64,000 nucleotides of DNA from Chloroflexota bacterium (GTDB lineage: Bacteria; Chloroflexota; Dehalococcoidia; Lucifugimonadales; Lucifugimonadaceae). The position numbers and the translations under genes are program-made. The stretch covers positions 62,001 to 126,000 of the forward strand of contig JAQCHZ010000003.1 in NCBI GenBank assembly GCA_027618835.1. Reading direction: 5' to 3'. How positions within the stretch are numbered: the stretch's first letter is position 1; each line of letters opens with the position of its first letter. The notes under the pieces are model-generated. The model had not been told where the DNA came from and did not search any database. It saw nothing but the letters and a program-made list of their open reading frames with translations. Shown piece by piece: positions 1-64,000 of the stretch.

Positions 1-281
1 TTTTGGAACAGAGCGAACGCTTCTTCCGACGATTTAGTGACTAAAACTACATCGGAATTAGCGTAGATTCTCTCAGCGATATCTGCTGTGTCTTTTGGTG
101 TTTTACTTAGTCCGTAAACAACTTCAGGAAAGCCGATTCTGGCACCGCGTGCATGGTCTATATTGGCGAAGTCAAGGTCGGAAATGGGTGCCGTTAGGCT
201 CAGTTCGGAGGTCGCTTGCTCAGCCGACATTTTTCCATCGGCTACGAGTTGTATTATTTCACTGATTTGAGATTTGTTCAT
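1..281 (-). CDS. larB: LarB-like nickel-pincer cofactor carboxylase, N-terminal part
   Basis: The gene starts at the ATG at 281-279 and runs off the left edge, so only about 93 N-terminal residues are visible. The reading MNKSQISEIIQLVADGKMS is followed by LDFANIDHARGARIGFPEVV and a YGLSKTPKDTADIAERI segment, the typical start of LarB. LarB carboxylates and hydrolyses nicotinate adenine dinucleotide in the first step of nickel-pincer-nucleotide synthesis, the cofactor of lactate racemase and relatives. The catalytic C-terminal PurE-like domain lies outside the window, so activity cannot be judged. It is divergent from dnaN. No strong ribosome binding site is visible before the ATG. Confidence 0.75.
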   Translation of the reverse strand, partial: MNKSQISEIIQLVADGKMSAEQATSELSLTAPISDLDFANIDHARGARIGFPEVVYGLSKTPKDTADIAERIYANSDVVLVTKSSEEAFALFQ

Positions 282-402
282 TGACGATCAAGCGGGTGCG
301 GAGAGCTGGCTAGTTACTTAAAGATGTGTCGGAATTTTACGTTACGCATCTTATCTGGGTACAGAGTTACATGAAATGGCTCACAAACCACTCCGTGCTA
401 AA

Positions 403-432
403 TTGACCAACCCTTGTGGTTGTACCTATACT
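403..432 (+). promoter_or_regulatory. Putative sigma-70-type promoter of dnaN
   Basis: A TTGACC box at 403-408 and a TATACT box at 427-432 are separated by 18 bases. Transcription would begin near 439, about 54 bases before the ATG at 493. This argues against the longer dnaN reading frame that opens at 376, upstream of the promoter. Confidence 0.6.
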
Positions 433-492
433 CCACCCCCTATATTGTGGAATTGTGCTTGCGCGCATTACGAGAGTGACAAGAGGATTAAC

Positions 493-1626
493 ATGCAGGT
501 AACTTGCCTTCGAGAAAATCTTAGCCGTGGATTAGCAAATGTCAGCCGGGCCGTAGCGTCCAGAGCTACGTTGCCTGTAACTCAAAACGTGCTTCTTGAA
601 GGCGATAACGGTCAACTAAAACTGACCGCGACGAATACCGAGATTTCCATTAGTACGTGGATCGGTGCGCAGATAGAAGGCGAGGGCAGAATCACTGTTC
701 CGGCTCGAATGCTGACCGACTTTGTGAACTCACTCCCTGGGCAGACAGTAAAAATCGATTTCCAAAATGATCCGGTTGGTGTAATTGTTACTTGCGACAA
801 GTTCAATGGCACCATAAACGGAATTTCTGCTGAAGAATTCCCTCCGATTCCTACTGTGGAGGGCGGGTCGTCGGTAACAATTCCTGCTGATACGTTCCGT
901 GGTGCGCTAGAACGAGTCGTATTCGCTGCAGCCACCGATGATTCTCGACCTGTACTCACTGGTGTGAATGTCGAACTAGCTGACGATTCGTTTACGTTAG
1001 CCGCCGCCGACGGATTCCGTCTTGCCGTTGAGACCGGAAAGCTAGGGGCTTCCGTTGAAACAGAAGTTGGCGTGATCGTTCCTGCTAAAACTCTGTCAGA
1101 GGTTGAACGATTGCTTGGCGATGGGTCTTCAAGCGTGGAGTTGTCTATCGATGCTAATGGACGATCTGCAAAATTCCGTCTTGATACCTCGGAGATAGTG
1201 ACTGCTCTCGTGCAGGGCACCTTCCCTGACTATGAGAAGCTAATTCCGACTAGCTATGGAACCAAAGCGACAGTTGATCTTTCAAGCATGGTTCAGGCAA
1301 CAAGGGCAGCATCGATTTTCGCCAGAGATGGAAGCGGGATCATCAGGGTCATCGTAAGTCCAGGTGAAGGCGACGGTGCGGGAGCTGTGAAGGTCATCTC
1401 GCGAGCAGAGGAAGTCGGTTCGAACGAGAACGAACTCGATGCAAAGGTAGAGGGTGAAGAAACCAAGGTTGCGTTCAACAGTAAGTTCTTGATGGACGTG
1501 CTGAATGTGTTGAATGGCGATGACGTTGATCTAGAAACAACCACTCCATCGAGTCCTGGAGTATTCAGATCTGAAAAGCACCCGGGCTACACACACGTCG
1601 TGATGCCAATGTTTGTTCAGTGGTAA
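493..1626 (+). CDS. dnaN: DNA polymerase III sliding clamp (beta subunit)
   Basis: A 377-residue beta clamp, the ring-shaped processivity factor of the replicase. It begins MQVTCLRENLSRGLANVSRA and ends VVMPMFVQW, the C-terminal pattern of DnaN. The three clamp folds are at roughly 1-120, 130-250 and 255-377, with the LTGVNVEL and AADGFRLAV segments of the second fold. The ATG at 493 was chosen because AAGAGGA lies just upstream at 481-487 and the family begins there; the frame is open back to 376 but that part is not clamp-like. dnaA and recF are not adjacent, so this is not an obvious oriC region. The downstream neighbour is an insertion sequence. Confidence 0.95.
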   Translation: MQVTCLRENLSRGLANVSRAVASRATLPVTQNVLLEGDNGQLKLTATNTEISISTWIGAQIEGEGRITVPARMLTDFVNSLPGQTVKIDFQNDPVGVIVTCDKFNGTINGISAEEFPPIPTVEGGSSVTIPADTFRGALERVVFAAATDDSRPVLTGVNVELADDSFTLAAADGFRLAVETGKLGASVETEVGVIVPAKTLSEVERLLGDGSSSVELSIDANGRSAKFRLDTSEIVTALVQGTFPDYEKLIPTSYGTKATVDLSSMVQATRAASIFARDGSGIIRVIVSPGEGDGAGAVKVISRAEEVGSNENELDAKVEGEETKVAFNSKFLMDVLNVLNGDDVDLETTTPSSPGVFRSEKHPGYTHVVMPMFVQW

Positions 1627-1765
1627 GCAGTTGTGCGCTGATTGACCTTGTATCTTCTACGTCAACGCTGCCTGAGTGGTGGTGTCGATGGGTGCGGCAG
1701 GCCGAATGACCTCTGGTCCTAAGAGGCCGTGGGGCAGCAGGGTCGTCGCACCTATTCCTGAATAA

Positions 1766-2806
<1,041 letters not shown>

Positions 2807-2884
2807 CAGCCAAGACAGTTGCTGCCCCCCTCAAACGTATCCGGTTGAAAGATCAGATAATGGACAAATTAAAGGGAGGCAGAA

Positions 2885-3037
2885 ATGCAAAGAAAAGGTC
2901 ATAGCCCGGAACAAGTACTCAATAAGCTCAGGCAAGTCGAAGTTGCCGTTGCGGGGGGCAAGAGTGTTGGGCAGGCAGTCCGAGAGATCGGTGTCACCGA
3001 CCACACTTATTATCGGGGGCGACGGTATCAGTCGTAA
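2885..3037 (+). pseudogene. IS3-family OrfA remnant
   Basis: A 50-codon frame begins MQRKGHSPEQVLNKLRQVE and continues to VREIGVTDHTYYRGRRYQS before TAA. This is the helix-turn-helix N-terminal part of IS3-family OrfA, in which the last motif is usually TYYRWR; here the tryptophan is glycine. Homology stops abruptly after about 48 residues and no OrfB catalytic region follows. GGGAGG lies six bases upstream of the ATG. It abuts the IS110 element, so the spot has taken more than one insertion. Non-functional as a transposase on its own. Confidence 0.75.
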
Positions 3038-3159
3038 CGATCTCGGTTTCCATGCTACGCTCCATGTGTTGGCAATTTGACGGCGCATGCAAGGCGTTCC
3101 TTGCCCGCATATTTTCCAGAATACCAACCCACAATTTGCGAGAGTGTCGGAGCAGATAG

Positions 3160-3957
3160 TTGACGATTAGTGCGATAGGAAAGATCGATTTCAACGCCGA
3201 TATCGGTGAGTCGTTTGCCGGATATGTACTCGGGCTCGACAGCGAAATCGTGAAGTACATCACCTCTGCGAATATTGCGACCGGTTTTCATGCGGGTGAC
3301 CCCGATTGGATGGCGAAAACGGTGAATCTTGCGATTGAGAACGGCGTTGGCATAGGCGCCCATCCGGCATATCCAGATCTCGCCGGGTTTGGTCGTCGCA
3401 ACATGGATCTCACGCCCAGTGAGGTTCAAAACGCCGTTACCTATCAGATAGGTGCACTCGCAGCTTTCACTCCAGATCGAAAGTTGCAACATGTGAAACC
3501 ACACGGAGCGCTGTACAACACCGCGGTACGTGATGAAGCAGTGGCAGGCGCGATAGTGGCCGCAATCAAGGCGTTCGATCCTGAATTAATTCACGTGGTG
3601 TTGGCAGGGTCTAAGTGGGAATCGATCGCTAGAGCACAGGGCGTACGAGTGGCGCGTGAGTGCTACGCAGATCGTGCTGTGACCGCCGACGGAACACTGG
3701 TTCCACGCTCGCAACCGGGCGCTGTCATTCATGACCCCAAACAAGTTGTGGAAAGGTCGCTCAAGCTTGCGACCGAAGGCAAAGTGACCGCGATTGACGG
3801 CACTGAAATCGACTTCTCAGCCGATTCGATATGTTTGCACGGCGACACCGCGGGGGCGGTCGAGTTAGCTGCTGCCGTAAGGGGTGCGCTCGAAACTGAA
3901 GGAGTGGAGATTACGTCGATGAGTAAGCTCATCGCTGGTATTGGTCAAACTCAGTAG
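3160..3957 (+). CDS. pxpA: 5-oxoprolinase subunit A (LamB/YcsF family)
   Basis: A 265-residue LamB/YcsF protein with a TIM-barrel-like fold, one of three subunits of the ATP-dependent bacterial 5-oxoprolinase, which opens 5-oxoproline to glutamate. Family motifs are FNADIGESF near the N-terminus, SANIATGFHAGDP, GIGAHPAYPDLAGFGRR, QHVKPHGALYN and CLHGDT near the C-terminus. The start is a TTG at 3160 because the conserved N-terminal strand begins right after it; no better start exists downstream. Its stop lies one base before the pxpB ATG, so the two are co-transcribed. Family length is about 250-260, so it is complete. Confidence 0.9.
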   Translation: MTISAIGKIDFNADIGESFAGYVLGLDSEIVKYITSANIATGFHAGDPDWMAKTVNLAIENGVGIGAHPAYPDLAGFGRRNMDLTPSEVQNAVTYQIGALAAFTPDRKLQHVKPHGALYNTAVRDEAVAGAIVAAIKAFDPELIHVVLAGSKWESIARAQGVRVARECYADRAVTADGTLVPRSQPGAVIHDPKQVVERSLKLATEGKVTAIDGTEIDFSADSICLHGDTAGAVELAAAVRGALETEGVEITSMSKLIAGIGQTQ

Positions 3958-3958
3958 G

Positions 3959-4657
3959 ATGGCACCGAGAGAAGATTCAGACACCACGTACCCACGGCTC
4001 GTTCCAGCCGGCGATTCGGCCATTGTCATCGAGCTAGGGTCTGAGATCGATCCGAATGTGAACGATCAGGTTTATAGCCTCTTGAAGACGGTCGAAGCAG
4101 CAGACATCGAAGCGGTTCGAGAACTTGTGCCGACCTATCGCTCTCTGTTGGTAAGTTACGACCCATTAGTGTCGAGATTTGCTGATATGAACGAGCGGTT
4201 AGCGGAGTTGGTCGAACGTTCCACGGCTGAGGTAAATCAGGAACCAGAGGAAGCTCGCATCGTCGAATTGCCAGTTGTTTATGGCGGTGATGATGGCCCA
4301 GATCTTGAGTCGCTTGCCGAGCACGTGAACTTATCTGTTCAAGAAGTAGTCGATATTCATTCGGGTATCGACTACCGCGTTTACATGATCGGATTCGCCG
4401 CAGGCTTTCCTTATCTGGGTGGGTTAGATCAAAGAATAGCGATGCCTCGACTAAAAACACCTCGCGTGAACGTTCCTGCCGGATCAGTTGGAATAGCTGA
4501 ATCTCAGACGGGGGTTTATCCGAACGCCAGCCCTGGCGGATGGCAATTGATCGGTAGGACGCTGGCACAGCTATTTGATGTGAGCAGCCCAGCGCCGTCG
4601 TTGATTACTCCCGGTTCTAAAGTGCGTTTCGTACCGGTGAAGTCTCATGACCAGTAA
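3959..4657 (+). CDS. pxpB: 5-oxoprolinase subunit B (KipI family)
   Basis: A 232-residue KipI-family protein. The N-terminal domain has RLVPAGDSAIVIELG at 12-26. The C-terminal cyclophilin-like domain shows YMIGFAAGFPYLGGLD, PRLKTPRVNVPAGSVGIA and YPNASPGGWQLIGRT, hallmark motifs of KipI/PxpB. In 5-oxoprolinase it acts with PxpC and PxpA. A TTG at 3941 would extend it by six residues, overlapping pxpA; the ATG at 3959 is preferred. The 3' end overlaps pxpC by 11 bases, indicating translational coupling. KipI-like domains also form part of the carboxyltransferase domain of urea carboxylase, which matters because biotin-enzyme genes follow. Confidence 0.88.
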   Translation: MAPREDSDTTYPRLVPAGDSAIVIELGSEIDPNVNDQVYSLLKTVEAADIEAVRELVPTYRSLLVSYDPLVSRFADMNERLAELVERSTAEVNQEPEEARIVELPVVYGGDDGPDLESLAEHVNLSVQEVVDIHSGIDYRVYMIGFAAGFPYLGGLDQRIAMPRLKTPRVNVPAGSVGIAESQTGVYPNASPGGWQLIGRTLAQLFDVSSPAPSLITPGSKVRFVPVKSHDQ

Positions 4658-5741
4658 CCTGCAACGAACCATACGAATCGTTCAGCCTGGGCCTATGACG
4701 CTGGTGCAGGATCGAGGTAGATTCGGATTCCAACAGCTTGGAGTGTCGGCATCGGGGGCTGTTGATATCGACGCTCTCGACACGGGGAATCTGCTCGTTG
4801 GAAACAACCCGAATGCTGCCTGCCTTGAAGTGATGCTAGGCGGACTGGAGCTTGAGTTTTCAGGTTCCTCGGTTATTTCAGTCACTGGCGCCGAATCTGA
4901 TGTAACCATCGACGGTGTGCCGATTTCACTGGGCATTTCGTACTTTTTGCATTCAGATGCCCGGCTTGAACTTGGTATAGCAACTGGCGGTCTGCGAACG
5001 TACATCGCAGTTGCGGGTGGCATCGATGTTGCGCAAACCCTAGGCTCACGATCAACCCACATTGCCTCAAAAATTGGCGGGGTCGATGGACGTTCGTTGG
5101 TCGTGGGAGATGTGTTGAACATTGGTGAATCAGGCCGCGCTGCCGCCTCAGGATTACAGCTCGCAGGTGAGTCAACGAGTTCATCCGATGGAAATATTAA
5201 CGTTCGTATCGTGCTCGGTCCGCAGGATGATGAATTCTCGGACGCCGGCATTGCATCGCTCTTGAACTCCATCTACGTTGTTTCAGACCAATCTAATCGT
5301 CAGGGTCTGCGACTCGATGGGCCGGTGATCGAATCGAAGTCCGGTCGTTACGACATTGTTTCCGACGCGGTAGTAAACGGTTCGATCCAAGTACCAGGCG
5401 ATGGAAAACCCATCATCCTTCTTGCTGATCGCCAGACGACCGGTGGTTACGCCAAGATCGCCACAGTTGCGACCGTGGATTTACCTCAGCTTGGGCAAGC
5501 GGCTCCAGGTACTAGCATAACTTTTACCGCGATTACGGTCGAAGAATCTCAAGAGTTACTTGCTGCGAGAAGTGAACGATACACACCAAAAAATCTTGCC
5601 AGTATTGTCGACCAAATATCGCTTAAGGTGGACGGTGAAGACGTTACGGTAGGCGTGGCCGAGAACGGTGCGAGTGCATTAGCTGAGGTTGATGGCAACA
5701 CGTACCCGATTTCGGTCGATGAATATACCCCCGCTGAGTAG
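4647..5741 (+). CDS. pxpC: 5-oxoprolinase subunit C (KipA family) with unusual C-terminal tail
   Basis: A 364-residue KipA/PxpC protein. Visible motifs are VQPGPMTLVQDRGRFGFQ near the start, GVSASGAVDIDALDTGNLLV, TGGLRTYIAVAGGIDV, SNRQGLRLDG and LADRQTTGGYAKIATV. The family usually ends around 310-330 residues. Here about 40 further residues follow, including SLKVDGEDVTVGVAENG and VDGNTYPISVDEY. This tail resembles the N-terminal segment of the biotin carrier protein encoded two genes downstream (KITIAGQTYDVEVGD and VDGTTYVVEVPD). It may be a biotin-carrier association module. It is coupled to pxpB by overlap. The catalytic partner role is inferred from family; the tail's function is inference. 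Confidence 0.88.
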   Translation: MTSNLQRTIRIVQPGPMTLVQDRGRFGFQQLGVSASGAVDIDALDTGNLLVGNNPNAACLEVMLGGLELEFSGSSVISVTGAESDVTIDGVPISLGISYFLHSDARLELGIATGGLRTYIAVAGGIDVAQTLGSRSTHIASKIGGVDGRSLVVGDVLNIGESGRAAASGLQLAGESTSSSDGNINVRIVLGPQDDEFSDAGIASLLNSIYVVSDQSNRQGLRLDGPVIESKSGRYDIVSDAVVNGSIQVPGDGKPIILLADRQTTGGYAKIATVATVDLPQLGQAAPGTSITFTAITVEESQELLAARSERYTPKNLASIVDQISLKVDGEDVTVGVAENGASALAEVDGNTYPISVDEYTPAE

Positions 5742-5801
5742 GGAGTCTTTGTTAGAATCAGCCATCGTATTTTTCGATGATGACCGTATTCGCACCAGTT
5801 T

Positions 5802-6209
5802 GTGAGCGGTTTAGGGAGCATTAACACGTTCGATCAAGATCTGCTAAACGACGGGTTGACGCTGAGTCTTATTGGCATGGGCATTGTGTTTGCCGTGCTT
5901 GCGATTCTCGCACTGTCGATTAAAGGCATCAGTCTGCTCGATAGACAGCCGACCCCAAAGGCTACAGTTACTGCAGCTGAATCGGCGGTTCCAACAACTG
6001 TGACTGTTCCTGCTTCGGCCTCTGACGGCAAAATCACAGGTCAGCAAGTTGCAGCTATCGCTGTAGCACTCGCTTTATCTGAGCCAAAAAAATATTCGAT
6101 AGGTCCGGCTATATCCAGAGCTGGCAGCACTGCTGGATCATGGTTGCAAAGCGGAAGAATGCGGGTACTTGGATCCGGTTCATCCGGCGCTCGGGAGAGG
6201 CGCAATTAG
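5802..6209 (+). CDS. Sodium-pump decarboxylase gamma-subunit-like membrane protein
   Basis: A 135-residue protein with one membrane segment near residues 15-42 (LTLSLIGMGIVFAVLAILAL), then a charged turn, an Ala/Thr/Val/Pro-rich stretch and a basic C-terminus. This layout matches OadG/MmdD-type subunits, which anchor the peripheral carboxyltransferase to the membrane beta subunit of sodium-translocating decarboxylases. A GTG at 5802 is the likely start. Its TAG stop overlaps the GTG start of the biotin carrier by one base. Sequence conservation in this family is low, so the call leans on topology and neighbours. Confidence 0.7.
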   Translation: MSGLGSINTFDQDLLNDGLTLSLIGMGIVFAVLAILALSIKGISLLDRQPTPKATVTAAESAVPTTVTVPASASDGKITGQQVAAIAVALALSEPKKYSIGPAISRAGSTAGSWLQSGRMRVLGSGSSGARERRN

Positions 6210-6658
6210 TGGCTACTAAGAATTACAAAATTACGATTGCAGGCCAGACGTACGACGTCGAGGTTGGCGACATTTCAACGTCTCCAGTGGAAGTATCGGT
6301 CGACGGTACTACCTATGTGGTCGAAGTTCCCGATTCGGCAACGCCGATTGCTCCCGCCACCCCTTCTATCAGTGCGCCAAAAACGGTAACTCCCGCTCCG
6401 CAAGCTATCTCTCGACCGGCTGTTCCCACATCTGGTGGAGACGGAGTTGTTCGTTCGCCGATGCCCGGCAAGATCATCAGCGTAAGCGTCGCTGTTGGAG
6501 ATGCTGTTACTAAGGGTCAGCCAATCATGATCCTTGAATCTATGAAAATGGAAAACACGATTGCTTCACCAATAGACGGTACCGTTTCGGCTGTATTGGT
6601 CGCTGCGGGTGACGCAGTTCAGCACGGTCAGACACTGGCCGAGATCGCACAGGCTTAG
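6209..6658 (+). CDS. Biotin carrier subunit of a decarboxylase/carboxylase
   Basis: A 149-residue biotinyl-lipoyl protein. Residues 1-45 form an association segment (KITIAGQTYDVEVGD). Residues 48-75 are a Pro/Ala-rich hinge. The C-terminal biotinyl domain carries the attachment motif ILESMKMENTI, where the lysine between two methionines is biotinylated. The frame is open upstream, but the start is set at the GTG at 6209: GGGAGAGG sits at 6193-6200 and the protein then begins MATKNYKITI as in MmdC/GcdC-type carriers. It overlaps the preceding stop (TAGTG). The carrier shuttles carboxyl groups between a carboxyltransferase and the membrane beta subunit; no carboxyltransferase of the usual AccD/OadA type is encoded nearby. 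Confidence 0.88.
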   Translation: MATKNYKITIAGQTYDVEVGDISTSPVEVSVDGTTYVVEVPDSATPIAPATPSISAPKTVTPAPQAISRPAVPTSGGDGVVRSPMPGKIISVSVAVGDAVTKGQPIMILESMKMENTIASPIDGTVSAVLVAAGDAVQHGQTLAEIAQA

Positions 6659-6663
6659 TCTCT

Positions 6664-7860
6664 ATGTCGACGGAGTTCGCTGCACTCTGGGAAGGCTTCA
6701 CGGCGATAGGCGAAGAACCTCGCATGATCATCATGTGGGCGATCGCAGGTGCGCTGCTGTACGTTGGTATCGCCAAGAAAAAAGAACCTTTATTGCTGGT
6801 TCCGATTTCGATGGGAATTTTGTTCGCTAATCTTCCGCTTGGCGAATTCATTCGCGAAGGCGGCAACGGCGAACCTGCAGGGCTTCTCAAAACGTTCCAG
6901 AGCGTTGGTATGGAAACCGATATCTTCCCGTTGTTGATCTTCCTTGGTGTAGGTGCTGCTACTGACTTCAGCCCGATGCTATCGAATCCGAAAACGCTGT
7001 TGCTTGGGGCAGGTGCTCAGGCGGGTGTTTTCGTAGCGCTTCTAGGAGCATTGCTACTAGGAATGACTGATTACTTCGAGTTCGGGCTTCTAGAAGCGTC
7101 ATCGATCGGAATCATCGGTGGTGCTGATGGTCCGACAACTATTTTTATCGCCACTCGAATGCGTGAACTAGGTGAATCGCTGCCGAACGTTGATGTACGA
7201 GATATAGTCGGGGCCACGGCGGTTGCAGCTTATTCGTACATGGCTCTAGTTCCGATAATTCAGCCGCCAATTATCAAGCTGCTTACCACTAAGAAAGAAC
7301 GCCTAATTCGAATGGAATACTCGGCAACGCCGGTTTCCAAGCGAACTCAGGTTTTGTTCCCCGTTCTGACAACGATCATGATCAGTGTTTTGGTGCCTTC
7401 GGCTTCGCCGCTAATCGGAATGCTCATGCTCGGTAACCTCATCAAGGTTTCGGGCGTGGTGCCTCGACTCGCCGACGTTACTGAAAATTCGTTGATGAAC
7501 GTGGTGATCATTCTGCTGGGACTAGCGGTGGGATCGACAATGCCCGCACACATCTTCTTACAGCCGGAAACGATCGGTATATTCCTACTTGGTCTGTTCG
7601 CATTCATTACTGCAACCGTCGCCGGAATTCTGCTTGCCAAGTTGATGAACCTTGTAAGCAAGGATCAGATTAATCCGATGATTGGTGCAGCCGGAGTTTC
7701 GGCGGTTCCGATGGCGGCGAGAGTTGTGCAAGATATGGGTCAAAAAGAAGACCCAGAGAACTTCTTGTTGATGCACGCAATGGGTCCTAACGTTGCCGGC
7801 GTAATCGGAACGGCCACCGTCGCCGGTGTTCTGCTCGCTGTTGTTGAGACGATGCTTTAG
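6664..7860 (+). CDS. Sodium-translocating decarboxylase beta subunit
   Basis: A 398-residue integral membrane protein of the OadB/GcdB/MmdB family. It decarboxylates carboxybiotin and couples this to export of sodium ions. Diagnostic motifs are FPLLIFLGVGAATDF, GIIGGADGPTTIFIATRM with the essential aspartate, GNLIKVSGVVPRL and NPMIGAAGVSAVPMAARVVQ near the C-terminus. About ten membrane spans are apparent. Family length is 375-430, so it is full length. It starts six bases after the biotin-carrier stop. The substrate cannot be told from this subunit; oxaloacetate, methylmalonyl-CoA and glutaconyl-CoA pumps share it. Confidence 0.92.
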   Translation: MSTEFAALWEGFTAIGEEPRMIIMWAIAGALLYVGIAKKKEPLLLVPISMGILFANLPLGEFIREGGNGEPAGLLKTFQSVGMETDIFPLLIFLGVGAATDFSPMLSNPKTLLLGAGAQAGVFVALLGALLLGMTDYFEFGLLEASSIGIIGGADGPTTIFIATRMRELGESLPNVDVRDIVGATAVAAYSYMALVPIIQPPIIKLLTTKKERLIRMEYSATPVSKRTQVLFPVLTTIMISVLVPSASPLIGMLMLGNLIKVSGVVPRLADVTENSLMNVVIILLGLAVGSTMPAHIFLQPETIGIFLLGLFAFITATVAGILLAKLMNLVSKDQINPMIGAAGVSAVPMAARVVQDMGQKEDPENFLLMHAMGPNVAGVIGTATVAGVLLAVVETML

Positions 7861-8035
7861 GCGTTTGCTTTGACGATGATGCGAACGTAGCTTCATGCTG
7901 AATTTCAGCTCGTAACGCTGCTTCTTCTGTTGCGTTCCCGCGATAGTGATGCGAATATCCGCGTCATATATGAACAACACCCGTCTGTTCAGGTGTTCAA
8001 GTTTGCCGTCATCTACTGTTTGGAGATTCCGAAAC

Positions 8036-8938
8036 ATGCCAGATCGCTCAATGAAGGGTGTATACCCAATCCTCTCTGCCCCGATTAACGAAAAGGGTCA
8101 GCTAGTGATGGACGACCTCGAAAATCAGGTCGAATGGATGATTGGCAAAGGCGTTCACGGTCTTGGAATTGCGGTTGCCACTGAGATCTACAAGTTCACT
8201 GAAGCAGAGCGTGACCTCATTCTCAGTACGGTAGTTCGAGTAGCGAACGGTCGAGTCAAGGTTGTGATGAATACTGGTGGCGAGGGCACAGACGTAGCCA
8301 TCGCATACTCAAAACGTGCGGAAGAACTAGGTGCCGATGCACTGATGATTCGGCCTACTTCGTTCATTCCTGTCGCAGCTTCGGAAAATATCGAATACTT
8401 CGGCAAAATCGCTGAATCGGTTTCGCTTCCTATCTTCCTACAGGATCAGAACACTGCTCCAGTACCGCCAGCGATGGCAGTGGCATGTGCCAAGCGCCAC
8501 GAGAATCTTTGCTACATCAAAGTCGAAACTCCTCCGACGATCCCAAGAATGGGTGAGACGCAAAAACTGGCCGAGGGAACTGGTCTGGTTCTGTTCGGTG
8601 GTGCAGGGGGGGCGTTCGCAGTTGAAGAGTTCAAACGAGGCTCGGTCGGAACCATGCCAGGCTCGACCTTGCCCGATATGTTCGTTCGCGTTTGGGATGC
8701 TTTCCAAGCTGGCGATGAAGACACAGCGAACGCCGAAATGCGACGACACGCTGCATTGTTTGGAATGCTGGCTCAGGGCCAAGGGTTCGCCAACTGGATT
8801 TACAAGCACATCATGGTTCGACGTGGAGTATTTTCACCGGGATCTGATTTCGCTCGCCACCCAGGGCTGAAACCTGACACCGAGCATTTCAAGGAAATCG
8901 ATAGCCTGCTCGAAAGCCACGATCTCATCGGTAAATAA
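8036..8938 (+). CDS. DHDPS/N-acetylneuraminate-lyase family enzyme (paralog 1)
   Basis: A 300-residue class I aldolase/dehydratase barrel. The Schiff-base lysine is in CYIKVETPP. The usual YN active-site motif is replaced by FLQDQN, and the GTTGE loop by AVATEIYKF, so it is neither classical DapA nor NanA. It begins MPDRSMKGVYPIL, matching the start MPDRSFSGVFPIL of its paralog at 62403-63296; this sets the start at 8036 although the frame is open from 7946. The C-terminal part (MLAQGQGFANWIYKHIMVRRGVF) also parallels the paralog. A sugar-acid or hydroxy-oxo-acid lyase is plausible; the substrate is unknown. Confidence 0.82.
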   Translation: MPDRSMKGVYPILSAPINEKGQLVMDDLENQVEWMIGKGVHGLGIAVATEIYKFTEAERDLILSTVVRVANGRVKVVMNTGGEGTDVAIAYSKRAEELGADALMIRPTSFIPVAASENIEYFGKIAESVSLPIFLQDQNTAPVPPAMAVACAKRHENLCYIKVETPPTIPRMGETQKLAEGTGLVLFGGAGGAFAVEEFKRGSVGTMPGSTLPDMFVRVWDAFQAGDEDTANAEMRRHAALFGMLAQGQGFANWIYKHIMVRRGVFSPGSDFARHPGLKPDTEHFKEIDSLLESHDLIGK

Positions 8939-9127
8939 TTCTGGTTGATCGATCTGTTGCACGTCCGCTGGGCGCGGATAGAATCGAATCCTCTACAGAT
9001 TAGTTTGCAAAGAAGACAAAGTGCCTGAATTCGAGTCTGAACCCTCCGACTGCCCCTCCGACTGTCGCCGCCGCTTAGGCGATCTATCGGTAAATCTGAC
9101 CATGCCTAGTTTCGGAGTGGCGGACTA

Positions 9128-9976
9128 ATGGGCGACGGGCTGACGACTCTTGCGCTGGCTGGAGCTGATCTATCTGGAGTCGAACTGACCGGACTGGCGA
9201 TCATGTCGTTGATCGTTGGTGTAGTTGGCGGGATCGTCGGAATCGCCCTCGGGGTCATTCGACTACCAGTCATGACGGCCATCGGGGTCGATCCGTTCAT
9301 TGCTGCAAGCACCAATCTTTTCGTTAGCGTGCTCGGCTCGTTTGCGGGCTCATGGCCTGCGATTCTTCAACGCCGAATCGTTTTCCGAATTGTGCTCGTC
9401 ATCGGAATTCCGGCAATTGCTGGGTCGTTCATTGGAGGACTGTACGCCGACCTCGTTTCACGAACAGTTCTGCTGACCATCGTTGCGTTGTTGCTCGTTT
9501 GGTCAGCCGCGATGATGATTCTTCGCGCCACATCTGAACTACGAGGAAAAGCTGTATCGCACAAGAAATCTAACGATGATCCGAGTGTGGGCAGAGGCGA
9601 TCTCAACCGAAAGACAATCGCTCGTGAGAGCGTTCTCGGTTTCGGAATAGGGCTCATCGGGGGTGCCGTTGGCTTGGCACTTGGTGTACTTCGCATGCCG
9701 GGGTTGATCCACGTGCTTAAGATGAGACCGTCGCTCGCAGCAGGTACGAACCTAGCATTGACGATACTCGTTGGGTCATCAGGGTTCACCGGGCACCTTA
9801 TTCGAGGGCGAGTCGACTGGCTTCTCGTTTCGGTAATCGGAATACCAGCGATGATCGGTATGTTTGCGGGCTCTCGAATGAGCGGAAATGTCGACCCGAC
9901 GAAGCTCCGATTGGTAGTCGGTCTCGTGCTGCTCGCGGTTTCTCCGTTGGTCTTCTACGACGCGTTCTGGGGCTAG
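9128..9976 (+). CDS. TauE/SafE-family anion exporter
   Basis: A 282-residue membrane protein built from two related halves of about four spans each. The repeats are VGIALGVIRLPVMTAIGVDP with ASTNLFVSVLGSFAG in the first half and VGLALGVLRMPGLIHV with AAGTNLALTILVGSSG in the second, the internal duplication of the TauE/SafE (DUF81) family. Members export sulfite or organosulfonates. A charged cytoplasmic loop lies near 135-165. It stands alone between a lyase gene and prpB, so the substrate is not indicated by context. Confidence 0.85.
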   Translation: MGDGLTTLALAGADLSGVELTGLAIMSLIVGVVGGIVGIALGVIRLPVMTAIGVDPFIAASTNLFVSVLGSFAGSWPAILQRRIVFRIVLVIGIPAIAGSFIGGLYADLVSRTVLLTIVALLLVWSAAMMILRATSELRGKAVSHKKSNDDPSVGRGDLNRKTIARESVLGFGIGLIGGAVGLALGVLRMPGLIHVLKMRPSLAAGTNLALTILVGSSGFTGHLIRGRVDWLLVSVIGIPAMIGMFAGSRMSGNVDPTKLRLVVGLVLLAVSPLVFYDAFWG

Positions 9977-10016
9977 TTCGCCTCAAACAGCTCCCCGTAG
10001 TTCGCCTGATCGCACC

Positions 10017-10022
10017 TATAAT
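10017..10022 (+). promoter_or_regulatory. Putative -10 element of prpB, near-leaderless
   Basis: A perfect TATAAT lies only nine bases before the prpB ATG at 10032. If used, the transcript would start at about 10029 and be essentially leaderless, and no ribosome binding site precedes the ATG. The -35 region is weak. Confidence 0.4.
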
Positions 10023-10031
10023 CCGCTGACT

Positions 10032-10928
10032 ATGGCAATGCTTCCCGGAACATCGTTCGTCTCTGTACTCCAAGCAGAATCTCCACTCCAGCTAGTGGGC
10101 GTCACAAACGCCTATCACGCTGTGATGGCGAAAGCCGCTGGCTTCAACGCACTATATTTATCGGGATCAGGCGTAGCCACAGCCTCGTATGGACTCCCCG
10201 ATCTAGGAATGACCACACTCGACAACGTGCTCGAAGACGTTCGTCGAATTACCGCTGCTTCAGAACTGCCATTGTTGGTCGATGTCGACACTGGTTGGGG
10301 CGGAGCGTTCATGATCGCTCGAACGATGAAAGAGATGGCGCGTGCGGGGGGGGCCGGAGTTCACATCGAAGATCAGGTTCAGGCAAAACGGTGCGGGCAC
10401 AGACCAGGCAAGCAGATCGTGTCGACATCTGAGATGTGCGATCGTCTCAAAGCCGCTGCTGATGCTAAAGCGTACGACGATTTCGTACTAATGGCACGAA
10501 CCGATGCTATCGCCAATGAAGGCGTCGACGCAGCGATTGAACGATCGGTGGCGTACGTCGAAGCAGGTGCTGACATGATCTTCGCCGAGGCAGTGACTGA
10601 GTTGGGCGACTTCCGAAGATTCAAAGACGCTGTGGGCGTTCCGGTTCTCGCAAACCTCACCGAATTTGGCCAAACTCCGGCGTTCACGATCGAGGAACTG
10701 GGCAGCATAGGTGTCGATATCGCCCTCTATCCGTTGACGGCGTTCCGGGCTGCGAATAAAGCGGCAGAAAACGCTCTGAGAGAGATTCGAGGCGCTGGTA
10801 CACAGAAGGCGATCATCGGCGATCTGCAAACGCGAGATGAACTGTACGAATATCTCGAATATCACACTTACGAATCGAAACTGGACAAGCTTTTCGAAGC
10901 CGAGTCCGAACACGAATCGGCAAACTAG
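10032..10928 (+). CDS. prpB: 2-methylisocitrate lyase
   Basis: A 298-residue isocitrate-lyase/PEP-mutase superfamily member. Motifs are YLSGSGVATASYGLPDLGM, the metal-binding VDVDTGWGG, IEDQ, and the catalytic loop AKRCGHRPGK with the active cysteine, then LMARTDA. It splits 2-methylisocitrate into pyruvate and succinate, the last step of the methylcitrate cycle. prpC follows after 23 bases and prpD overlaps prpC, so this is a three-gene propionate operon. The KRCGH loop plus the operon make methylisocitrate lyase far likelier than oxaloacetate hydrolase or PEP mutase. Confidence 0.93.
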   Translation: MAMLPGTSFVSVLQAESPLQLVGVTNAYHAVMAKAAGFNALYLSGSGVATASYGLPDLGMTTLDNVLEDVRRITAASELPLLVDVDTGWGGAFMIARTMKEMARAGGAGVHIEDQVQAKRCGHRPGKQIVSTSEMCDRLKAAADAKAYDDFVLMARTDAIANEGVDAAIERSVAYVEAGADMIFAEAVTELGDFRRFKDAVGVPVLANLTEFGQTPAFTIEELGSIGVDIALYPLTAFRAANKAAENALREIRGAGTQKAIIGDLQTRDELYEYLEYHTYESKLDKLFEAESEHESAN

Positions 10929-10951
10929 GTTTACCAACAGGAATTATCGAA

Positions 10952-12067
10952 ATGACATCATCAGGATTGAACGGGGTTACGGCGGGGTCTTCGGGGATTT
11001 CGACGGTTGGACAAGAGGATGTTGGACTCACTTATCGCGGCTATTCGATCACCGATCTAGCCGCCAATTCAACATTCGAAGAAGTCGCCTATTTGCTTAT
11101 CTACGGTAAATTACCGGGTCAGAGAGAGCTCGACGCCTACAAGAAAAAACTTGCTGGATTACGGTCGCTTCCTGATGCGCTCAAGACTTTGCTAGAAGCA
11201 TTGCCTGCTGCAAGCCACCCCATGGATGTTCTGCGAACTGGTACATCCCTTTTAGGGACTTTAGAGACTGAAGGACAGGGTGGTCGCACGGCCGTCGCCA
11301 TCGGAGATCGCCTCACTGCCAGCTTCGGATCGATGTTGGCGTACTGGTATCGATTTCACTCTCGCAACGAACGAATCGAAACGGAGTCAGACGAGGAAAC
11401 CGTTGCCGGTCACTTCCTCAGTTTAATGTCGGGTAAACCCGCAGATCCGCTGAAGCGAAAAGCACTCGATACGACATTGATTTTGTACGCCGAGCATGAG
11501 TTCAATGCTTCGACGTTTACTGCACGGGTAATCACCTCGACACTGAGCGATACATACTCGGCAATAGCGGGTGCCATAGGCGCTTTGCGAGGTCCGCTTC
11601 ATGGCGGGGCGAACGAGGCTGCGATGGAGTTGGTTTCATCTTTTGATTCACCACAAGATGCCGAGAAGTCGATGGTTCACATGCTGGCAGCAAAACGACT
11701 CATAATGGGTTTCGGTCACCGGGTCTACAAGAATGGCGACCCCCGATCTCCGATCGTAAAACAGCTTGCGAAAGAACTGTCTGAAGCTGCTGACAATACG
11801 TCTTACTTCGACATTTCTGAAAAGATCGAAGCCGTAATGATGCGAGAAAAGGGCATGCACCCGAATCTCGATTTCTACGCAGCGACTGCCTACCACATGT
11901 GCGGCATTCCAACTGCAATGTTCACGCCGGTCTTTGTGATCGCTCGAACTTCAGGCTGGATAGCCCACGTGATTGAGCAACGGGCGGACAATAAGCTAAT
12001 TCGTCCGTTATCGGACTACACCGGTCCCGCTGCGCGTCCGTACGTGAGCGTAGAGGAGCGGGGATAG
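10952..12067 (+). CDS. prpC: 2-methylcitrate synthase / citrate synthase
   Basis: A 371-residue citrate-synthase-fold enzyme. It shows GLTYRGYSITDLA near the N-terminus, HEFNASTFTARVITSTLSD, the catalytic GPLHGGANEAAM, MGFGHRVYKNGDPR, and LDFYAATAYHMCGIP with the catalytic aspartate. It condenses propionyl-CoA with oxaloacetate. Its position between prpB and prpD supports the methylcitrate role, although such enzymes often also use acetyl-CoA and no other citrate synthase is seen in the window. Its TAG stop shares a base with the GTG start of prpD. Confidence 0.93.
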   Translation: MTSSGLNGVTAGSSGISTVGQEDVGLTYRGYSITDLAANSTFEEVAYLLIYGKLPGQRELDAYKKKLAGLRSLPDALKTLLEALPAASHPMDVLRTGTSLLGTLETEGQGGRTAVAIGDRLTASFGSMLAYWYRFHSRNERIETESDEETVAGHFLSLMSGKPADPLKRKALDTTLILYAEHEFNASTFTARVITSTLSDTYSAIAGAIGALRGPLHGGANEAAMELVSSFDSPQDAEKSMVHMLAAKRLIMGFGHRVYKNGDPRSPIVKQLAKELSEAADNTSYFDISEKIEAVMMREKGMHPNLDFYAATAYHMCGIPTAMFTPVFVIARTSGWIAHVIEQRADNKLIRPLSDYTGPAARPYVSVEERG

Positions 12068-13503
12068 TGGCAGCACAGGCTCGACAAACTGATTCGGTAA
12101 TCGCCACGATCGCTGATTATGCGGTCAACTACAATCCAGATTCGGTTCTTGCCCTCGACACGGCTCGTCTAACGCTAATGGATTCAATTGGCTGTGCATT
12201 GCTTGCGATGGATTACACAGCTTGCACGAAGCTGCTGGGTCCTGACGTTCAAGGGACGACTGTTCCAAACGGCGCACGGGTGATGGGCACACGATTTCAA
12301 CTCGACCCGGTGAAGGCTGCATTCGATACTGGCGCCGCAATACGTTGGCTCGATTTCAACGACACTTGGCTTGCCGCTGAGTGGGGGCATCCGTCGGATA
12401 ACTTTGGTGCGATTTTGACTATGGCCGATCACCTGAGCCGGATTGCCAAGTCGGAATCCAATCGACCAATGTCCGTCCTAGATGTCCTCGAATACGCTAT
12501 TAAGGCTTATGAGATTCAGGGAGTGTTGGCTCTTCAGAATTCGTTCAACCGCGTTGGTATAGATCATGTGTTGTTGGTGAAGGTCGCTTCGACGGCAGTG
12601 ATTACTGCGATGTTGGGCGGCGACGTTACGCAGGTTGAGAACGCTGTATCGAACGCGTGGCTCGACGCTACTTTGCGGACGTATCGCCATGCGCCAAACA
12701 CTGGCTCTCGCAAGTCGTGGGCGGCGGGTGATGCGCTTGGCAGAGCTGTTCGCTTTAGCTTGAACGCGATGGCTGATGAGATGGGTTATCCATCGGCCCT
12801 AACGGCTCCCGGATGGGGATTTCAGGACGTTTGGTTCAAGGGACAAGAAATCACCCTTGAACGCGAACTCGATGCATACGTGATGGAGAACATTCTGTTC
12901 AAAGTCTCGTTCCCTGCAGAATTTCATGCTCAAACAGCGGTTGAGGCGGCATTTGAACTTCACACTGAGGTTTCTTTGCGGCTGGACGATATCGAAGAAA
13001 TAGTGATCACAACACAAGAATCTGCACTTCGTATCATCGATAAAACTGGACCACTGAACAATCCTGCAGACCGAGATCACTGCATTCAGTACATGACTGC
13101 CATTGGTTTGCTGAAAGGGTCGCTCACCGCTGATGACTACGAAGACGAAGTGGCGGATGATCCGCGTGTTGATGAACTAAGAGACAAGATGGTGATGAAG
13201 CACGATCAGCGATTCACGGATGAGTATCTCGATGCTGACAAGCGTTCGATAGCCAATGCAGTACAAGTGCGGTTCAAGGATGGATCGATGACAGAAAATG
13301 TGGTCGTCGAGTATCCGATTGGCCACCGTCTTCGACGTGAAGACTCGAAGCCACTATTGCTCGACAAGTTCCGCACCAATGTAGCGACTCAATTGGACAC
13401 GGCCACGGTCGAGAGACTGGTTGATCTGTTCACGGATCAGCAAGCACTCGAGTCGATGGCTGTCGATGAGCTAATGGATTTGTTGGTTCCTTCGAGCGAT
13501 TAG
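12067..13503 (+). CDS. prpD: 2-methylcitrate dehydratase (MmgE/PrpD family)
   Basis: A 478-residue MmgE/PrpD protein that dehydrates 2-methylcitrate to 2-methyl-cis-aconitate. Typical segments are DSIGCALLAM, AAFDTGAAIRWLDFNDTWLA, WGHPSDNFGAILTMADHLSR, YEIQGVLALQNSFNRVGIDH and KVSFPAEFHAQTAVEAA. The GTG start overlaps the prpC stop (TAGTG), which couples the two. Length is normal for the family (about 480). No aconitase-type isomerase (acnD/prpF) lies nearby, so this is the PrpD-type route. Confidence 0.92.
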   Translation: MAAQARQTDSVIATIADYAVNYNPDSVLALDTARLTLMDSIGCALLAMDYTACTKLLGPDVQGTTVPNGARVMGTRFQLDPVKAAFDTGAAIRWLDFNDTWLAAEWGHPSDNFGAILTMADHLSRIAKSESNRPMSVLDVLEYAIKAYEIQGVLALQNSFNRVGIDHVLLVKVASTAVITAMLGGDVTQVENAVSNAWLDATLRTYRHAPNTGSRKSWAAGDALGRAVRFSLNAMADEMGYPSALTAPGWGFQDVWFKGQEITLERELDAYVMENILFKVSFPAEFHAQTAVEAAFELHTEVSLRLDDIEEIVITTQESALRIIDKTGPLNNPADRDHCIQYMTAIGLLKGSLTADDYEDEVADDPRVDELRDKMVMKHDQRFTDEYLDADKRSIANAVQVRFKDGSMTENVVVEYPIGHRLRREDSKPLLLDKFRTNVATQLDTATVERLVDLFTDQQALESMAVDELMDLLVPSSD

Positions 13504-13644
13504 TTACACCACAAACCGCTCGGTCTGGTGCTAATCTTTTCAACTGTTTGCGACTTCGGGATTTAGTTGGTTACCAACTACGTAATCACGAATCCATATG
13601 GCAAACGATGATCTGTACTTAAGAAACGAAAGCACTCAGGAAAT

Positions 13645-15324
13645 ATGGCTAAGACTACCGGTAGTGATCTTCTAATTAGCGCATTACGAGCTGAGGGTGT
13701 TGATACCGTCTTTGGCATCGCTGGAGACCACATTCTGCACATGCTCGACACGATGTTCGATGCACCGCTGCGGATGGTCGACTTTCGGCACGAATCAGGT
13801 GCTGCCCACGCTGCTGATTCTTATTCGAGGATTCTGAAAAAGGGTGGAGTCATGCTTTCGACTACCCCTGGTCACGCCAACGCTTTGCCTGCGCTCGCGA
13901 ATGCAATGCACTCCGAGGCGCCGTTGATCAATATTGCTGGCTCCGCCGAATCGGCGAACACGGGTCGAGGTGCGATGCAAGAGTTCGATCAGATCGGTGC
14001 TGCACGACATATCACCAAGGGTGCTTGGGACGTGCCGACTGCTGCTCGTATTCCAGAATATGTTGCACTAGCCTTTAGAACTGCTTTGAGCGGTCGGCAG
14101 GGTCCGGTTCATCTCACGATTCCGCACGACTTCCAGATGGCTGAAGTCGACGATGCAGAAGCCGCCCGGTACGCACCAAATGAGTATGGAACGCCTTTGA
14201 ATGTTCTTGGAGATCCTGCTCAGATCGAGCGTGCGCTTGATGTTCTCAACTCTGCGCAACGACCAGTAATTTTCGCCGGGTCATCGGCAGGGGCTACGGC
14301 ATTACCTGCCGAAGTTCAGCGACTCGTCGAGACGTTGCGCATTCCATTCTTCTCGGAAGACTCGGCAAGGGCGTTGATTCCAGATTCGCACGAGTATTCG
14401 ATGGGACTCGGCTACCAGCCATTGAACCTCACGGTGCGAAACGTTAGCGATGCCGACGTGGTGCTGATGCTGGGTAAGAAGCTTGACTACACGAACGGAT
14501 TTGGCGGAAATCCACCGTTTGCTGCCGATGTGAAGTTTGTCGTTGTCGATCCTTCACCGGCTCAGGTGGCTCGTGCCAGAACAGCTGCTGTTGGAATCGT
14601 TGGTGATGTTGGGACGATCGTTACTCAAATGGCAGATGCCGCGAAAAAACGAACTTGGACAGAGCGAACTGAGTGGGTTACACGACTGCGAACGGCGTTT
14701 GACGAGTGGCATGAAAGTCTCGTCGAGCTTGGCAAAGTCGAAAACCCAATGCACCCAATGCACGTTTCGAACACGCTTCAGAAATTCATCGATGATGACA
14801 CCCACGTGACTTTCGACGGTGGTGACTATTGCCATTTCTTGCGTGCTTCGATCAAGCGTGATGATCCTTACAGATTCCACAACGTGTCGAGCTTCGGCAT
14901 GATTGGTGTCGCTTTGCCTTACGCACTCGGCGCGCAGGTTGCCCTTCCCGACAGCAAGGCGGTTCTTGTGAATGGTGACGGCTCGCTAGGGTTCAATGGC
15001 ATGGAGATCGATACGATGGTTCGCCACAACTTGCCGGTGAAGATGATGGTAGGTAACAACTCGATTTGGGGCATAGATTGGCAGATTCAGAAAGGTCTGT
15101 ACGGTCGACCGGTCTGGACCGATCTACTGCCGACTCGTTACGACATTATGGCTCAGGGTCTAGGCGCTTACGGTGAGCACGTCACGAAGGCTGAAGACCT
15201 CGAAGGAGCTATGAAGCGTGCGTTCGATCACGATGGTCCAGCACTTTTGAACATTGATATTAAGCAAGTTATTAGCCCGGTTGCCGAGGCTGCTATAAGT
15301 CGCAAGACCGGGTCGCACGGATAG
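13645..15324 (+). CDS. ThDP-dependent enzyme of the acetolactate synthase / oxalyl-CoA decarboxylase type
   Basis: A 559-residue thiamine-diphosphate enzyme with the three usual domains: PYR (about 1-170), a central Rossmann domain (about 185-330) and PP (about 360-545). The catalytic glutamate sits in VDFRHESGAAHAADSYSR. The ThDP/Mg motif is NGDGSLGFNGMEIDT through VGNNSIWGI. HHPMHVSNTL-like spacing precedes the PP domain. It could be a 2-hydroxyacyl-CoA lyase, a 2-oxo-acid decarboxylase or an acetolactate-synthase-like enzyme; residues that would separate these cannot be assigned by eye. It lies downstream of prpBCD with a 141-base gap. Confidence 0.85.
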   Translation: MAKTTGSDLLISALRAEGVDTVFGIAGDHILHMLDTMFDAPLRMVDFRHESGAAHAADSYSRILKKGGVMLSTTPGHANALPALANAMHSEAPLINIAGSAESANTGRGAMQEFDQIGAARHITKGAWDVPTAARIPEYVALAFRTALSGRQGPVHLTIPHDFQMAEVDDAEAARYAPNEYGTPLNVLGDPAQIERALDVLNSAQRPVIFAGSSAGATALPAEVQRLVETLRIPFFSEDSARALIPDSHEYSMGLGYQPLNLTVRNVSDADVVLMLGKKLDYTNGFGGNPPFAADVKFVVVDPSPAQVARARTAAVGIVGDVGTIVTQMADAAKKRTWTERTEWVTRLRTAFDEWHESLVELGKVENPMHPMHVSNTLQKFIDDDTHVTFDGGDYCHFLRASIKRDDPYRFHNVSSFGMIGVALPYALGAQVALPDSKAVLVNGDGSLGFNGMEIDTMVRHNLPVKMMVGNNSIWGIDWQIQKGLYGRPVWTDLLPTRYDIMAQGLGAYGEHVTKAEDLEGAMKRAFDHDGPALLNIDIKQVISPVAEAAISRKTGSHG

Positions 15325-15352
15325 GTCTATGTAGAAACGGTGAGGTAGTGAA

Positions 15353-15715
15353 ATGCTTCTAGAAAAATACTTTTATAGTGAGAGTAATGTCGAGAAGCGT
15401 GAGCTTCTTCCCGGTGTTTAGGCCCGACTAATGTGGGGCGAGAACATCATGATGGGCATTATCGATATTAACCCCGGTACCGAGGTTCCTGAGCACTCGC
15501 ACCCTCACGAACAGTGCGGCAGGGTGCTCGAAGGAGCGGCGTGGTTCTACGTCGGTGACTCGAAACAACTGTTGGTTGCTGGCGATCACTACGTCATTCC
15601 AGGTGATGTTCCACACCGTGTGATTGCGACCGAAAACGGGTGCACTGCACTCGATATATGGTCGCCAATTCGCGAAGAGTACATATCCGAGGATATCGGC
15701 TTCTTTGGCGGCTAG
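15353..15715 (+). pseudogene. Small cupin-domain protein with an in-frame amber stop
   Basis: A cupin gene that begins at the ATG at 15353 after GGTGAGG, reading MLLEKYFYSESNVEKRELLPG, then TAG at 15419-15421, then ARLMWGENIMMGIIDINPG in the same frame. The segments on both sides belong to one conserved small cupin family, with metal ligands in PEHSHPHEQ and the second motif VIPGDVPHR. A shorter product of 94 residues could start at the ATG at 15431 (MWGENIMM), but no ribosome binding site precedes it. TAG is a normal stop throughout this window, so recoding is unlikely. Either a nonsense mutation or a base error. Confidence 0.75.
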
Positions 15716-15732
15716 GTGACGTTCTCACACCC

Positions 15733-15766
15733 AACTCAGCGCATAGGACTCGTGAGCTGAGTTTTT
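15733..15766 (+). terminator. Rho-independent terminator after the cupin gene
   Basis: AACTCAGC at 15733-15740 pairs with GCTGAGTT at 15756-15763 and a T-run follows to 15766. It ends the unit upstream of icd. Confidence 0.65.
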
Positions 15767-15836
15767 AAGTCATATACTTGATCGCTGTTTGACCGACAAA
15801 TCGCGCCGTTGCACGGCAGTTTCGATAGCACATCTC

Positions 15837-18059
15837 ATGATCCAATCACCTTCAATCATCTACACATGGACCGACGAAGCACCTGCGCTTGCTACGCATG
15901 CGTTCCTGAAAGTAATTCGGGCGTTTGTGAAGACGGCTGGTGTGGAAGTTGAAACACGTGATATTTCGCTTGCAGCGCGAGTGCTAGCGCAGTTCCCTGA
16001 AGTGCTTGGTAAAGATGCTGTAGAAGACGATCTCGCTGATTTGGGTCGGCTTGTTGAGCTTCCTGAAGCGAATATCATTAAGCTTCCGAATATTTCTGCA
16101 TCGACTCCTCAGATGAAGGCGTGTATCGCTGAACTGCAGTCTCTAGGGTTCGCTATCCCTGATTATCCGGACGATCCGGGCACAGACGCTGAACGTGACG
16201 CGAAAGCGCGATACGGCAAGGCAATGGGTAGTGCCGTGAACCCTGTTCTGCGACAGGGCAATTCTGACCGTCGTGCACCAAAGGCTGTGAAGGACTTTGC
16301 GCAGGCGAATCCACCACGTGCAAGCGAATGGCCAGCCGACTCGAAAACTCACGTTGCGACTATGTCGGACGGAGATTTCTTCCACAATGAAAAGTCGATC
16401 ACGTTAGCTGCCGACACCGTTGCGAAGATTGAGCACGTTTCAAAGACTGGCAAAACGACGACACTGGTGCAGTCGCTTCCATTGCTGGCGGACGAAGTGC
16501 TCGACGCTACCTTCATGAGCCAGAAAGCACTTGTGAGCTTCTTCAGCGCACAGGTCAAAGACGCTAAAGATCAGAACGTGCTCTACTCACTTCACCTCAA
16601 GGCGACCATGATGAAGGTGTCCGACCCGATCATCTTCGGTCACGGTGTGCGCACATATTTCTCAACCCTATTTGCCAATCACGAACCAGAGATCAATGAG
16701 CTAGGAGCCAATCCGAACAACGGTCTTGGCGATGTATTGAACAAGCTATCGGGTCTGATTCGAGATCCTGAAGGCACGATTCTTTCTGATCTCGAACACG
16801 ACTTCGCTAATGGCCCTAGCATTGCGATGGTTGATTCTGGCAAGGGAATCACGAACTTGCACGTGCCGAGCGATGTGATCATCGATGCTTCGATGCCGCC
16901 GATGATTCGAGATTCCGGCAGGATGTGGAATAAAGACAACGAGCTTCAAGATGTGAAAGCGGTTATTCCTGACTCCACATACGCGGGTATCTACGATGTG
17001 ACCGTTCGGGATTGCCAGGCTCACGGAAAACTCGACCCTGCAATTATGGGCAGCGTGCCAAACGTTGGGCTGATGGCTCAGAAGGCCGAAGAATACGGAT
17101 CGCACGACAAGACGTTTGAGATGGCTTCTGCTGGAACTGTTCGTATCGTTGATTCCTCGGGTGCGGTGCTTCTTTCGCACGACGTTGAACAGGGTGACAT
17201 TTGGCGTGCTTGCCAGACTAAAGATATTGCCATTCGCGACTGGGTGAAGCTCGCAGTTCGTCGAGGTCATGCAACAGGTGTGCCGGTCATCTTCTGGCTC
17301 GACAGCACACGCGGACATGATGCCGAAGTTATCGCCAAGGTCGAAAAATACCTTGTCGATGAAGATACCGATGGGCTTGAAATTCAGATTCTGACGCCTG
17401 AAGACGCAATGCAGTTATCTCTCGACCGAATTCGACGGGGTGAGGACACGATTTCGGTAACAGGAAACGTGCTGCGCGATTATCTAACTGACTTGTTCCC
17501 AATTCTTGAGATTGGAACCAGTGCTCGAATGCTTTCCGTAGTTCCTCTGTTGAATGGTGGTGGCTTGTTCGAAACTGGTGCTGGTGGCTCTGCACCGAAG
17601 CACGTGCAGCAGTTCCAACAAGAAGGACATCTCCGATGGGACTCACTTGGCGAGTACATGGCTCTGGCGGCGTCGCTGGAGCACTTGAGTGAGCAGTTCG
17701 ACAATGTAAGCGCTGGTGTTCTTGGGAACGCTCTTGATGCGGCTACGGGTCAATATCTACAGAACGGTCGAATTCCTTCACGCAAGGTGAACGAGATGGA
17801 CAACCGTGGTTCGACGTTCTACCTGACGCTGTACTGGGCGCAGGCGCTTGCTTCGCAGTCAGACGACGCCGATATCGCAAAACGATTCGGCCTGGTTGCT
17901 TCCGCAATGGCTGAGAACGAAGCGAAGATCATCGCCGAGCTTGATGCGTCGCAGGGTTCAGCAATGGAACTCGGTGGCTACTACAAGGGCGATCTTGAGT
18001 TGCTGACCGCTGCAATGTGCCCGAGCGAAACGCTTAACTCTATTCTCGAAGGCGTTTAG
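15837..18059 (+). CDS. icd: Monomeric NADP-dependent isocitrate dehydrogenase
   Basis: A 740-residue monomeric isocitrate dehydrogenase (IDH II type), unrelated in length to the common 410-residue form. Family signatures are [73 protein letters not shown] and [10 protein letters not shown]. It converts isocitrate to 2-oxoglutarate and NADPH. The ATG at 15837 matches the family start; a TTG at 15789 would add 16 residues, and a TATACT at 15773-15778 could make that form near-leaderless. Length matches the family (735-745), and a strong hairpin terminator follows. Confidence 0.93.
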
Positions 18060-18094
18060 GGTACTTGCTGCCAAGGCGGTCTAAATTGTGATCA

Positions 18095-18125
18095 AAAAGA
18101 GTCGAGCATATTGCTCGACTCTTTT
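18095..18125 (+). terminator. Terminator after icd
   Basis: AAAAGAGTCGAGCA at 18095-18108 pairs perfectly with TGCTCGACTCTTTT at 18112-18125 around a three-base loop. The A and T ends make it potentially bidirectional. Confidence 0.8.
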
Positions 18126-18163
18126 CGTTAACCGGATTTTCAACTGAAGTATTCGGTTCGGAT

Positions 18164-18622
18164 ATGATGCAGTCGAACTCAGCGGCGAGCGATTCGAGGA
18201 GACTGACATTAATATTTCCAACATCGGCAGATCAGATCACTTCTGAGTGGTTGTCCTCAGCATTTGAAGCAAGTGGTGAGGCACCGTTTCCTGTTTCCGT
18301 GCATTCGATTGAAGTGTTTCCTGAGGGCCTATCGGCCACTGGCACGCTGGCACAGGTGTTCGTGAGCTATCCCGGTGTTGAACAAGGCCCCGCAACGCTC
18401 ATAGCCAAATTGCCTGATCCTGAAAAGGCTAATCAGGCAAATGCAGCGACTTACGAACGAGAGATAACTGTCTATCGCGAGCTGGGCGCCGATGTTGGTG
18501 TTCGTGTGCCGACAATGTACTTCGGCGCTAGTGCTAGTAACTCGGCAATTATGTTGCTCGAAGATCTGAGTCCGGCGGTGCCAGGTGACTCAACGACTGG
18601 ATGCAGTTTCGATGAAGCGGTG
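18164..18622 (+). pseudogene. N-terminal fragment of an aminoglycoside-phosphotransferase/EcKinase-like protein
   Basis: About 150 residues beginning MMQSNSAASDSRRL resemble the N-lobe of APH/ecdysteroid-kinase-like proteins: ITSEWLSSAFEASGE, GTLAQVFVSYPG, TLIAKLPDPEKANQ, YEREITVYREL and IMLLEDLSPAVPGD. The catalytic C-lobe (HGD and DFD motifs) is absent. After about codon 150 the sequence switches to a different family in another frame (see 18615-18858). The open frame continues to a TGA at 18691 with unrelated residues. A truncated remnant, not a functional kinase. Confidence 0.65.
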
Positions 18623-18858
18623 GCTGGGGCGAGAAGATCGGTTCGGCATTGGTCGACTTCGGAACGCCACTCGCTGGAGGTCGCAAGGTGACTCCAACGG
18701 GAAGCTCGCCGAGTAACAAAGAGGTCACCGGTTACTCAATTATCGAAGCCGACAGCATCGAGGATGCCGAGGAGATGCTGAAAGGTCACCCTCACCTAGC
18801 TTGGGCGGCTGGCTGTGAGATCGAAGTACACGAAGCGTTGGCTGTGCCGGGGATGTAG
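18615..18858 (+). pseudogene. C-terminal fragment of a YCII-family protein
   Basis: In the frame of the TAG at 18856-18858 the reading is GWGEKIGSALVDFGTPLAGG, then TGYSIIEADSIEDAEEMLKG and CEIEVHEALAVPGM. This matches the C-terminal two thirds of YCII/DGPF-type ferredoxin-like proteins. The N-terminus with the first strand is missing and has been replaced by the kinase remnant, so a deletion has joined two genes. A 69-residue product could start at the TTG at 18649. A terminator follows at 18876. Confidence 0.6.
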
Positions 18859-18875
18859 CTTGGTGGGTAATGGTA

Positions 18876-18914
18876 AATAAAAAGGGTCGAGCAAAATGCT
18901 CGACCCTTTTTATT
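18876..18914. terminator. Bidirectional terminator between the YCII remnant and sodN
   Basis: An 18-base arm at 18876-18893 pairs fully with 18897-18914 around AAA, with A-rich and T-rich ends. It serves convergent transcription from the left and from sodN on the right. Confidence 0.85.
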
Positions 18915-18966
18915 AGGCTAATCCGTTCGATCCAGAGTGCGAATGCACGATTGGATCTAAACGTTT

Positions 18967-19395
18967 TTACTTCTTGGTTTCTGCGAACGCTGCGCCGATT
19001 TCTTCGAGAGCTGCTTTGAAGGCAACCGCTGCGTCCATGTCGACGTGCTGCTTGACCTGCGAGCCGAGCTTGCAAGCTTCCCAGACCTTGGTGTGAAGGT
19101 TAGGGTGCGCAGCTAGGTGCTCTGGCTTGAAATAGTCAGTCCAGATAATCAGAATGTCGTTCTTGGCCTTGGTTGCGTGCTCTTCTTTGACTGCAACGTA
19201 TCGGTTGAACGAGTTGTTGTCTTGAACGGTTGTCGGTACGCCCATAGCTTCGATAAGCTCGGTCATTCGAATTACGGTCTGTGCTGCCTGAATGGCGTCA
19301 CGTGGGTCGTATATGCCGCAAGGGATGTCACAATGAGCATCGGCTGTGCCGACTGGGAGTAGCCGGTCGGCAATTCTTGAAATTGTTCGGAACAT
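18967..19395 (-). CDS. sodN: Nickel superoxide dismutase
   Basis: A 142-residue Ni-SOD precursor. The nickel hook HCDIPCGIYDP follows a leader of about 20 residues (MFRTISRIADRLLPVGTADA) that must be removed so that His1, Cys2 and Cys6 can bind nickel. The rest (AIQAAQTVIRMTELIEAM, NSFNRYVAVKEEHA, ILIIWTDYFKP) matches the four-helix bundle of the family. The start at 19395 is fixed by CGAGGAGAA upstream on the minus strand; a longer frame to 19506 exists. The mature form dismutates superoxide. The divergently encoded protease at 19526 is its expected maturation partner. Confidence 0.96.
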   Translation of the reverse strand: MFRTISRIADRLLPVGTADAHCDIPCGIYDPRDAIQAAQTVIRMTELIEAMGVPTTVQDNNSFNRYVAVKEEHATKAKNDILIIWTDYFKPEHLAAHPNLHTKVWEACKLGSQVKQHVDMDAAVAFKAALEEIGAAFAETKK

Positions 19396-19441
19396 GAGTT
19401 TTCTCCTCGAAAAAGCACTGCTAATTGTGCAGCTCTGGCGG

Positions 19442-19470
19442 AAAATACAAGCTGCCACAAGTCGTGCCAA
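19442..19470 (-). promoter_or_regulatory. Putative sodN promoter
   Basis: On the minus strand TTGGCA (19470-19465) and TATTTT (19447-19442) are spaced by 17 bases, about 45 bases before the sodN ATG. The position within the sodN-sodX divergent region fits. Confidence 0.5.
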
Positions 19471-19525
19471 AGTTTCCGCTGTCGATATGCCATACAAATC
19501 TAACACGTAGAACCGATATTCTCAG

Positions 19526-19954
19526 TTGAATTATCTAATAAACCTGCTAATTGAATTTTTGTCAGTTCAATTGATTAAAGTTCGTGGCAAGAGCATGGAG
19601 CCTGCTATTGGCGATGGTAGCTGGGTGGTTTTGGCGCGTGCTGGCTTTCGTCGGCGAGAGCCCCAACGGTTCGATGTGGTGCGGTTAGAAGAGCCAGGAT
19701 TTTCTGGACATTGGATTCTAAAAAGAATTGTTGGATTACCGGGCGAGGAGGTAGCTTTGAAATTCGGTGAGCTGGTCGTGGTTGGTGAGTTGGTTGAGGA
19801 TTCGTTCGCTTACTGCCCGGATTTTACAGAGAGCCACACGTGGTGGCTTCGATACGATGAGTTCGTAGTGCTGGGTGACAATCGTTCAGCTTCGACTGAC
19901 AGTCGGAAATTTGGTCCAGTCAAACGGTCGAGTATCCACGGCCGCGTTCGATAG
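19526..19954 (+). CDS. sodX: Ni-SOD maturation signal-peptidase-like protease
   Basis: A 142-residue S26-type serine protease. The nucleophile serine is in VRGKSMEPAIGDG and the general-base lysine in HWILKRIVGLPGEEV; the box FVVLGDNRSASTDSRKFGPV closes the domain. A hydrophobic N-terminal stretch (INLLIEFLSVQLI) may tether it to the membrane. It is divergently adjacent to sodN, the arrangement of SodX, which trims the SodN leader. The TTG at 19526 is the best available start but is uncertain, as no ATG lies before the catalytic serine. Confidence 0.88.
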   Translation: MNYLINLLIEFLSVQLIKVRGKSMEPAIGDGSWVVLARAGFRRREPQRFDVVRLEEPGFSGHWILKRIVGLPGEEVALKFGELVVVGELVEDSFAYCPDFTESHTWWLRYDEFVVLGDNRSASTDSRKFGPVKRSSIHGRVR

Positions 19955-20006
19955 AAATCGTGCTTTAAATGGAAAGACATTGTGACCAATTTCACAAGTT
20001 TAATGG

Positions 20007-20029
20007 CATAATTGTGGTTCTGTCAGAAC
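20007..20029 (+). promoter_or_regulatory. Putative -10 box and adjacent palindrome upstream of katG
   Basis: CATAAT at 20007-20012 is followed by GTTCTG-T-CAGAAC at 20017-20029, a perfect inverted repeat of six-base arms. It lies about 180 bases before katG and would overlap a transcription start. The binding regulator is unknown. Confidence 0.3.
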
Positions 20030-20204
20030 GTAGGATCGCTGCGGTTTAAAGTTCTTACTCATTTGCTGAGGAGATCTAACAGAGTCCTGCGACACTACCT
20101 GCCTATATGGACACCATTCGTTGGATCGACGGTAGAATAATTCTTCATCGGCTGAATCAGTCTGCTAACAATGGTGTACAGCAAAATCTTAAAAGAGTAA
20201 GTAA

Positions 20205-22439
<2,235 letters not shown>

Positions 22440-22616
22440 CCATGACATTGCACGTCTACGTCAACTTCCAAGAGAAAACATAGAATCTCTTTCTTGGATA
22501 TGAAACTTTTGATAGCAGTAGTCGCTAAATGTATTTAAATCAACGTTAATATAGATCTTTAGAGGATCTACAGTTATCGGTACATATGATCTGTCTCATA
22601 CTGATTTAATAGCTGT

Positions 22617-23160
22617 TTATTTAGAGCCGAGTCGGATATCACCGAACTGGGCTCGGTCGCCCTTTTCACTAAAGATCAAAATGTAAGTTACTGCAGAGGC
22701 TATACCATCAATGATTGGTCTTTCCCAGTAAACCTACACATCAGCACGTTGCCCATGGACCGATGCAGGTCCGAATGTTCGTCTTGGGTTCATGGTCTAC
22801 GAACATGAGGAGCCCGATTGTGCGAGCTCCCTATGCGGAATTCCCGCGGTTGTCGATCGCAGTCGCGAAGATTGGGAATACGAGGAATGATGTACCTGAA
22901 ACCGCTAGTAATCCCGATGTTTCCTGAAACGATTGCCGCTATCGTTACGGCCGGGTTCAGGTGGGTGCCCGTAATACGCCCTATGACGACGATTCCTAAA
23001 AATTTTCAAACCCCATTGCCAAGGGCGATCACAATTAGTCCAGTTTTACAAACGGCTTTACAAGTGAAAGGCCAGCAGCCACTGCGGCTCCAACCGCACG
23101 GATACCGATGAACACGAATGTAAATGCGTCGATGAATTCAGCGAGTAACCCTCGAACATT
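22617..23160 (-). pseudogene. Decayed aquaporin / MIP-family channel
   Basis: On the minus strand several frames together give an aquaporin. First comes GLLAEFIDAFTFVFIG and AVAAGLSLV (first membrane span). After a frame change comes GRITGTHLNPAVTIAAIVSG with the first NPA box. After a deletion and frame change comes TMNPRRTFGPASV, the second NPA-type box, and VYWERP. A last frame change gives PIIDGIASAVTYILIF, ending at the TAA at 22619-22617. The order matches AqpZ/GlpF-type channels, but spans 3-5 are missing and no single frame is intact. The remaining 22440-22616 and 23161-23326 contain only A/T-rich DNA. Confidence 0.75.
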
Positions 23161-23326
23161 ATTGCCAGAAATAAGTTCGTTAATTTGTGATCCCTTTTTG
23201 TAGCAAGAATTTGGACTTCGAACATATATCATCGCGTGTTCTCGCTCAAAAAAATTGTGGTTAAGACTTAATAGTCTAAGTAGAAATTCAAAAAACCTGT
23301 TATAGGTGTATCGAACATAGGAGAAA

Positions 23327-24307
23327 TTATCCTCGGGCAATGAATTTTGACGCCTCGATCGCGCTGTAAGTGATGATGAGATCGGCTCCGGCGCGTTTGA
23401 TCGAAGTTAGGACTTCCATCATCGCGCGTTCCCTATCGATCCAGCCTGCTTGACCGGCTGCGGCAATCATCGAGTATTCACCGCTGACGTTGTAAGCAGC
23501 GAGTGGGGTATCGAATCGCATCGACGCCTCTTTGATTACATCGAGGTAGGCGAGGGCGGGCTTCACCATGATTATGTCGGCGCCTTCTTCGAGATCGGCT
23601 TCGACTTCACGCATCGCCTCACGGCCTTGGCTTGGTGCCATTTGGTAGGCGCGGCGGTCGCCAAACTGAGGTGCGGAATCGGCGGCAATCCTGAACGGGC
23701 CATAGAACGCTGAAGCGTATTTCGCCGAGTAGCCCATAACTGGAATATCGGAGAAATCGGCTTCGTTGAGTCCTGCCCGAATCGCTGCTACCTGTCCGTC
23801 CATCATTGCTGAAGGAGCGACCATGTCAGCTCCCGCTTGAGCATGCGAAACAGCGGCTTGAGCGAGGAGTGGGAGTGTTGCGTCATTGTCGACATCGTTG
23901 CCAGCTACGATCCCGCAGTGACCGTGATCGGTGTACTCGCACAGACAGACATCGGTAATTACATATGTTTCTGGTGATGCTTTTTTGATCGCAGCGACGG
24001 CTCGTTGAACGGCTTCGTCCGGCGATGCTGCACCCGAGCCGGTTGAGTCTTTGTCGTTGGGAATTCCGAACAACAGAACAGACTTCACTCCGGATTCGGC
24101 TGCTCGCAAAGTTTCTTCAACAGCGATATCCACCGACATCTGGTCAATTCCAGGCATTGGTTCGATTGGTGTGCGAACGCCTGATCCGTTGACCACGAAT
24201 AGTGGGTAGATGAATTCTGAAGCCGAGAGTCGGTTTTCGTTGAGCATGTCGCGCAGCGTGGCACTACGTCGCAGGCGGCGAAGGTGAGGGTATTGGTCGC
24301 TGTTCAT
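23327..24307 (-). CDS. hemB: Porphobilinogen synthase (delta-aminolevulinate dehydratase)
   Basis: A 326-residue HemB that joins two 5-aminolevulinate molecules into porphobilinogen. The zinc-binding cysteines are in VCLCEYTDHGHCG, the first active-site lysine in GYSAKYASAFYGPF and the Schiff-base lysine in IIMVKPALAYLD. The start is the ATG at 24307 (MNSDQYPHLRRLRR), seven bases after the cobA-hemD stop; the frame is open further but would overlap that gene. It is the last gene of the leftward tetrapyrrole operon. The Cys cluster implies a zinc-dependent form. Confidence 0.95.
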   Translation of the reverse strand: MNSDQYPHLRRLRRSATLRDMLNENRLSASEFIYPLFVVNGSGVRTPIEPMPGIDQMSVDIAVEETLRAAESGVKSVLLFGIPNDKDSTGSGAASPDEAVQRAVAAIKKASPETYVITDVCLCEYTDHGHCGIVAGNDVDNDATLPLLAQAAVSHAQAGADMVAPSAMMDGQVAAIRAGLNEADFSDIPVMGYSAKYASAFYGPFRIAADSAPQFGDRRAYQMAPSQGREAMREVEADLEEGADIIMVKPALAYLDVIKEASMRFDTPLAAYNVSGEYSMIAAAGQAGWIDRERAMMEVLTSIKRAGADLIITYSAIEASKFIARG

Positions 24308-24314
24308 GTACCTA

Positions 24315-25874
24315 TTATCCCTGTTTTTCGGATGATGCAACGTACGCCAAGATCGCTTTCACGATTCCGGGTATCGATTGCTGGTCGGCTTCGATGTTGT
24401 TATTTACGTTGAGCTCTTTGGCGGTGTCTGCAGTAATTGGTCCGATAATTACGGTCTTGCTTGTGTTGATGAGATCGGGGCTGCCGCCGAGTAGGTCGAC
24501 CAAGTTGCGGACGGTCGATGAACTGGTGAACGTGGTGAAGTCGACGCCTTCTTCGTAGGCGGCTCGTGCTAGATCACCAGTGTCGTTTGGCGATTCGGTT
24601 GAGTAAGCGACCACTTCGTCGACGTTTGATCCTAGTTCACGTAGACCGGAAGCGAGGGTTTCTCGTCCGATCTCTGAACGTGGGAAGAGGACGTTCTTTG
24701 GCGTGATGCCTTCGGTCTTCAGCAGTTCGACCATAGCACTGGCGAGGTACTGATCGGGAATCGCGTCGGCGTTGATGCCGATTTCGGCGAGAGCCCTAGC
24801 GGTGGAAGGTCCGTTCACACCGAACTTGAGATGGGCGAGTGCTCGCGAGTCTATGCCAAGTGATTTCATACGAGCAGCGATTCCGCGGACTGCGTTTGAG
24901 CTGGTGAACATCATCCAGTCGTATTTGGCGAGGTTCCGGAGTGCTTCGTCGAGTGGCTCGGGATCTCGTACTGGCACAATTACGATGGTTGGGTATTCGA
25001 GCACTTCGGCACCGAGGTCTTCCAGCTGTTTCACAAGCTTGCTTGCCTGTGATCGTGCTCGGGTGACGAGTACTCGCTTGCCGAACAGTGGTCGAGTATC
25101 GAACCACGCCATTGCGTCACGAAGTCCGACGACTTCACCGATAACTAGAGAAACTGGTGCTCCGATTCCTGCTTCAACGCCGCGTGCAACGATTTCGCCA
25201 ATTGGCCCGGTGACTACTCGTTGCTTCGGGGTTGTTCCCCACTGGACGAGTGCGGCGGGTCGGTCGGTTGGCACACCTCGGGAGGTGAGGGCAGCGACGA
25301 TGTCGTTCATGCCCTTCCAGCCCATCACAAATACGAGAGTTCCTGAGAGTCCTGCGAGGGCGTCCCAGTTAATGGTCGAGTCGGGTTTGTTCGGGTCTTC
25401 ACTTCCGGTGACGATCGTTAGCGAGGTTGACATTCCGCGCTGTGTCACAGGAATTCCTGCGTAGGCAGGGGCCGCGATGGTCGATGAAATACCGGGAACG
25501 ACTTCCCACGGAACGCCTGCGGCGGAAAGTTCGAGTGCTTCTTCGCCACCACGACCAAATACGAACGGATCGCCGCCTTTGAGTCGGCAGACGCTGAGCC
25601 CACGTAGACCTAGCTCTACGAGCAGTTCATTGATCTCAGTCTGGGTCATTCGGTGGTCGTCTCGACCTTTTCCAGCGTCGTAGAGTTCCGCGTCAGGACG
25701 AGCCTGAGCTACGAGATTTGGTGAGGCGAGTCGATCAAAGACCACGGCATCGGCAGTTCGCAGACTTTCGAGTCCTTTGACAGTAATAAGACCAGGGTCG
25801 CCGGGTCCTGCTCCGACCAGCAGCACTTTGCCTACCGTAGTGTTGGCGCCTTCGTTTTGGGTAGTGTCTGACAT
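24315..25874 (-). CDS. cobA/hemD: Fused uroporphyrinogen-III C-methyltransferase and uroporphyrinogen-III synthase
   Basis: A 519-residue two-domain enzyme. Residues 15-255 are a SUMT/CobA methyltransferase: KVLLVGAGPGDPGLITVKGL, VFDRLAS, CRLKGGDPFVFGRGGEEA, VVPGISSTIAAPAYAGIPVT and LVFVMGW. Residues 262-510 are HemD, with FGKRVLVTRARSQASKLVKQ and VDFTTFTSSSTVRNLVDLLG. It closes hydroxymethylbilane into uroporphyrinogen III and then methylates it to precorrin-2, committing flux to sirohaem and corrins. It starts three bases after the hemC stop, so coupling is likely. The same fusion is common in Clostridia and Chloroflexota. Confidence 0.94.
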   Translation of the reverse strand: MSDTTQNEGANTTVGKVLLVGAGPGDPGLITVKGLESLRTADAVVFDRLASPNLVAQARPDAELYDAGKGRDDHRMTQTEINELLVELGLRGLSVCRLKGGDPFVFGRGGEEALELSAAGVPWEVVPGISSTIAAPAYAGIPVTQRGMSTSLTIVTGSEDPNKPDSTINWDALAGLSGTLVFVMGWKGMNDIVAALTSRGVPTDRPAALVQWGTTPKQRVVTGPIGEIVARGVEAGIGAPVSLVIGEVVGLRDAMAWFDTRPLFGKRVLVTRARSQASKLVKQLEDLGAEVLEYPTIVIVPVRDPEPLDEALRNLAKYDWMMFTSSNAVRGIAARMKSLGIDSRALAHLKFGVNGPSTARALAEIGINADAIPDQYLASAMVELLKTEGITPKNVLFPRSEIGRETLASGLRELGSNVDEVVAYSTESPNDTGDLARAAYEEGVDFTTFTSSSTVRNLVDLLGGSPDLINTSKTVIIGPITADTAKELNVNNNIEADQQSIPGIVKAILAYVASSEKQG

Positions 25875-25877
25875 GAG

Positions 25878-26792
25878 TTAGTTAGAGTTTCCTGCTATGA
25901 GCTGTCGTGCGCCTCGTTCTACGAAAAGTTGACCCATTGTCTTGCCGACTTCTTCAGCATTTGAAGCTTCATCGACAAGGCTTTCGCGTATGACCTGCGT
26001 GCCATCGGGTGTTGATGCGAAGGCTGAAAATTCGAGTCGTTCGCCTCGTATTTTTGCGTGTGCCGAGACTGATGCTGAGCAACCACCGCCGATTTCGTCC
26101 AAAAACGCTCGTTCAGCTGTAACTTCGAGCAATGTTCCCTCGTGATTGAGCTTTACTGCGATAGCTGCAGTCGTTGCATCGTCTGCACGAGTTTCAAGAG
26201 CGAGTGCGCCTTGTCCCACGGCTGATACGAAATTAGAGCACGAAAGGTGCTGAGTAATTCGATCCTGAAGACCAAGTCGGTTTAGCCCAGCTGTAGCTAG
26301 GATTACGGCGTCTGGACCGCCTGCCACATCGAGTTTGCCTAGCCGGGTTGGAACGTTCCCTCGGAGCGATTCAACGACCAGATCGGGACGTATGTTTTTC
26401 ACAAGAGCTTGACGTCGTACGCTTCCTGTAGCGATCCTCGAACCGGCGGGAATTTCTTCCAACGTTTCACCGTTTCGACTAATAAATGCGTCACGCGGGT
26501 CTTCACGATAAGGCACCGCCGCAAGAGCAAACTCTGGCGGCAACGAAGACGGCATGTCCTTGAGACTGTGCACTGCTATGTCGACTCGATTGTCGAGCAG
26601 AGCGGCTTCCAGCTCGCGAACGAATACGCCAACGCCCAGTTCCGAAAGATTCTGACGCTGGTCGATATCCCCGGTCGTTTTGATTACGACGATTTCGAAT
26701 TCAACTCCAGGATGTTCTTCCTTGAGTGCGTCGACCACGTGGCCAGTCTGCGTAAGAGCTAGTTCGCTTCCGCGTGTTCCGATTTTAATCAA
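25878..26792 (-). CDS. hemC: Porphobilinogen deaminase (hydroxymethylbilane synthase)
   Basis: A 304-residue HemC that polymerises four porphobilinogens. It begins MIKIGTRGSELALTQTGHVV and shows VAVHSLKDMPSSLP-type sequence (VDIAVHSLKDMPS), EDPRDAFISRNG, GTGSVRR-like TGSVRRQAL and AVGQGALALETR. The dipyrromethane-anchoring cysteine lies in EIGGGCSASVSAHA. The start codon is TTG at 26792, immediately before the conserved KIGTRGS. It sits 24 bases after the precorrin-2 dehydrogenase stop in the operon. Confidence 0.95.
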   Translation of the reverse strand: MIKIGTRGSELALTQTGHVVDALKEEHPGVEFEIVVIKTTGDIDQRQNLSELGVGVFVRELEAALLDNRVDIAVHSLKDMPSSLPPEFALAAVPYREDPRDAFISRNGETLEEIPAGSRIATGSVRRQALVKNIRPDLVVESLRGNVPTRLGKLDVAGGPDAVILATAGLNRLGLQDRITQHLSCSNFVSAVGQGALALETRADDATTAAIAVKLNHEGTLLEVTAERAFLDEIGGGCSASVSAHAKIRGERLEFSAFASTPDGTQVIRESLVDEASNAEEVGKTMGQLFVERGARQLIAGNSN

Positions 26793-26816
26793 AAATTTAA
26801 TTTCGCTTTTCGCATC

Positions 26817-27527
26817 TTAATGCTTGGGTAGTGGTGTTTCTATCCTTTGACAAGAACCAAATGGAGTACATGAAACACAAGCAACACTTGTGATCCCCTC
26901 TATTAGATCCGCTTTAGCTTGTTCAGGGTCTAACTTCTCCGCTTTGTCCAACCATTCGGGTGTCATGAACCACTGCCATTTTTCAGGGCAGCAGACGATT
27001 TTTTGACTTCGTGTAGTTTTTCTAACATCCGTCAAAATAGGACCCACATTGGCCCATCTCATACATTGACATGAATCTGATGTGATTTCTTCGCGTAATC
27101 TTCTTGCTAATGCAGGGCTTGTTCCTGCGGTAGATACGGCTAATGTTATGTCGTTTCTATGAATCAGTGCCGGTGCGATCCAAGTGCAAAGAGGAGTGAC
27201 ATCCATAACGTTGAGCAGAATGTTTCGCTCGGTTGCTTCTTTTGAGACAGCTTCGTTAGTTTCCATTGACGACGTGTCGGCAACGATAACGATCCATGCT
27301 CCGGCGAGGTCGCCGGCCTGGTATTTGCGGTTGATCCATTCGATCTCACCGTCATCGGCCTTGGTGCGAAGTCCGTCGGAAATTTCGTCGTCCGGGCTGA
27401 ACAACTTTACAGTCGCTCCGCATTCGAGCAGGTAGTTAACTTTGCGCTCGCCTTCGTGGGCATCGCCACCAAAGACGATTCCTAAACGTTCTTGCACATC
27501 GAGGTACATTCCGTAATAGCGCGGCAC
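26817..27527 (-). CDS. Precorrin-2 dehydrogenase (Met8/SirC type) with Cys-rich C-terminus
   Basis: A 236-residue protein of the sirohaem synthase N-terminal family. The Rossmann segment GIVFGGDAHEGERKVNYLL replaces the usual GGGxVAxRK loop. NILLNVMDVTPLCTWIAPAL and LAVSTAGTSPALARRLREEI are the core family motifs. It would oxidise precorrin-2 to sirohydrochlorin with NAD and perhaps insert iron. Unusual features are about nine cysteines, including SCQCM, VCCPE and a C-terminal ACVSCTPFGSC, absent from classical Met8. They may bind a metal. It lies between ahbAB and hemC. Confidence 0.83.
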   Translation of the reverse strand: MPRYYGMYLDVQERLGIVFGGDAHEGERKVNYLLECGATVKLFSPDDEISDGLRTKADDGEIEWINRKYQAGDLAGAWIVIVADTSSMETNEAVSKEATERNILLNVMDVTPLCTWIAPALIHRNDITLAVSTAGTSPALARRLREEITSDSCQCMRWANVGPILTDVRKTTRSQKIVCCPEKWQWFMTPEWLDKAEKLDPEQAKADLIEGITSVACVSCTPFGSCQRIETPLPKH

Positions 27528-27587
27528 AGTGGTCTCCAGATCTGTTTTGGCTTGGTGAGTGGATTCGAGCGGGTGGTTCTAGTGAGA

Positions 27588-28625
27588 TCAGATGATTGGC
27601 TGAAGCTCTTCAACTACGAATTCGTCCTCTACGAAGTATCGAACTCGAGTCTTTTTATATTCACGTAGGCTGTAAACGAGCGCCCGCTCGTCCATGCCAG
27701 TCGCTTCGGCGATTTCGTTGCCGAAACGTTCACATTCTTCTGCCGATGTGCCGTGAACCATCGTGAAGTGCGAGTATGGCCAGTCGTCGTAGATTGGTCG
27801 CTGGTAGCAATGGGTTACTGCTGGGTGCTCAGCCATGATTGTGCCGATTTCTTCGGAACGCTCTTCTGGCACTTTCCAGACGATCATTGCGTTTGATGAG
27901 AAGCCGGCGCGTCGGTGGTGCAACACTGCACTGTATCGGCGCATTAGCTTCTGCTCGACTAGTTCGTCGGCTCGGGCGAACATTTCGTCGACGGTCATGT
28001 CGAGCTGTTCAGCCATTGCATCGAACGGACGTGACACGGGCGCAAGATCTTCTTGCATCACTTTCACGTAGTCGATGATGTCCTGAGTCACGTCTGGCGA
28101 AGATGTGCTTGTCGTTCCCTGGTCGTCGGGTCGGTAGCCTTTTGTGGCGTTGGACTTACCTTTGACCATGTCGAAGTTCACACCAATTTTGAAAAATTTA
28201 ATCGTCGGGAGAAGTCGGGTAGATGTGGCACCAGTGAGCTTGGCGAGCAGTTCGATATCGCCTTCGAGCGAGCGTTCGGGCGGAACTGCGATTGTGAACC
28301 AGAGGTTGAAGTGCCCGTCTCGTTCGTAGTTGTGACTGATTCCGGGGTGACGGTTGAGAAAACGGGCTGCCTTATCGAGCTTGTCTTCAGGGAACTGCAT
28401 TGCGACAAGCATCGACTGATACTTGAGTTTGCGAGTGTCGAAGATCGCACCGATTTGTCGAACTACGTTCTTTTGTCGGAGTGCACCGATACGGCCGATC
28501 ACGTCTTGCTCGGTTGTGCCGACGCTTCTAGCGACTGCTTTGTACGGTTCGGCAACCAATGGGAAGGCTGCTTGAATCGTGTTCATGATTTCGCGGTCGA
28601 TCGGGTCGAATTCTTCGAAAGGCAT
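27588..28625 (-). CDS. ahbAB: Fused sirohaem decarboxylase (AhbA-AhbB, Lrp/AsnC fold)
   Basis: A 345-residue protein of two tandem AsnC/Lrp-like units, each a winged helix plus an alpha-beta sandwich. Unit one: FDPIDREIMNTIQAAFPLV, EPYKAVARSVGTTEQDVIGR, VRQIGAIFDTRKLKYQSMLV. Unit two: DLAPVSRPFDAMAEQLDM, MRRYSAVLHHRRAGFSSNAM, HCYQRPIYDDWPYSHFTMVH. The pattern matches AhbA/AhbB (NirDLGH relatives), which decarboxylate sirohaem to didecarboxysirohaem. The context is a tetrapyrrole operon, which favours enzyme over regulator. A GTG at 28745 could extend the N-terminus by 40 residues that do not look domain-like; the ATG at 28625 is preferred. Confidence 0.82.
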   Translation of the reverse strand: MPFEEFDPIDREIMNTIQAAFPLVAEPYKAVARSVGTTEQDVIGRIGALRQKNVVRQIGAIFDTRKLKYQSMLVAMQFPEDKLDKAARFLNRHPGISHNYERDGHFNLWFTIAVPPERSLEGDIELLAKLTGATSTRLLPTIKFFKIGVNFDMVKGKSNATKGYRPDDQGTTSTSSPDVTQDIIDYVKVMQEDLAPVSRPFDAMAEQLDMTVDEMFARADELVEQKLMRRYSAVLHHRRAGFSSNAMIVWKVPEERSEEIGTIMAEHPAVTHCYQRPIYDDWPYSHFTMVHGTSAEECERFGNEIAEATGMDERALVYSLREYKKTRVRYFVEDEFVVEELQPII

Positions 28626-28839
28626 AGTTTTTGCTGCTCTGTGGGTCGGGCGTTCCTCGATGGTGGGTAGTGAGGAAGGCAGTTGTGGATGCTCTGGTAC
28701 AAAGTGTATCTCAGAGGTGAGATTATCTGTACCTGACAGATTCACGGAACTTCGTGAGAATTTCGTCTCTAACGCCTAAGTGTGGGCTACCAACAGAAAT
28801 CTGCAATAAAAATGCATATGGGCTGTTTTAGGGTAAAGA

Positions 28840-29097
28840 TTATGTTTTATCGGAGCTGATGACATCGTTGAAATCAAATCCGATGTTGCCAATGCCGGGG
28901 ATGATGCATCCGAAATAGATGTTGTGATCGCCGGGTTCCAATTGATCACCGTCGACGTTGATGACGATTTCTTTATTCATCTTTAAACCGAGCGTGTTGT
29001 CTTCAGTTACTTGATCGAAAGTAACTTCTGCGCCGTCGTTTTCGAACCATGTCCGTGCCATTGAAATTTCTTGTGATTCGTCGAGCTTGAGAGGCAC
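28840..29097 (-). CDS. Hypothetical small protein
   Basis: An 85-residue frame from a GTG at 29097, acidic, reading SMARTWFENDGAEVTFDQ and VDGDQLEPGDHNIYFG and ending FNDVISSDKT. The frame stays open upstream past an A-run and yields a plausible strand (GWSFTLRNSLGSGYAIG), so the true start may lie further right or the gene may be the tail of a broken longer one. No family is recognised. No ribosome binding site is visible. It sits between the tetrapyrrole operon and a pseudogene. The rest of 28626-29266 holds nothing recognisable. Confidence 0.35.
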   Translation of the reverse strand: MPLKLDESQEISMARTWFENDGAEVTFDQVTEDNTLGLKMNKEIVINVDGDQLEPGDHNIYFGCIIPGIGNIGFDFNDVISSDKT

Positions 29098-29266
29098 TAA
29101 GCCTATGGCGTATCCAGATCCGAGGGAGTTACGAAGAGTGAAGCTCCAACCTCGCTTGGTGTTTTTTAGGCTGTTTTTTTTACATAAAGTCGTCGGAGAA
29201 TGAACGCAGGGACAAGTGGCAACTATCTTCTCGTTTCAGCTTATATTTGGGCACCGATGTGGCCGG

Positions 29267-30730
29267 TCATTGGTCGATGGTTCCGATCATCCGCTCTTTG
29301 TAACGCCATTCAGAATAGAGTTGGTCATAGATCGCCGAGTGTGTTGGGTCGGGTTCGTATTTGACTAGCTCTGATGCTCGTTCGCTCGCGATCTCGGACA
29401 ATGATGGTCCTCTCCCGATGCTGGCAGCAGCTTGAGAGAACGTGCCTAGATTGGTTGTTTCGCCAGAATCGGAGACTTTGATTTCGCAATCGAGAACGTT
29501 AGTGAGAATAGTTCGGAACGATTCTGTTTTCGCCATGTCACCTCCGAGGGAGATGCTAGCGGCGGGACCGCGGAAGCTGTTGAGTCGTTCGATGTTGTAT
29601 CGAATGGCGAATGCAAAGCTATCGAGGGCTGATCGTGCGACGTCGAATCGATCGGGTGGGGCATTGGTAGCAGGAATCGGGAACATCAAACCGCCCATTC
29701 GTTCGGTGATGTTCGATGAATGAACAAGACTCGGACCGAGAAATGCGTTGACGCCAGTTGAGCCTGGCTCGAGCCTGCATACTGGCTCGTCGATTGATTC
29801 CATGACTTCGACATTGTCGAGTGATCCATATATTAATGAGAGCAGTCATTGGTACGTGGCGTCGGTGTCGCCAGCGTTGCCGTCGAGCATCCATCGATTG
29901 CTGACAACGTGTCGCCCCGTGAGAATGGCTCGGGTATCGTCGAATACGGGCAGCTCGGTGACTCGCATGCAGGATGTGTTCCATCCAGAAATAATTCCGA
30001 TTTCGTTGGATTGATACACACCAAGTCCAATGAGCCCTGATTTGGCGTCGGGTCCACACGCTACGACGGGAGTGTTTGGCGCGATGCCGAGCGTATCGGC
30101 GAACACTTTCTTCAACTTACCAACGATGGTTCCGGGCGGGCATGTGGCCGGCAATTGGATGTGCCCGAGATTGAACGCTTGGGTGAGGACGTTGGTCGGG
30201 TCGCCAGTTGCGACCATGCCGAACCCCGACTCTACGGCGAGGGTTTCTTCCATTAGGAGCTCACCAGTTAGTTCGAGAATTATCCAGTCGGCGATGCTGC
30301 ACGCTGTTCGGGTTCGGTCGTAGATTTCGGGTTTATTTGATGCGAACCATTGGAGACGAGCCCATCCAGAAGTTACTACCGGTGCGTGTTCGGTTAGTTC
30401 CCAGAGATCAACGAGAGCGTTGGCATCGATCTCTGCGCCTTCTTTTGATGCTCTCAAGTCGCGGTAAGGTCCCGCGTAGAGAGGTTGACTAGACCTTGTC
30501 GTTGAGAGGTGACCCCAATGCCAGATATTTCAGCAGTTGAAATATCGGCAGCGCCGATAGCTCGTTCCGCGGTTGTACCGAGCAGGTGTAGTAGTGTCGA
30601 ATTCTAGGGCAGAGCTAGGCGCATCATCTGGTTTGAAGAATTCGATTGGAGTTTTGATCGTGGAAAGTGGCGTGCCAGTTGCTGAGCCGATAGAAACGGT
30701 GAGATTGTTTTTTCCGAACTCAATCGACAT
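29267..30730 (-). pseudogene. Broken FGGY-family carbohydrate kinase
   Basis: Pieces of one FGGY kinase lie in order on the minus strand. The N-terminus is MSIEFGKNNLTVSIGSATG from 30730. A frame change gives GTTAERAIGAADIS and GIGVTSQRQGLV. A second gives YRDLRASKEGAEIDANALVD, SGWARLQWFASNKPEIYD and CSIADWIILELTGELLMEE. Then VVACGPDAKSGLIGLG and WMLDGNAGDTDATYQ meet an in-frame TGA near 29846 where a tryptophan is expected. Reading resumes LLSLIYGSLDNVEVMESIDE, then INSFRGPAASISLGGDMAK-like ATP-binding sequence. At least two frameshifts and one nonsense codon make it non-functional. The ancestral sugar substrate is unknown. Confidence 0.8.
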
Positions 30731-30761
30731 GTAGCGTTTCGCAGGTCTTTCGGGGCTCAAG

Positions 30762-32159
30762 TTAGTTTACCCGACGAGATTGAAGAGAGCCTGAACGTTT
30801 GCCGGTGCCGATATCTTCTGCGATGTACTTGGCTGCGAGATTGCCACTTCGTACTGCGGATTCCATGGTCGATGGCCAGTCGGTGTCGGTCCAGTCACCG
30901 GCGAGGTAGAAGCCAGGCAGGGGCGTTCGTTGAGAGAGACGTTGTTTGCGGGAGTTGGGGGCAACTTGGAATGTGGCTTCTAGCATTTTGACGACGGCGA
31001 ATTTTTCAACATAGGCGTCTTTCGCTGCTGGAAAGGTATTGGCCATCTCTTCGGTGAAGATTTCGCGTAGCTGGTTTTTAGATTTATCTTGCCATTTCCA
31101 TGCCCCACTTAAAGAGATGACGATGTGTTGACCTATTTCGTCACGCGATTTTAGCTCGGTTTCGTTGAAGACCCACTGGAGGGGGGAATCGATAGTCGCG
31201 ACGAACTTATCGGTCATTACAGGGCGGTCGTACCAGATGTGGATTGCGACGATTGGCGCGGTTCGGACTGATTCGGCTGGTGTGAAAAAATCTTCTAATT
31301 CGCTTGATCCACTAGGTAATAACGGGGTCATTGCCGATGCGGGAACTGCCGATACGATTGCTTCACCCTCAATAAGTTGGTCTTTGGCGGTACGTACGCC
31401 TGAGATTCTTCCTTTGGCGATTTCGAGAGATTGCACGTCGATGCCGGTCCTAATCTCACCGCCGTGACCTTCGATGAACTTTTTGGCGTTTTCGCCAACG
31501 AGGGTCGATAGCCCAGATAACGGAATGCCCATTGCGGGATTCTTGGCGGATCCGAGTAGAGCTATTTTGAACAGCTCGATTCCAGTGTGGGCACTAACGG
31601 ATTCGATGTCGTCGTTTAGTGACGGGAGGATTATTAGATTCCAAAAGTTTTGGATCGTCTCGTCGGTTTGACCGTGATCCCGTAGCCAATCGTCGAACGA
31701 GAATAGATCGTGTGGAGAGGTAACACCGAGGCGTGTCATCTTGATGCTGAGGAGTCCCCAAAGAATCCTGAATTTCCCGACCAAGCTGACGTGTTTGTAG
31801 CCCAATAATGCCGATAGATTCGCTAGTGGGCCGGGAAGCTTTCTGGCTTTGATCCAGCTGATTTTTCCGTGTTTCAGCACTGGGAATCCGATTCGTTTTT
31901 CTAGTCGAATCTGGTCAGATGCTCCAATGTCGGCGATGTATTGTTGGAACTGGTCGCAAGCGCCGATGAACACGTGCTGGCCGTTGTCGATTTCAGTGCC
32001 GGTATCGCTGTCAGTGAACGAATATGCTCGACCGCCTAGGAACGGTCGTTTCTCAAGGACGATTGGCTTGATGCCGATCTGAATGAGGCGTACGGCGGTT
32101 GCGAGTCCTGCGATTCCGCCACCGATGATGAGTACCGTGCGATTTGACAGCGTTGGCAT
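30762..32159 (-). CDS. hpnE: Hydroxysqualene dehydroxylase / squalene-associated FAD oxidoreductase
   Basis: A 465-residue FAD-dependent amine-oxidase-fold protein. The N-terminal dinucleotide motif is VLIIGGGIAGLATAVRLIQ, followed by VLEKRPFLGGRAYSFTD and EIDNGQHVFIGAC. The C-terminal FAD motif is PGFYLAGDWTDTDWPSTMES. It converts hydroxysqualene to squalene in the HpnCDE pathway. It is three bases downstream of hpnD and completes the operon hpnC-hpnD-hpnE. Its stop lies next to the decayed FGGY kinase. No squalene-hopene cyclase is in the window, so the end product (hopanoid, sterol or carotenoid) is not shown. Confidence 0.93.
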   Translation of the reverse strand: MPTLSNRTVLIIGGGIAGLATAVRLIQIGIKPIVLEKRPFLGGRAYSFTDSDTGTEIDNGQHVFIGACDQFQQYIADIGASDQIRLEKRIGFPVLKHGKISWIKARKLPGPLANLSALLGYKHVSLVGKFRILWGLLSIKMTRLGVTSPHDLFSFDDWLRDHGQTDETIQNFWNLIILPSLNDDIESVSAHTGIELFKIALLGSAKNPAMGIPLSGLSTLVGENAKKFIEGHGGEIRTGIDVQSLEIAKGRISGVRTAKDQLIEGEAIVSAVPASAMTPLLPSGSSELEDFFTPAESVRTAPIVAIHIWYDRPVMTDKFVATIDSPLQWVFNETELKSRDEIGQHIVISLSGAWKWQDKSKNQLREIFTEEMANTFPAAKDAYVEKFAVVKMLEATFQVAPNSRKQRLSQRTPLPGFYLAGDWTDTDWPSTMESAVRSGNLAAKYIAEDIGTGKRSGSLQSRRVN

Positions 32160-32162
32160 CGG

Positions 32163-33110
32163 CTAAACGAACCTGATTCCCCGGCTGCGTAGCCAAATAA
32201 CAGACATCAACTTGAGTTTCTGAAACTTACTCAGGCTGGCGCGGTGGTTGAGCGTGTCGTAGCCATTTTTTTCGATTCGATCGAGAAGTATTTCGTACAC
32301 ATGGGTCATGGTCTCGGGACATTGCCGAGATTGCTCGTCGAGAAGAGGGAATAGTCGAACACCAGATTCAAGATATTTTCTTGCACGAACGACCTGGAAT
32401 TTCATGAATCGAATGAATTCGGGGGTAACTCGTTTGTTTCGAATATCATCGACGGATACCCCGTACTCAGCAAGTTCATTAGCGGGCAAATATACGCGAC
32501 CGATTTCAACATCCTCGGCGATGTCGCGAAGGATGTTGGTTAGCTGAAGTGCAATGCCGAGATCTATGGCGTATTCGATGGCTTTGGTGTCGTCGTAGCC
32601 GAAGACTTCGATTAGGGCTAGTCCAGTCGCACTGGCGACTCGTTTGCAGTACTCGACAAGGTCGTCCCACGTCTCATAAGTTGTGCCATCGAGATCCATC
32701 CGGCAGCCTTCGACCACATCGAACAGGTGCTGTTGATCTATCGGATATTTGTGGAGTGTGTCGCCAAGTGCTCGCCATAATTCGGTTGAAGCTTCATTGA
32801 TTTTCAGAGCATCATCGTTGATCGAATAATCGCCAGCGTACGCGGCTGCAAGATGTGTTTGAAGGGAGTCGAGTGCTTCACCCGTACGGTCGCCATAATT
32901 GCCGTCATCAACGATGTCGTCAGCTAGTCGGCAGAACGAATAGCCGGCGTACACGGCGTTTCGCTTTTCGGTGGGAAGAGTGATGAAGGCGTAGTAGAAA
33001 TTTGACGATGCAGCCTTGGTAGATGCTGCTACAGCTTCATACGCATCGACGATTTGCGCGTCGTTGACCGTTGCAGTGGTTTCGGCGGGTTCAGGCATCT
33101 TGCTTTGCAT
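32163..33110 (-). CDS. hpnD: Presqualene diphosphate synthase
   Basis: A 315-residue trans-isoprenyl diphosphate (squalene/phytoene synthase) enzyme. It shows SNFYYAFITLPTEKRNAVYA, the first Asp-rich motif RLADDIVDDG, YCKRVASATGLALIEVFGY and the second Asp motif ALQLTNILRDIAEDVEIGR with VYLPANEL. The pattern matches HpnD, which couples two farnesyl diphosphates. The start is probably the ATG at 33110, overlapping the hpnC end by 20 bases; an upstream start at 33146 and an ATG at 33098 are alternatives. Confidence 0.92.
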   Translation of the reverse strand: MQSKMPEPAETTATVNDAQIVDAYEAVAASTKAASSNFYYAFITLPTEKRNAVYAGYSFCRLADDIVDDGNYGDRTGEALDSLQTHLAAAYAGDYSINDDALKINEASTELWRALGDTLHKYPIDQQHLFDVVEGCRMDLDGTTYETWDDLVEYCKRVASATGLALIEVFGYDDTKAIEYAIDLGIALQLTNILRDIAEDVEIGRVYLPANELAEYGVSVDDIRNKRVTPEFIRFMKFQVVRARKYLESGVRLFPLLDEQSRQCPETMTHVYEILLDRIEKNGYDTLNHRASLSKFQKLKLMSVIWLRSRGIRFV

Positions 33111-34089
33111 CGCTTGCAGTATGCCTTGTTGCCGACACGAAGGCACTCTTGGGGATGAGGCTGATTCCGAGCTTTGCGCGAAGCCATGTGGATGCGAAAA
33201 TCTTCGCTTTGCCGAATTTCGATATTCGTGGGCGTGAGGCGAGAACGTTGTAGTTCTGACGTTCGATGGCTTTCAGTATTTCGAGACCACCGTGGGCGAA
33301 TAGTGCGAAGTCGGAACGGAGTGTGCTGTCAAGGTGATCGGCTAAGGAGTAGCCATCGATGAAGAGCTGGCGGGCACGGTCGACTTCGTACTTCATCAAG
33401 TTTTGGAAGTTCTCGTCGTACTGGCGATCTGTGATTTGTTGTTCCGACACGCCAAACTGTTCGAGGTCTTCAAGAGGTACGTAGATTCGACCTATTTCGA
33501 TATCGATGCTTAAGTCTTGCCAGAAATTCGCTAGTTGTAGCGCAGTGCAGGTTTTATCGGCTAGCTCGTGAAGCCTTGGATCACGGATGCCGCTTAGGAA
33601 AAGAACTAGACGGCCGACCGGGTTTGCCGAATACGTGCAGTATTCCAGCACATCTTCGTACGATTTGTGGCGGGTAATCGTCTGGTCACGGCGATTTGCT
33701 TCGATGAGTCGCTTGAACGGTTCTGCGGGGATATCGAATATACGGATCGTCTCAGCAAGTGCTACGAAGTACGGGTGAACTGGCTGTGACGAGGGTGATG
33801 GGGAGTAGCAGGCGTCGAGTTCGCTTTCCCACTGATCAAGTAATGCGAATCGATCGCCGCTTGCTTCGTCGCCAAGATCATCTACGCCTCGGGAAAAGGC
33901 GTAAATCGAGTAGAAATGCTTACGAAGGTGCTTAGGTAGGAGACGAGATCCGACATTGAAATTCTCGTAGTGAGTCTTTGTCAGGTTTTGGCAGGCGGCG
34001 AAGGTGGCTTCGAGGTAGTCGGGCGAGTCGGAGCCGACTTCCATGTGTGGAACCGGAAGCTCAACAGCCGATGTAGCTGACTGAGTCAT
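33091..34089 (-). CDS. hpnC: Hydroxysqualene synthase
   Basis: A 332-residue squalene/phytoene-synthase homolog of the HpnC type. LTKTHYENFNVGSRLLPKHL and FYSIYAFSRGVDDLGDEA are HpnC-specific variants of the first Asp motif. EYCTYSANPVGRLVLFLSG and ALQLANFWQDLSIDIEIGR with IYVPLEDLE form the second site. It converts presqualene diphosphate to hydroxysqualene. First gene of hpnCDE, ending in TGA inside the hpnD start region. The C-terminal tail (SATRHTASDAKQDA) is variable. Confidence 0.92.
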   Translation of the reverse strand: MTQSATSAVELPVPHMEVGSDSPDYLEATFAACQNLTKTHYENFNVGSRLLPKHLRKHFYSIYAFSRGVDDLGDEASGDRFALLDQWESELDACYSPSPSSQPVHPYFVALAETIRIFDIPAEPFKRLIEANRRDQTITRHKSYEDVLEYCTYSANPVGRLVLFLSGIRDPRLHELADKTCTALQLANFWQDLSIDIEIGRIYVPLEDLEQFGVSEQQITDRQYDENFQNLMKYEVDRARQLFIDGYSLADHLDSTLRSDFALFAHGGLEILKAIERQNYNVLASRPRISKFGKAKIFASTWLRAKLGISLIPKSAFVSATRHTASDAKQDA

Positions 34090-34129
34090 AGGCGAATGTC
34101 TCGACCCCGAGAGGGTGTCGATGTGGAAC

Positions 34130-34693
34130 CTAGAGGCCCATTACCTGAACGACTACTTGCCGAGGCTTTGGCTCATCGAGTTCGACAAGGAATACACGTT
34201 GGAATTCGCCGAGTAGCGGGTTCCCATCGATGATTGGAACCATTTCCGATGTGCCGAGAATCATGTGCTGGCAGTGGGCGTGGCCGTTAGGGCATTCGTT
34301 GGGTCGCATGCTTACGGTGCGAAGTTCGAAATCGTTGTGACCGTAGTAGGCGTCTTTTGGTGCGCTTCTCTCAAGGAAGTGCTCCATGTCTTGCAAAAGC
34401 AGAGGCTCATTCTCATTGATCATTACCGAGAACGTGGTGTGGGTACTGAATATCGATACCTGACCGTTCTTTACACCAGACTCAGAGACGAGTTGGCGAA
34501 CAGTGTCGGTAAAGTCAATTAGCTCGGGAGCGTCGGTCGATTCGACTTCGACTATCTTGCTAAATACCTTGTATTCGGTGCCAGTGGATAGACCACCAGG
34601 TGAGGTGCCATTCAACACGCTAATTCGTCCTGCCTCTATAGCAGTCAACTCACGTGCCTTATCCGAATGCAAACTTATTCCCCCCTCGGGCAA
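34130..34693 (-). CDS. yjbQ: YjbQ-family protein (UPF0047)
   Basis: A 187-residue YjbQ protein, a family with weak secondary thiamine-phosphate synthase activity whose main role is unsettled. Motifs are GQVSIFSTHTTFSVMINENE, the metal-ligand segment DAYYGHND, NGHAHCQHMILGTSEMVPI and the closing GEFQRVFLVELDEPKPRQV. The TTG at 34693 is the only start that keeps the N-terminal region; about 40 residues precede the conserved domain, so the true start may be internal. It lies 40 bases upstream of hpnC on the same strand. Confidence 0.82.
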   Translation of the reverse strand: MPEGGISLHSDKARELTAIEAGRISVLNGTSPGGLSTGTEYKVFSKIVEVESTDAPELIDFTDTVRQLVSESGVKNGQVSIFSTHTTFSVMINENEPLLLQDMEHFLERSAPKDAYYGHNDFELRTVSMRPNECPNGHAHCQHMILGTSEMVPIIDGNPLLGEFQRVFLVELDEPKPRQVVVQVMGL

Positions 34694-35018
34694 AAAAACT
34701 TAGTGGAGCGGCCTTCGATCATCTCCACCGAGGATACGCGTTCCAAAACCGTCGAATCTCCGAATTAGTGCGGATACGTGGCGGTAACAGCTACGCTTAC
34801 AACCATGTTACTTTAACAAATGCTCGCAAGCATCTGTGGATTTCATGGATATGCACCCTATTTACCACCGATTTATGTTGCTTTTATTGGCAGCACAATC
34901 AGTGAATTAGTATATCGATTCACCGGAGTTGCCCAGTCGTATTACGGTCGATTTTCGACCGAAGATCGTTATTTTTCAACGGTAACGGGTGGAAGTTGCT
35001 CGAATCAGAAGATAATGG
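34694..35018. other. Intergenic region without a recognised gene
   Basis: This 325-base stretch between yjbQ and the HpnG-like gene has short open frames with no family resemblance and no clear hairpin. It may carry the promoter for the yjbQ-hpnCDE unit. Confidence 0.4.
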
Positions 35019-35819
35019 CTACTCGGAGGCCGCTGGTTGTGCAGCCTTGGTTAGCGCTGTGTGAGCTTGTACGAATGCCGCCATAAATGTTGTTAGCGAG
35101 GCGCTTGCGCGGTTCGACGATCTACCAAGGTGAAGTAGTGCTGGCAGGTCCTGAGGAGTGTTAGACACGTGCTTGATGTAAACCATATTTCCGCGTCCGT
35201 CGGGCCCGGAATCGAGTCTGTCGACTACTCCTGGCGAGTCGAAATCTCGATCATCCAGCACGCTAGTAAATACACCCCATGGAATGCCGGCAGCGCTCGC
35301 CGTTGATGCGATGGCGTGGGCCGCAGTATCAGCGGCTGTGGCATTTACGGCTTCACCGAGCCATTTTTTCGCCCCTGACGTGGTAGCTACTTTTGAGATG
35401 GTTACGATTGTGCCGTGGTGAAAATCGAGACCAGAGATTTCAACAGCGGTTCTGGCAGCAAGCAGTATTGTTCTATCGGGTCCCAAAGAGTTGGTATCGT
35501 CGACGATCGACCATTCGAATGGGGATCCTGGCAGATCCAATACCCTAGCTGCGATCACGATATCGCCTGATCGGGCGTAGTCCTTAGTTGCCCCACAAAA
35601 TCCAAACGAGATGACTGCTTCCGGAGAAAATTCTTCTATGGCCCACTTGGTGGCTCGTGCTGCTCGGACTGATCCGGAGCCTGAGAGGACTATTGCCGGA
35701 TAGTCTTCCGATTCAGGGCGGTATGCGACGAAGTCTTCAGGCGCTTCGATGGCCGTGTATTCACCGGACAGGATGATTCCGGCTGCTTCACGGCGTATAG
35801 ATCCGATGGCGACGATCAT
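35019..35819 (-). CDS. Nucleoside-phosphorylase superfamily protein, HpnG-like
   Basis: A 266-residue PNP/MTAN-fold protein. It begins MIVAIGSIRREAAGIILSG and shows IVLSGSGSVRAARATKWAI, AVISFGFCGATKDYARSGDI, GTIVTISKVATTSGAKKWL and AADTAAHAIASTASAAGIP with VLDDRDFDS. Hopanoid-associated HpnG enzymes release adenine from adenosylhopane and look like this. The position beside hpnCDE and a polyprenyl synthase supports that, but a generic 5'-methylthioadenosine/futalosine-type nucleosidase is possible. Confidence 0.72.
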   Translation of the reverse strand: MIVAIGSIRREAAGIILSGEYTAIEAPEDFVAYRPESEDYPAIVLSGSGSVRAARATKWAIEEFSPEAVISFGFCGATKDYARSGDIVIAARVLDLPGSPFEWSIVDDTNSLGPDRTILLAARTAVEISGLDFHHGTIVTISKVATTSGAKKWLGEAVNATAADTAAHAIASTASAAGIPWGVFTSVLDDRDFDSPGVVDRLDSGPDGRGNMVYIKHVSNTPQDLPALLHLGRSSNRASASLTTFMAAFVQAHTALTKAAQPAASE

Positions 35820-35875
35820 AAGAGTTTCGAAAACTGTCCGGACTGTTGGCGTTCGGTCGTTTTACTTTGCAAGAG

Positions 35876-36976
35876 TTAGGATTCCCGGATTAGAAGGAAT
35901 TCCCCGAGTTCGGTGAATTCATCGGCGGTGGCCCCCGATAGTTCGAGCGACTCTATCATTCGTTGACAGTCGAGCCATCGTGCGTCCGCCATAGATTGGC
36001 AGTAGTCTTGGGTGCCAAGATTTTCCATTTCTTCGAGCACTACGTGAACATCTTCTTGTTCCAGTTCACCCTCTGTAAGGAAAATTTGTTTGAGGCGTTC
36101 GCCTGTGGCTCCGGTCGATGCACTAAGGGCGTGAACGGCGGGGAGGGCTTTCTTTTTTCGCTTGATATCGGCTCCAACTGGCTTGCCGGTTTCAACTCCG
36201 CCCCAAACGCCCAAGACGTCGTCACGGATCTGGAATATTCGTCCGAGATCGTATCCAATCGCTTTCAGGGCAGTCGCTTTCTCGCGGTCCGGCCCTGAAT
36301 CTGGAGCGACGAGACTGCCGAGATAGATAGATGCCTCGATTAGTGCGCCGGTTTTTCGTTCAATCATGTCGAGGTATTGCTCAACACTGACCGATTCTTC
36401 AGATTCAAATGAGATATCGAGGTACTGACCTTCCATCATTTTTAGGTAATGACTGGTTAGTTCAGCTTCAGCCTCGAGGGCTAAGGCGTCATCGACGCCA
36501 ACTGCTCGCAATTTCCAGGCTGCCGCGTCGGCGATTTTCAGCATTGCGTTACCTGAGACTATCGCTGCAGGTTCGCCCCATACTGCCCAAACGGTTGGAC
36601 GGTGATGACGCACGCGATCCATATCTTCAAGATCGTCATGAATCAGCGAGAAGTTGTGCACGTACTCAAGCGCTACAGCTATCGGCGTTGCGCGGTCAAG
36701 ATCGCCACCCACGGCATCGGCTGCCAGCAGGGCAAGGGTGGGTCGCATGCGTTTGCCACCGGACGAATTCGAATCTGATCCATCGATCTCTTGCCATCCC
36801 ATGTAGTAACGATGGATGTCGTAAATATCTGGCTCGAGTCCCACCAGTTCGGCGCGCAAGGCTTCATCTATTCGTGATTGATACCGCGCGAAAAATGCCG
36901 GTAACGACGGGGAGCTTTTCGCGAGGATTGGAGATTCGCCTGAGCCGGAGCTAGTTTCGGATGGAGTCGAGTTCAA
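35876..36976 (-). CDS. Polyprenyl (farnesyl/geranylgeranyl) diphosphate synthase
   Basis: A 366-residue trans-prenyltransferase. The first Asp-rich motif is SLIHDDLEDMDRVRHHRPTV, with GGKRMRPTLALLAADAVGG before it and KTGALIEASIYLGSLVA after it. The second motif is FQIRDDVLGVWG. It makes C15-C20 prenyl diphosphates that would feed HpnD/HpnC. The residue pattern before the first motif (VALEYVHNFSL) suggests a medium-chain product. The TTG at 36976 is the start; about 25 Ser-rich residues precede the conserved domain. An extra 20 residues versus typical GGPP synthases lie mostly at that end. Confidence 0.88.
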   Translation of the reverse strand: MNSTPSETSSGSGESPILAKSSPSLPAFFARYQSRIDEALRAELVGLEPDIYDIHRYYMGWQEIDGSDSNSSGGKRMRPTLALLAADAVGGDLDRATPIAVALEYVHNFSLIHDDLEDMDRVRHHRPTVWAVWGEPAAIVSGNAMLKIADAAAWKLRAVGVDDALALEAEAELTSHYLKMMEGQYLDISFESEESVSVEQYLDMIERKTGALIEASIYLGSLVAPDSGPDREKATALKAIGYDLGRIFQIRDDVLGVWGGVETGKPVGADIKRKKKALPAVHALSASTGATGERLKQIFLTEGELEQEDVHVVLEEMENLGTQDYCQSMADARWLDCQRMIESLELSGATADEFTELGEFLLIRES

Positions 36977-37077
36977 TAAATGTTCACGTAGTACGGATTT
37001 GTCGATGTCTTTAGGTTATCGCTTCACCGGTTACGTGGCGAGTGGCGATTGAATTCGTTGGTTTCATATTCGTTTAA

Positions 37078-37117
37078 CGAAATGAGCCGTCAGAACGATT
37101 TCTGACGGCTCATTTCG
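37078..37117. terminator. Bidirectional terminator between polyprenyl synthase and hsp20
   Basis: CGAAATGAGCCGTCAGA at 37078-37094 pairs over 17 bases with 37101-37117 around ACGATT. It would end hsp20 transcription on the minus strand. T-tracts are short. Confidence 0.7.
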
Positions 37118-37162
37118 CGTTCAGCCCTTCGGCGGGAGGGCGTTCATCAACTCGACGCTTTA

Positions 37163-37600
37163 TTAAGCGGCTGAGATTTCAAGCTTCCGTGCCTTTTTCG
37201 ATTCGAGTTTCGGGAGCTTGATATTGAGCACGCCGTTTTTGAAGGTCGACTCAGCGTTCTCGAAGTCGACTGTCTCTGGAAGTCTTAACGCTCTGTAGTA
37301 CGAACCTGTTCGCCTCTCACGGAGCAGATAGCCATCGGTTTCCTTGTTTGAGGATTCTCCAGTTTCTGCCTTGATAGTAAGAACGTTGTCATCGACCGAA
37401 ACGTTGATGTCTTCCTTGCTAGTGCCGGGGACCGACGCAGTTACGACGAGATTGTCACCGTCTTGAAATACATCGAGTGGGATTCTCCATGCCTCGGGCT
37501 CGGAGTTAGAGACTGCACCAGCGCTATTTCCGAGGAATCTGCTGAAGAGATCATCGAAGTTACGGGCGCTGCCGAAAGATTGTCGTTTCTGAATAGCCAT
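37163..37600 (-). CDS. Small heat-shock protein (Hsp20/alpha-crystallin)
   Basis: A 145-residue ATP-independent holdase. The N-terminal arm (RNFDDLFSRFLGNSAGAV) precedes the alpha-crystallin domain: IPLDVFQDGDNLVVTASVPG, KEDINVSVDDNVLTIKAE, LLRERRTGSYYRALRLPE and the closing FKNGVLNIKLPKLES. The ATG at 37600 follows AAGGAA about 11 bases upstream on the minus strand. It is divergent from the dnaJ-hspR-clpC operon across 256 bases, so both may answer to the same heat-shock regulator. Confidence 0.93.
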   Translation of the reverse strand: MAIQKRQSFGSARNFDDLFSRFLGNSAGAVSNSEPEAWRIPLDVFQDGDNLVVTASVPGTSKEDINVSVDDNVLTIKAETGESSNKETDGYLLRERRTGSYYRALRLPETVDFENAESTFKNGVLNIKLPKLESKKARKLEISAA

Positions 37601-37756
37601 TGCTTTGTTGTTCCTTACACGCCTTATGTGGCAGTTATTCCTGCCTTGGTGGCCGCAAATAGATTGCGACACGCCGTTTGTAGTTGATTAAGGCTTTTAC
37701 CAAAACCTACATGAGTCAATTATAGAAATCTAATAACAATATTGTCAAATCTTATA

Positions 37757-37784
37757 TTGCACGAATAGTGCGATGTGCTATTAT
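37757..37784 (+). promoter_or_regulatory. Putative promoter of dnaJ-hspR-clpC with overlapping inverted repeat
   Basis: TTGCAC at 37757-37762 and TATTAT at 37779-37784 are 16 bases apart. GCAC-GAATA-GTGC at 37759-37771 overlaps the -35 box and could be an operator. It is neither a CIRCE nor a consensus HAIR site. Confidence 0.45.
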
Positions 37785-37856
37785 TATCGTAAAATGAATT
37801 GAAATCCTCGTTAGGTGCATTTGACTTAGCGCATCGGAAAATCTACAAAGCGACTT

Positions 37857-38807
37857 ATGGCACAGAACTACTACGAACTACTCGGGGTGAATAAAAGCGC
37901 CACCGAAAAAGAAATCAAGACGGCTTACAGACGGATGGCCCGAAAGCTTCATCCTGATGTGAATCCGAACAACCAGCGCGCTCAAGACCAGTTCAAGAAG
38001 GTAAATGAGGCATACGAGGTTGTGGGTGATCCTGCTCATAGGAAAGATTACGACCAGTTCGGTGACAATTGGAAGCACGCCGACCAGATGCGAAATATGG
38101 GCGGCGGGCGTGGTCCGGGTCAGGGTGGTGGCGGGTTCAATATGAATGACCTGTTCGGTGGTGGAGGAGGTCAGTCTGCTGGTGGATTCTCCGATATGTT
38201 TGGCGGAGGGGCTGGCCGTGCGCAGCAGCGGCAGCAGCAGCGTCCGCCTGAAATCATCAAGCACCAGGGCACGATCGACGTGTCGCTTGATGAGGTTTAC
38301 ACGGGTGCTTCCCGGCGTATCTCGATCGGCACTTCAGGTACGGCCAAGCGCAATCTTGAAGTCGATGTACCGAAGGGCGTGTTGGACGGTAAGAAGATTC
38401 GGTTGCGTCCTGACGCTAAAACCGAGATAACTCTTACGGTAAAAGTTCGAGCCGACAAACGATTCTCTCGTGAAGGAGCGAATCTCCGAGCCGACATCAA
38501 CGTTCCACTGTTCGATGCGATTCTCGGCGGTGAGGCGGAAGTGCCAACTATGACCGGGCGGATCGCATTGAATATTCCGGCAGGAACTCAAAACGGCAGG
38601 TCGTTCAAGATCAAAGGGCGTGGATTACCTAAGGCGAATTCGGATGATTCTGGCGATCTGTATGCAACGATCAGGGTTCGACTACCGGAGACTCTCTCGG
38701 ATGAAGAAAAACGGCTCTATTCGCAACTTCGCGATATTCGGAACGGCAGGCCACTTCCCGACGATCTGATTGATGTTCTGAACCATAAAGAGGCGTCGGC
38801 CGAATGA
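37857..38807 (+). CDS. DnaJ-type co-chaperone lacking the zinc finger (CbpA-like)
   Basis: A 316-residue type II Hsp40. The J domain (residues 1-70) has YYELLGVNKSATEKEIKTAY and the HPD triad in KLHPDVNPNN. A Gly/Phe/Gln-rich linker (about 80-128) follows. The C-terminal substrate-binding domains include ISIGTSGTAKRNLEVDVPKG and FDAILGGEAEVPTMTGRIAL. The CxxCxGxG zinc repeats of DnaJ proper are missing. It stimulates DnaK ATP hydrolysis. Its TGA overlaps the hspR start (ATGA), so the regulator is made together with its operon. Confidence 0.92.
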   Translation: MAQNYYELLGVNKSATEKEIKTAYRRMARKLHPDVNPNNQRAQDQFKKVNEAYEVVGDPAHRKDYDQFGDNWKHADQMRNMGGGRGPGQGGGGFNMNDLFGGGGGQSAGGFSDMFGGGAGRAQQRQQQRPPEIIKHQGTIDVSLDEVYTGASRRISIGTSGTAKRNLEVDVPKGVLDGKKIRLRPDAKTEITLTVKVRADKRFSREGANLRADINVPLFDAILGGEAEVPTMTGRIALNIPAGTQNGRSFKIKGRGLPKANSDDSGDLYATIRVRLPETLSDEEKRLYSQLRDIRNGRPLPDDLIDVLNHKEASAE

Positions 38808-39130
38808 CGATGGGGCACAACGATCCGGTGTTTGCCATCGGAATTGTTGCTCGAATGTGTGGGGTTCACCAGCAGACGCTTCGCAATTACGAACGTTGGG
38901 AATTGGTGACTCCGCAGCGGTCGAGCGGCGGAACCCGGCTCTACTCAAACCGTGATGTTCAGCTGATTCAGCAGATATTGCGGTGGAAGGAAGAGTTCGG
39001 ATTGAACCTTGCCGGCATCGAAGTAATGTCGAAACTTTTGAACCGGATCGATCGATTGGAAACACATGTTCAGGACTTGACGGTCGAAATAGTCAAGTTG
39101 CGAGAAGGTCAAACGAAGCTACCGGGCTAG
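38804..39130 (+). CDS. hspR: MerR-family heat-shock repressor (HspR-like)
   Basis: A 108-residue MerR-type regulator. The winged helix shows FAIGIVARMCGVHQQTLRNY and GGTRLYSNRDVQLIQQILRW, with a short coiled-coil dimerisation tail ending IVKLREGQTKLPG. No effector-binding domain is present. Placement between a DnaJ homolog and a Clp ATPase matches HspR, which represses chaperone operons together with DnaK. An ATG at 38810 is an alternative start. Confidence 0.85.
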   Translation: MTMGHNDPVFAIGIVARMCGVHQQTLRNYERWELVTPQRSSGGTRLYSNRDVQLIQQILRWKEEFGLNLAGIEVMSKLLNRIDRLETHVQDLTVEIVKLREGQTKLPG

Positions 39131-39235
39131 TAATTCAAACTCCATTTCGACTCTAGTAGGGCGGAAAGCCAATCGGTTGTTGAACCGACCAGACGGCATG
39201 AGTATTTGCAGTACTAAATAAGGAATACGAAAACG

Positions 39236-41749
39236 ATGGTATTGAAACAAGAAGATTTTACGGAGCAGGCTCAGGCTGCCTTGGGCGCCTCGCAGCAATT
39301 GGTTTTGCATATGCGCCATAGTCAGTGGGATGCTGAGCACCTGCTTTCGGGTCTACTCCAGATCGAAAATTCACTTTCGGCAAAGATCCTTGAGGAACTC
39401 GGGGTCGATGTGAGCGATATATTGAAAGAACTCGAAGCGAAACTCGAAGAATCGCCCAAAGTTGGCGGTTCTTCGCCACAACCTCAGATTTACCCGACGC
39501 CTCGTGTTCAGAAGGCTATTGAAGTTGCCAAAGAAGAGGCCAACCGACTCAAAGATGAGTTGGTTGGAGCCGACCATCTATTGGTTGCTCTTGCTAAAGA
39601 GTCGAGTGGTGACATCGCCGAAATATTTACCGGTCATAACATCACTGAAGAACGCGTTTATCAGGCGCTATTGGAAGTTCGTGGCTCAGCGAGAGTCACC
39701 GATCCGCGTGCCGAGAGCAAGTACAAAGCGCTTTCGAAATACAGCGTTGATTTGACTGATCTGGCTCGTGAAGGTCGGCTGGACCCGGTAGTAGGTCGTG
39801 ATCTCGAAATTCGTCGAGTGATGCAAACCCTTACTCGTCGTACCAAGAACAATCCAGTGCTGATCGGTGATGCCGGAGTCGGCAAGACCGCTGTGGCTGA
39901 GGGTCTGGCGCAACGAATTGTTGCTGGCGACGTTCCGCAGAGCCTGCAAGGTCGTCGGGTAATTGCGCTCGAAATGGGCTCGTTGGTTGCCGGGGCGAAG
40001 TTCAGGGGTGAGTTTGAAGAACGTTTGAAGGCCGTGATGGACGAAATTCGTCAGGCTTCTGGAGAGATCGTACTTTTCATCGACGAGATTCACACCGTTG
40101 TAGGTGCTGGTGCGGGCCATGGCGCTCTTGATGCTTCGAACATGATGAAGCCTGCGCTTGCACGAGGTGAATTGCAGACCATTGGGGCAACTACTCCTAA
40201 CGAGTACCGTCGTTACATCGAAGCAGATCCTGCTTTGGAACGCCGATTCTCGCCTGTTTGGGTTGAAGAGCCTGATATTGAGACGGCTATCGAGATGCTC
40301 GAAACTCTGCGACCTCGTTACGAACAGCATCATGGACTCACAATTGAGCAGTCGGCATTGGAATCTGCAGTAAAGCTTTCAGCTCGATACATATCAGATA
40401 GATTGTTGCCAGATAAGGCTGTAGACCTGATCGATGAAGCTGCGGCGAAGAAACGTATCGAAAACGAATTAATGCCTTCTGAACTGAACGATATGCAGGT
40501 TGAACTGCGGCGTTTGGGCGAAGAAGAAGAGTCGGCTTCTACACGTGGCGATTATGAGAAGGCGGCAAACGCCAAGGCAGAAAAACTGCGTGTGCTTGAG
40601 GAATACGAACTCGCGAAGCAGGGGTGGGACAAAACTCACGAAATTAGCAAGGTAGTAATCGATCAGGACATAGCGAGTTTGATCGCTGAGCGAACCGGTA
40701 TTCCGGTTACTCGATTGGTCGAGGGCGAGGGTGATCGCCTGCTGAATCTAGAAGAACGACTGCACACAAGGGTGATCGGTCAGGATAGCGCCGTCGAAGT
40801 TCTCGCTGATGCTGTACGTCGCGCAAGGGCAGGTTTGAAAGATCCTAAGCGACCTATTGGTAGCTTCATCTTCTTGGGCCCGACCGGTGTGGGTAAAACA
40901 GAGCTTGCTCGTGCGCTTGCGGAGTTCATGTTCGACGACGAGGACAACATGATCCGAATCGACATGTCGGAGTTCCAGGAGATGCACACTGTTTCAAAAT
41001 TGATAGGGGCACCTCCTGGGTACGTTGGTTACGACGAGGCCGGTCATCTGACTGAGGCGGTTCGTCGGCGTCCATTTTCGGTCGTTCTGTTCGACGAAAT
41101 TGAAAAGGCGCACCCTGACGTATTCAATACGTTGTTGCAGGTGTTGGACGACGGTCGTCTAACGGATAGCCATGGTCGAACTGTGGATTTCCGAAATACG
41201 ATCATTATCATGACCAGCAACTTGGGGTCTGAGGGAATTTCGCAACAAGCGTTCGGCTTCAACAAGCAGTCGCGTGAAGAGTCGGAAAGCGCTCGTGCTC
41301 GGACGACCGTTGAAGATGCTCTGAAGAAGAAATTCAAGCCTGAATTCTTGAATCGCTTGGACGAGTTCATCGTGTTCGATTCGCTGACTCAGGAAGACAT
41401 CGTGCTGATCGTCGATAAGTTCATGGGTGAGGTCTCAGAACGAGTTCAGGATCTCAAGGCGTCGATCAGCTTAACCGCTTCTGCCCGAGAATGGCTCGCT
41501 AAGACTGGATTCGACCGAATGTACGGAGCGCGTCCGCTCAAGAGAGCGATTCAGCGTTACGTCGAGAGCCCATTGTCGAAGCGATTGCTTGCGGGAGAGT
41601 TTCCTGAAGGATCGCACATCATGGTTGACGAGTCTGAAGGTGAACTCACGTTTACTGACGGTAATATTGGAGACGCTAATCCTTCTGAAACGAAGGCGAA
41701 CAGCGAGCCAGTGACTGATGAAACGATCAAAGAGACGGTTGCCAAATAG
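39236..41749 (+). CDS. ClpC-type AAA+ unfoldase (ClpB/ClpC family)
   Basis: An 837-residue double-ring AAA+ protein. The N-domain has two Clp repeats ([36 protein letters not shown]). Ring one has Walker [14 protein letters not shown] and Walker [10 protein letters not shown]. Ring two has [13 protein letters not shown] and [14 protein letters not shown]. The middle domain is short ([18 protein letters not shown]), as in ClpC and unlike Clp[10 protein letters not shown] aligns with the ClpP-docking loop of ClpC (VGFNVQ), suggesting protease coupling. AAGGAA precedes the ATG. The operon with HspR points to heat-shock control. Confidence 0.88.
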
Positions 41750-41786
41750 CTCGATCATTCGCCGGATCTATGTGGAATTATTGTGA

Positions 41787-41834
41787 GAATAGACCTCGCT
41801 CTCTACCTAATGAGGTAGAGAGCGAGGTCTATTC
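41787..41834 (+). terminator. Long perfect hairpin after clpC
   Basis: A 22-base arm at 41787-41808 pairs perfectly with 41813-41834 around AATG. It begins 38 bases after the clpC stop and ends eight bases before the next ATG. The T-run is short, so it could be a terminator, an mRNA processing stem or a translation block for the downstream gene. Confidence 0.7.
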
Positions 41835-41841
41835 GCGTTCG

Positions 41842-42483
41842 ATGACGTATTATACCAACGTGACAGACCAGTCGGATCAGATTTCGGAATCCTCAAAATC
41901 TAATTCAAGTAGTGGAAAATTCGCTAAATTTGTAGCGAAACATAATCGCACGTACCAGACTATCCTTTGGGCCGTAGTAATCGCGTCGGTAGTAGGGGGC
42001 ACCGTTGCGTGGGTGTTCGATCTGGTTCAGATCGGATCGGCGGGTTACTGGGGAGTGTTTCTCGCAAACCTGATTGGTTCAGCGGCGGTTATTGTTCCGA
42101 TTCCGGGGTGGGCGGCTGTATGTGCAGCTGCGACATCTGAGCTCGGCTTGAACTCGTTTGGTTTAGCGGTTGCTGCTGCAACTGGTGCAACCATTGGTGA
42201 AATTACCGGATATCTTGCCGGTTACGGTAGCCAAGGTGTCATCCAGAAATCGCGTTATTACAATCGAATTCATACCTGGGTTGTAAAACGTGGTGGTTTC
42301 GCGTTATTTATTCTCGCAGTTATACCGATTCCACTATTCGATATTGCTGGGATTGCGGCGGGATCGCTTGGATACCCGATTCGGAAATTCTTTTTATGGG
42401 TGGGAATAGGCAAGCTGATCAAGTTTGTGATCATTGTTGAGGGGTGTCGGCAGTCGATTTATTGGCTCGTCGATCTACTTTAG
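41842..42483 (+). CDS. VTT-domain (DedA/SNARE-associated-like) membrane protein 1
   Basis: A 213-residue integral membrane protein with a Ser/Asn-rich cytoplasmic N-terminus and about five spans. The VTT core is SAAVIVPIPGWAAVCAAATS, GATIGEITGYLAGYGSQ and FALFILAVIPIPLFDIAGIA, and SLGYPIRKFFLWVGIGKLIK. Family members act in lipid or small-solute movement across the membrane. The ATG at 41842 is favoured over an upstream one at 41770, which would put the 41787-41834 hairpin inside the gene. Its paralog follows. Confidence 0.8.
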   Translation: MTYYTNVTDQSDQISESSKSNSSSGKFAKFVAKHNRTYQTILWAVVIASVVGGTVAWVFDLVQIGSAGYWGVFLANLIGSAAVIVPIPGWAAVCAAATSELGLNSFGLAVAAATGATIGEITGYLAGYGSQGVIQKSRYYNRIHTWVVKRGGFALFILAVIPIPLFDIAGIAAGSLGYPIRKFFLWVGIGKLIKFVIIVEGCRQSIYWLVDLL

Positions 42484-42547
42484 ATTTCGTCTTCCGAATC
42501 TTTCATCACCACTCTTTCCTTCGTATTTGGGATAATTAGTCCACTCA

Positions 42548-43213
42548 ATGTCTGAATCTTCTCAATCCGACATACCGGACGAACTCGACTCAGCGCCTGA
42601 AATTGGCGGTGTGTCGGACATTGATCGCGCACAATTAGAGGGTTTCCAGCTGTGGCTGTCGAACAATCGTGAGTACTCTCTTCGATTAGCGATGATCACC
42701 TTTGTTATTGCATTCGTGACAATCGGCATTGCGATGTGGGCCACCGATTCGCTGAACGTTGAAAATGCTGGGTATGGCGGACTTTGGGTCATCAATTTCA
42801 TCGCCGCCGGGTTGATAATTCTGCCGATATCCGGACCCGCAGCGGTGTGCATCGCAGCAGCTCCAGACTTCGGATTGAACCCGTTGGCGATTGGGCTAAT
42901 TTCGGCGTCGGCAGAGGCGCTTGGCGAACTGACAGGGTACTTGCTAGGACTTTCTGGTCGATCATTTTTCGAACGGAACCGCTTCTATCCTCGGGTTCAT
43001 GGGTGGGTTAGCAAGCGTGGCGGAATAATTTTGTTTTTGGGAGCGGTAATTCCGAACCCGCTATTCGATGTAATCGGCGTTGCAGCCGGTAGCATAGGGT
43101 ACCCGATAAAGAGATTCGTAGTAATTGTGTTTGTCGCTAAATCGATCAAATCGGTATCGGTTGCTTACGCCTGTGTTTGGGGCATTGATTGGATTATGGG
43201 GTTGTTCGTATGA
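42548..43213 (+). CDS. VTT-domain membrane protein 2
   Basis: A 221-residue paralog of the preceding gene with the same architecture: an acidic N-terminus, GLIILPISGPAAVCIAAAPD, ASAEALGELTGYLLGLSG, IILFLGAVIPNPLFDVIGVA and SIGYPIKRFVVIVFVAKSIK. The tandem pair arose by duplication and has since diverged. GATAAT lies 11 bases before the ATG, so the message could be near-leaderless. Its stop overlaps the ispDF start (ATGA), so the two are probably co-translated. Confidence 0.8.
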   Translation: MSESSQSDIPDELDSAPEIGGVSDIDRAQLEGFQLWLSNNREYSLRLAMITFVIAFVTIGIAMWATDSLNVENAGYGGLWVINFIAAGLIILPISGPAAVCIAAAPDFGLNPLAIGLISASAEALGELTGYLLGLSGRSFFERNRFYPRVHGWVSKRGGIILFLGAVIPNPLFDVIGVAAGSIGYPIKRFVVIVFVAKSIKSVSVAYACVWGIDWIMGLFV

Positions 43214-44427
43214 CCAGTAAAACGGGTCGTTTAGGTGTCGTGGTAGTTGCGGCAGGTCGAAGCTGTCGCATGGAGGGCATCGACAAGCAAGTTGCCATAT
43301 TGGGTGGCCAACCTGTGATTTCTCATTCGCTCCGTGTATTTGAAAACTTCGATGAAGTCGCTTCCGTAGTTCTTGTAATGTCGTCCGAGAATCTTGAGGC
43401 TGGGAATGAAGCGGTCAATGTTGGCGGATTTACGAAAGTTGCCGCCGTGGTTGCCGGTGGAGAGCGTCGGCAGGATTCGGTGAAGATCGGGCTTGATCTG
43501 CTCGCTGGCCTAGACGGTGGCTCACCAGATTTTGTGGCCGTGCACGATGGCGCACGACCGTTTATCGACCAGGAGATGGTCGAGCGTGGGTTGCGAGTGG
43601 CGATGAAGATAGGAGCGGGAATCGCTGCCGTTCCTGTTAAAGACACGATCAAAACCGCACCGCACCGAGTGGTCACTTCGACTCCCGATAGGTCGGAGAT
43701 GTGGGCGATTCAGACTCCGCAGATATTTAGATTTGATGTGCTGAACACAGCACACGAGATGACTGATGAAGACGTAACCGACGATGCCTCGATGGTCGAA
43801 TCGGTCGGTGGGTTGGTTGCGATATTCACCGGATCTAATGACAACATAAAGATCACTACTCCGGAGGATCTTGAGCTTGCGACTCTGATTCTCGGCAGAC
43901 GACAAGTCGGTGCCGTGGCGCAATCAGGTGCTGTAGCTGAAGGCTCTCGATTTGGTATTGGCTTCGATGGTCACGGGCTTAAGGATGGCGGTCCGTTACG
44001 GCTTGGTGGAGTCGACGTCAAGTTCGATCAGCACCTTGATGGCCATTCCGATGGCGATGTTTTGTTTCACTCGATTGCCAGTGCGATTCTCGGTGCCGCT
44101 GGTCTGGGCGATCTGGGCGGTCGGTTCCCATCGTCGGACGAGCGATACGCCGATTTCGATTCGGCACAATTTATCGCTGAGTCTGCCCGGCTTGCACTGG
44201 AAGCTGGATGGTTGGTGTCGCATGTCGATGCTACGATTATTGCTCAGAGACCGCGACTCGCGTCGGTGCTGCCCGAAATGGCGTCCAATATTGGCGTGAT
44301 AAACGGGCTGGAAAATTCCAGTGTTAATGTAAAAGTAACGTCGACCGATCACGTTGGTGCAATTGGCGCGGGCGAGGGCATTGCTGCTCAAGCCATCGCT
44401 ACACTAGTTCCCGCCACAAAATCTTAG
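43210..44427 (+). CDS. ispDF: Bifunctional IspD-IspF of the MEP isoprenoid pathway
   Basis: A 405-residue fusion. Residues 1-235 are IspD (CTP:MEP cytidylyltransferase): GVVVVAAGRSCRMEGIDKQV, FVAVHDGARPFIDQEMVERG, AIQTPQIFRFDVL. Residues 245-405 are IspF (MECDP synthase): FGIGFDGHGLKDGGPLRLGG, QHLDGHSDGDVLFHSIASAI, GDLGGRFPSSDERY. The usual DVH metal motif of IspF is DGH, keeping Asp and His. It supplies precursors for the polyprenyl synthase and hpnCDE. The intermediate enzyme IspE is not in the window. The ATG at 43210 overlaps the VTT stop. Confidence 0.93.
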   Translation: MTSKTGRLGVVVVAAGRSCRMEGIDKQVAILGGQPVISHSLRVFENFDEVASVVLVMSSENLEAGNEAVNVGGFTKVAAVVAGGERRQDSVKIGLDLLAGLDGGSPDFVAVHDGARPFIDQEMVERGLRVAMKIGAGIAAVPVKDTIKTAPHRVVTSTPDRSEMWAIQTPQIFRFDVLNTAHEMTDEDVTDDASMVESVGGLVAIFTGSNDNIKITTPEDLELATLILGRRQVGAVAQSGAVAEGSRFGIGFDGHGLKDGGPLRLGGVDVKFDQHLDGHSDGDVLFHSIASAILGAAGLGDLGGRFPSSDERYADFDSAQFIAESARLALEAGWLVSHVDATIIAQRPRLASVLPEMASNIGVINGLENSSVNVKVTSTDHVGAIGAGEGIAAQAIATLVPATKS

Positions 44428-44451
44428 ATCAAAAGTAGTTCCCAAAAACGA

Positions 44452-45813
44452 ATGATTCAGCTCTATAACTCGCTCACCCGCAAAAAAGAAGAATTCAAGC
44501 CGCTAGGTGAAGAAGTCAAAATGTACGTTTGCGGGGTGACGGTCTACGACGACTCTCACTTGGGTCACGCGCTTAGCAGCATCGTGTTCGACGTTCTTGA
44601 TAGGTATCTCGAATTTCGAGGTTTCAAGGTCAAGAAGGTTCAGAACTTCACAGACGTTGACGACAAGATAATTAGTCGTGCCAATGCTGATGAAATTCCG
44701 TGGCAAGAGATCACTGAGAAGTACATCGAGTCGTTCTTCAAATCGGCCGATGGACTCAATGTTCGACGTGCGGCAGTGCATCCCCGAGCCACGGAGGATA
44801 TGCCGGAGATCATTGAACTGATCAAGCGGTTGATCGATGCTGAAGCTGCGTATGAACTGAATGGCTCGGTCTACTACCGAGTTCGTAGTAAGTCGGATTA
44901 CGGCAAGTTGAGCGGTCAGAACATCGACGAAATGCTCGAAGGCACTCGCAACGAGGAAAGCGGCAAGGAAGATCCTGCTGATTTCGCTCTTTGGAAAGCA
45001 GTGAAACCTGAAGAGCCGAATTGGGAAAGTCCGTGGGGACCGGGTCGACCCGGCTGGCACATCGAGTGCTCGGCGATGGCGTTCAAGCACTTGGGTGAAC
45101 AGATCGACATTCACGGCGGCGGACTTGATTTGATCTTCCCGCACCACGAAAACGAGGTCGCTCAGAGCGAGTCGGCTTCTGGTCTTACACCTTTCTCTGG
45201 CGTGTGGATGCACAACGGATTGCTTCGTACTACTGGTGCGGCGATGAGTAAGTCATTGGGCAACGCGTTCAACGTGAATTCGGCTCTTGAAGAGTTTAGT
45301 TCTGACGCTATTCGACTTTGGATCCTGCAGAGTCACTACCGAACAAATCCGCTTCTCGATAAGAAGCTGATCGGTGATGCTGAGCGTTCCATGCGACGCA
45401 TCAGGCAGGCTGTCGAGGCTGAGCCTGTGGTTTCGGAGAAATCGCTAGATCCTGAACCGTTCAAACGTCGGTTTATCGATGCGATGAACGACGATTTGAA
45501 CACGCCTCAGGCATTGGCCGCTATCTTCGACCTTTGCCGAAAGATGAATCGCACCCGTTCAGACGGGAACAATGTTTCAGCTGCCGCTGATTTGGTTCGT
45601 GAGTTGACTGGTGCGCTTGGATTCACTCTGGCTGCTCCACCGAAGAAGGCGACAGGCCTTAGTGATACGGAAGTCAATGCACTTGTTCAGCAGCGTAAGG
45701 ACGCCCGGGCCGAGAAGCGTTGGGGTGATGCTGACACTGTGCGAGATCAGCTGGATGCTGCCGGAATCTCGATTTCCGACACCGGTGGCGATACGGATTG
45801 GACCCGCAAGTAG
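44452..45813 (+). CDS. cysS: Cysteinyl-tRNA synthetase
   Basis: A 453-residue class I aminoacyl-tRNA synthetase. It has the zinc cysteine in YVCGVTVYDDSHLGHALS (also the HIGH-type motif), WHIECSAMAFKHLG, IHGGGLDLIFPHHENEVAQS and the KMSKS-type loop AAMSKSLGNAF. The C-terminal anticodon-binding region ends WGDADTVRDQLDAAGISISD. Complete by length. It follows ispDF after 24 bases, a pairing also common elsewhere in bacteria. Confidence 0.97.
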   Translation: MIQLYNSLTRKKEEFKPLGEEVKMYVCGVTVYDDSHLGHALSSIVFDVLDRYLEFRGFKVKKVQNFTDVDDKIISRANADEIPWQEITEKYIESFFKSADGLNVRRAAVHPRATEDMPEIIELIKRLIDAEAAYELNGSVYYRVRSKSDYGKLSGQNIDEMLEGTRNEESGKEDPADFALWKAVKPEEPNWESPWGPGRPGWHIECSAMAFKHLGEQIDIHGGGLDLIFPHHENEVAQSESASGLTPFSGVWMHNGLLRTTGAAMSKSLGNAFNVNSALEEFSSDAIRLWILQSHYRTNPLLDKKLIGDAERSMRRIRQAVEAEPVVSEKSLDPEPFKRRFIDAMNDDLNTPQALAAIFDLCRKMNRTRSDGNNVSAAADLVRELTGALGFTLAAPPKKATGLSDTEVNALVQQRKDARAEKRWGDADTVRDQLDAAGISISDTGGDTDWTRK

Positions 45814-45901
45814 GAACGTTGCCTAGCACCCCGCAGAAGGTCTTCCCACTTGGCTTTTGCTTTGCTTTGGGCGAGAAGTTGGGTGCCTTACGGATTTAGA
45901 C

Positions 45902-48496
45902 CTAAACCATAGGGTTTAGTGTGACTGTTCCTACGGTGCCGTTTACTTCTATTAGTTGGCCATCAGCAATCTTGGCTGTCGCTTCTTTCGTTTGAATCAC
46001 GCAGGGAATTCCGTATTCGCGAGCGATAAGCGAAGCGTGCTGGAAATTGTCGCCACCGTCTAGAACTAGTCCTCCGAGCAGTGGAAACACTGGAACCCAG
46101 TCGGGTCCGGTATTTTCTGTAACGAGAATTTCGCCCTTACGAACATCCGGTGGTGTTGAAGTGCGAGTGATTACGACTCGCGCAATTCCCGTGAACGAAC
46201 CTGCTGACGATGGTTCGCCGTGCAGCAATGTGCCGTCTTCACTGAGACCACGAAGAGGTTGTTCGGTTCCGTCTTTTTCTTCTTCAGGCGGTTTCGTGCC
46301 GAGGTATTCGAACGGAGTCCGTTTCGAGTTCTCTGCGTACTCATGCTTCGCTTGAATAGCGAGACCGCGGAGCCGTGAGTAGTCGTTCATATCGGCAGCT
46401 TCTTCAAGCTGCGTGAGCGTTAGATAGAAAATGTCGTTCGCAGTGTCGATCGAGCCTTCACGGACAAGCGATTCGCCCGCTCGGTTGATCGCTTCTCGGT
46501 ACTCTCCGAAGGTGCACTGCTCGATGAAGTAGTTGTGGTTCTCCATCATTCTGATGTACTGAGTCCCACGATAAAGTTCAAATTCAAACGTCTTGCGGAG
46601 TTTGGCGTTTCGACCGATTTTTTTACGAACAGCGACGATCGCCGCCTCGCGTTTCGCCACGAGGTCATTGCGAGATCGCCCCGATTCATCGATATCTTGA
46701 CGTACGAACGAACCTATTGAGTCGAGAGGAATCTCAGGCTTCATGTTCCATGACGGGTCGGTTGGCAGCCAAGCGGTGCCATATCCAATGCCGTTCCGGC
46801 GACCCCATATTTTCAAGAAATCTCTAAAACGAGATCGGAATTTGGCTACGGCCTGGCGACTGCCATTGCCGCGTGCAAATAGAGAGTCGTAGAGTCGAGA
46901 TCCAAATACTTCCGTTAGCCATGCATCTGATTTTACTAATTTCGATAGCGATATCATTCGAGCCGACAATCTGGCTGTCATGTGATCAATACCGAGGATC
47001 AGATCTGATGCTTCGACTTCCGGTCGCCCAGTGATCTCTGAGAACAATTTGCCCAGATCATCCTTCGTTTTGAATCCTGCCCAGCAACGCCAGTGGAGAT
47101 CGCTTTGATGATCTGCGGCAAGCTGCATTGCAAGTCGAAGGTACGAGATTTGGACGGAAATGGGCGCGTCGTTCGCAGGACGGACGGCTTCGATTTCTGC
47201 GAGATTCTTTTTGAGTGTAGGTTCGACGACATCGTAGAAATAGGTGGAGCGTTTGGCGAGGTGCCGCCTGCCCATGAGGTGATGTTTTACGCCGAGAGCC
47301 TTTAGCTCTTCAGGGTCGCGTTGCGTTTCGGCTGTGTAGACGTAGCCTTGAACCCATTTTTTTAGATCACGCCTGCCCATGTACTGACCAGTGAAGCTGA
47401 CTGAGCGCTTTTCAGCAATCCCAGACATCTTTACGTAGTCGGATACCAGCGGAAGTGTGGGAGTTTTAGCGCCCGATGTCCAATGAAGTTTTTCATCGCC
47501 GGTGTTGTCCCATTCGACTTCGACGGACGGGTCAGTTTCCGGCTTTACTCCTGTCGTAACCGGACGTGACTGGAGGATGTGGACTGATTCTCCGACGACA
47601 GAAAATTCGATATCTCGATCGTCGCCGGATGCTTCTTTGATAACGATCGATGCTTTTGCAGTGGCGATAAGTTGGTCGTCGGATAGCGCCGGTGAGCTTC
47701 GTTTATCGGCAGGGACGGGAACTTTGTCGGTTGAGCCGGCGGTTCCTTGGACGAACATCCACTCTTTATCCAGGACGTTTCTGCTTGTGATCTCGAACGT
47801 TTCGGAATTAAGCGTGAACGAATCTGCTTGAGCTTCGCCCGAAACAACGCCTTCGCCGAGTCCGAGCGCAACGTTGATGAGTATTTGATCAGTACCGTCT
47901 CTAGGATCGCGAGTGAAAACCACTCCGCCAGCATCGGCATTCACGAGCTTCATCACGAGTACAGCCATCGAGCCAGTTTCGTGCGGGATGCCCTGGCGTT
48001 CCCGGTAAGAGATTGCTCTACCGGTGTAGTACGATGCCCAAACGTCTCGAACTCGCTTGAGAACCGACTTGGCGTCTGTGGCGTCGAGAAAAGTGTCGTA
48101 CATACCGGCAAACGATGCGCCTTCGAGGTCTTCCGCTGTGGCTGAAGAACGAACGGCAAGTGCTCCGGTTTCGTCGGAAATGCGATCGGTAATGGCTTCA
48201 AGAAGCCCGGGTGGAGTTGGCGCAGATTTCAGCAGTTCGAATATTGCGTTCGAGGCGTCGAACGCTGATGAAATGTTTTCGATATCGACGTTCGATAGAG
48301 CGTTTGCGATATCGGTTTTTAGTGGCGAAACGAATTCGGAGAATACTTGGGCTGGAATGGAAAACCCGGCGGGAACTGTCGCTCCTGTTTTCATCAGATC
48401 AGCTACGGAAGCAGCCTTGCTACCCACGATTGCTGAATCGAGGGCTGCAGGTGTGTCGAGTTCAACGATGCGAGGAGCTTGCTGGGATGTTGGCAT
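45902..48496 (-). CDS. PEP-utilising enzyme resembling rifampicin phosphotransferase
   Basis: An 864-residue three-part protein. Residues 1-320 are the pyruvate-phosphate-dikinase ATP-grasp domain (VGSKAASVADLMKTGATVPA, LAVRSSATAEDLEGASFAGM, VFTRDPRDGTDQILINVALG, IEFSVVGESVHILQSRPV). Residues 340-760 are a mostly helical middle domain. The last 100 residues are the swivelling His domain (GSFTGIARVVI, LDGGDNFQHASLIAREYGIP). The PEP/pyruvate TIM barrel is absent, so it is not PEP synthase. Size and order match rifampicin phosphotransferase and uncharacterised relatives. The ATG at 48496 is preferred over 48538. Its natural acceptor is unknown. Confidence 0.83.
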   Translation of the reverse strand: MPTSQQAPRIVELDTPAALDSAIVGSKAASVADLMKTGATVPAGFSIPAQVFSEFVSPLKTDIANALSNVDIENISSAFDASNAIFELLKSAPTPPGLLEAITDRISDETGALAVRSSATAEDLEGASFAGMYDTFLDATDAKSVLKRVRDVWASYYTGRAISYRERQGIPHETGSMAVLVMKLVNADAGGVVFTRDPRDGTDQILINVALGLGEGVVSGEAQADSFTLNSETFEITSRNVLDKEWMFVQGTAGSTDKVPVPADKRSSPALSDDQLIATAKASIVIKEASGDDRDIEFSVVGESVHILQSRPVTTGVKPETDPSVEVEWDNTGDEKLHWTSGAKTPTLPLVSDYVKMSGIAEKRSVSFTGQYMGRRDLKKWVQGYVYTAETQRDPEELKALGVKHHLMGRRHLAKRSTYFYDVVEPTLKKNLAEIEAVRPANDAPISVQISYLRLAMQLAADHQSDLHWRCWAGFKTKDDLGKLFSEITGRPEVEASDLILGIDHMTARLSARMISLSKLVKSDAWLTEVFGSRLYDSLFARGNGSRQAVAKFRSRFRDFLKIWGRRNGIGYGTAWLPTDPSWNMKPEIPLDSIGSFVRQDIDESGRSRNDLVAKREAAIVAVRKKIGRNAKLRKTFEFELYRGTQYIRMMENHNYFIEQCTFGEYREAINRAGESLVREGSIDTANDIFYLTLTQLEEAADMNDYSRLRGLAIQAKHEYAENSKRTPFEYLGTKPPEEEKDGTEQPLRGLSEDGTLLHGEPSSAGSFTGIARVVITRTSTPPDVRKGEILVTENTGPDWVPVFPLLGGLVLDGGDNFQHASLIAREYGIPCVIQTKEATAKIADGQLIEVNGTVGTVTLNPMV

Positions 48497-48617
48497 AGCG
48501 GTGGATTTTACACGCGCCTCTGAGCATTCGGTGTCCAAAAAATGGCAAAAAAACAGACGCTCGAATGGCGCCTGTGAGATTCGTGCCCAGAACAGGGCAG
48601 TTGATTCGTTTTACTTG

Positions 48618-48833
48618 TTAGCTAAAACGGACGTTTGCGATTGCAACGCCGACGAAGACGAATGCGAGCACGATGGTGAGTCTGAAGAGCAGCTGCTCTA
48701 CGCCTCGACGTGATCGGAATGTGCTGGAAGCTTCACCGAAGAGTGATGAACCGGAGCCGCGAGCCTGCAAAAGCAACACTGCAATCAGCGTGATCGCAGT
48801 GACCATTAGTATGAGGCTAAATACGGTTTCCAT
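48618..48833 (-). CDS. secG: Preprotein translocase subunit SecG
   Basis: A 71-residue two-span membrane protein: METVFSLILMVTAITLIAVL, the conserved loop LLQARGSGSSLFGEASSTFR, and LTIVLAFVFVGVAIANV. SecG assists SecYE-mediated export. The ATG at 48833 follows AGGAATT on the minus strand; the longer frame to 48872 has no support. It is 121 bases upstream of the PEP-utilising gene on the same strand. Confidence 0.9.
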   Translation of the reverse strand: METVFSLILMVTAITLIAVLLLQARGSGSSLFGEASSTFRSRRGVEQLLFRLTIVLAFVFVGVAIANVRFS

Positions 48834-48950
48834 AAAAATTCCTGTGGCGCCGAAGTGGGCACGGTGATTCATCTGCTATCTATGTTAGTGCCAGACTGGC
48901 GGTCTCGCCACATATTGCAAGGCAGTTTTGGGGCGTGATGAGTTAGGTTC

Positions 48951-49020
48951 CATCGTCGTCGAACGACTCAGTCACGCGTCGCAATTCTCCTACCCTAGCC
49001 CTTCCATCCGGAAAGGGACG
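48951..49020. repeat. Intergenic repeat, copy A
   Basis: A roughly 70-base unit starting CATCGTCGTCGAACGACTCA and ending in a pyrimidine/purine hairpin (CCCTTCC...GGAAAGGG). Closely related copies lie at 56279-56350 and 56470-56531. It sits between the convergent-free ends of secG and gatB. Confidence 0.7.
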
Positions 49021-49032
49021 GAATAGACGTTG

Positions 49033-50508
49033 CTATCGGTCGGCTAGTTTCTCTTTGATTATTTCGGTTGCTTGTACTGGGTCGGCCTGGCCGCGGGTGG
49101 CTTTCATGACTTGACCCATTAGCGATTTCAGGGCGACTTCCTTGCCGCCTAGATAGTCGTTAACCGCTTTTTCGTTGTTGGCAATTACTTCATCGACGAT
49201 CGGTCCGAGTGAGTCGGCACCCGACACTACGCTCAGTCCAAGATCTTCGATGATCTTCTCAGGGGCAGTGCCTTTTTTGTACATGATCTCGAAGACTTGC
49301 TTGGCGGAGTTGTTGTTTAGTTCGCGCTTGCGGAACTTCTCAACAAGAGTGGCCAGCGCTTCGGGGGATACCTTGGTATCGGCCATGTTCACGAGTTCAT
49401 CTTCGTTCATCATTCGAGCCATCTCGCCGGTTAGCCAGTTCGATGCTGCTTTAGAGAACGCCCGCTTGGCGTCGGCGGAAAGTGCTTTGACGCCTTCGCA
49501 AACCAATTCGAAATAATCGGCGGTGGAACGAAGAGCGGTGAGAAGATCCGCATCGTATTCGCTTAGACCCCATTCGCTGACGAAGCGGGCTTTGCGCGGA
49601 ATTGGGAGTTCGGGCATTGCTGCCTGAGTGCGTTCGATCCACTCTTCGCTGATGATTAGCGGTGGGATATCTGGTTCGGGGAAGTAGCGGTAGTCGTTTG
49701 CTTCTTCCTTGCTGCGCTGCGGAACGGTGATGCCTTTTCCGTCGTCCCAGCCGCGAGTTTCCTGAACGATTCGTTCGCCGCTTTCGTTGGCAGCAATTTG
49801 GCGTTCGATTTCATATTCGACAGCACGCACTACGGCTCGAACCCGGTTCATGTTCTTCACTTCGACCTTAGTCGTAAGTTCTTTCATGCCTTTGGGTCGG
49901 ACGCTTACGTTGGCGTCGCAGCGGAACGAGCCTTCTTCCATGTTTGCAGTGCCGACGCCGAGGTAGCGAATTATGTGCTGAAGGTTGTTGATGTACGCCT
50001 CGACCTGCTCGGAAGTGTGCATGTCGGGTTCGGTTACGACTTCCATAAGGGGAGTGCCGGCACGATTGATGTCGATCAGAGAATGGACCGTGCCGCCGTG
50101 TGGGCCTTCGACGTGAATGAGTCGGGCGACGTCTTCTTCCATGTGAACTCGGTTAATCCGAACTCGTATCGAATCTTCGATTGGCAGATCGACGTAACCT
50201 TCGTAGCAAATCGGCTCGTCCATCTGGGTAATCTGGTAACCCTTCATGAGATCGGGGTACGTGTAGTTCTTGCGGTCGAACTTGGTGATTCTGGCGATGT
50301 TGCAGTTGATCGCCATGCCGATCATCATGGCGTATTCGACAGCAGTTTCGTTTACGACGGGTAGCGTACCGGGGAGTGCCATGCTGACTTCGTCGACGAG
50401 CGTGTTTGGCTCGGCATTCTGGTATTCGGCACTGGACGTACCGAACATTTTGCAGCGCGTCTTAAGCTGCACGTGCGTTTCGATGCCAATTACTGCTTCG
50501 TACTCCAC
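49033..50508 (-). CDS. gatB: Aspartyl/glutamyl-tRNA amidotransferase subunit B
   Basis: A 491-residue GatB, the kinase/transamidase subunit that helps make Gln-tRNA or Asn-tRNA from the mischarged forms. Motifs are AVIGIETHVQLKTRCKMFG, FDRKNYTYPDLMKGYQITQM, LIDINRAGTPLMEVVTEPDM, MEEGSFRCDANVSVRPKG and the tail YLGGKEVALKSLMGQVMKAT. The start is GTG at 50508. gatA and gatC are not in the window, so the complex is encoded at more than one place. Complete by length. Confidence 0.96.
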   Translation of the reverse strand: MEYEAVIGIETHVQLKTRCKMFGTSSAEYQNAEPNTLVDEVSMALPGTLPVVNETAVEYAMMIGMAINCNIARITKFDRKNYTYPDLMKGYQITQMDEPICYEGYVDLPIEDSIRVRINRVHMEEDVARLIHVEGPHGGTVHSLIDINRAGTPLMEVVTEPDMHTSEQVEAYINNLQHIIRYLGVGTANMEEGSFRCDANVSVRPKGMKELTTKVEVKNMNRVRAVVRAVEYEIERQIAANESGERIVQETRGWDDGKGITVPQRSKEEANDYRYFPEPDIPPLIISEEWIERTQAAMPELPIPRKARFVSEWGLSEYDADLLTALRSTADYFELVCEGVKALSADAKRAFSKAASNWLTGEMARMMNEDELVNMADTKVSPEALATLVEKFRKRELNNNSAKQVFEIMYKKGTAPEKIIEDLGLSVVSGADSLGPIVDEVIANNEKAVNDYLGGKEVALKSLMGQVMKATRGQADPVQATEIIKEKLADR

Positions 50509-50861
50509 GAGTGTTTTTCTCTTTTCCGGGTGACTTGGTCACGTTCTCTATAACCGATTCGAGTTTTTGATCGAATTACGAAGCGTCTAGTTTAAGGGCG
50601 GGTTGGCATAGTTTGGTAAAAACCTCGCGCCGTGTGACAAAAAACGCTTTATCCCACGTAAATGTTGTGCGGTTCGCACGTGCACCAACTTCGCTTTGTA
50701 GTTACGAAATTCGTTGACGCTTCTGCTGGTTGGTTTTAAACTAAATGCGTACCTAATGGGTCAGGAATAGAAAAACGGCTGTTTTGAGTTCAAAACTGGC
50801 GTAATGGCGACGAAATAATGCCTAGTCTGACCCCTCAGACCATCCTTTACGGAGCAACTTA
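50509..50861. other. Divergent intergenic region gatB-sufB
   Basis: These 353 bases carry the sufB promoter listed separately and no open gene. GTGACTTGGTCAC at 50530-50542 recurs almost exactly as GTGACTTAGTCAC right after sufB (52323-52335). Confidence 0.5.
50714..50742 (+). promoter_or_regulatory. Putative promoter of the suf operon
   Basis: TTGACG at 50714-50719 and TAAACT at 50737-50742 are spaced by 17 bases. Transcription would start near 50750, leaving a leader of about 110 bases before sufB. No known Fe-S regulator site was recognised. Confidence 0.6.
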
Positions 50862-52325
50862 TTGACTAACCAGAACACGATCTCACGCGAATCCGACCTT
50901 TCTGGCGGCGAGTACAAGTGGGGTTTCGTTACTGATATTGAGACCGATCTCGCCCCCAAAGGGCTGAGCGAAGACATCGTGCGACTCATCTCCGCGAAAA
51001 AAGAAGAGCCTGAATGGCTGCTCGAATACCGCTTGAAGGCGTACCGACATTGGGTCGAACTCGAAAAAAGCGAAGCCGAGCCAACGTGGGCGATGATCGA
51101 CTATCCCCCCATCGACTACCAGGACATTTACTACTACGCCGCTCCGAAGGGTACGAACGAAGCTCCCAAGAGTCTCGACGATGTCGACCCTGAAATGCTC
51201 GAAACCTTCGAGAAGCTCGGAATTCCTTTGCAGGAACGTGCTGCTCTCGCTGGTGTAGCCGTCGATGCCGTATTCGATTCGGTATCGGTTGTTACCACGA
51301 TGGAGAAGCAGCTGGGCGAACTAGGAATCATCTTTTGTTCGTTTAGTAATGCGGTGAAGAATCACCCTGAACTCGTCAAAAAGTATCTCGGATCGGTTGT
51401 TCCTTACACCGACAATTTCTTTGCATCACTAAATGCTGCTGTGTTCAGTGATGGATCGTTCGTTTACATTCCGCCAGGAGTGAAGTGCCCGATCGAGCTG
51501 ATGACGTACTTCCGTATTAACACTGAAGGATCGGGGCAGTTTGAACGAACGTTGATCGTTGCCGATAAGGGTGCTTACGTTTCGTATCTTGAAGGTTGCA
51601 CGGCTCCGTTCCGAAAAACCAGTCAACTTCATGCAGCCACGGTTGAACTCGTTGCGCTGGACGATTCTGAAATCAAGTACTCGACTATCCAGAACTGGTT
51701 CCCCGGAACCAAGGACGGCGAGGGCGGTATTTACAACTTTGTGACCAAACGAGGTCGTGCCGACAAGAACGCCAAGATTTCTTGGACGCAGGTTGAGACC
51801 GGTTCGGCGATCACTTGGAAGTACCCGAGCGTAATTCTTAAGGGCGACAACTCTGTCGGTGAATTTTTCTCGGTTGCTCTCGCAAACAATCATCAGCAGG
51901 CCGACACTGGCACGAAGATGATTCACATCGGAAAGAACACGAAGTCGACCATCGTGTCGAAGGGTATTTCTGCCGGTAAAGGCAGCAACACGTATCGAGG
52001 CCAAGTGCAGATCATGCCGGGCGCCGAGAACGCAGTGAACCACACTCAGTGTGATTCACTGTTGGTTGGTGACGAGTGCGGCGCTCACACCGTGCCGTAC
52101 ATCGAAGTTCGAAACCCTACGGCTCGACTAGAGCACGAGGCTTCGACTTCGAAGGTGAGTGACGATCAGCTGTTCTATCTGATGGCACGTGGGCTATCTG
52201 AAGAAGAGGCTCACCACATGATCATTACCGGCTGGAGCCGTGATGTGATTAAGGAGCTGCCGTTTGAGTTTGCACTCGAAGCGAGCCAGCTTCTCAAGGT
52301 GTCGCTAGAAGGCGCCGTCGGGTGA
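50862..52325 (+). CDS. sufB: Fe-S cluster assembly scaffold SufB
   Basis: A 487-residue SufB, the scaffold subunit of the SufBCD complex. It shows [16 protein letters not shown]-like sequence ([20 protein letters not shown]), [60 protein letters not shown] and a C-terminal [20 protein letters not shown]. The TTG at 50862 is the start, preceded by GGAGC about eight bases upstream. First gene of sufBCDSU. Confidence 0.96.
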
Positions 52326-52391
52326 CTTAGTCACGTTTTCTTTTTATTTATTGCTAGCAAGTTAGCTCGAATCCGGTAACCAAAACAAAAA

Positions 52392-53159
52392 ATGCTTGAG
52401 ATCAACAATCTACACGCGTCCGTAGTGGACATTGAAAATTCAGAGATTCTTAATGGAATCAACCTGAAAGTAGGGAAGGGCGAAGTTCACGCCATCATGG
52501 GACCCAACGGTTCCGGCAAAAGCACGCTCGCTAACGTCCTGATGGGGCGACCTGATTACTTGGTAACCGATGGCGACGTGACGCTTGAAGGCGAGTCGAT
52601 TCTCGAACTGCGACCCGACCAGCGTGCACACCTCGGTATGTTCCTTGCGTTTCAGTACCCAGCCGAAATTCCTGGTGTTCGACCTTGGCAGTTCTTGAAG
52701 GCTGCACTCGACTCAAAAGCCGAGTCTCGTGGTGAAGACAAGATGTCGGTACGAAACTTCTCGAAGCTATTCGACGAAAAAGTCGAGGCGGTTGGAATCA
52801 ACCCGAATCTTGTAAAGCGTTCGCTCAATGAAGGCTTTTCGGGTGGTGAGAAGAAGCGGAACGAAATGCTTCAACTCGAGGTTTTACAACCAGCACTCGC
52901 CATTCTTGACGAGACCGACTCGGGTCTTGACGTCGACGCCCTTCGCATTGTTGCTGAAGGCGTGAACTCGATGCGTTCGCCTGAACGTTCGTTCATCGTC
53001 GTTACCCACTACCAGCGACTGCTGAACTACATCACTCCAGATGTTGTTCACATTCTGGTCAAGGGCAAGATCGTAAAAACTGGTGGCGCTGATCTCGCTC
53101 TCGAAGTGGAAAAAGACGGCTACCAGGAATACCTCGAAGCAGCTGGAGCAAACGCCTAA
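52392..53159 (+). CDS. sufC: Fe-S assembly ATPase SufC
   Basis: A 255-residue ABC-type ATPase that powers SufBCD. Walker A is GPNGSGKSTLANVLMG, the signature is GFSGGEKKRNEMLQLE, and Walker B is LAILDETDSGLDVDALRIVA. The SufC-specific MFLAFQYPAEIPGV segment is present. Only two bases separate its stop from the sufD start. Confidence 0.97.
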   Translation: MLEINNLHASVVDIENSEILNGINLKVGKGEVHAIMGPNGSGKSTLANVLMGRPDYLVTDGDVTLEGESILELRPDQRAHLGMFLAFQYPAEIPGVRPWQFLKAALDSKAESRGEDKMSVRNFSKLFDEKVEAVGINPNLVKRSLNEGFSGGEKKRNEMLQLEVLQPALAILDETDSGLDVDALRIVAEGVNSMRSPERSFIVVTHYQRLLNYITPDVVHILVKGKIVKTGGADLALEVEKDGYQEYLEAAGANA

Positions 53160-53161
53160 AT

Positions 53162-54514
53162 ATGACGCTTGCAACACCAGCAGTAGCCGTTGAGAAATTT
53201 TCGGGTGCATATGAATCGTTGGCTGCCGGGAGCTCAGACGTTCCCGAATGGCTGAAGGCTGTTCGCCAACAGGGTTGGGCGACCTTCTCTGAACTCGGAC
53301 TCCCTACGAAGCGTCGTGGAAACGAGCTATGGAAATACACGAATCTTCAGCCGTTGGCGGCTGCCGATTTTGCGTACATCGTTGGCGGGTTGGTCACTGT
53401 TGACCAGATCAAGGCAGCGGGACCGTGGGACGATGCTTGGAACACGATAGTTGTGGTTGATGGAAAGTTCAGTGCGGAACTATCGAATCTGCACGACACT
53501 GTAGGTCTCGACGCTGGGTCGCTTGCAGAAGCGATATCTTCTGGAAAAGGCGACATTGAATCGCAGCTGGCAAGTCTTGCCGGCCGTGAGGAGTACGCCT
53601 TCACTGCTTTGAGTACCGCGTTCATCGAAGATGGCGCATATATTGCGATTGCAGACGGCACTGAGCTTGAACAGCCGATACAGGTTGTATTTGTTACTTC
53701 AGACGATGCCGAAAGTCGAGCTAGCTACCCGCGAATGGTAGTCGACGCCGGAGCGAACACATCGATCGTATTGATCGAGACTTACCTGAACCTCTCGGAC
53801 TCGGCTCAGTTTTCCGCCCCGGTGGGGGAGTTGTTCGCTGGTGATCAGTCGACGATTCGGCATTACCGAGTGCAGATCGAGAATGAATCCTCGTTCCACC
53901 TCGGCACGACCCGAGTCAGGCAGTTGGCCGATTCGAATTTCACTTCGACCAGCTTCGCAGTTGGTGCTTCGATCGCACGAAATGATGTTCACACGCTATT
54001 GGATGCTCCTGGGGCCACCTGCACGTTGCACGGTCTGTACATGACCAGTGGATCACAACAGCAGGATCAAGAGATCAGCACGACGCACGCCAAGCCCGGT
54101 TGCTCGTCGAACCAGTTTTACAAGGGAATTTTGTCGGGCAAATCGCACGCTGTGTTCAGTGGCAAAGTAGTTGTGATGCGAGACGCTCAGAAATCTGACG
54201 CAACGCAGAAGGATTTGAACCTGCTTCTGTCACGTGGTGCCGAGATCGACGCAAAGCCGTCGCTAGAAATTTACGCCGATGACGTAACAGTGGCTCACGG
54301 TGCAACGGCTGGCCATGTCGACAAGGACACATTGTTCTACCTACAGTCACGTGGAGTCGATGAAGAGACTGCCAAAGCCATATTGGTTCGAGGATTCGCT
54401 GAGGAAATGCTCAACGAGTTCGAGCCAAAAGCTTTGAATGATTTCGTTGAGCGAATTACGGATGAGCGTATCCCGATTCTGCTTGCGGAATCGGACACGA
54501 TAGGAACAGCATGA
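53162..54514 (+). CDS. sufD: Fe-S assembly protein SufD
   Basis: A 450-residue SufD, the beta-helix partner of SufB. GNELWKYTNLQPLAAADF near the N-terminus and HAVFSGKVVVMRDAQKSDAT, NLLLSRGAEIDAKPSLEIYA, HGATAGHVDKDTLFYLQSRG and the GFAEEMLNEF tail are characteristic. It ends in TGA overlapping the sufS ATG by four bases. Confidence 0.95.
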   Translation: MTLATPAVAVEKFSGAYESLAAGSSDVPEWLKAVRQQGWATFSELGLPTKRRGNELWKYTNLQPLAAADFAYIVGGLVTVDQIKAAGPWDDAWNTIVVVDGKFSAELSNLHDTVGLDAGSLAEAISSGKGDIESQLASLAGREEYAFTALSTAFIEDGAYIAIADGTELEQPIQVVFVTSDDAESRASYPRMVVDAGANTSIVLIETYLNLSDSAQFSAPVGELFAGDQSTIRHYRVQIENESSFHLGTTRVRQLADSNFTSTSFAVGASIARNDVHTLLDAPGATCTLHGLYMTSGSQQQDQEISTTHAKPGCSSNQFYKGILSGKSHAVFSGKVVVMRDAQKSDATQKDLNLLLSRGAEIDAKPSLEIYADDVTVAHGATAGHVDKDTLFYLQSRGVDEETAKAILVRGFAEEMLNEFEPKALNDFVERITDERIPILLAESDTIGTA

Positions 54515-55770
54515 GCGATTCGACTTTGACGGCTGGATCACGTGTGTTCGATGTCGATGCGATTCGTGCTGACTTTCCGATTCTCAAGCGGAAGGTAAAC
54601 GGCCAAGATCTGGTTTATCTCGATAACGCAGCTAGTTCGCAAAAGCCGAGTCAGGTGATCAAATCGCTGGTCGACTATTACGAACAGACTAACTCGAACG
54701 TTCATCGAGGAGTTCACACTCTTTCGATCGAGGCAACGGATGCTTACGAGCTGGCTCGGACGAAGGTCGCTAAATTCGTCAACGCACCTCGTTCAGAGGA
54801 AGTAATTTGGACTCGCAACACGAGTGAATCACTGAACCTCGTAGCAGCAACTTGGGCCGAGGCGAACGTTGGTGAAGGTGACAACATCGTGATTACCGCG
54901 ATGGAGCACCACTCGAACATCGTTCCGTGGCAGCAGCTGGCGTTCAAGAAGGGCGCTGAGCTTCGTTATTTGGCGCACAACGACGATGGCGTTATTGATC
55001 TTGATGGTGCGGCGAGCGTGATCGACTCTCGCACGAAGCTCGTCTCAGCGACACATATGTCGAACGTGCTGGGCACGATCAACCCGATTGCCGAGTTGGC
55101 TGCACGAACCCACGAAGTTGGCGCAGTGATTCTCGTAGATGCGGCGCAGAGCGTTCCGCATATGCCAGTCGACGTGCAGGCGTTGGATGCGGATTTCCTT
55201 TGTTTCTCAGGTCACAAGATGCTTGCTCCGACAGGAATCGGTGTTTTGTGGGGCAAGTACGAATTGCTCGATGAGATGCCGCCTTACATGTTCGGTGGCG
55301 ACATGATTCTTGAAGTAACTTACGAGGACGCTAACTGGAACGATCTCCCTTACAAGTTCGAGGCCGGAACACCGAACATCGCCGATGCGATTGCTACGGG
55401 TGCGGCGGTCGACTATTTGACTGAACTTGGTATGGATAACGTCTGGAACCACGAGCAAGAACTGACTGCTTATGCAATGGAGCAAGTTCTTTCGCTGGAC
55501 AACGTAAAGGTTTTGGGACCACAAGATCCGGCTTTACGTGGTGGTGTCATTTCGTTCATTCACGAAACGATTCATCCGCATGATCTTGGCACTGCGTTGG
55601 ATCAGCAAGGGATTGCGATCCGAACTGGTCACCACTGTGCGATGCCATTGGTTCGGAGCTTCGATGTGGTGGCTGCTGCTCGGGCGAGTTTCTATATTTA
55701 CAACACGAAATCCGAAGTTGATGCATTGGTCAACGGGATTAGTGAAACCGAAGGGTATTTCAGCCGATGA
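54511..55770 (+). CDS. sufS: Cysteine desulfurase SufS
   Basis: A 419-residue group II cysteine desulfurase that delivers sulfur for Fe-S assembly. The start contains DFPILKRKVNGQDLVYLDNA and ASSQKPSQVIKSL. The PLP lysine is in CFSGHKMLAPTGIGVLWGKY. The catalytic cysteine is in RTGHHCAMPLVRSF. Sulfur is probably handed to SufU, encoded next with a four-base overlap. Confidence 0.97.
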   Translation: MSDSTLTAGSRVFDVDAIRADFPILKRKVNGQDLVYLDNAASSQKPSQVIKSLVDYYEQTNSNVHRGVHTLSIEATDAYELARTKVAKFVNAPRSEEVIWTRNTSESLNLVAATWAEANVGEGDNIVITAMEHHSNIVPWQQLAFKKGAELRYLAHNDDGVIDLDGAASVIDSRTKLVSATHMSNVLGTINPIAELAARTHEVGAVILVDAAQSVPHMPVDVQALDADFLCFSGHKMLAPTGIGVLWGKYELLDEMPPYMFGGDMILEVTYEDANWNDLPYKFEAGTPNIADAIATGAAVDYLTELGMDNVWNHEQELTAYAMEQVLSLDNVKVLGPQDPALRGGVISFIHETIHPHDLGTALDQQGIAIRTGHHCAMPLVRSFDVVAAARASFYIYNTKSEVDALVNGISETEGYFSR

Positions 55771-56228
55771 CAGGTGGTACGGGTGCCCTTGAGGATATGA
55801 ACGAGCTGTACGAAGCGATCATTCTCGATCACTATCGTAGCCCGCGGAATACCGCGACTGTTGAAGAACCGGATATCGACTTTGAAGTGAATAATCCGTT
55901 TTGCGGAGATGAGTTTCACATTCAGCTAAAGGTCGAAAATGACGCTGTTTCGCAGGTTGGCATTACGGGGCGAGGGTGTGCGATTAGCCAGGCGTCGGCT
56001 TCGTTGCTGGCAGAGCTAGTCAAAGGCAAATCTGCTTCCGAGGTTGAATCGGCAGTAAGTGCGGTGCGTCGTCTGTTGAAGGGCGAAGAGATCACTGACG
56101 CAGAGGCCGGTATTCTTGGCGATATCGAGGCGCTTGGCGGTGTTCGGAAGTTCCCTGTTCGCATTAAGTGCGCACTACTGAGCTGGGTTGGCTTGGGCGA
56201 TGCGCTGCGGGATCACGTGGTGAAGTAG
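55767..56228 (+). CDS. sufU: Sulfurtransferase/scaffold SufU
   Basis: A 153-residue SufU-type protein that accepts sulfur from SufS. It begins MNELYEAIILDHYRSPRNTA after a short leader, and the zinc/sulfur ligands are in NNPFCGDEF, GRGCAISQASASLLAELV and RIKCALLSWVGL. The 18-residue insertion that separates SufU from IscU is apparent between the second and third Cys. The ATG at 55767 (overlap ATGA with sufS) or 55800 may be used. Last suf gene; no sufR/iscR is nearby. Confidence 0.94.
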   Translation: MTGGTGALEDMNELYEAIILDHYRSPRNTATVEEPDIDFEVNNPFCGDEFHIQLKVENDAVSQVGITGRGCAISQASASLLAELVKGKSASEVESAVSAVRRLLKGEEITDAEAGILGDIEALGGVRKFPVRIKCALLSWVGLGDALRDHVVK

Positions 56229-56238
56229 CGTTAGTCGC

Positions 56239-56350
56239 GGTCGTCATCAGATGACTCGGCTCCGCGTCGGCGTTTAGTTCCATCGTCGTCGGACGACTCA
56301 GTCACGCGTCGCAGTTCTCCCCCTAACTCCCCCGATCTGGGAGAGGACCG
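56239..56350. repeat. Intergenic repeat, copy B with a partial unit in front
   Basis: 56271-56320 matches copy A (48942-48990) at about 45 of 49 positions, starting CATCGTCGTCGGACGACTCA. It ends in a CTCCC...GGGAG hairpin. The segment 56239-56270 looks like a further degenerate start (GTCGTCATCAGATGACTCGG). Confidence 0.65.
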
Positions 56351-56399
56351 ATTGTGCCGCTGATTCCATCAATCAAACTAGCCCGCAATGACCAATGTC

Positions 56400-56421
56400 A
56401 TCCTGAATTCATTTTCAGGAT
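56400..56421. terminator. Hairpin downstream of the suf operon
   Basis: ATCCTGAA at 56400-56407 pairs with TTCAGGAT at 56414-56421, followed by CTTTCTCCCCC. It could end suf transcription or be a mobile hairpin unit of its own. Confidence 0.4.
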
Positions 56422-56469
56422 CTTTCTCCCCCAATTGCAGCGTTGGAATTGCGTTATAGCTCCGGGCGG

Positions 56470-56531
56470 CGTCGAACGACTTGGTAGCGAGCTTCATTCT
56501 CCTACCCTAGCCCTTCCGTCCGGAATGGGAC
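56470..56531. repeat. Intergenic repeat, copy C
   Basis: Begins CGTCGAACGAC and ends with CTCCTACCCTAGCCCTTCCG then TCCGGAATGGGAC, matching the 3' half of copy A nearly base for base. The TTCCG-TC-CGGAA core forms a hairpin. Confidence 0.65.
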
Positions 56532-56548
56532 AGCTGCAGCGTTGGTTG

Positions 56549-58261
56549 CTATTCTTTGGCCGTGAGCCAGACCCTTGTTAAGAAGTCGGTGTCGCCTCTT
56601 GGGGTGTACGGCTTGAAGTCGTTGACGTAGTCCCAGAGCATCCAATGGGTGGTTCTGGTTTTCGCAATGAATCGATGTGATCCGGCAAGAATTAGCTGTT
56701 GGATTTCAAACAGCATGTCACCACGCTTTGCCGAATCGTATTCTCGTGCTTGAGCTTCGATTAATCGGTCGATTTCAGGGTTGGAATAGCCGGTTGTATT
56801 CCATGGGCCGTCGGAGTGATGGACGGCGAACAGATATGCGGTTGTGCTCGATATGGGCGGCGGAGCACCGACCATGATGTCGTAGTCGCCAGTGATCCAA
56901 ACTTCGTCTCCGAATACGCGAGTTGATACTCGTTCGACATCGGCTCGAATTCCGACGGAGGCTAGCCCTGCTGCCATTTCATTGGCTTGATCTATGTATT
57001 CCTGACCGAACTCACCGACTTTGATGATGACGTTGTCGGTTGGTTTGAGCGAAGCGGTGGCGAGGAGCGTGTTTGCTAAATCTGGGTCGTTGAAACGATC
57101 TTCAAAATCGTAAATGATCCTCCACCAGCCAGCGTAGGGCGGAAGCCCGAGACTTGAGTCCTGGTAAGTACCACCGACGATCGTTACGATGATGTCGCTA
57201 CCTGGGTAATCCAATATCGGATACGGGTCCAGCGTCAGCATCATCGCTTCTCGGACGGCTTGCTTATCCATTGGACTTCGATTGGTATTTAGTGCGATCT
57301 CAATGCCAGCGGCTGGGTTATCAATGCCGATGTAGCGGATTTCTTCGAACCTCTCACGTGCGTCAGTGATGGAGTCACGGCTCGCCTGCGCTAGGTCGAT
57401 GACCTTGGATCGCATGCCAGCGACCCTGACTGATTCGGAGGGGATGAATTGAATGTCGATGCCATCGAGATATGGGAATTCGTCGTCGTCGTAGTCAGGA
57501 TTGGCGATGAGGATCGTGGTTTCCGCATGCACTTCGCTGGCGATCCACGGACCGCTACCGACGGTTGGACCCCTTCGTAAATCGCCGCTCACTTCTACCG
57601 CCTCTTTGGCGACGATTCGTGAATGTGAGTCGGCAAGTTTCTCAAGTACCTCTGAGTCAGGAGAATTTAGCCGAATCAGGATTTCTCGTTCGCCTACAGC
57701 AGTGAATTCGGTGATGTTTGATAGCAGTGGTGAGTTTGCGTAACCGGCGTTTGCCTGACGATTGAGACTGTATACAACGTCTTGAGCGGTTACTGGTCGC
57801 CCGTTTAACGGCGGTAGGTTTTGCCAGGTCACATCATCTCTAAGCAGGATTTTGAATGTGAGCGGTGCAGTTTGTTCCCACGTGTCACATAAATCGCAAA
57901 CGACGGTCGAGTTACCGTTGGCGGTGTCGAACTTGAAAAGTCGGGAGTAGGCGAGCCCGGCACCCCAGCTAGCGAGAGATGATGAAGCCGTCAGATGCGG
58001 ATCACTGTGCGGCGGACCTTCTGGAATTGCAAATCGCAGTATGCCGCCGCGTTGAAGACCGGCGGGAGGCGTAACGGTAGATGTTGCTGGAATTGCAGTC
58101 GGGGTAGCAAATGGCGTTGCAGTTGGCCCGAGTGTCGATGTTGGAGTAGGAGCGGCTGTGGGAGCGACATTCGCTGTAGCGGTGATGGTCGTCTCAGGTT
58201 CTGAACCAGAACATTGCGCCATCAGCAACACCGTGATGAACAGCACGGTCGTTGTCAGCAT
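56549..58261 (-). CDS. Family 5 ABC-transporter substrate-binding lipoprotein
   Basis: A 570-residue extracytoplasmic binding protein for peptides, nickel or similar solutes. The start at 58261 gives a lipoprotein signal (MLTTTVLFITVLLMAQCSGS) with the acylated cysteine at 17. A Thr/Pro-rich linker covers about 30-68. Then come GGILRFAIPEGPPHSDPHLT, TFKILLRDDVTWQNLPPLNG and RPVTAQDVVYSLNRQ, the SBP_bac_5 signature. The frame is open to 58426, but those residues precede the signal peptide. No permease or ATPase gene is adjacent, so its transporter is elsewhere or it works alone. Confidence 0.87.
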   Translation of the reverse strand: MLTTTVLFITVLLMAQCSGSEPETTITATANVAPTAAPTPTSTLGPTATPFATPTAIPATSTVTPPAGLQRGGILRFAIPEGPPHSDPHLTASSSLASWGAGLAYSRLFKFDTANGNSTVVCDLCDTWEQTAPLTFKILLRDDVTWQNLPPLNGRPVTAQDVVYSLNRQANAGYANSPLLSNITEFTAVGEREILIRLNSPDSEVLEKLADSHSRIVAKEAVEVSGDLRRGPTVGSGPWIASEVHAETTILIANPDYDDDEFPYLDGIDIQFIPSESVRVAGMRSKVIDLAQASRDSITDARERFEEIRYIGIDNPAAGIEIALNTNRSPMDKQAVREAMMLTLDPYPILDYPGSDIIVTIVGGTYQDSSLGLPPYAGWWRIIYDFEDRFNDPDLANTLLATASLKPTDNVIIKVGEFGQEYIDQANEMAAGLASVGIRADVERVSTRVFGDEVWITGDYDIMVGAPPPISSTTAYLFAVHHSDGPWNTTGYSNPEIDRLIEAQAREYDSAKRGDMLFEIQQLILAGSHRFIAKTRTTHWMLWDYVNDFKPYTPRGDTDFLTRVWLTAKE

Positions 58262-58685
58262 CCGGTGATAACCCAACGATGATTCATTTATCAAGCCAGA
58301 TTTAGGGACTCTGAAAAATCTAACTATTCCGTGGGGACTCAGGGTGCTGTGCATGATGGGATAAAGGATAACTTCCACTTCATAGGATCGGCTGAATGCA
58401 TTCACATCAAATATTAGCCAGTACAAGCCGTGATTTATCTCACGGTTTCGGTGCGGTCAGTGCTTCCTCTAGATACGGTGAGTGTGCTTAGTTCGATTCA
58501 TGTAAGGCGAAAGTTCGACACGAACGTAATTTCGTGGACTTCGATCTTCGTTGTTCGGATAATGGGTAATTTTTACTCCCGGTTTTATTCGTGAGAAGAG
58601 TTATCTTTCTGGATACACTCCATAGCCATCGGCTGCGGGAAGATAACGGTAAGCAACTGCTGGCTTAAACATTGCAAGGTGGACA
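58262..58685. other. Divergent intergenic region
   Basis: 424 bases between two divergent lipoprotein genes. A small hairpin CCGTGA-TTTATC-TCACGG lies at 58428-58445. No gene or tRNA was recognised. Promoters for both lipoproteins are expected here. Confidence 0.4.
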
Positions 58686-59939
58686 TTGATAAAGGTTGTA
58701 CTGGCGATCATGGTTCTTGTTGTACTGACTGTAACGAGCGCGTGCAATCAGGACGGTGTGGCCCCAACCATCGAATCATCAACAGTTTTCATTCGACCTA
58801 CTATGACACCTATTCCTGATTTGAAATCTTCATCGACGTTTTCGGTAGGCCTCACGTACGGAAACGTTTCAGGGAATAAGTATTTTCCTGGTTCTGCAAA
58901 TATTCGAGATGGAGCTGAGCCAACTGCGTACCAGTTTGAAATAAATTCGGCTCGGTGGGTGATCGGTTCTATGGGGCCTCGCGGTGAAATCGTGTGGTCG
59001 ATGGTTGGAGATCACGGATCGAATGGTGTGTTTCGCACGGCCGCTGATGGCGAATTGGTCCCGACCGGAGCGATCTACGGCTCTCAACTTGATGAGCTGG
59101 TTCCGTCAATGCTGTTGGTAGGTGAACTCACAACTGATGGCAATGATCCGGGTGCTGTTAGATTTGAAGATATTCACGCCGATGGTCGTAACCATTTACT
59201 TCTTGGCGTTAGGTTTGAAGAATTCGGTGATCAAACCGCGATAACTTACAGAGGCTTGAGCACTTTGTACTCACTCGACGTTTTGCCCGACGCCGTTACG
59301 GTTATTGACGGTGCTGTGAATTTGTATTCATACGCCGAACCGACACATCGTTATCCGCATGGTGCACTTGGCGATAAAACGGAGTGGGCAGCGCTGAACG
59401 CTATTCCTTTGAGTAGTGAAAACAGGAAGCTTAGGCAGCACATCCTCCAAGGTGACGAGGTGTTTGAAGCCCTGTTCCCGCTGGTTGCTGATGTGAACGG
59501 CGATGAGGTTCAAGAGATTGTCACGACGGTGAGTGATCCTGCTAGTGGAGCTCGATTGGTGGTGTTCGATTACGACGAAAATGGTCTGAGCGTCATCGCT
59601 GAGTCCGATCCTGTTGGTACTGGCTTCCGGTGGTTACACCAAATCGCTGTTGCGCCGTTTGGTCCCAATGGCGAAATAGAGATCGCAGTAGTGGAGACAC
59701 CTCATGTAGGCGGGATTGCTAAGTTTTACCGATTAGTCGATGGCAGGCTGGAATTGGTTGCATCGAAGGCTGGTGGTTACATGTCGCACGTGAATGGATC
59801 ACGGAACTTGGATCAGGCAGTGGCTGGTGACTTTGATGGCGATGGTGCCGTGGAGTTGATCGTGCCGTCTCGATACCAGAAATCGTTGATAGCTCTGCGC
59901 AGAATCGGTGATTCAGTTGAGGAAGTGTGGGAGCTATAA
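58686..59939 (+). CDS. FG-GAP/VCBS-like lipoprotein, C-terminus cut by a stop
   Basis: A 417-residue secreted lipoprotein. The signal is MIKVVLAIMVLVVLTVTSAC with the lipobox cysteine at 20, then a Thr/Pro linker. Repeats with calcium-type Asp loops are LVADVNGDEVQEIVTTV and VAGDFDGDGAVELIVPS, as in FG-GAP beta-propellers. The TTG start follows AAGGTGG at 58676-58682. The TAA at 59937-59939 interrupts the last blade: the same frame continues LDSRISTNLAVVETNDGGLA and TEDGILHIWQ to a TAG at 60042-60044. The full gene was probably 58686-60044. Function unknown, probably binding at the cell surface. Confidence 0.72.
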   Translation: MIKVVLAIMVLVVLTVTSACNQDGVAPTIESSTVFIRPTMTPIPDLKSSSTFSVGLTYGNVSGNKYFPGSANIRDGAEPTAYQFEINSARWVIGSMGPRGEIVWSMVGDHGSNGVFRTAADGELVPTGAIYGSQLDELVPSMLLVGELTTDGNDPGAVRFEDIHADGRNHLLLGVRFEEFGDQTAITYRGLSTLYSLDVLPDAVTVIDGAVNLYSYAEPTHRYPHGALGDKTEWAALNAIPLSSENRKLRQHILQGDEVFEALFPLVADVNGDEVQEIVTTVSDPASGARLVVFDYDENGLSVIAESDPVGTGFRWLHQIAVAPFGPNGEIEIAVVETPHVGGIAKFYRLVDGRLELVASKAGGYMSHVNGSRNLDQAVAGDFDGDGAVELIVPSRYQKSLIALRRIGDSVEEVWEL

Positions 59940-60128
59940 CTTGATTCGAGAATTAGTACCAATTTGGCAGTTGTCGAAACTAACGACGGTGGGTTGGCAC
60001 TGGGAGTTGGAACCGAAGATGGCATATTGCACATCTGGCAGTAGCTCGTAGTTGCTCTTGAACCGTTAGAATCTCGCTCGCTAGCCTAGCTCGACTAACG
60101 ATGCTCACCAATCGCTCAGGAAATAAGA

Positions 60129-61016
60129 ATGACTAAGCTCAATATCATGGCATCTCGCCATTCTGCTTTTTACAGTCCAATGATCTGCACCATCGCCGGT
60201 GGCTTTCTTGAAAAAGAAGGATTGACCGGCGAATACCACGTTGTAGAAGCTGGTGGAAGCAGCGGTGGAGCAGTTGCTGAGGGTCGAATGGATGTTGCTC
60301 AGGCGGCGGTTTCAGCTAGTTGGGGTCCTTTGGACAACGGCTCAAGAGCGCCTTTTGCTCATTTCGCACAGATAAATCGATACGATGGATTTTTCATTGC
60401 AGGACGTGAAGCCGATTCTGATTTCTCTTGGAAGAAGCTTTTGAGCGGTAAGTTCCTGCACGTTCATGGTGGTCAGCCGGAAGCAATGCTTCGGTACGGT
60501 GCACACAAGATGGGTATTGATCTGGCGGATGTTGACGACATCGATTCGCCCGGTGGTGATGCAATGATGTCCCAGTGGCGAAATGGCGAGGGCGACTATT
60601 TTCACGAACAGGGTTCATTCCCGCAGCAGCTCGAACACGATTGCCAGGGACACATTGTCGGGTCGGTAGGTGAGGCTGTAGGTCCTGTCGCATTCTCAAG
60701 TTTAGTAGGACGTTGGGACTGGCTCGAGACAGACGACGCCAAGCGATTTGCTGCCGCATTCAAAGCTTCTCGTGAATGGGTCAATACGGCTGATCCCGCT
60801 GAGGTCGCAAAGGCGGAAGCCAGCTTCTTCCCTGACATGGCTGAATCGGCGGTTGCTGCAGCTGTTGGTGCTTATCAGAAGCTTGGAACGTGGTCTGGCG
60901 GAATCGCCATTGAACACGAGCTGTACGAATCGGCGCTCGATGTGTTTGAGCATTCGGGTATGGTCGGGTCACGCCACTCATACGATGAAGTGGTTGCTCC
61001 TCCTCCGGGGATTTAA
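60129..61016 (+). CDS. NMT1/THI5-like substrate-binding protein without a signal peptide
   Basis: A 295-residue protein of the ABC-type nitrate/sulfonate/pyrimidine-precursor binding fold. It begins MTKLNIMASRHSAFYSPMIC and shows VVEAGGSSGGAVAEGRMDVA, FLHVHGGQPEAMLRYGAHKM and DDAKRFAAAFKASREWVNTA. No signal peptide or lipobox is seen, so it is either cytoplasmic or needs another start. No transporter genes adjoin it. AGGAAATAAG precedes the ATG. The ligand is not predictable. Confidence 0.7.
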   Translation: MTKLNIMASRHSAFYSPMICTIAGGFLEKEGLTGEYHVVEAGGSSGGAVAEGRMDVAQAAVSASWGPLDNGSRAPFAHFAQINRYDGFFIAGREADSDFSWKKLLSGKFLHVHGGQPEAMLRYGAHKMGIDLADVDDIDSPGGDAMMSQWRNGEGDYFHEQGSFPQQLEHDCQGHIVGSVGEAVGPVAFSSLVGRWDWLETDDAKRFAAAFKASREWVNTADPAEVAKAEASFFPDMAESAVAAAVGAYQKLGTWSGGIAIEHELYESALDVFEHSGMVGSRHSYDEVVAPPPGI

Positions 61017-61021
61017 CTTTC

Positions 61022-61786
61022 TTATCGCTGGGCGATGATGAACATTCTTTTGAACGGGAATATCGTCGTGCCATCGGCTTGTTTCGGATACGCCTTCGCA
61101 ACGATTTCAGCGTAGGTGTTTTCGAAATCGGATAGCTCCGGCTCATCGAGTGCATCAAGAAGTGGTTTGAGCCACGTGCCCTTGGTCCACTCTTTTATTG
61201 GATTGTCGCCGGTGAGCACCTGTTGATACTCGGTCTCCCAGACGTCCAGAGAGCTTGCCAGCGGCGAGAGCAGGTCTATGTAGAACGGCGGTGGCTCGAC
61301 GGGGGCAGGCCGTAACAGCGGTTCGAGTTTGCTGCGCCATGGACCGTTTAGTGCTGCTTCCGAAATCGATGTATGCGAGAGCGCTCCGAAGTTTCGTGGC
61401 ATCTGCACAGCGAACACTCCGCCAACGGTGATAGACGACATCAGGCGGGTGAACAAATCTGAGTGATCGCCAATCCAATGCAGTGCCGCATTGGTGAATA
61501 TTAGTTCAGCTGGCTCTTTGGGCACCCATGATCCGATATCGCCTACTTCCCACTCGATGTTTGAGGCGCGCTCGGCTGCTTTCTTAAGCATCTCTTCCGA
61601 ATCATCAATGCCAATTATTCGGGCATTGGGCCATCGAGTGGCAAGCAATTCGGTAACGTTGCCTGCTCCGGCACCGAGGTCATAAACAATCGAAGGTGAT
61701 TCGAGATTAACTCGGTTCAGTAGGTCGACTGCAGGACGAAGCCGGTGCCCGGCGAATTTCAAGTACTGGGAGGGATCCCAAGGCAT
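61022..61786 (-). CDS. tam: Trans-aconitate 2-methyltransferase
   Basis: A 254-residue SAM-dependent methyltransferase. It begins MPWDPSQYLKFAGHRLRPAV, as Tam does, and shows the SAM motif IVYDLGAGAGNVTELLATRW, IIGIDDSEEMLKKA, LIFTNAALHWIGDHSDLFTR and VFAVQMPRNFGALSHTSI. It methylates trans-aconitate, a by-product that inhibits aconitase, in keeping with a TCA/methylcitrate-active cell. It is 35 bases downstream of the GNAT gene. Confidence 0.9.
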   Translation of the reverse strand: MPWDPSQYLKFAGHRLRPAVDLLNRVNLESPSIVYDLGAGAGNVTELLATRWPNARIIGIDDSEEMLKKAAERASNIEWEVGDIGSWVPKEPAELIFTNAALHWIGDHSDLFTRLMSSITVGGVFAVQMPRNFGALSHTSISEAALNGPWRSKLEPLLRPAPVEPPPFYIDLLSPLASSLDVWETEYQQVLTGDNPIKEWTKGTWLKPLLDALDEPELSDFENTYAEIVAKAYPKQADGTTIFPFKRMFIIAQR

Positions 61787-61821
61787 GGATTGAGTCTTTC
61801 GGGTCTGCGTGATGTTTGGGG

Positions 61822-62406
61822 CTAGTTAGGCGTCGTCGTCGGAAAATCGGTTTCGTCGAAATCTCGCTTTAGCAATCCGAACACCCTAGCCCAACGTTGA
61901 ATTTGACCATCTTCGAATAGCAAAGGTTTCCACCCAAGTTTTAGGTAGATGTTGATAGCTGGTAACCGGAAATCATCTGTCGAAAGATATGAGTAAGTTG
62001 GTGCATTATCGGCAAGCACTTGCGTGGCGGCTGCGATAGTCGCTTGGCCCGCACCTGTTCCTCGATGATCGGAATGCGCGACGACCCACTGAAGGCTGTG
62101 ACCGTCGGGGTACTGCGACTTGACGTATACCGCGGCAGTTGATGCCGCGACAACGGTGTCCGTCGGCATATGTTCGACAACGAAAAATCCGTCGGGCAGG
62201 GTGTGCTTCATCAGATCGCCAAATGGAACAGCATCTTCGAACGCCGTGGCGAACGTTCGAGAATACGACTGCATATCGTCGAGCGTTGCCTGTCGCAAAA
62301 GATAGCCCGCAGCAGGGGCTGGAATGGACGGGACCGATTCGTTGCCACGAATCATCTCCAGCTGCGGTTTGATCGATTTTCCGTCCGGGGCACGTAACTC
62401 GTTCAA
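61822..62406 (-). CDS. GNAT-family N-acetyltransferase
   Basis: A 194-residue GNAT protein. YLLRQATLDDMQSYSRTFAT begins the fold, and HSDHRGTGAGQATIAAATQV is the acetyl-CoA loop, followed by NIYLKLGWKPLLFEDGQIQR. The acceptor substrate is unknown. The TTG at 62406 overlaps the stop of the DHDPS-like gene; the ATG beginning MIRGNESVPS is an alternative start. Confidence 0.8.
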   Translation of the reverse strand: MNELRAPDGKSIKPQLEMIRGNESVPSIPAPAAGYLLRQATLDDMQSYSRTFATAFEDAVPFGDLMKHTLPDGFFVVEHMPTDTVVAASTAAVYVKSQYPDGHSLQWVVAHSDHRGTGAGQATIAAATQVLADNAPTYSYLSTDDFRLPAINIYLKLGWKPLLFEDGQIQRWARVFGLLKRDFDETDFPTTTPN

Positions 62407-63296
62407 ATCGCAGCGACTCCGAGTCGCTCGATGAGTGCGTCGAGCTCGAGGTAAATGCCGCTGTCGGGTTTCACTGCCGGCAAGCGTGGGTAGGCTTCTG
62501 TGAACACACCGCGTCGTTTAAGAATCTCTTTGGCAACCCAATAGAGCTGACCTTCTGCGAGCGTGTAAAGCTTTACCAGTGGGTAATAGTGGTTCCACAG
62601 CGATTCAGCTGCTTGTTCCTCTCCTGATTGGAAATGGTCCCACGTTTTTCGGGCGATGTCGCACAGTGCGATGCCTTGCATGGTTCCCTTGGCTCCGCGT
62701 CTCATTTCTTCGATGAAGAAGACTCCGTTAGCTCCGCCGAACATCGATATTTTGTCTCCTGCCAATTCGGCAGTTTCGGAGAATCGATTAGAAGTAGGAA
62801 GCGTTTCGATCTTGGCGTAGCAAAGGTTTTCGTTAGCGCTTGCTAGGTCGGCGAGAAGCGCAGGTGACATGCCTGCGCCGGTCATGTCTTGCATGTAGAT
62901 AGGTAGTTCAGCGCTCTCGGCTACATCGATGAAGTGTTGGCGAACGAGAGACGTCGGAATGCCCAAAACTGCTGGCGGGGCGATCATTACGGCGTCGGCT
63001 CCGAGCACTTTGGCGACCCGGGTGTAGTGGATGGTTTGAACGGTGGAGGGCGCTCCCGTGTTCATCACGACTTTGATTCGTCCGTTTGCCTGATCGACCA
63101 CTGCACTGAGAACTTCGTCACGTTCGTGGTCGTCGAGCTTGTTTACTTCTGATCCGTAGGCAATGCCCACGCCGTGGACTCCGCCTCGTATGGCGTATTC
63201 AACTTCTGTTCGAAGGTCTTCAAAAACGATTTGTCCCGCCGCATTGAACGGCATTTGAAGGATCGGGAAGACCCCGCTGAAACTGCGGTCTGGCAT
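62403..63296 (-). CDS. DHDPS/N-acetylneuraminate-lyase family enzyme (paralog 2)
   Basis: A 297-residue class I aldolase barrel beginning MPDRSFSGVFPILQMPFNAA. The Schiff-base lysine is in LCYAKIETLP. As in paralog 1 (8036-8938), the YN motif is replaced, here by YMQDMTGAG, and the GTTGE loop is IAYGSEVNKL. GMQGIALCDIA-like sequence (GTMQGIALCDIARKTWDHF) parallels paralog 1. It lies upstream of a GNAT gene and downstream of an aldehyde dehydrogenase, a neighbourhood seen in sugar-acid breakdown (dehydratase plus semialdehyde dehydrogenase). Substrate unknown. Confidence 0.82.
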   Translation of the reverse strand: MPDRSFSGVFPILQMPFNAAGQIVFEDLRTEVEYAIRGGVHGVGIAYGSEVNKLDDHERDEVLSAVVDQANGRIKVVMNTGAPSTVQTIHYTRVAKVLGADAVMIAPPAVLGIPTSLVRQHFIDVAESAELPIYMQDMTGAGMSPALLADLASANENLCYAKIETLPTSNRFSETAELAGDKISMFGGANGVFFIEEMRRGAKGTMQGIALCDIARKTWDHFQSGEEQAAESLWNHYYPLVKLYTLAEGQLYWVAKEILKRRGVFTEAYPRLPAVKPDSGIYLELDALIERLGVAAI

Positions 63297-63359
63297 AGAT
63301 TCACCCCCGTATCGAAAATCGTGTCACCCATGTGGCAGTCGCGATTTAGCGACTTGGTA

Positions 63360-63400
63360 GTGTCCGGTGATCGGCATCAAAGATGTTGATCACCGGACAC
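63360..63400. terminator. Strong hairpin between aldehyde dehydrogenase and the DHDPS-like gene
   Basis: 63360-63378 pairs with 63382-63400 over 19 positions with two G-U pairs and an AAA loop. No T-run follows on either strand, so this is either a non-canonical terminator or an mRNA stem. Confidence 0.5.
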
Positions 63401-63421
63401 ATAAGCTATCAGGGATGAGGG

Positions 63422-64000
63422 CTATGTTGCACTACGGTCGACGTAGATCGTCTTCGTTTGGGTGAAGAATTCGATTGCTGCCTTGCCTTGTTCACGGTCG
63501 CCAGAAGAACTCGACTTCATGCCACCGAATGGAACTTGCGGCTCTAGTCCGGCGGTTTCGCCGTTGATCTTCACGACGCCCGCTTCGATGCGGTCGGCGA
63601 AATCGAGCACTGAGTTTAGATCCTTCGTGAAGATACCTGCACTCAGGCCGTATTCGACAGAGTTGGCGATGTTCAACGCGTCTTCAGCATCCGCTGCAGA
63701 GAGAATCGACAGCACTGGGCCGAAGATTTCTTCGCAGGCAACAAAAGCGTCGCTTGCAACGTTGTTTATGACGGTTGGTTCGACATAAGTTCCCTTGTCG
63801 AATCCGTTGCCAGATGGAACTCCACCACCAGCAAGGATTGATCCGCCGTCGGCAACGCCACGGGCGATCATAGAGGCGATGTTGTCTTTCGATGCTTGGT
63901 CGATGACAGGAACGATGATTGATTGCGGGTCTGAACCGGCGCCGATCTTGAGGGCGTTGGTCTTTTCGACAACGAGGTTAGTGAATTCTTCCATGATGTT
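63422..64000 (-). CDS. Aldehyde dehydrogenase, C-terminal part
   Basis: The last 192 residues or so of an NAD(P)-dependent aldehyde dehydrogenase; the N-terminus and catalytic cysteine lie beyond the right edge. Visible motifs are GTYVEPTVINNVASDAFVAC, EEIFGPVLSILSA, VEYGLSAGIFTKDLNSVLDF, VKINGETAGLEPQVPFGGMK and SSSGDREQGKAAIEFFTQTK. The context with a DHDPS-like gene suggests a 2-oxoglutarate-semialdehyde dehydrogenase role, which is inference. Confidence 0.88.
   Translation of the reverse strand, partial: NIMEEFTNLVVEKTNALKIGAGSDPQSIIVPVIDQASKDNIASMIARGVADGGSILAGGGVPSGNGFDKGTYVEPTVINNVASDAFVACEEIFGPVLSILSAADAEDALNIANSVEYGLSAGIFTKDLNSVLDFADRIEAGVVKINGETAGLEPQVPFGGMKSSSSGDREQGKAAIEFFTQTKTIYVDRSAT

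Follow-up and report, generated by a model that had tools for sequence, protein, structure and literature searches.

Operon context in a Chloroflexi bacterium suggests that the sodium gradient, and not an ATP-consuming enzyme as in related systems, powers a ring-opening enzyme

The operon and its closest described relatives

The Na+-translocating biotin-dependent decarboxylases (of oxaloacetate, methylmalonyl-CoA and glutaconyl-CoA) combine OadB, an OadG-like anchor and a carrier built from an anchor region, a linker and a biotinyl domain. The operon described here shares these decarboxylase-type features (OadB, biotin carrier, small membrane anchor), but an OadA- or MmdA/GcdA-type carboxyltransferase is absent from it, pxpABC takes the place of this alpha subunit gene, and its likely direction is carboxylation. 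With the PxpABC 5-oxoprolinase of B. subtilis, E. coli and C. glutamicum it has pxpA, pxpB and pxpC together and 5-oxoproline as the likely substrate in common, but it adds a carrier and a sodium pump, and its PxpC falls below the equivalog cut-off and bears an extra tail. Sets of pxpB, pxpC, biotin carrier (BCCP) and biotin carboxylase (BC) genes in Firmicutes, e.g. on a Lactiplantibacillus plasmid (L218), also cluster PxpABC with a carrier, but contain an ATP-dependent BC instead of OadB, have another type of carrier N-terminus and lack the PxpC tail (0/20). Finally, urea carboxylase shares the carboxyltransferase families CT_A_B and CT_C_D and a biotin carrier with the operon, which differs in its separate subunits, in having OadB but no BC domain (none was found in the genome), and in having PxpA where allophanate hydrolase would be.

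In the window, i.e. the whole 64,000-nucleotide stretch analysed, the ORF check recovered the six-gene run pxpA-pxpB-pxpC-oadG-bccp-oadB of the sequence-only reading, on one strand and at the same coordinates, and the Pfam matches of all six proteins exceeded their cut-offs. The features are:

3160..3957, + strand: pxpA (LamB/YcsF family), proposed hydrolase opening the carboxylated ring; PF03746 LamB_YcsF, 325 bits
3941..4657, + strand: pxpB, carboxyltransferase subdomains C and D; PF02682 CT_C_D, 256 bits
4647..5741, + strand: pxpC, extended at its C-terminus, carboxyltransferase subdomains A and B; PF02626 CT_A_B, 291 bits
5610..5738, + strand: C-terminal tail of PxpC (residues 322-364), profile homologue of the carrier's N-terminal anchor region
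5802..6209, + strand: oadG-like membrane anchor (gamma/delta subunit type); PF04277 OAD_gamma, 52 bits
6209..6658, + strand: bccp, pump-type biotin carrier with N-terminal anchor region, linker and biotinyl domain; PF00364 Biotin_lipoyl, 74 bits
6664..7860, + strand: oadB, sodium-coupled carboxybiotin decarboxylase (reverse running proposed); PF03977 OAD_beta, 470 bits
7946..8938, + strand: DHDPS-family enzyme; PF00701, 72 bits; translation more probably starts at the ATG at 8036
9128..9976, + strand: TauE/SafE-family permease, kept downstream in the family; PF01925, 134 bits

An in-frame ATG at 3959 is just as likely a start for pxpB, a single-copy gene in the genome, and the bccp ORF spans 6140-6658, with GTG at 6209 as the more probable start. 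The carrier contains the biotin motif ESMKMEN, its lysine codon at 6545-6547. OadB reached 459 bits against TIGR01109 (cut-off 191) and aligned over 326 residues with OadB in the solved structure 6iva, a match that takes in GGADGPT, SYMALVP and AGVSAVPMAARV, and the OadG-like anchor scored above the cut-off of TIGR01195 (46 bits). The pxp products gave a divided picture of their kinship with 5-oxoprolinases: PxpB passed its equivalog TIGR00370 (217 bits, cut-off 146) and PxpA a subfamily model, NF003814 (361 bits, cut-off 226), and PxpC exceeded the cut-off of TIGR00724 (294 bits) and gave 245 bits against the NCBI 5-oxoprolinase equivalog PxpC_5OPro, for which the cut-off is 500. In a PxpC tree with weak deep branches and a long E. 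coli row, the PxpC of the window stood apart from that of E. coli.

The proposal of a carboxyltransferase-less operon held for the operon itself, which has no OadA/MmdA/AccD-type gene beside it, but not for the genome, where an MmdA/PccB-like protein (contig C34; best model mmdA, 836 bits, below the cut-off of 998.8) and an AccD-AccA fusion (C36) are encoded away from the operon. Genome-wide PF01039 and PF02436 searches placed no carboxyltransferase in the rest of the window, and a profile search of the genome (88.9% complete) for an OadA (PYC_OADA) encoded elsewhere found none. OadA-like proteins of approximately 500 aa occur, one or two each, in 8 genomes of the family, the present genome not among them. 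The search for an alpha subunit returned the MmdA-like protein without OadA, and no standard alpha subunit shared the distribution of OadB, since a full-length MmdA/PccB-like match was present in 56/60 relatives, including all 13 without OadB. The operon BCCP was the only stand-alone biotin carrier found in the genome, the other three PF00364 matches lying within ORFs of 412-463 aa. Neither PF02785 nor PF00289 was found in this 88.9% complete genome, and an overlooked BC was rejected, as the two domains agree on its absence; among the 60 relatives, the two models called the same 18 genomes above cut-off.

Conserved linkage and alternation of OadB with biotin carboxylase

The gene order proved to be kept in the family. 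PxpB and OadB were both present in 44 of the 60 relatives and both missing from 11; PxpB occurred without OadB in two (G020 and G025) and OadB without PxpB in three (G039, G042 and G055). Where both were present they lay within a few kb of each other in 40 of 44 genomes, in two arrangements; they were far apart in G019, G041 and G046, and on different contigs, at contig ends, in G015. Elsewhere in the order, in families other than this one, pxpABC still adjoins oadB-bccp, rearranged and divergent, and in two cultured Firmicutes, Clostridium mobile and Natroniella acetigena, pxpABC is likewise accompanied by OadB and a BCCP of the pump type. Coincidental neighbourhood was rejected as a full account, because the genes have stayed together despite rearrangement and are found linked again in Firmicutes. 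No pxp genes were found near the 39 OadB loci from the phylum outside this order, and an MmdA-like gene accompanies bccp-oadB in 18 of them.

Biotin carboxylase makes carboxybiotin, and its genes alternate with oadB beside the same pxp set. Among 80 PxpC loci, 52 had no biotin gene nearby, as was also the case for the E. coli pxp locus examined, and BCCP was present in the remaining 28, accompanied by BC in 20, by OadB in 6, by neither in 2 and by both in none; on the Lactiplantibacillus plasmid, BC stands at OadB's place in the BCCP-pxp set. At the genome level the two were anticorrelated, with BC in 7/47 OadB-positive versus 11/13 OadB-negative relatives, and with OadB in 34/41 BC-negative versus 56/358 BC-positive genomes of the phylum. 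A kinship-corrected contrast retained three pairs on supported branches, too few for significance. Both occur together in 7/60 relatives and 56/399 genomes of the phylum, as they do in the Firmicutes C. mobile and N. acetigena. G020 and G025 have kept pxpABC-bccp with BC present and OadB absent, and the BC of G025 sits in a gene cluster that the genome of the window has without BC.

Three further genomes stand outside this pattern. At locus L134, OadB and BC are both missing from the surroundings of pxpABC-bccp, and no BC was found in that genome; G003 and G030, 83% and 69% complete, have neither OadB nor BC.

Ties between PxpBC and biotin

The BC/OadB alternation is one of four lines of evidence indicating that PxpBC is able to act as a carboxyltransferase on a biotin carrier of this kind. 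The second is a fusion of PxpB, PxpC and BCCP in one protein (L135), and the third is PDB entry 9yx5, which according to the entry listing alone contains PxpC and PxpB homologues with AccA3, a BC-BCCP subunit; a literature search found no paper on this complex. PxpC also matched the urea carboxylase structure 3va7 at E 1e-31, and PxpB did so weakly (E 2e-4). The phosphorylation of 5-oxoproline by PxpBC is an assumption in print (PMC13274462), and among the matches listed from open-licence papers, none connected a sodium pump or carboxybiotin with PxpBC or oxoprolinase.

The fourth line is the homology between the PxpC tail and the N-terminal region of the carrier, which an excerpt of PMC7145394 describes as the anchor in glutaconyl-CoA decarboxylase. 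The alignment of PDB PxpC to the PxpC of the window stops at residue 307, and profiles of 24 tails and 23 carriers matched in hhalign with a probability of 95.2 (E 2.7e-8), a score reached by none of 100 column shuffles. Taken one sequence at a time the tail scores weakly, with no match in 4 of 25 OadB-linked PxpC; that of the window gave 4.4 bits by itself, and its AF2 pLDDT was below 50, so the model does not resolve it. The limit of 0 bits over the last 75 residues, chosen after the tail scores had been seen and before the OadB search, was reached by 28/111 PxpC, against a background of 6/346 unrelated ORFs, 2/75 PxpA and 7/87 PxpB. Matches were found in 12/25 OadB-linked PxpC (two of the rows, L151 and L195, repeat L064 and L081), 13/57 unlinked, 2/6 with BCCP only, 1/3 with OadB far away and 0/20 BC-linked PxpC. 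The prediction that the tail indicates OadB was also fixed before the OadB search: among genomes with no biotin gene near pxpC, OadB was encoded by 13/13 tail-bearing versus 21/37 tail-less ones (Fisher p 0.0026). Together with the linkage and the two Firmicutes, the tail supports the earlier suggestion that PxpBC may act as the carboxyltransferase for the biotin carrier and OadB.

Proposed mechanism and alternative explanations

We tentatively propose that PxpABC with OadG-BCCP-OadB is in effect a 5-oxoprolinase that draws on the sodium gradient instead of on ATP and BC, the likeliest of the readings considered although its odds are slightly less than even. PxpB-PxpC would form a biotin carboxyltransferase of the urea carboxylase type and would dock on OadG-BCCP-OadB at the membrane, a complex in which OadB would work in the carboxylating direction, sodium influx yielding carboxybiotin on the carrier. 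The carboxyl group would then be handed by PxpBC to a lactam, most likely at the ring nitrogen of 5-oxoproline (cf. urea carboxylase and urea), after which PxpA would open the activated ring and the resulting carbamate would lose CO2 to give glutamate. Since OadB occupies the position that BC has in other loci, and is frequent in genomes lacking BC, reverse running of the pump is the most likely; in vitro reversal of such pumps is reportedly, to go by the title, the subject of work by Dimroth and Hilpert in 1984.

Conventionally, the locus would be read as an ATP-dependent 5-oxoprolinase PxpABC that is merely a neighbour of, or co-regulated with, a methylmalonyl-CoA decarboxylase OadG-BCCP-OadB (or its reverse) with the C34 protein as alpha subunit. 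The MmdA-like protein, despite its sub-cut-off score, its company with bccp-oadB in the 18 loci elsewhere in the phylum, the downstream prpBCD genes for propionyl-CoA and the PxpB equivalog match all agree with such an arrangement. It is nevertheless unlikely given the persistence of the pxp-oadB linkage through rearrangement and into Firmicutes, the fusion, PDB entry and BC-BCCP-pxp clusters that connect PxpBC to biotin, and the anchor-like tail, which was seen on PxpC but, by eye, not on the MmdA-like protein.

Somewhat less probable is the sodium-exporting decarboxylase that the sequence-only reading had put forward, in which PxpBC would move CO2 from a substrate to biotin and OadB would pump sodium out. 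Characterised OadB pumps do export sodium on decarboxylation, according to excerpts of PMC8473912 and PMC7145394, and pxpABC occupies the place of the alpha subunit gene of other operons. However, BC at OadB's place in 20/80 PxpC loci and on the Lactiplantibacillus plasmid fits carboxylation, G020 and G025 keep pxpABC-bccp with BC and without OadB, and the neighbourhood suggests no carboxylated substrate.

A transcarboxylation hub, in which methylmalonyl-CoA or oxaloacetate would load the single BCCP through the MmdA-like (or an OadA-like) carboxyltransferase, AccD-AccA or PxpBC would unload it, and OadB would do no more than vent surplus carboxybiotin, would suit the one stand-alone BCCP, the several carboxyltransferases, the lack of a detected BC and the OadA-like proteins of G024 and G013 (two examined), which end in a similar anchor motif and have no biotinyl domain, but it is improbable, as it alone explains neither the frequency of OadB where BC is missing nor the proximity of OadB to pxp genes in BC-containing Firmicutes.

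In genomes without BC, this carrier and pump may serve further carboxyltransferases besides PxpBC, charging AccD-AccA and the MmdA-like protein as well. A wider, and more doubtful, possibility is that many Chloroflexota have lost BC and replaced it by a backward-running OadB, so that one sodium-charged carrier would supply a number of carboxyltransferases (PxpBC in the opening of lactams, AccD-AccA for malonyl-CoA, the MmdA-like protein for methylmalonyl-CoA), some docking via the shared anchor domain. Cellular carboxylation would then be powered by an ion gradient instead of ATP, PxpBC would gain a defined role as a biotin carboxyltransferase in place of a chemistry so far only assumed in print, and a route to malonyl-CoA would be suggested for genomes with AccD-AccA and no detected BC. 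The occurrence of the same genes in cultured N. acetigena and C. mobile makes the idea directly testable.

Downstream, the DHDPS-family gene adjoins oadB in most loci of the family, and the TauE/SafE permease is a possible transporter of the substrate or product.

The operon, its surroundings and its conservation

The six genes described here by the sequence-only reading proved to be real. By ORF calls, Pfam, NCBIfam and sequence inspection, pxpA, pxpB, pxpC, oadG, the biotin carrier (BCCP) gene and oadB are all intact and lie on a single strand, separated by short gaps or overlapping. The BCCP carries an ESMKMEN motif, and the OadB aligns with structurally solved OadB across the conserved motifs. 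The operon and its neighbours in the window are:

1778-2806, IS110-family transposase (PF01548, PF02371), immediately 5' of pxpA
3160-7860, + strand, pxpA-pxpB-pxpC-oadG-bccp-oadB
7946-9976, DHDPS-family enzyme and TauE/SafE-family permease (Pfam, NCBIfam), downstream of oadB
10032-13503, prpB, prpC and prpD (methylisocitrate lyase, methylcitrate synthase, methylcitrate dehydratase; NCBIfam), downstream of the operon

Since the transposase adjoins pxpA upstream, the operon's own promoter region may be rearranged. In most loci examined within the family, oadB is followed by the DHDPS-family and TauE/SafE-family genes; in G025, a relative without oadB, they come directly after bccp. The prpBCD genes also lie downstream of the operon in several relatives (loci L079, L084, L061 and L057), and a link to propionyl-CoA is possible.

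Profile searches of 60 related genomes found OadB in 47 and PxpB in 46; both were present in 44, only PxpB in two (G020, G025), only OadB in three (G039, G042, G055) and neither in 11. The linkage is conserved: by coordinates, the pair lies a few kb apart in 40 of the 44 genomes with both, the exceptions being G019, G041 and G046 (far apart) and G015 (two different contigs). Two arrangements occur. Most of the loci examined within the family read pxpABC-(oadG)-bccp-oadB, and elsewhere in the order pxpABC is divergent from (oadG)-oadB-bccp. Outside the order, none of 39 OadB loci of the phylum (L088-L127 minus L124; some on short contigs) has a pxp gene nearby, while 18 have an MmdA-like gene near oadB. 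L124, inside the order, likewise has no pxp gene near OadB.

PxpB-PxpC as a possible biotin carboxyltransferase

The absence of an OadA/MmdA/AccD-type gene from the operon's surroundings calls for a qualification. A profile search (PYC_OADA) did not find OadA in the window's genome, which is 88.9% complete, but two other carboxyltransferases exist there: an MmdA/PccB-like protein on contig C34 (836 bits to the mmdA model, under its threshold of 998.8) and, on C36, AccD fused to AccA. A full-length MmdA/PccB-like match was found in 56/60 relatives and, since these include all 13 OadB-negative ones, its distribution differs from that of OadB. G043, a relative with neither OadB nor PxpB, has 13 PYC_OADA-domain matches in ORFs of ~490-555 aa. 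Biotin carboxylase (BC) was found in the window's genome by neither PF02785 nor PF00289. Four biotin/lipoyl domains were detected: the operon BCCP, the sole stand-alone carrier found in this 88.9% complete genome, and three within ORFs of 412-463 aa, taken by length alone for lipoyl acyltransferases.

Named genomes contributed 80 PxpC loci (the best 80 of 583 confirmed stretches). A BCCP gene is close by in 28 of them, accompanied by BC in 20, OadB in six, neither in two and both in none; the other 52 lack a neighbouring biotin gene. Four of the six OadB loci are from Chloroflexota, two of them duplicating genomes among the relatives; the remaining two, from Clostridium mobile (L137) and Natroniella acetigena (L138), both Firmicutes, have a pump-type carrier, with BC also encoded elsewhere in the genome. 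A Lactiplantibacillus plasmid carries the full ATP version (pxpB-pxpC-BCCP-BC-hydrolyase-pxpA-transporter); near five other plasmid pxp loci (L128, L129, L130, L132, L219) no biotin genes are annotated, plasmid annotation being incomplete. In a Methylomirabilota genome, PxpB, PxpC and BCCP are fused in one protein (L135:6086-8269), and the entry listing of PDB 9yx5 combines PxpC and PxpB homologues with the BC-BCCP subunit AccA3. Taken together, the BC- or OadB-BCCP-pxp loci, the plasmid set, the fusion and 9yx5 indicate that PxpBC is capable of acting as a biotin carboxyltransferase.

Alternation of OadB with biotin carboxylase

BC is encoded by 7/47 OadB-positive relatives (G027, G029, G036, G037, G039, G041, G050) and by 11/13 OadB-negative ones; the other two lack both and have completeness values of 83% and 69%. 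Across 399 phylum genomes, OadB is present in 34/41 BC-negative versus 56/358 BC-positive genomes, 20 of the 41 being listed as BC-negative and the others deduced from absence in the BC-positive list. Uncorrected for kinship, Fisher p is 5.5e-6 for the 60 relatives and 2.4e-18 for the phylum. In a tree of PccB from 56 genomes, OadB and BC change seven times each, with only three independent contrasts on well-supported branches; in these, BC changed opposite to OadB in 1.2 on average and in the same direction in 0.1, and a sign test on the three was not significant.

G025 (pxpABC-bccp, no oadB) has the order folP-pccB-icd-mdh-BC...sdh, and the window's genome the corresponding folP-pccB-mdh...sdh, with BC and icd absent at that place (gene labels presumed); this fits an OadB/BC swap. 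Of 14 control genomes, Thermotoga maritima alone has no BC, and it encodes OadB; PMC3199775 describes Thermotogales as lacking the acetyl-CoA-carboxylase type of BC. The phylum pattern may point to a broader loss of ATP-dependent BC. The BC-negative Chloroflexota with OadB (34/41 in the sample) are spread over several classes and orders.

Given their alternation beside the same BCCP-pxp genes, OadB and BC most likely share one job, carboxybiotin formation, and sodium influx would then drive OadB in the reverse direction. Dimroth and Hilpert (1984; cited in PMC7274780) reportedly reversed oxaloacetate and methylmalonyl-CoA decarboxylase in vitro. A ratio of up to 2 Na+ per decarboxylation is given in PMC8473912. 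The equilibrium of 5-oxoproline hydrolysis is unfavourable (Keq about 0.035), so the reaction requires coupling to something; phosphorylation of 5-oxoproline by PxpBC is treated as assumed (PMC13274462). As with urea carboxylase, we infer that the ring would be N-carboxylated. Of the sodium-translocating decarboxylase envisaged by the sequence-only reading, PxpBC remains a credible carboxyltransferase for the pump, but the BC/OadB alternation makes carboxylation the more likely direction. The operon's parts are all known; the variant that they form is apparently new, and its proposed energetic logic is unusual and testable.

The C-terminal tail of PxpC

The alignment of PDB PxpC to the window's PxpC stops at residue 307, before a C-terminal tail (residues 322-364). 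Across the order, the tails of 24 PxpC matched the N-terminal 41 residues of 23 carriers (hhalign probability 95.2, E 2.7e-8, 38 columns) and not the carriers' biotinyl part (probability 0.6); in a column-shuffle control, 0/100 came near this score (best 14.9 versus 35). Single-sequence scores were modest (4.4 bits for the window's tail), with no match in 4/25 OadB-linked PxpC. At a 0-bit limit, the tail was found in 12/25 OadB-linked, 13/57 unlinked and 0/20 BC-linked PxpC, against a background of 6/346 unrelated ORFs. As predicted beforehand, OadB is encoded by all 13 unlinked genomes bearing the tail, versus 21/37 without it, two of the 21 counting by fragments only (p 0.0026, uncorrected for kinship). 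An AF2 model places four strands in the tail at pLDDT < 50.

In glutaconyl-CoA decarboxylase, the N-terminal region of the carrier is described as an anchor sited between GcdA and GcdB (PMC7145394). By eye, the OadA-like proteins (~505 aa) of two relatives (L215:6595-8115, L216:6093-7604) end in an anchor-like motif and have no biotinyl domain; they perhaps use the shared carrier in trans.
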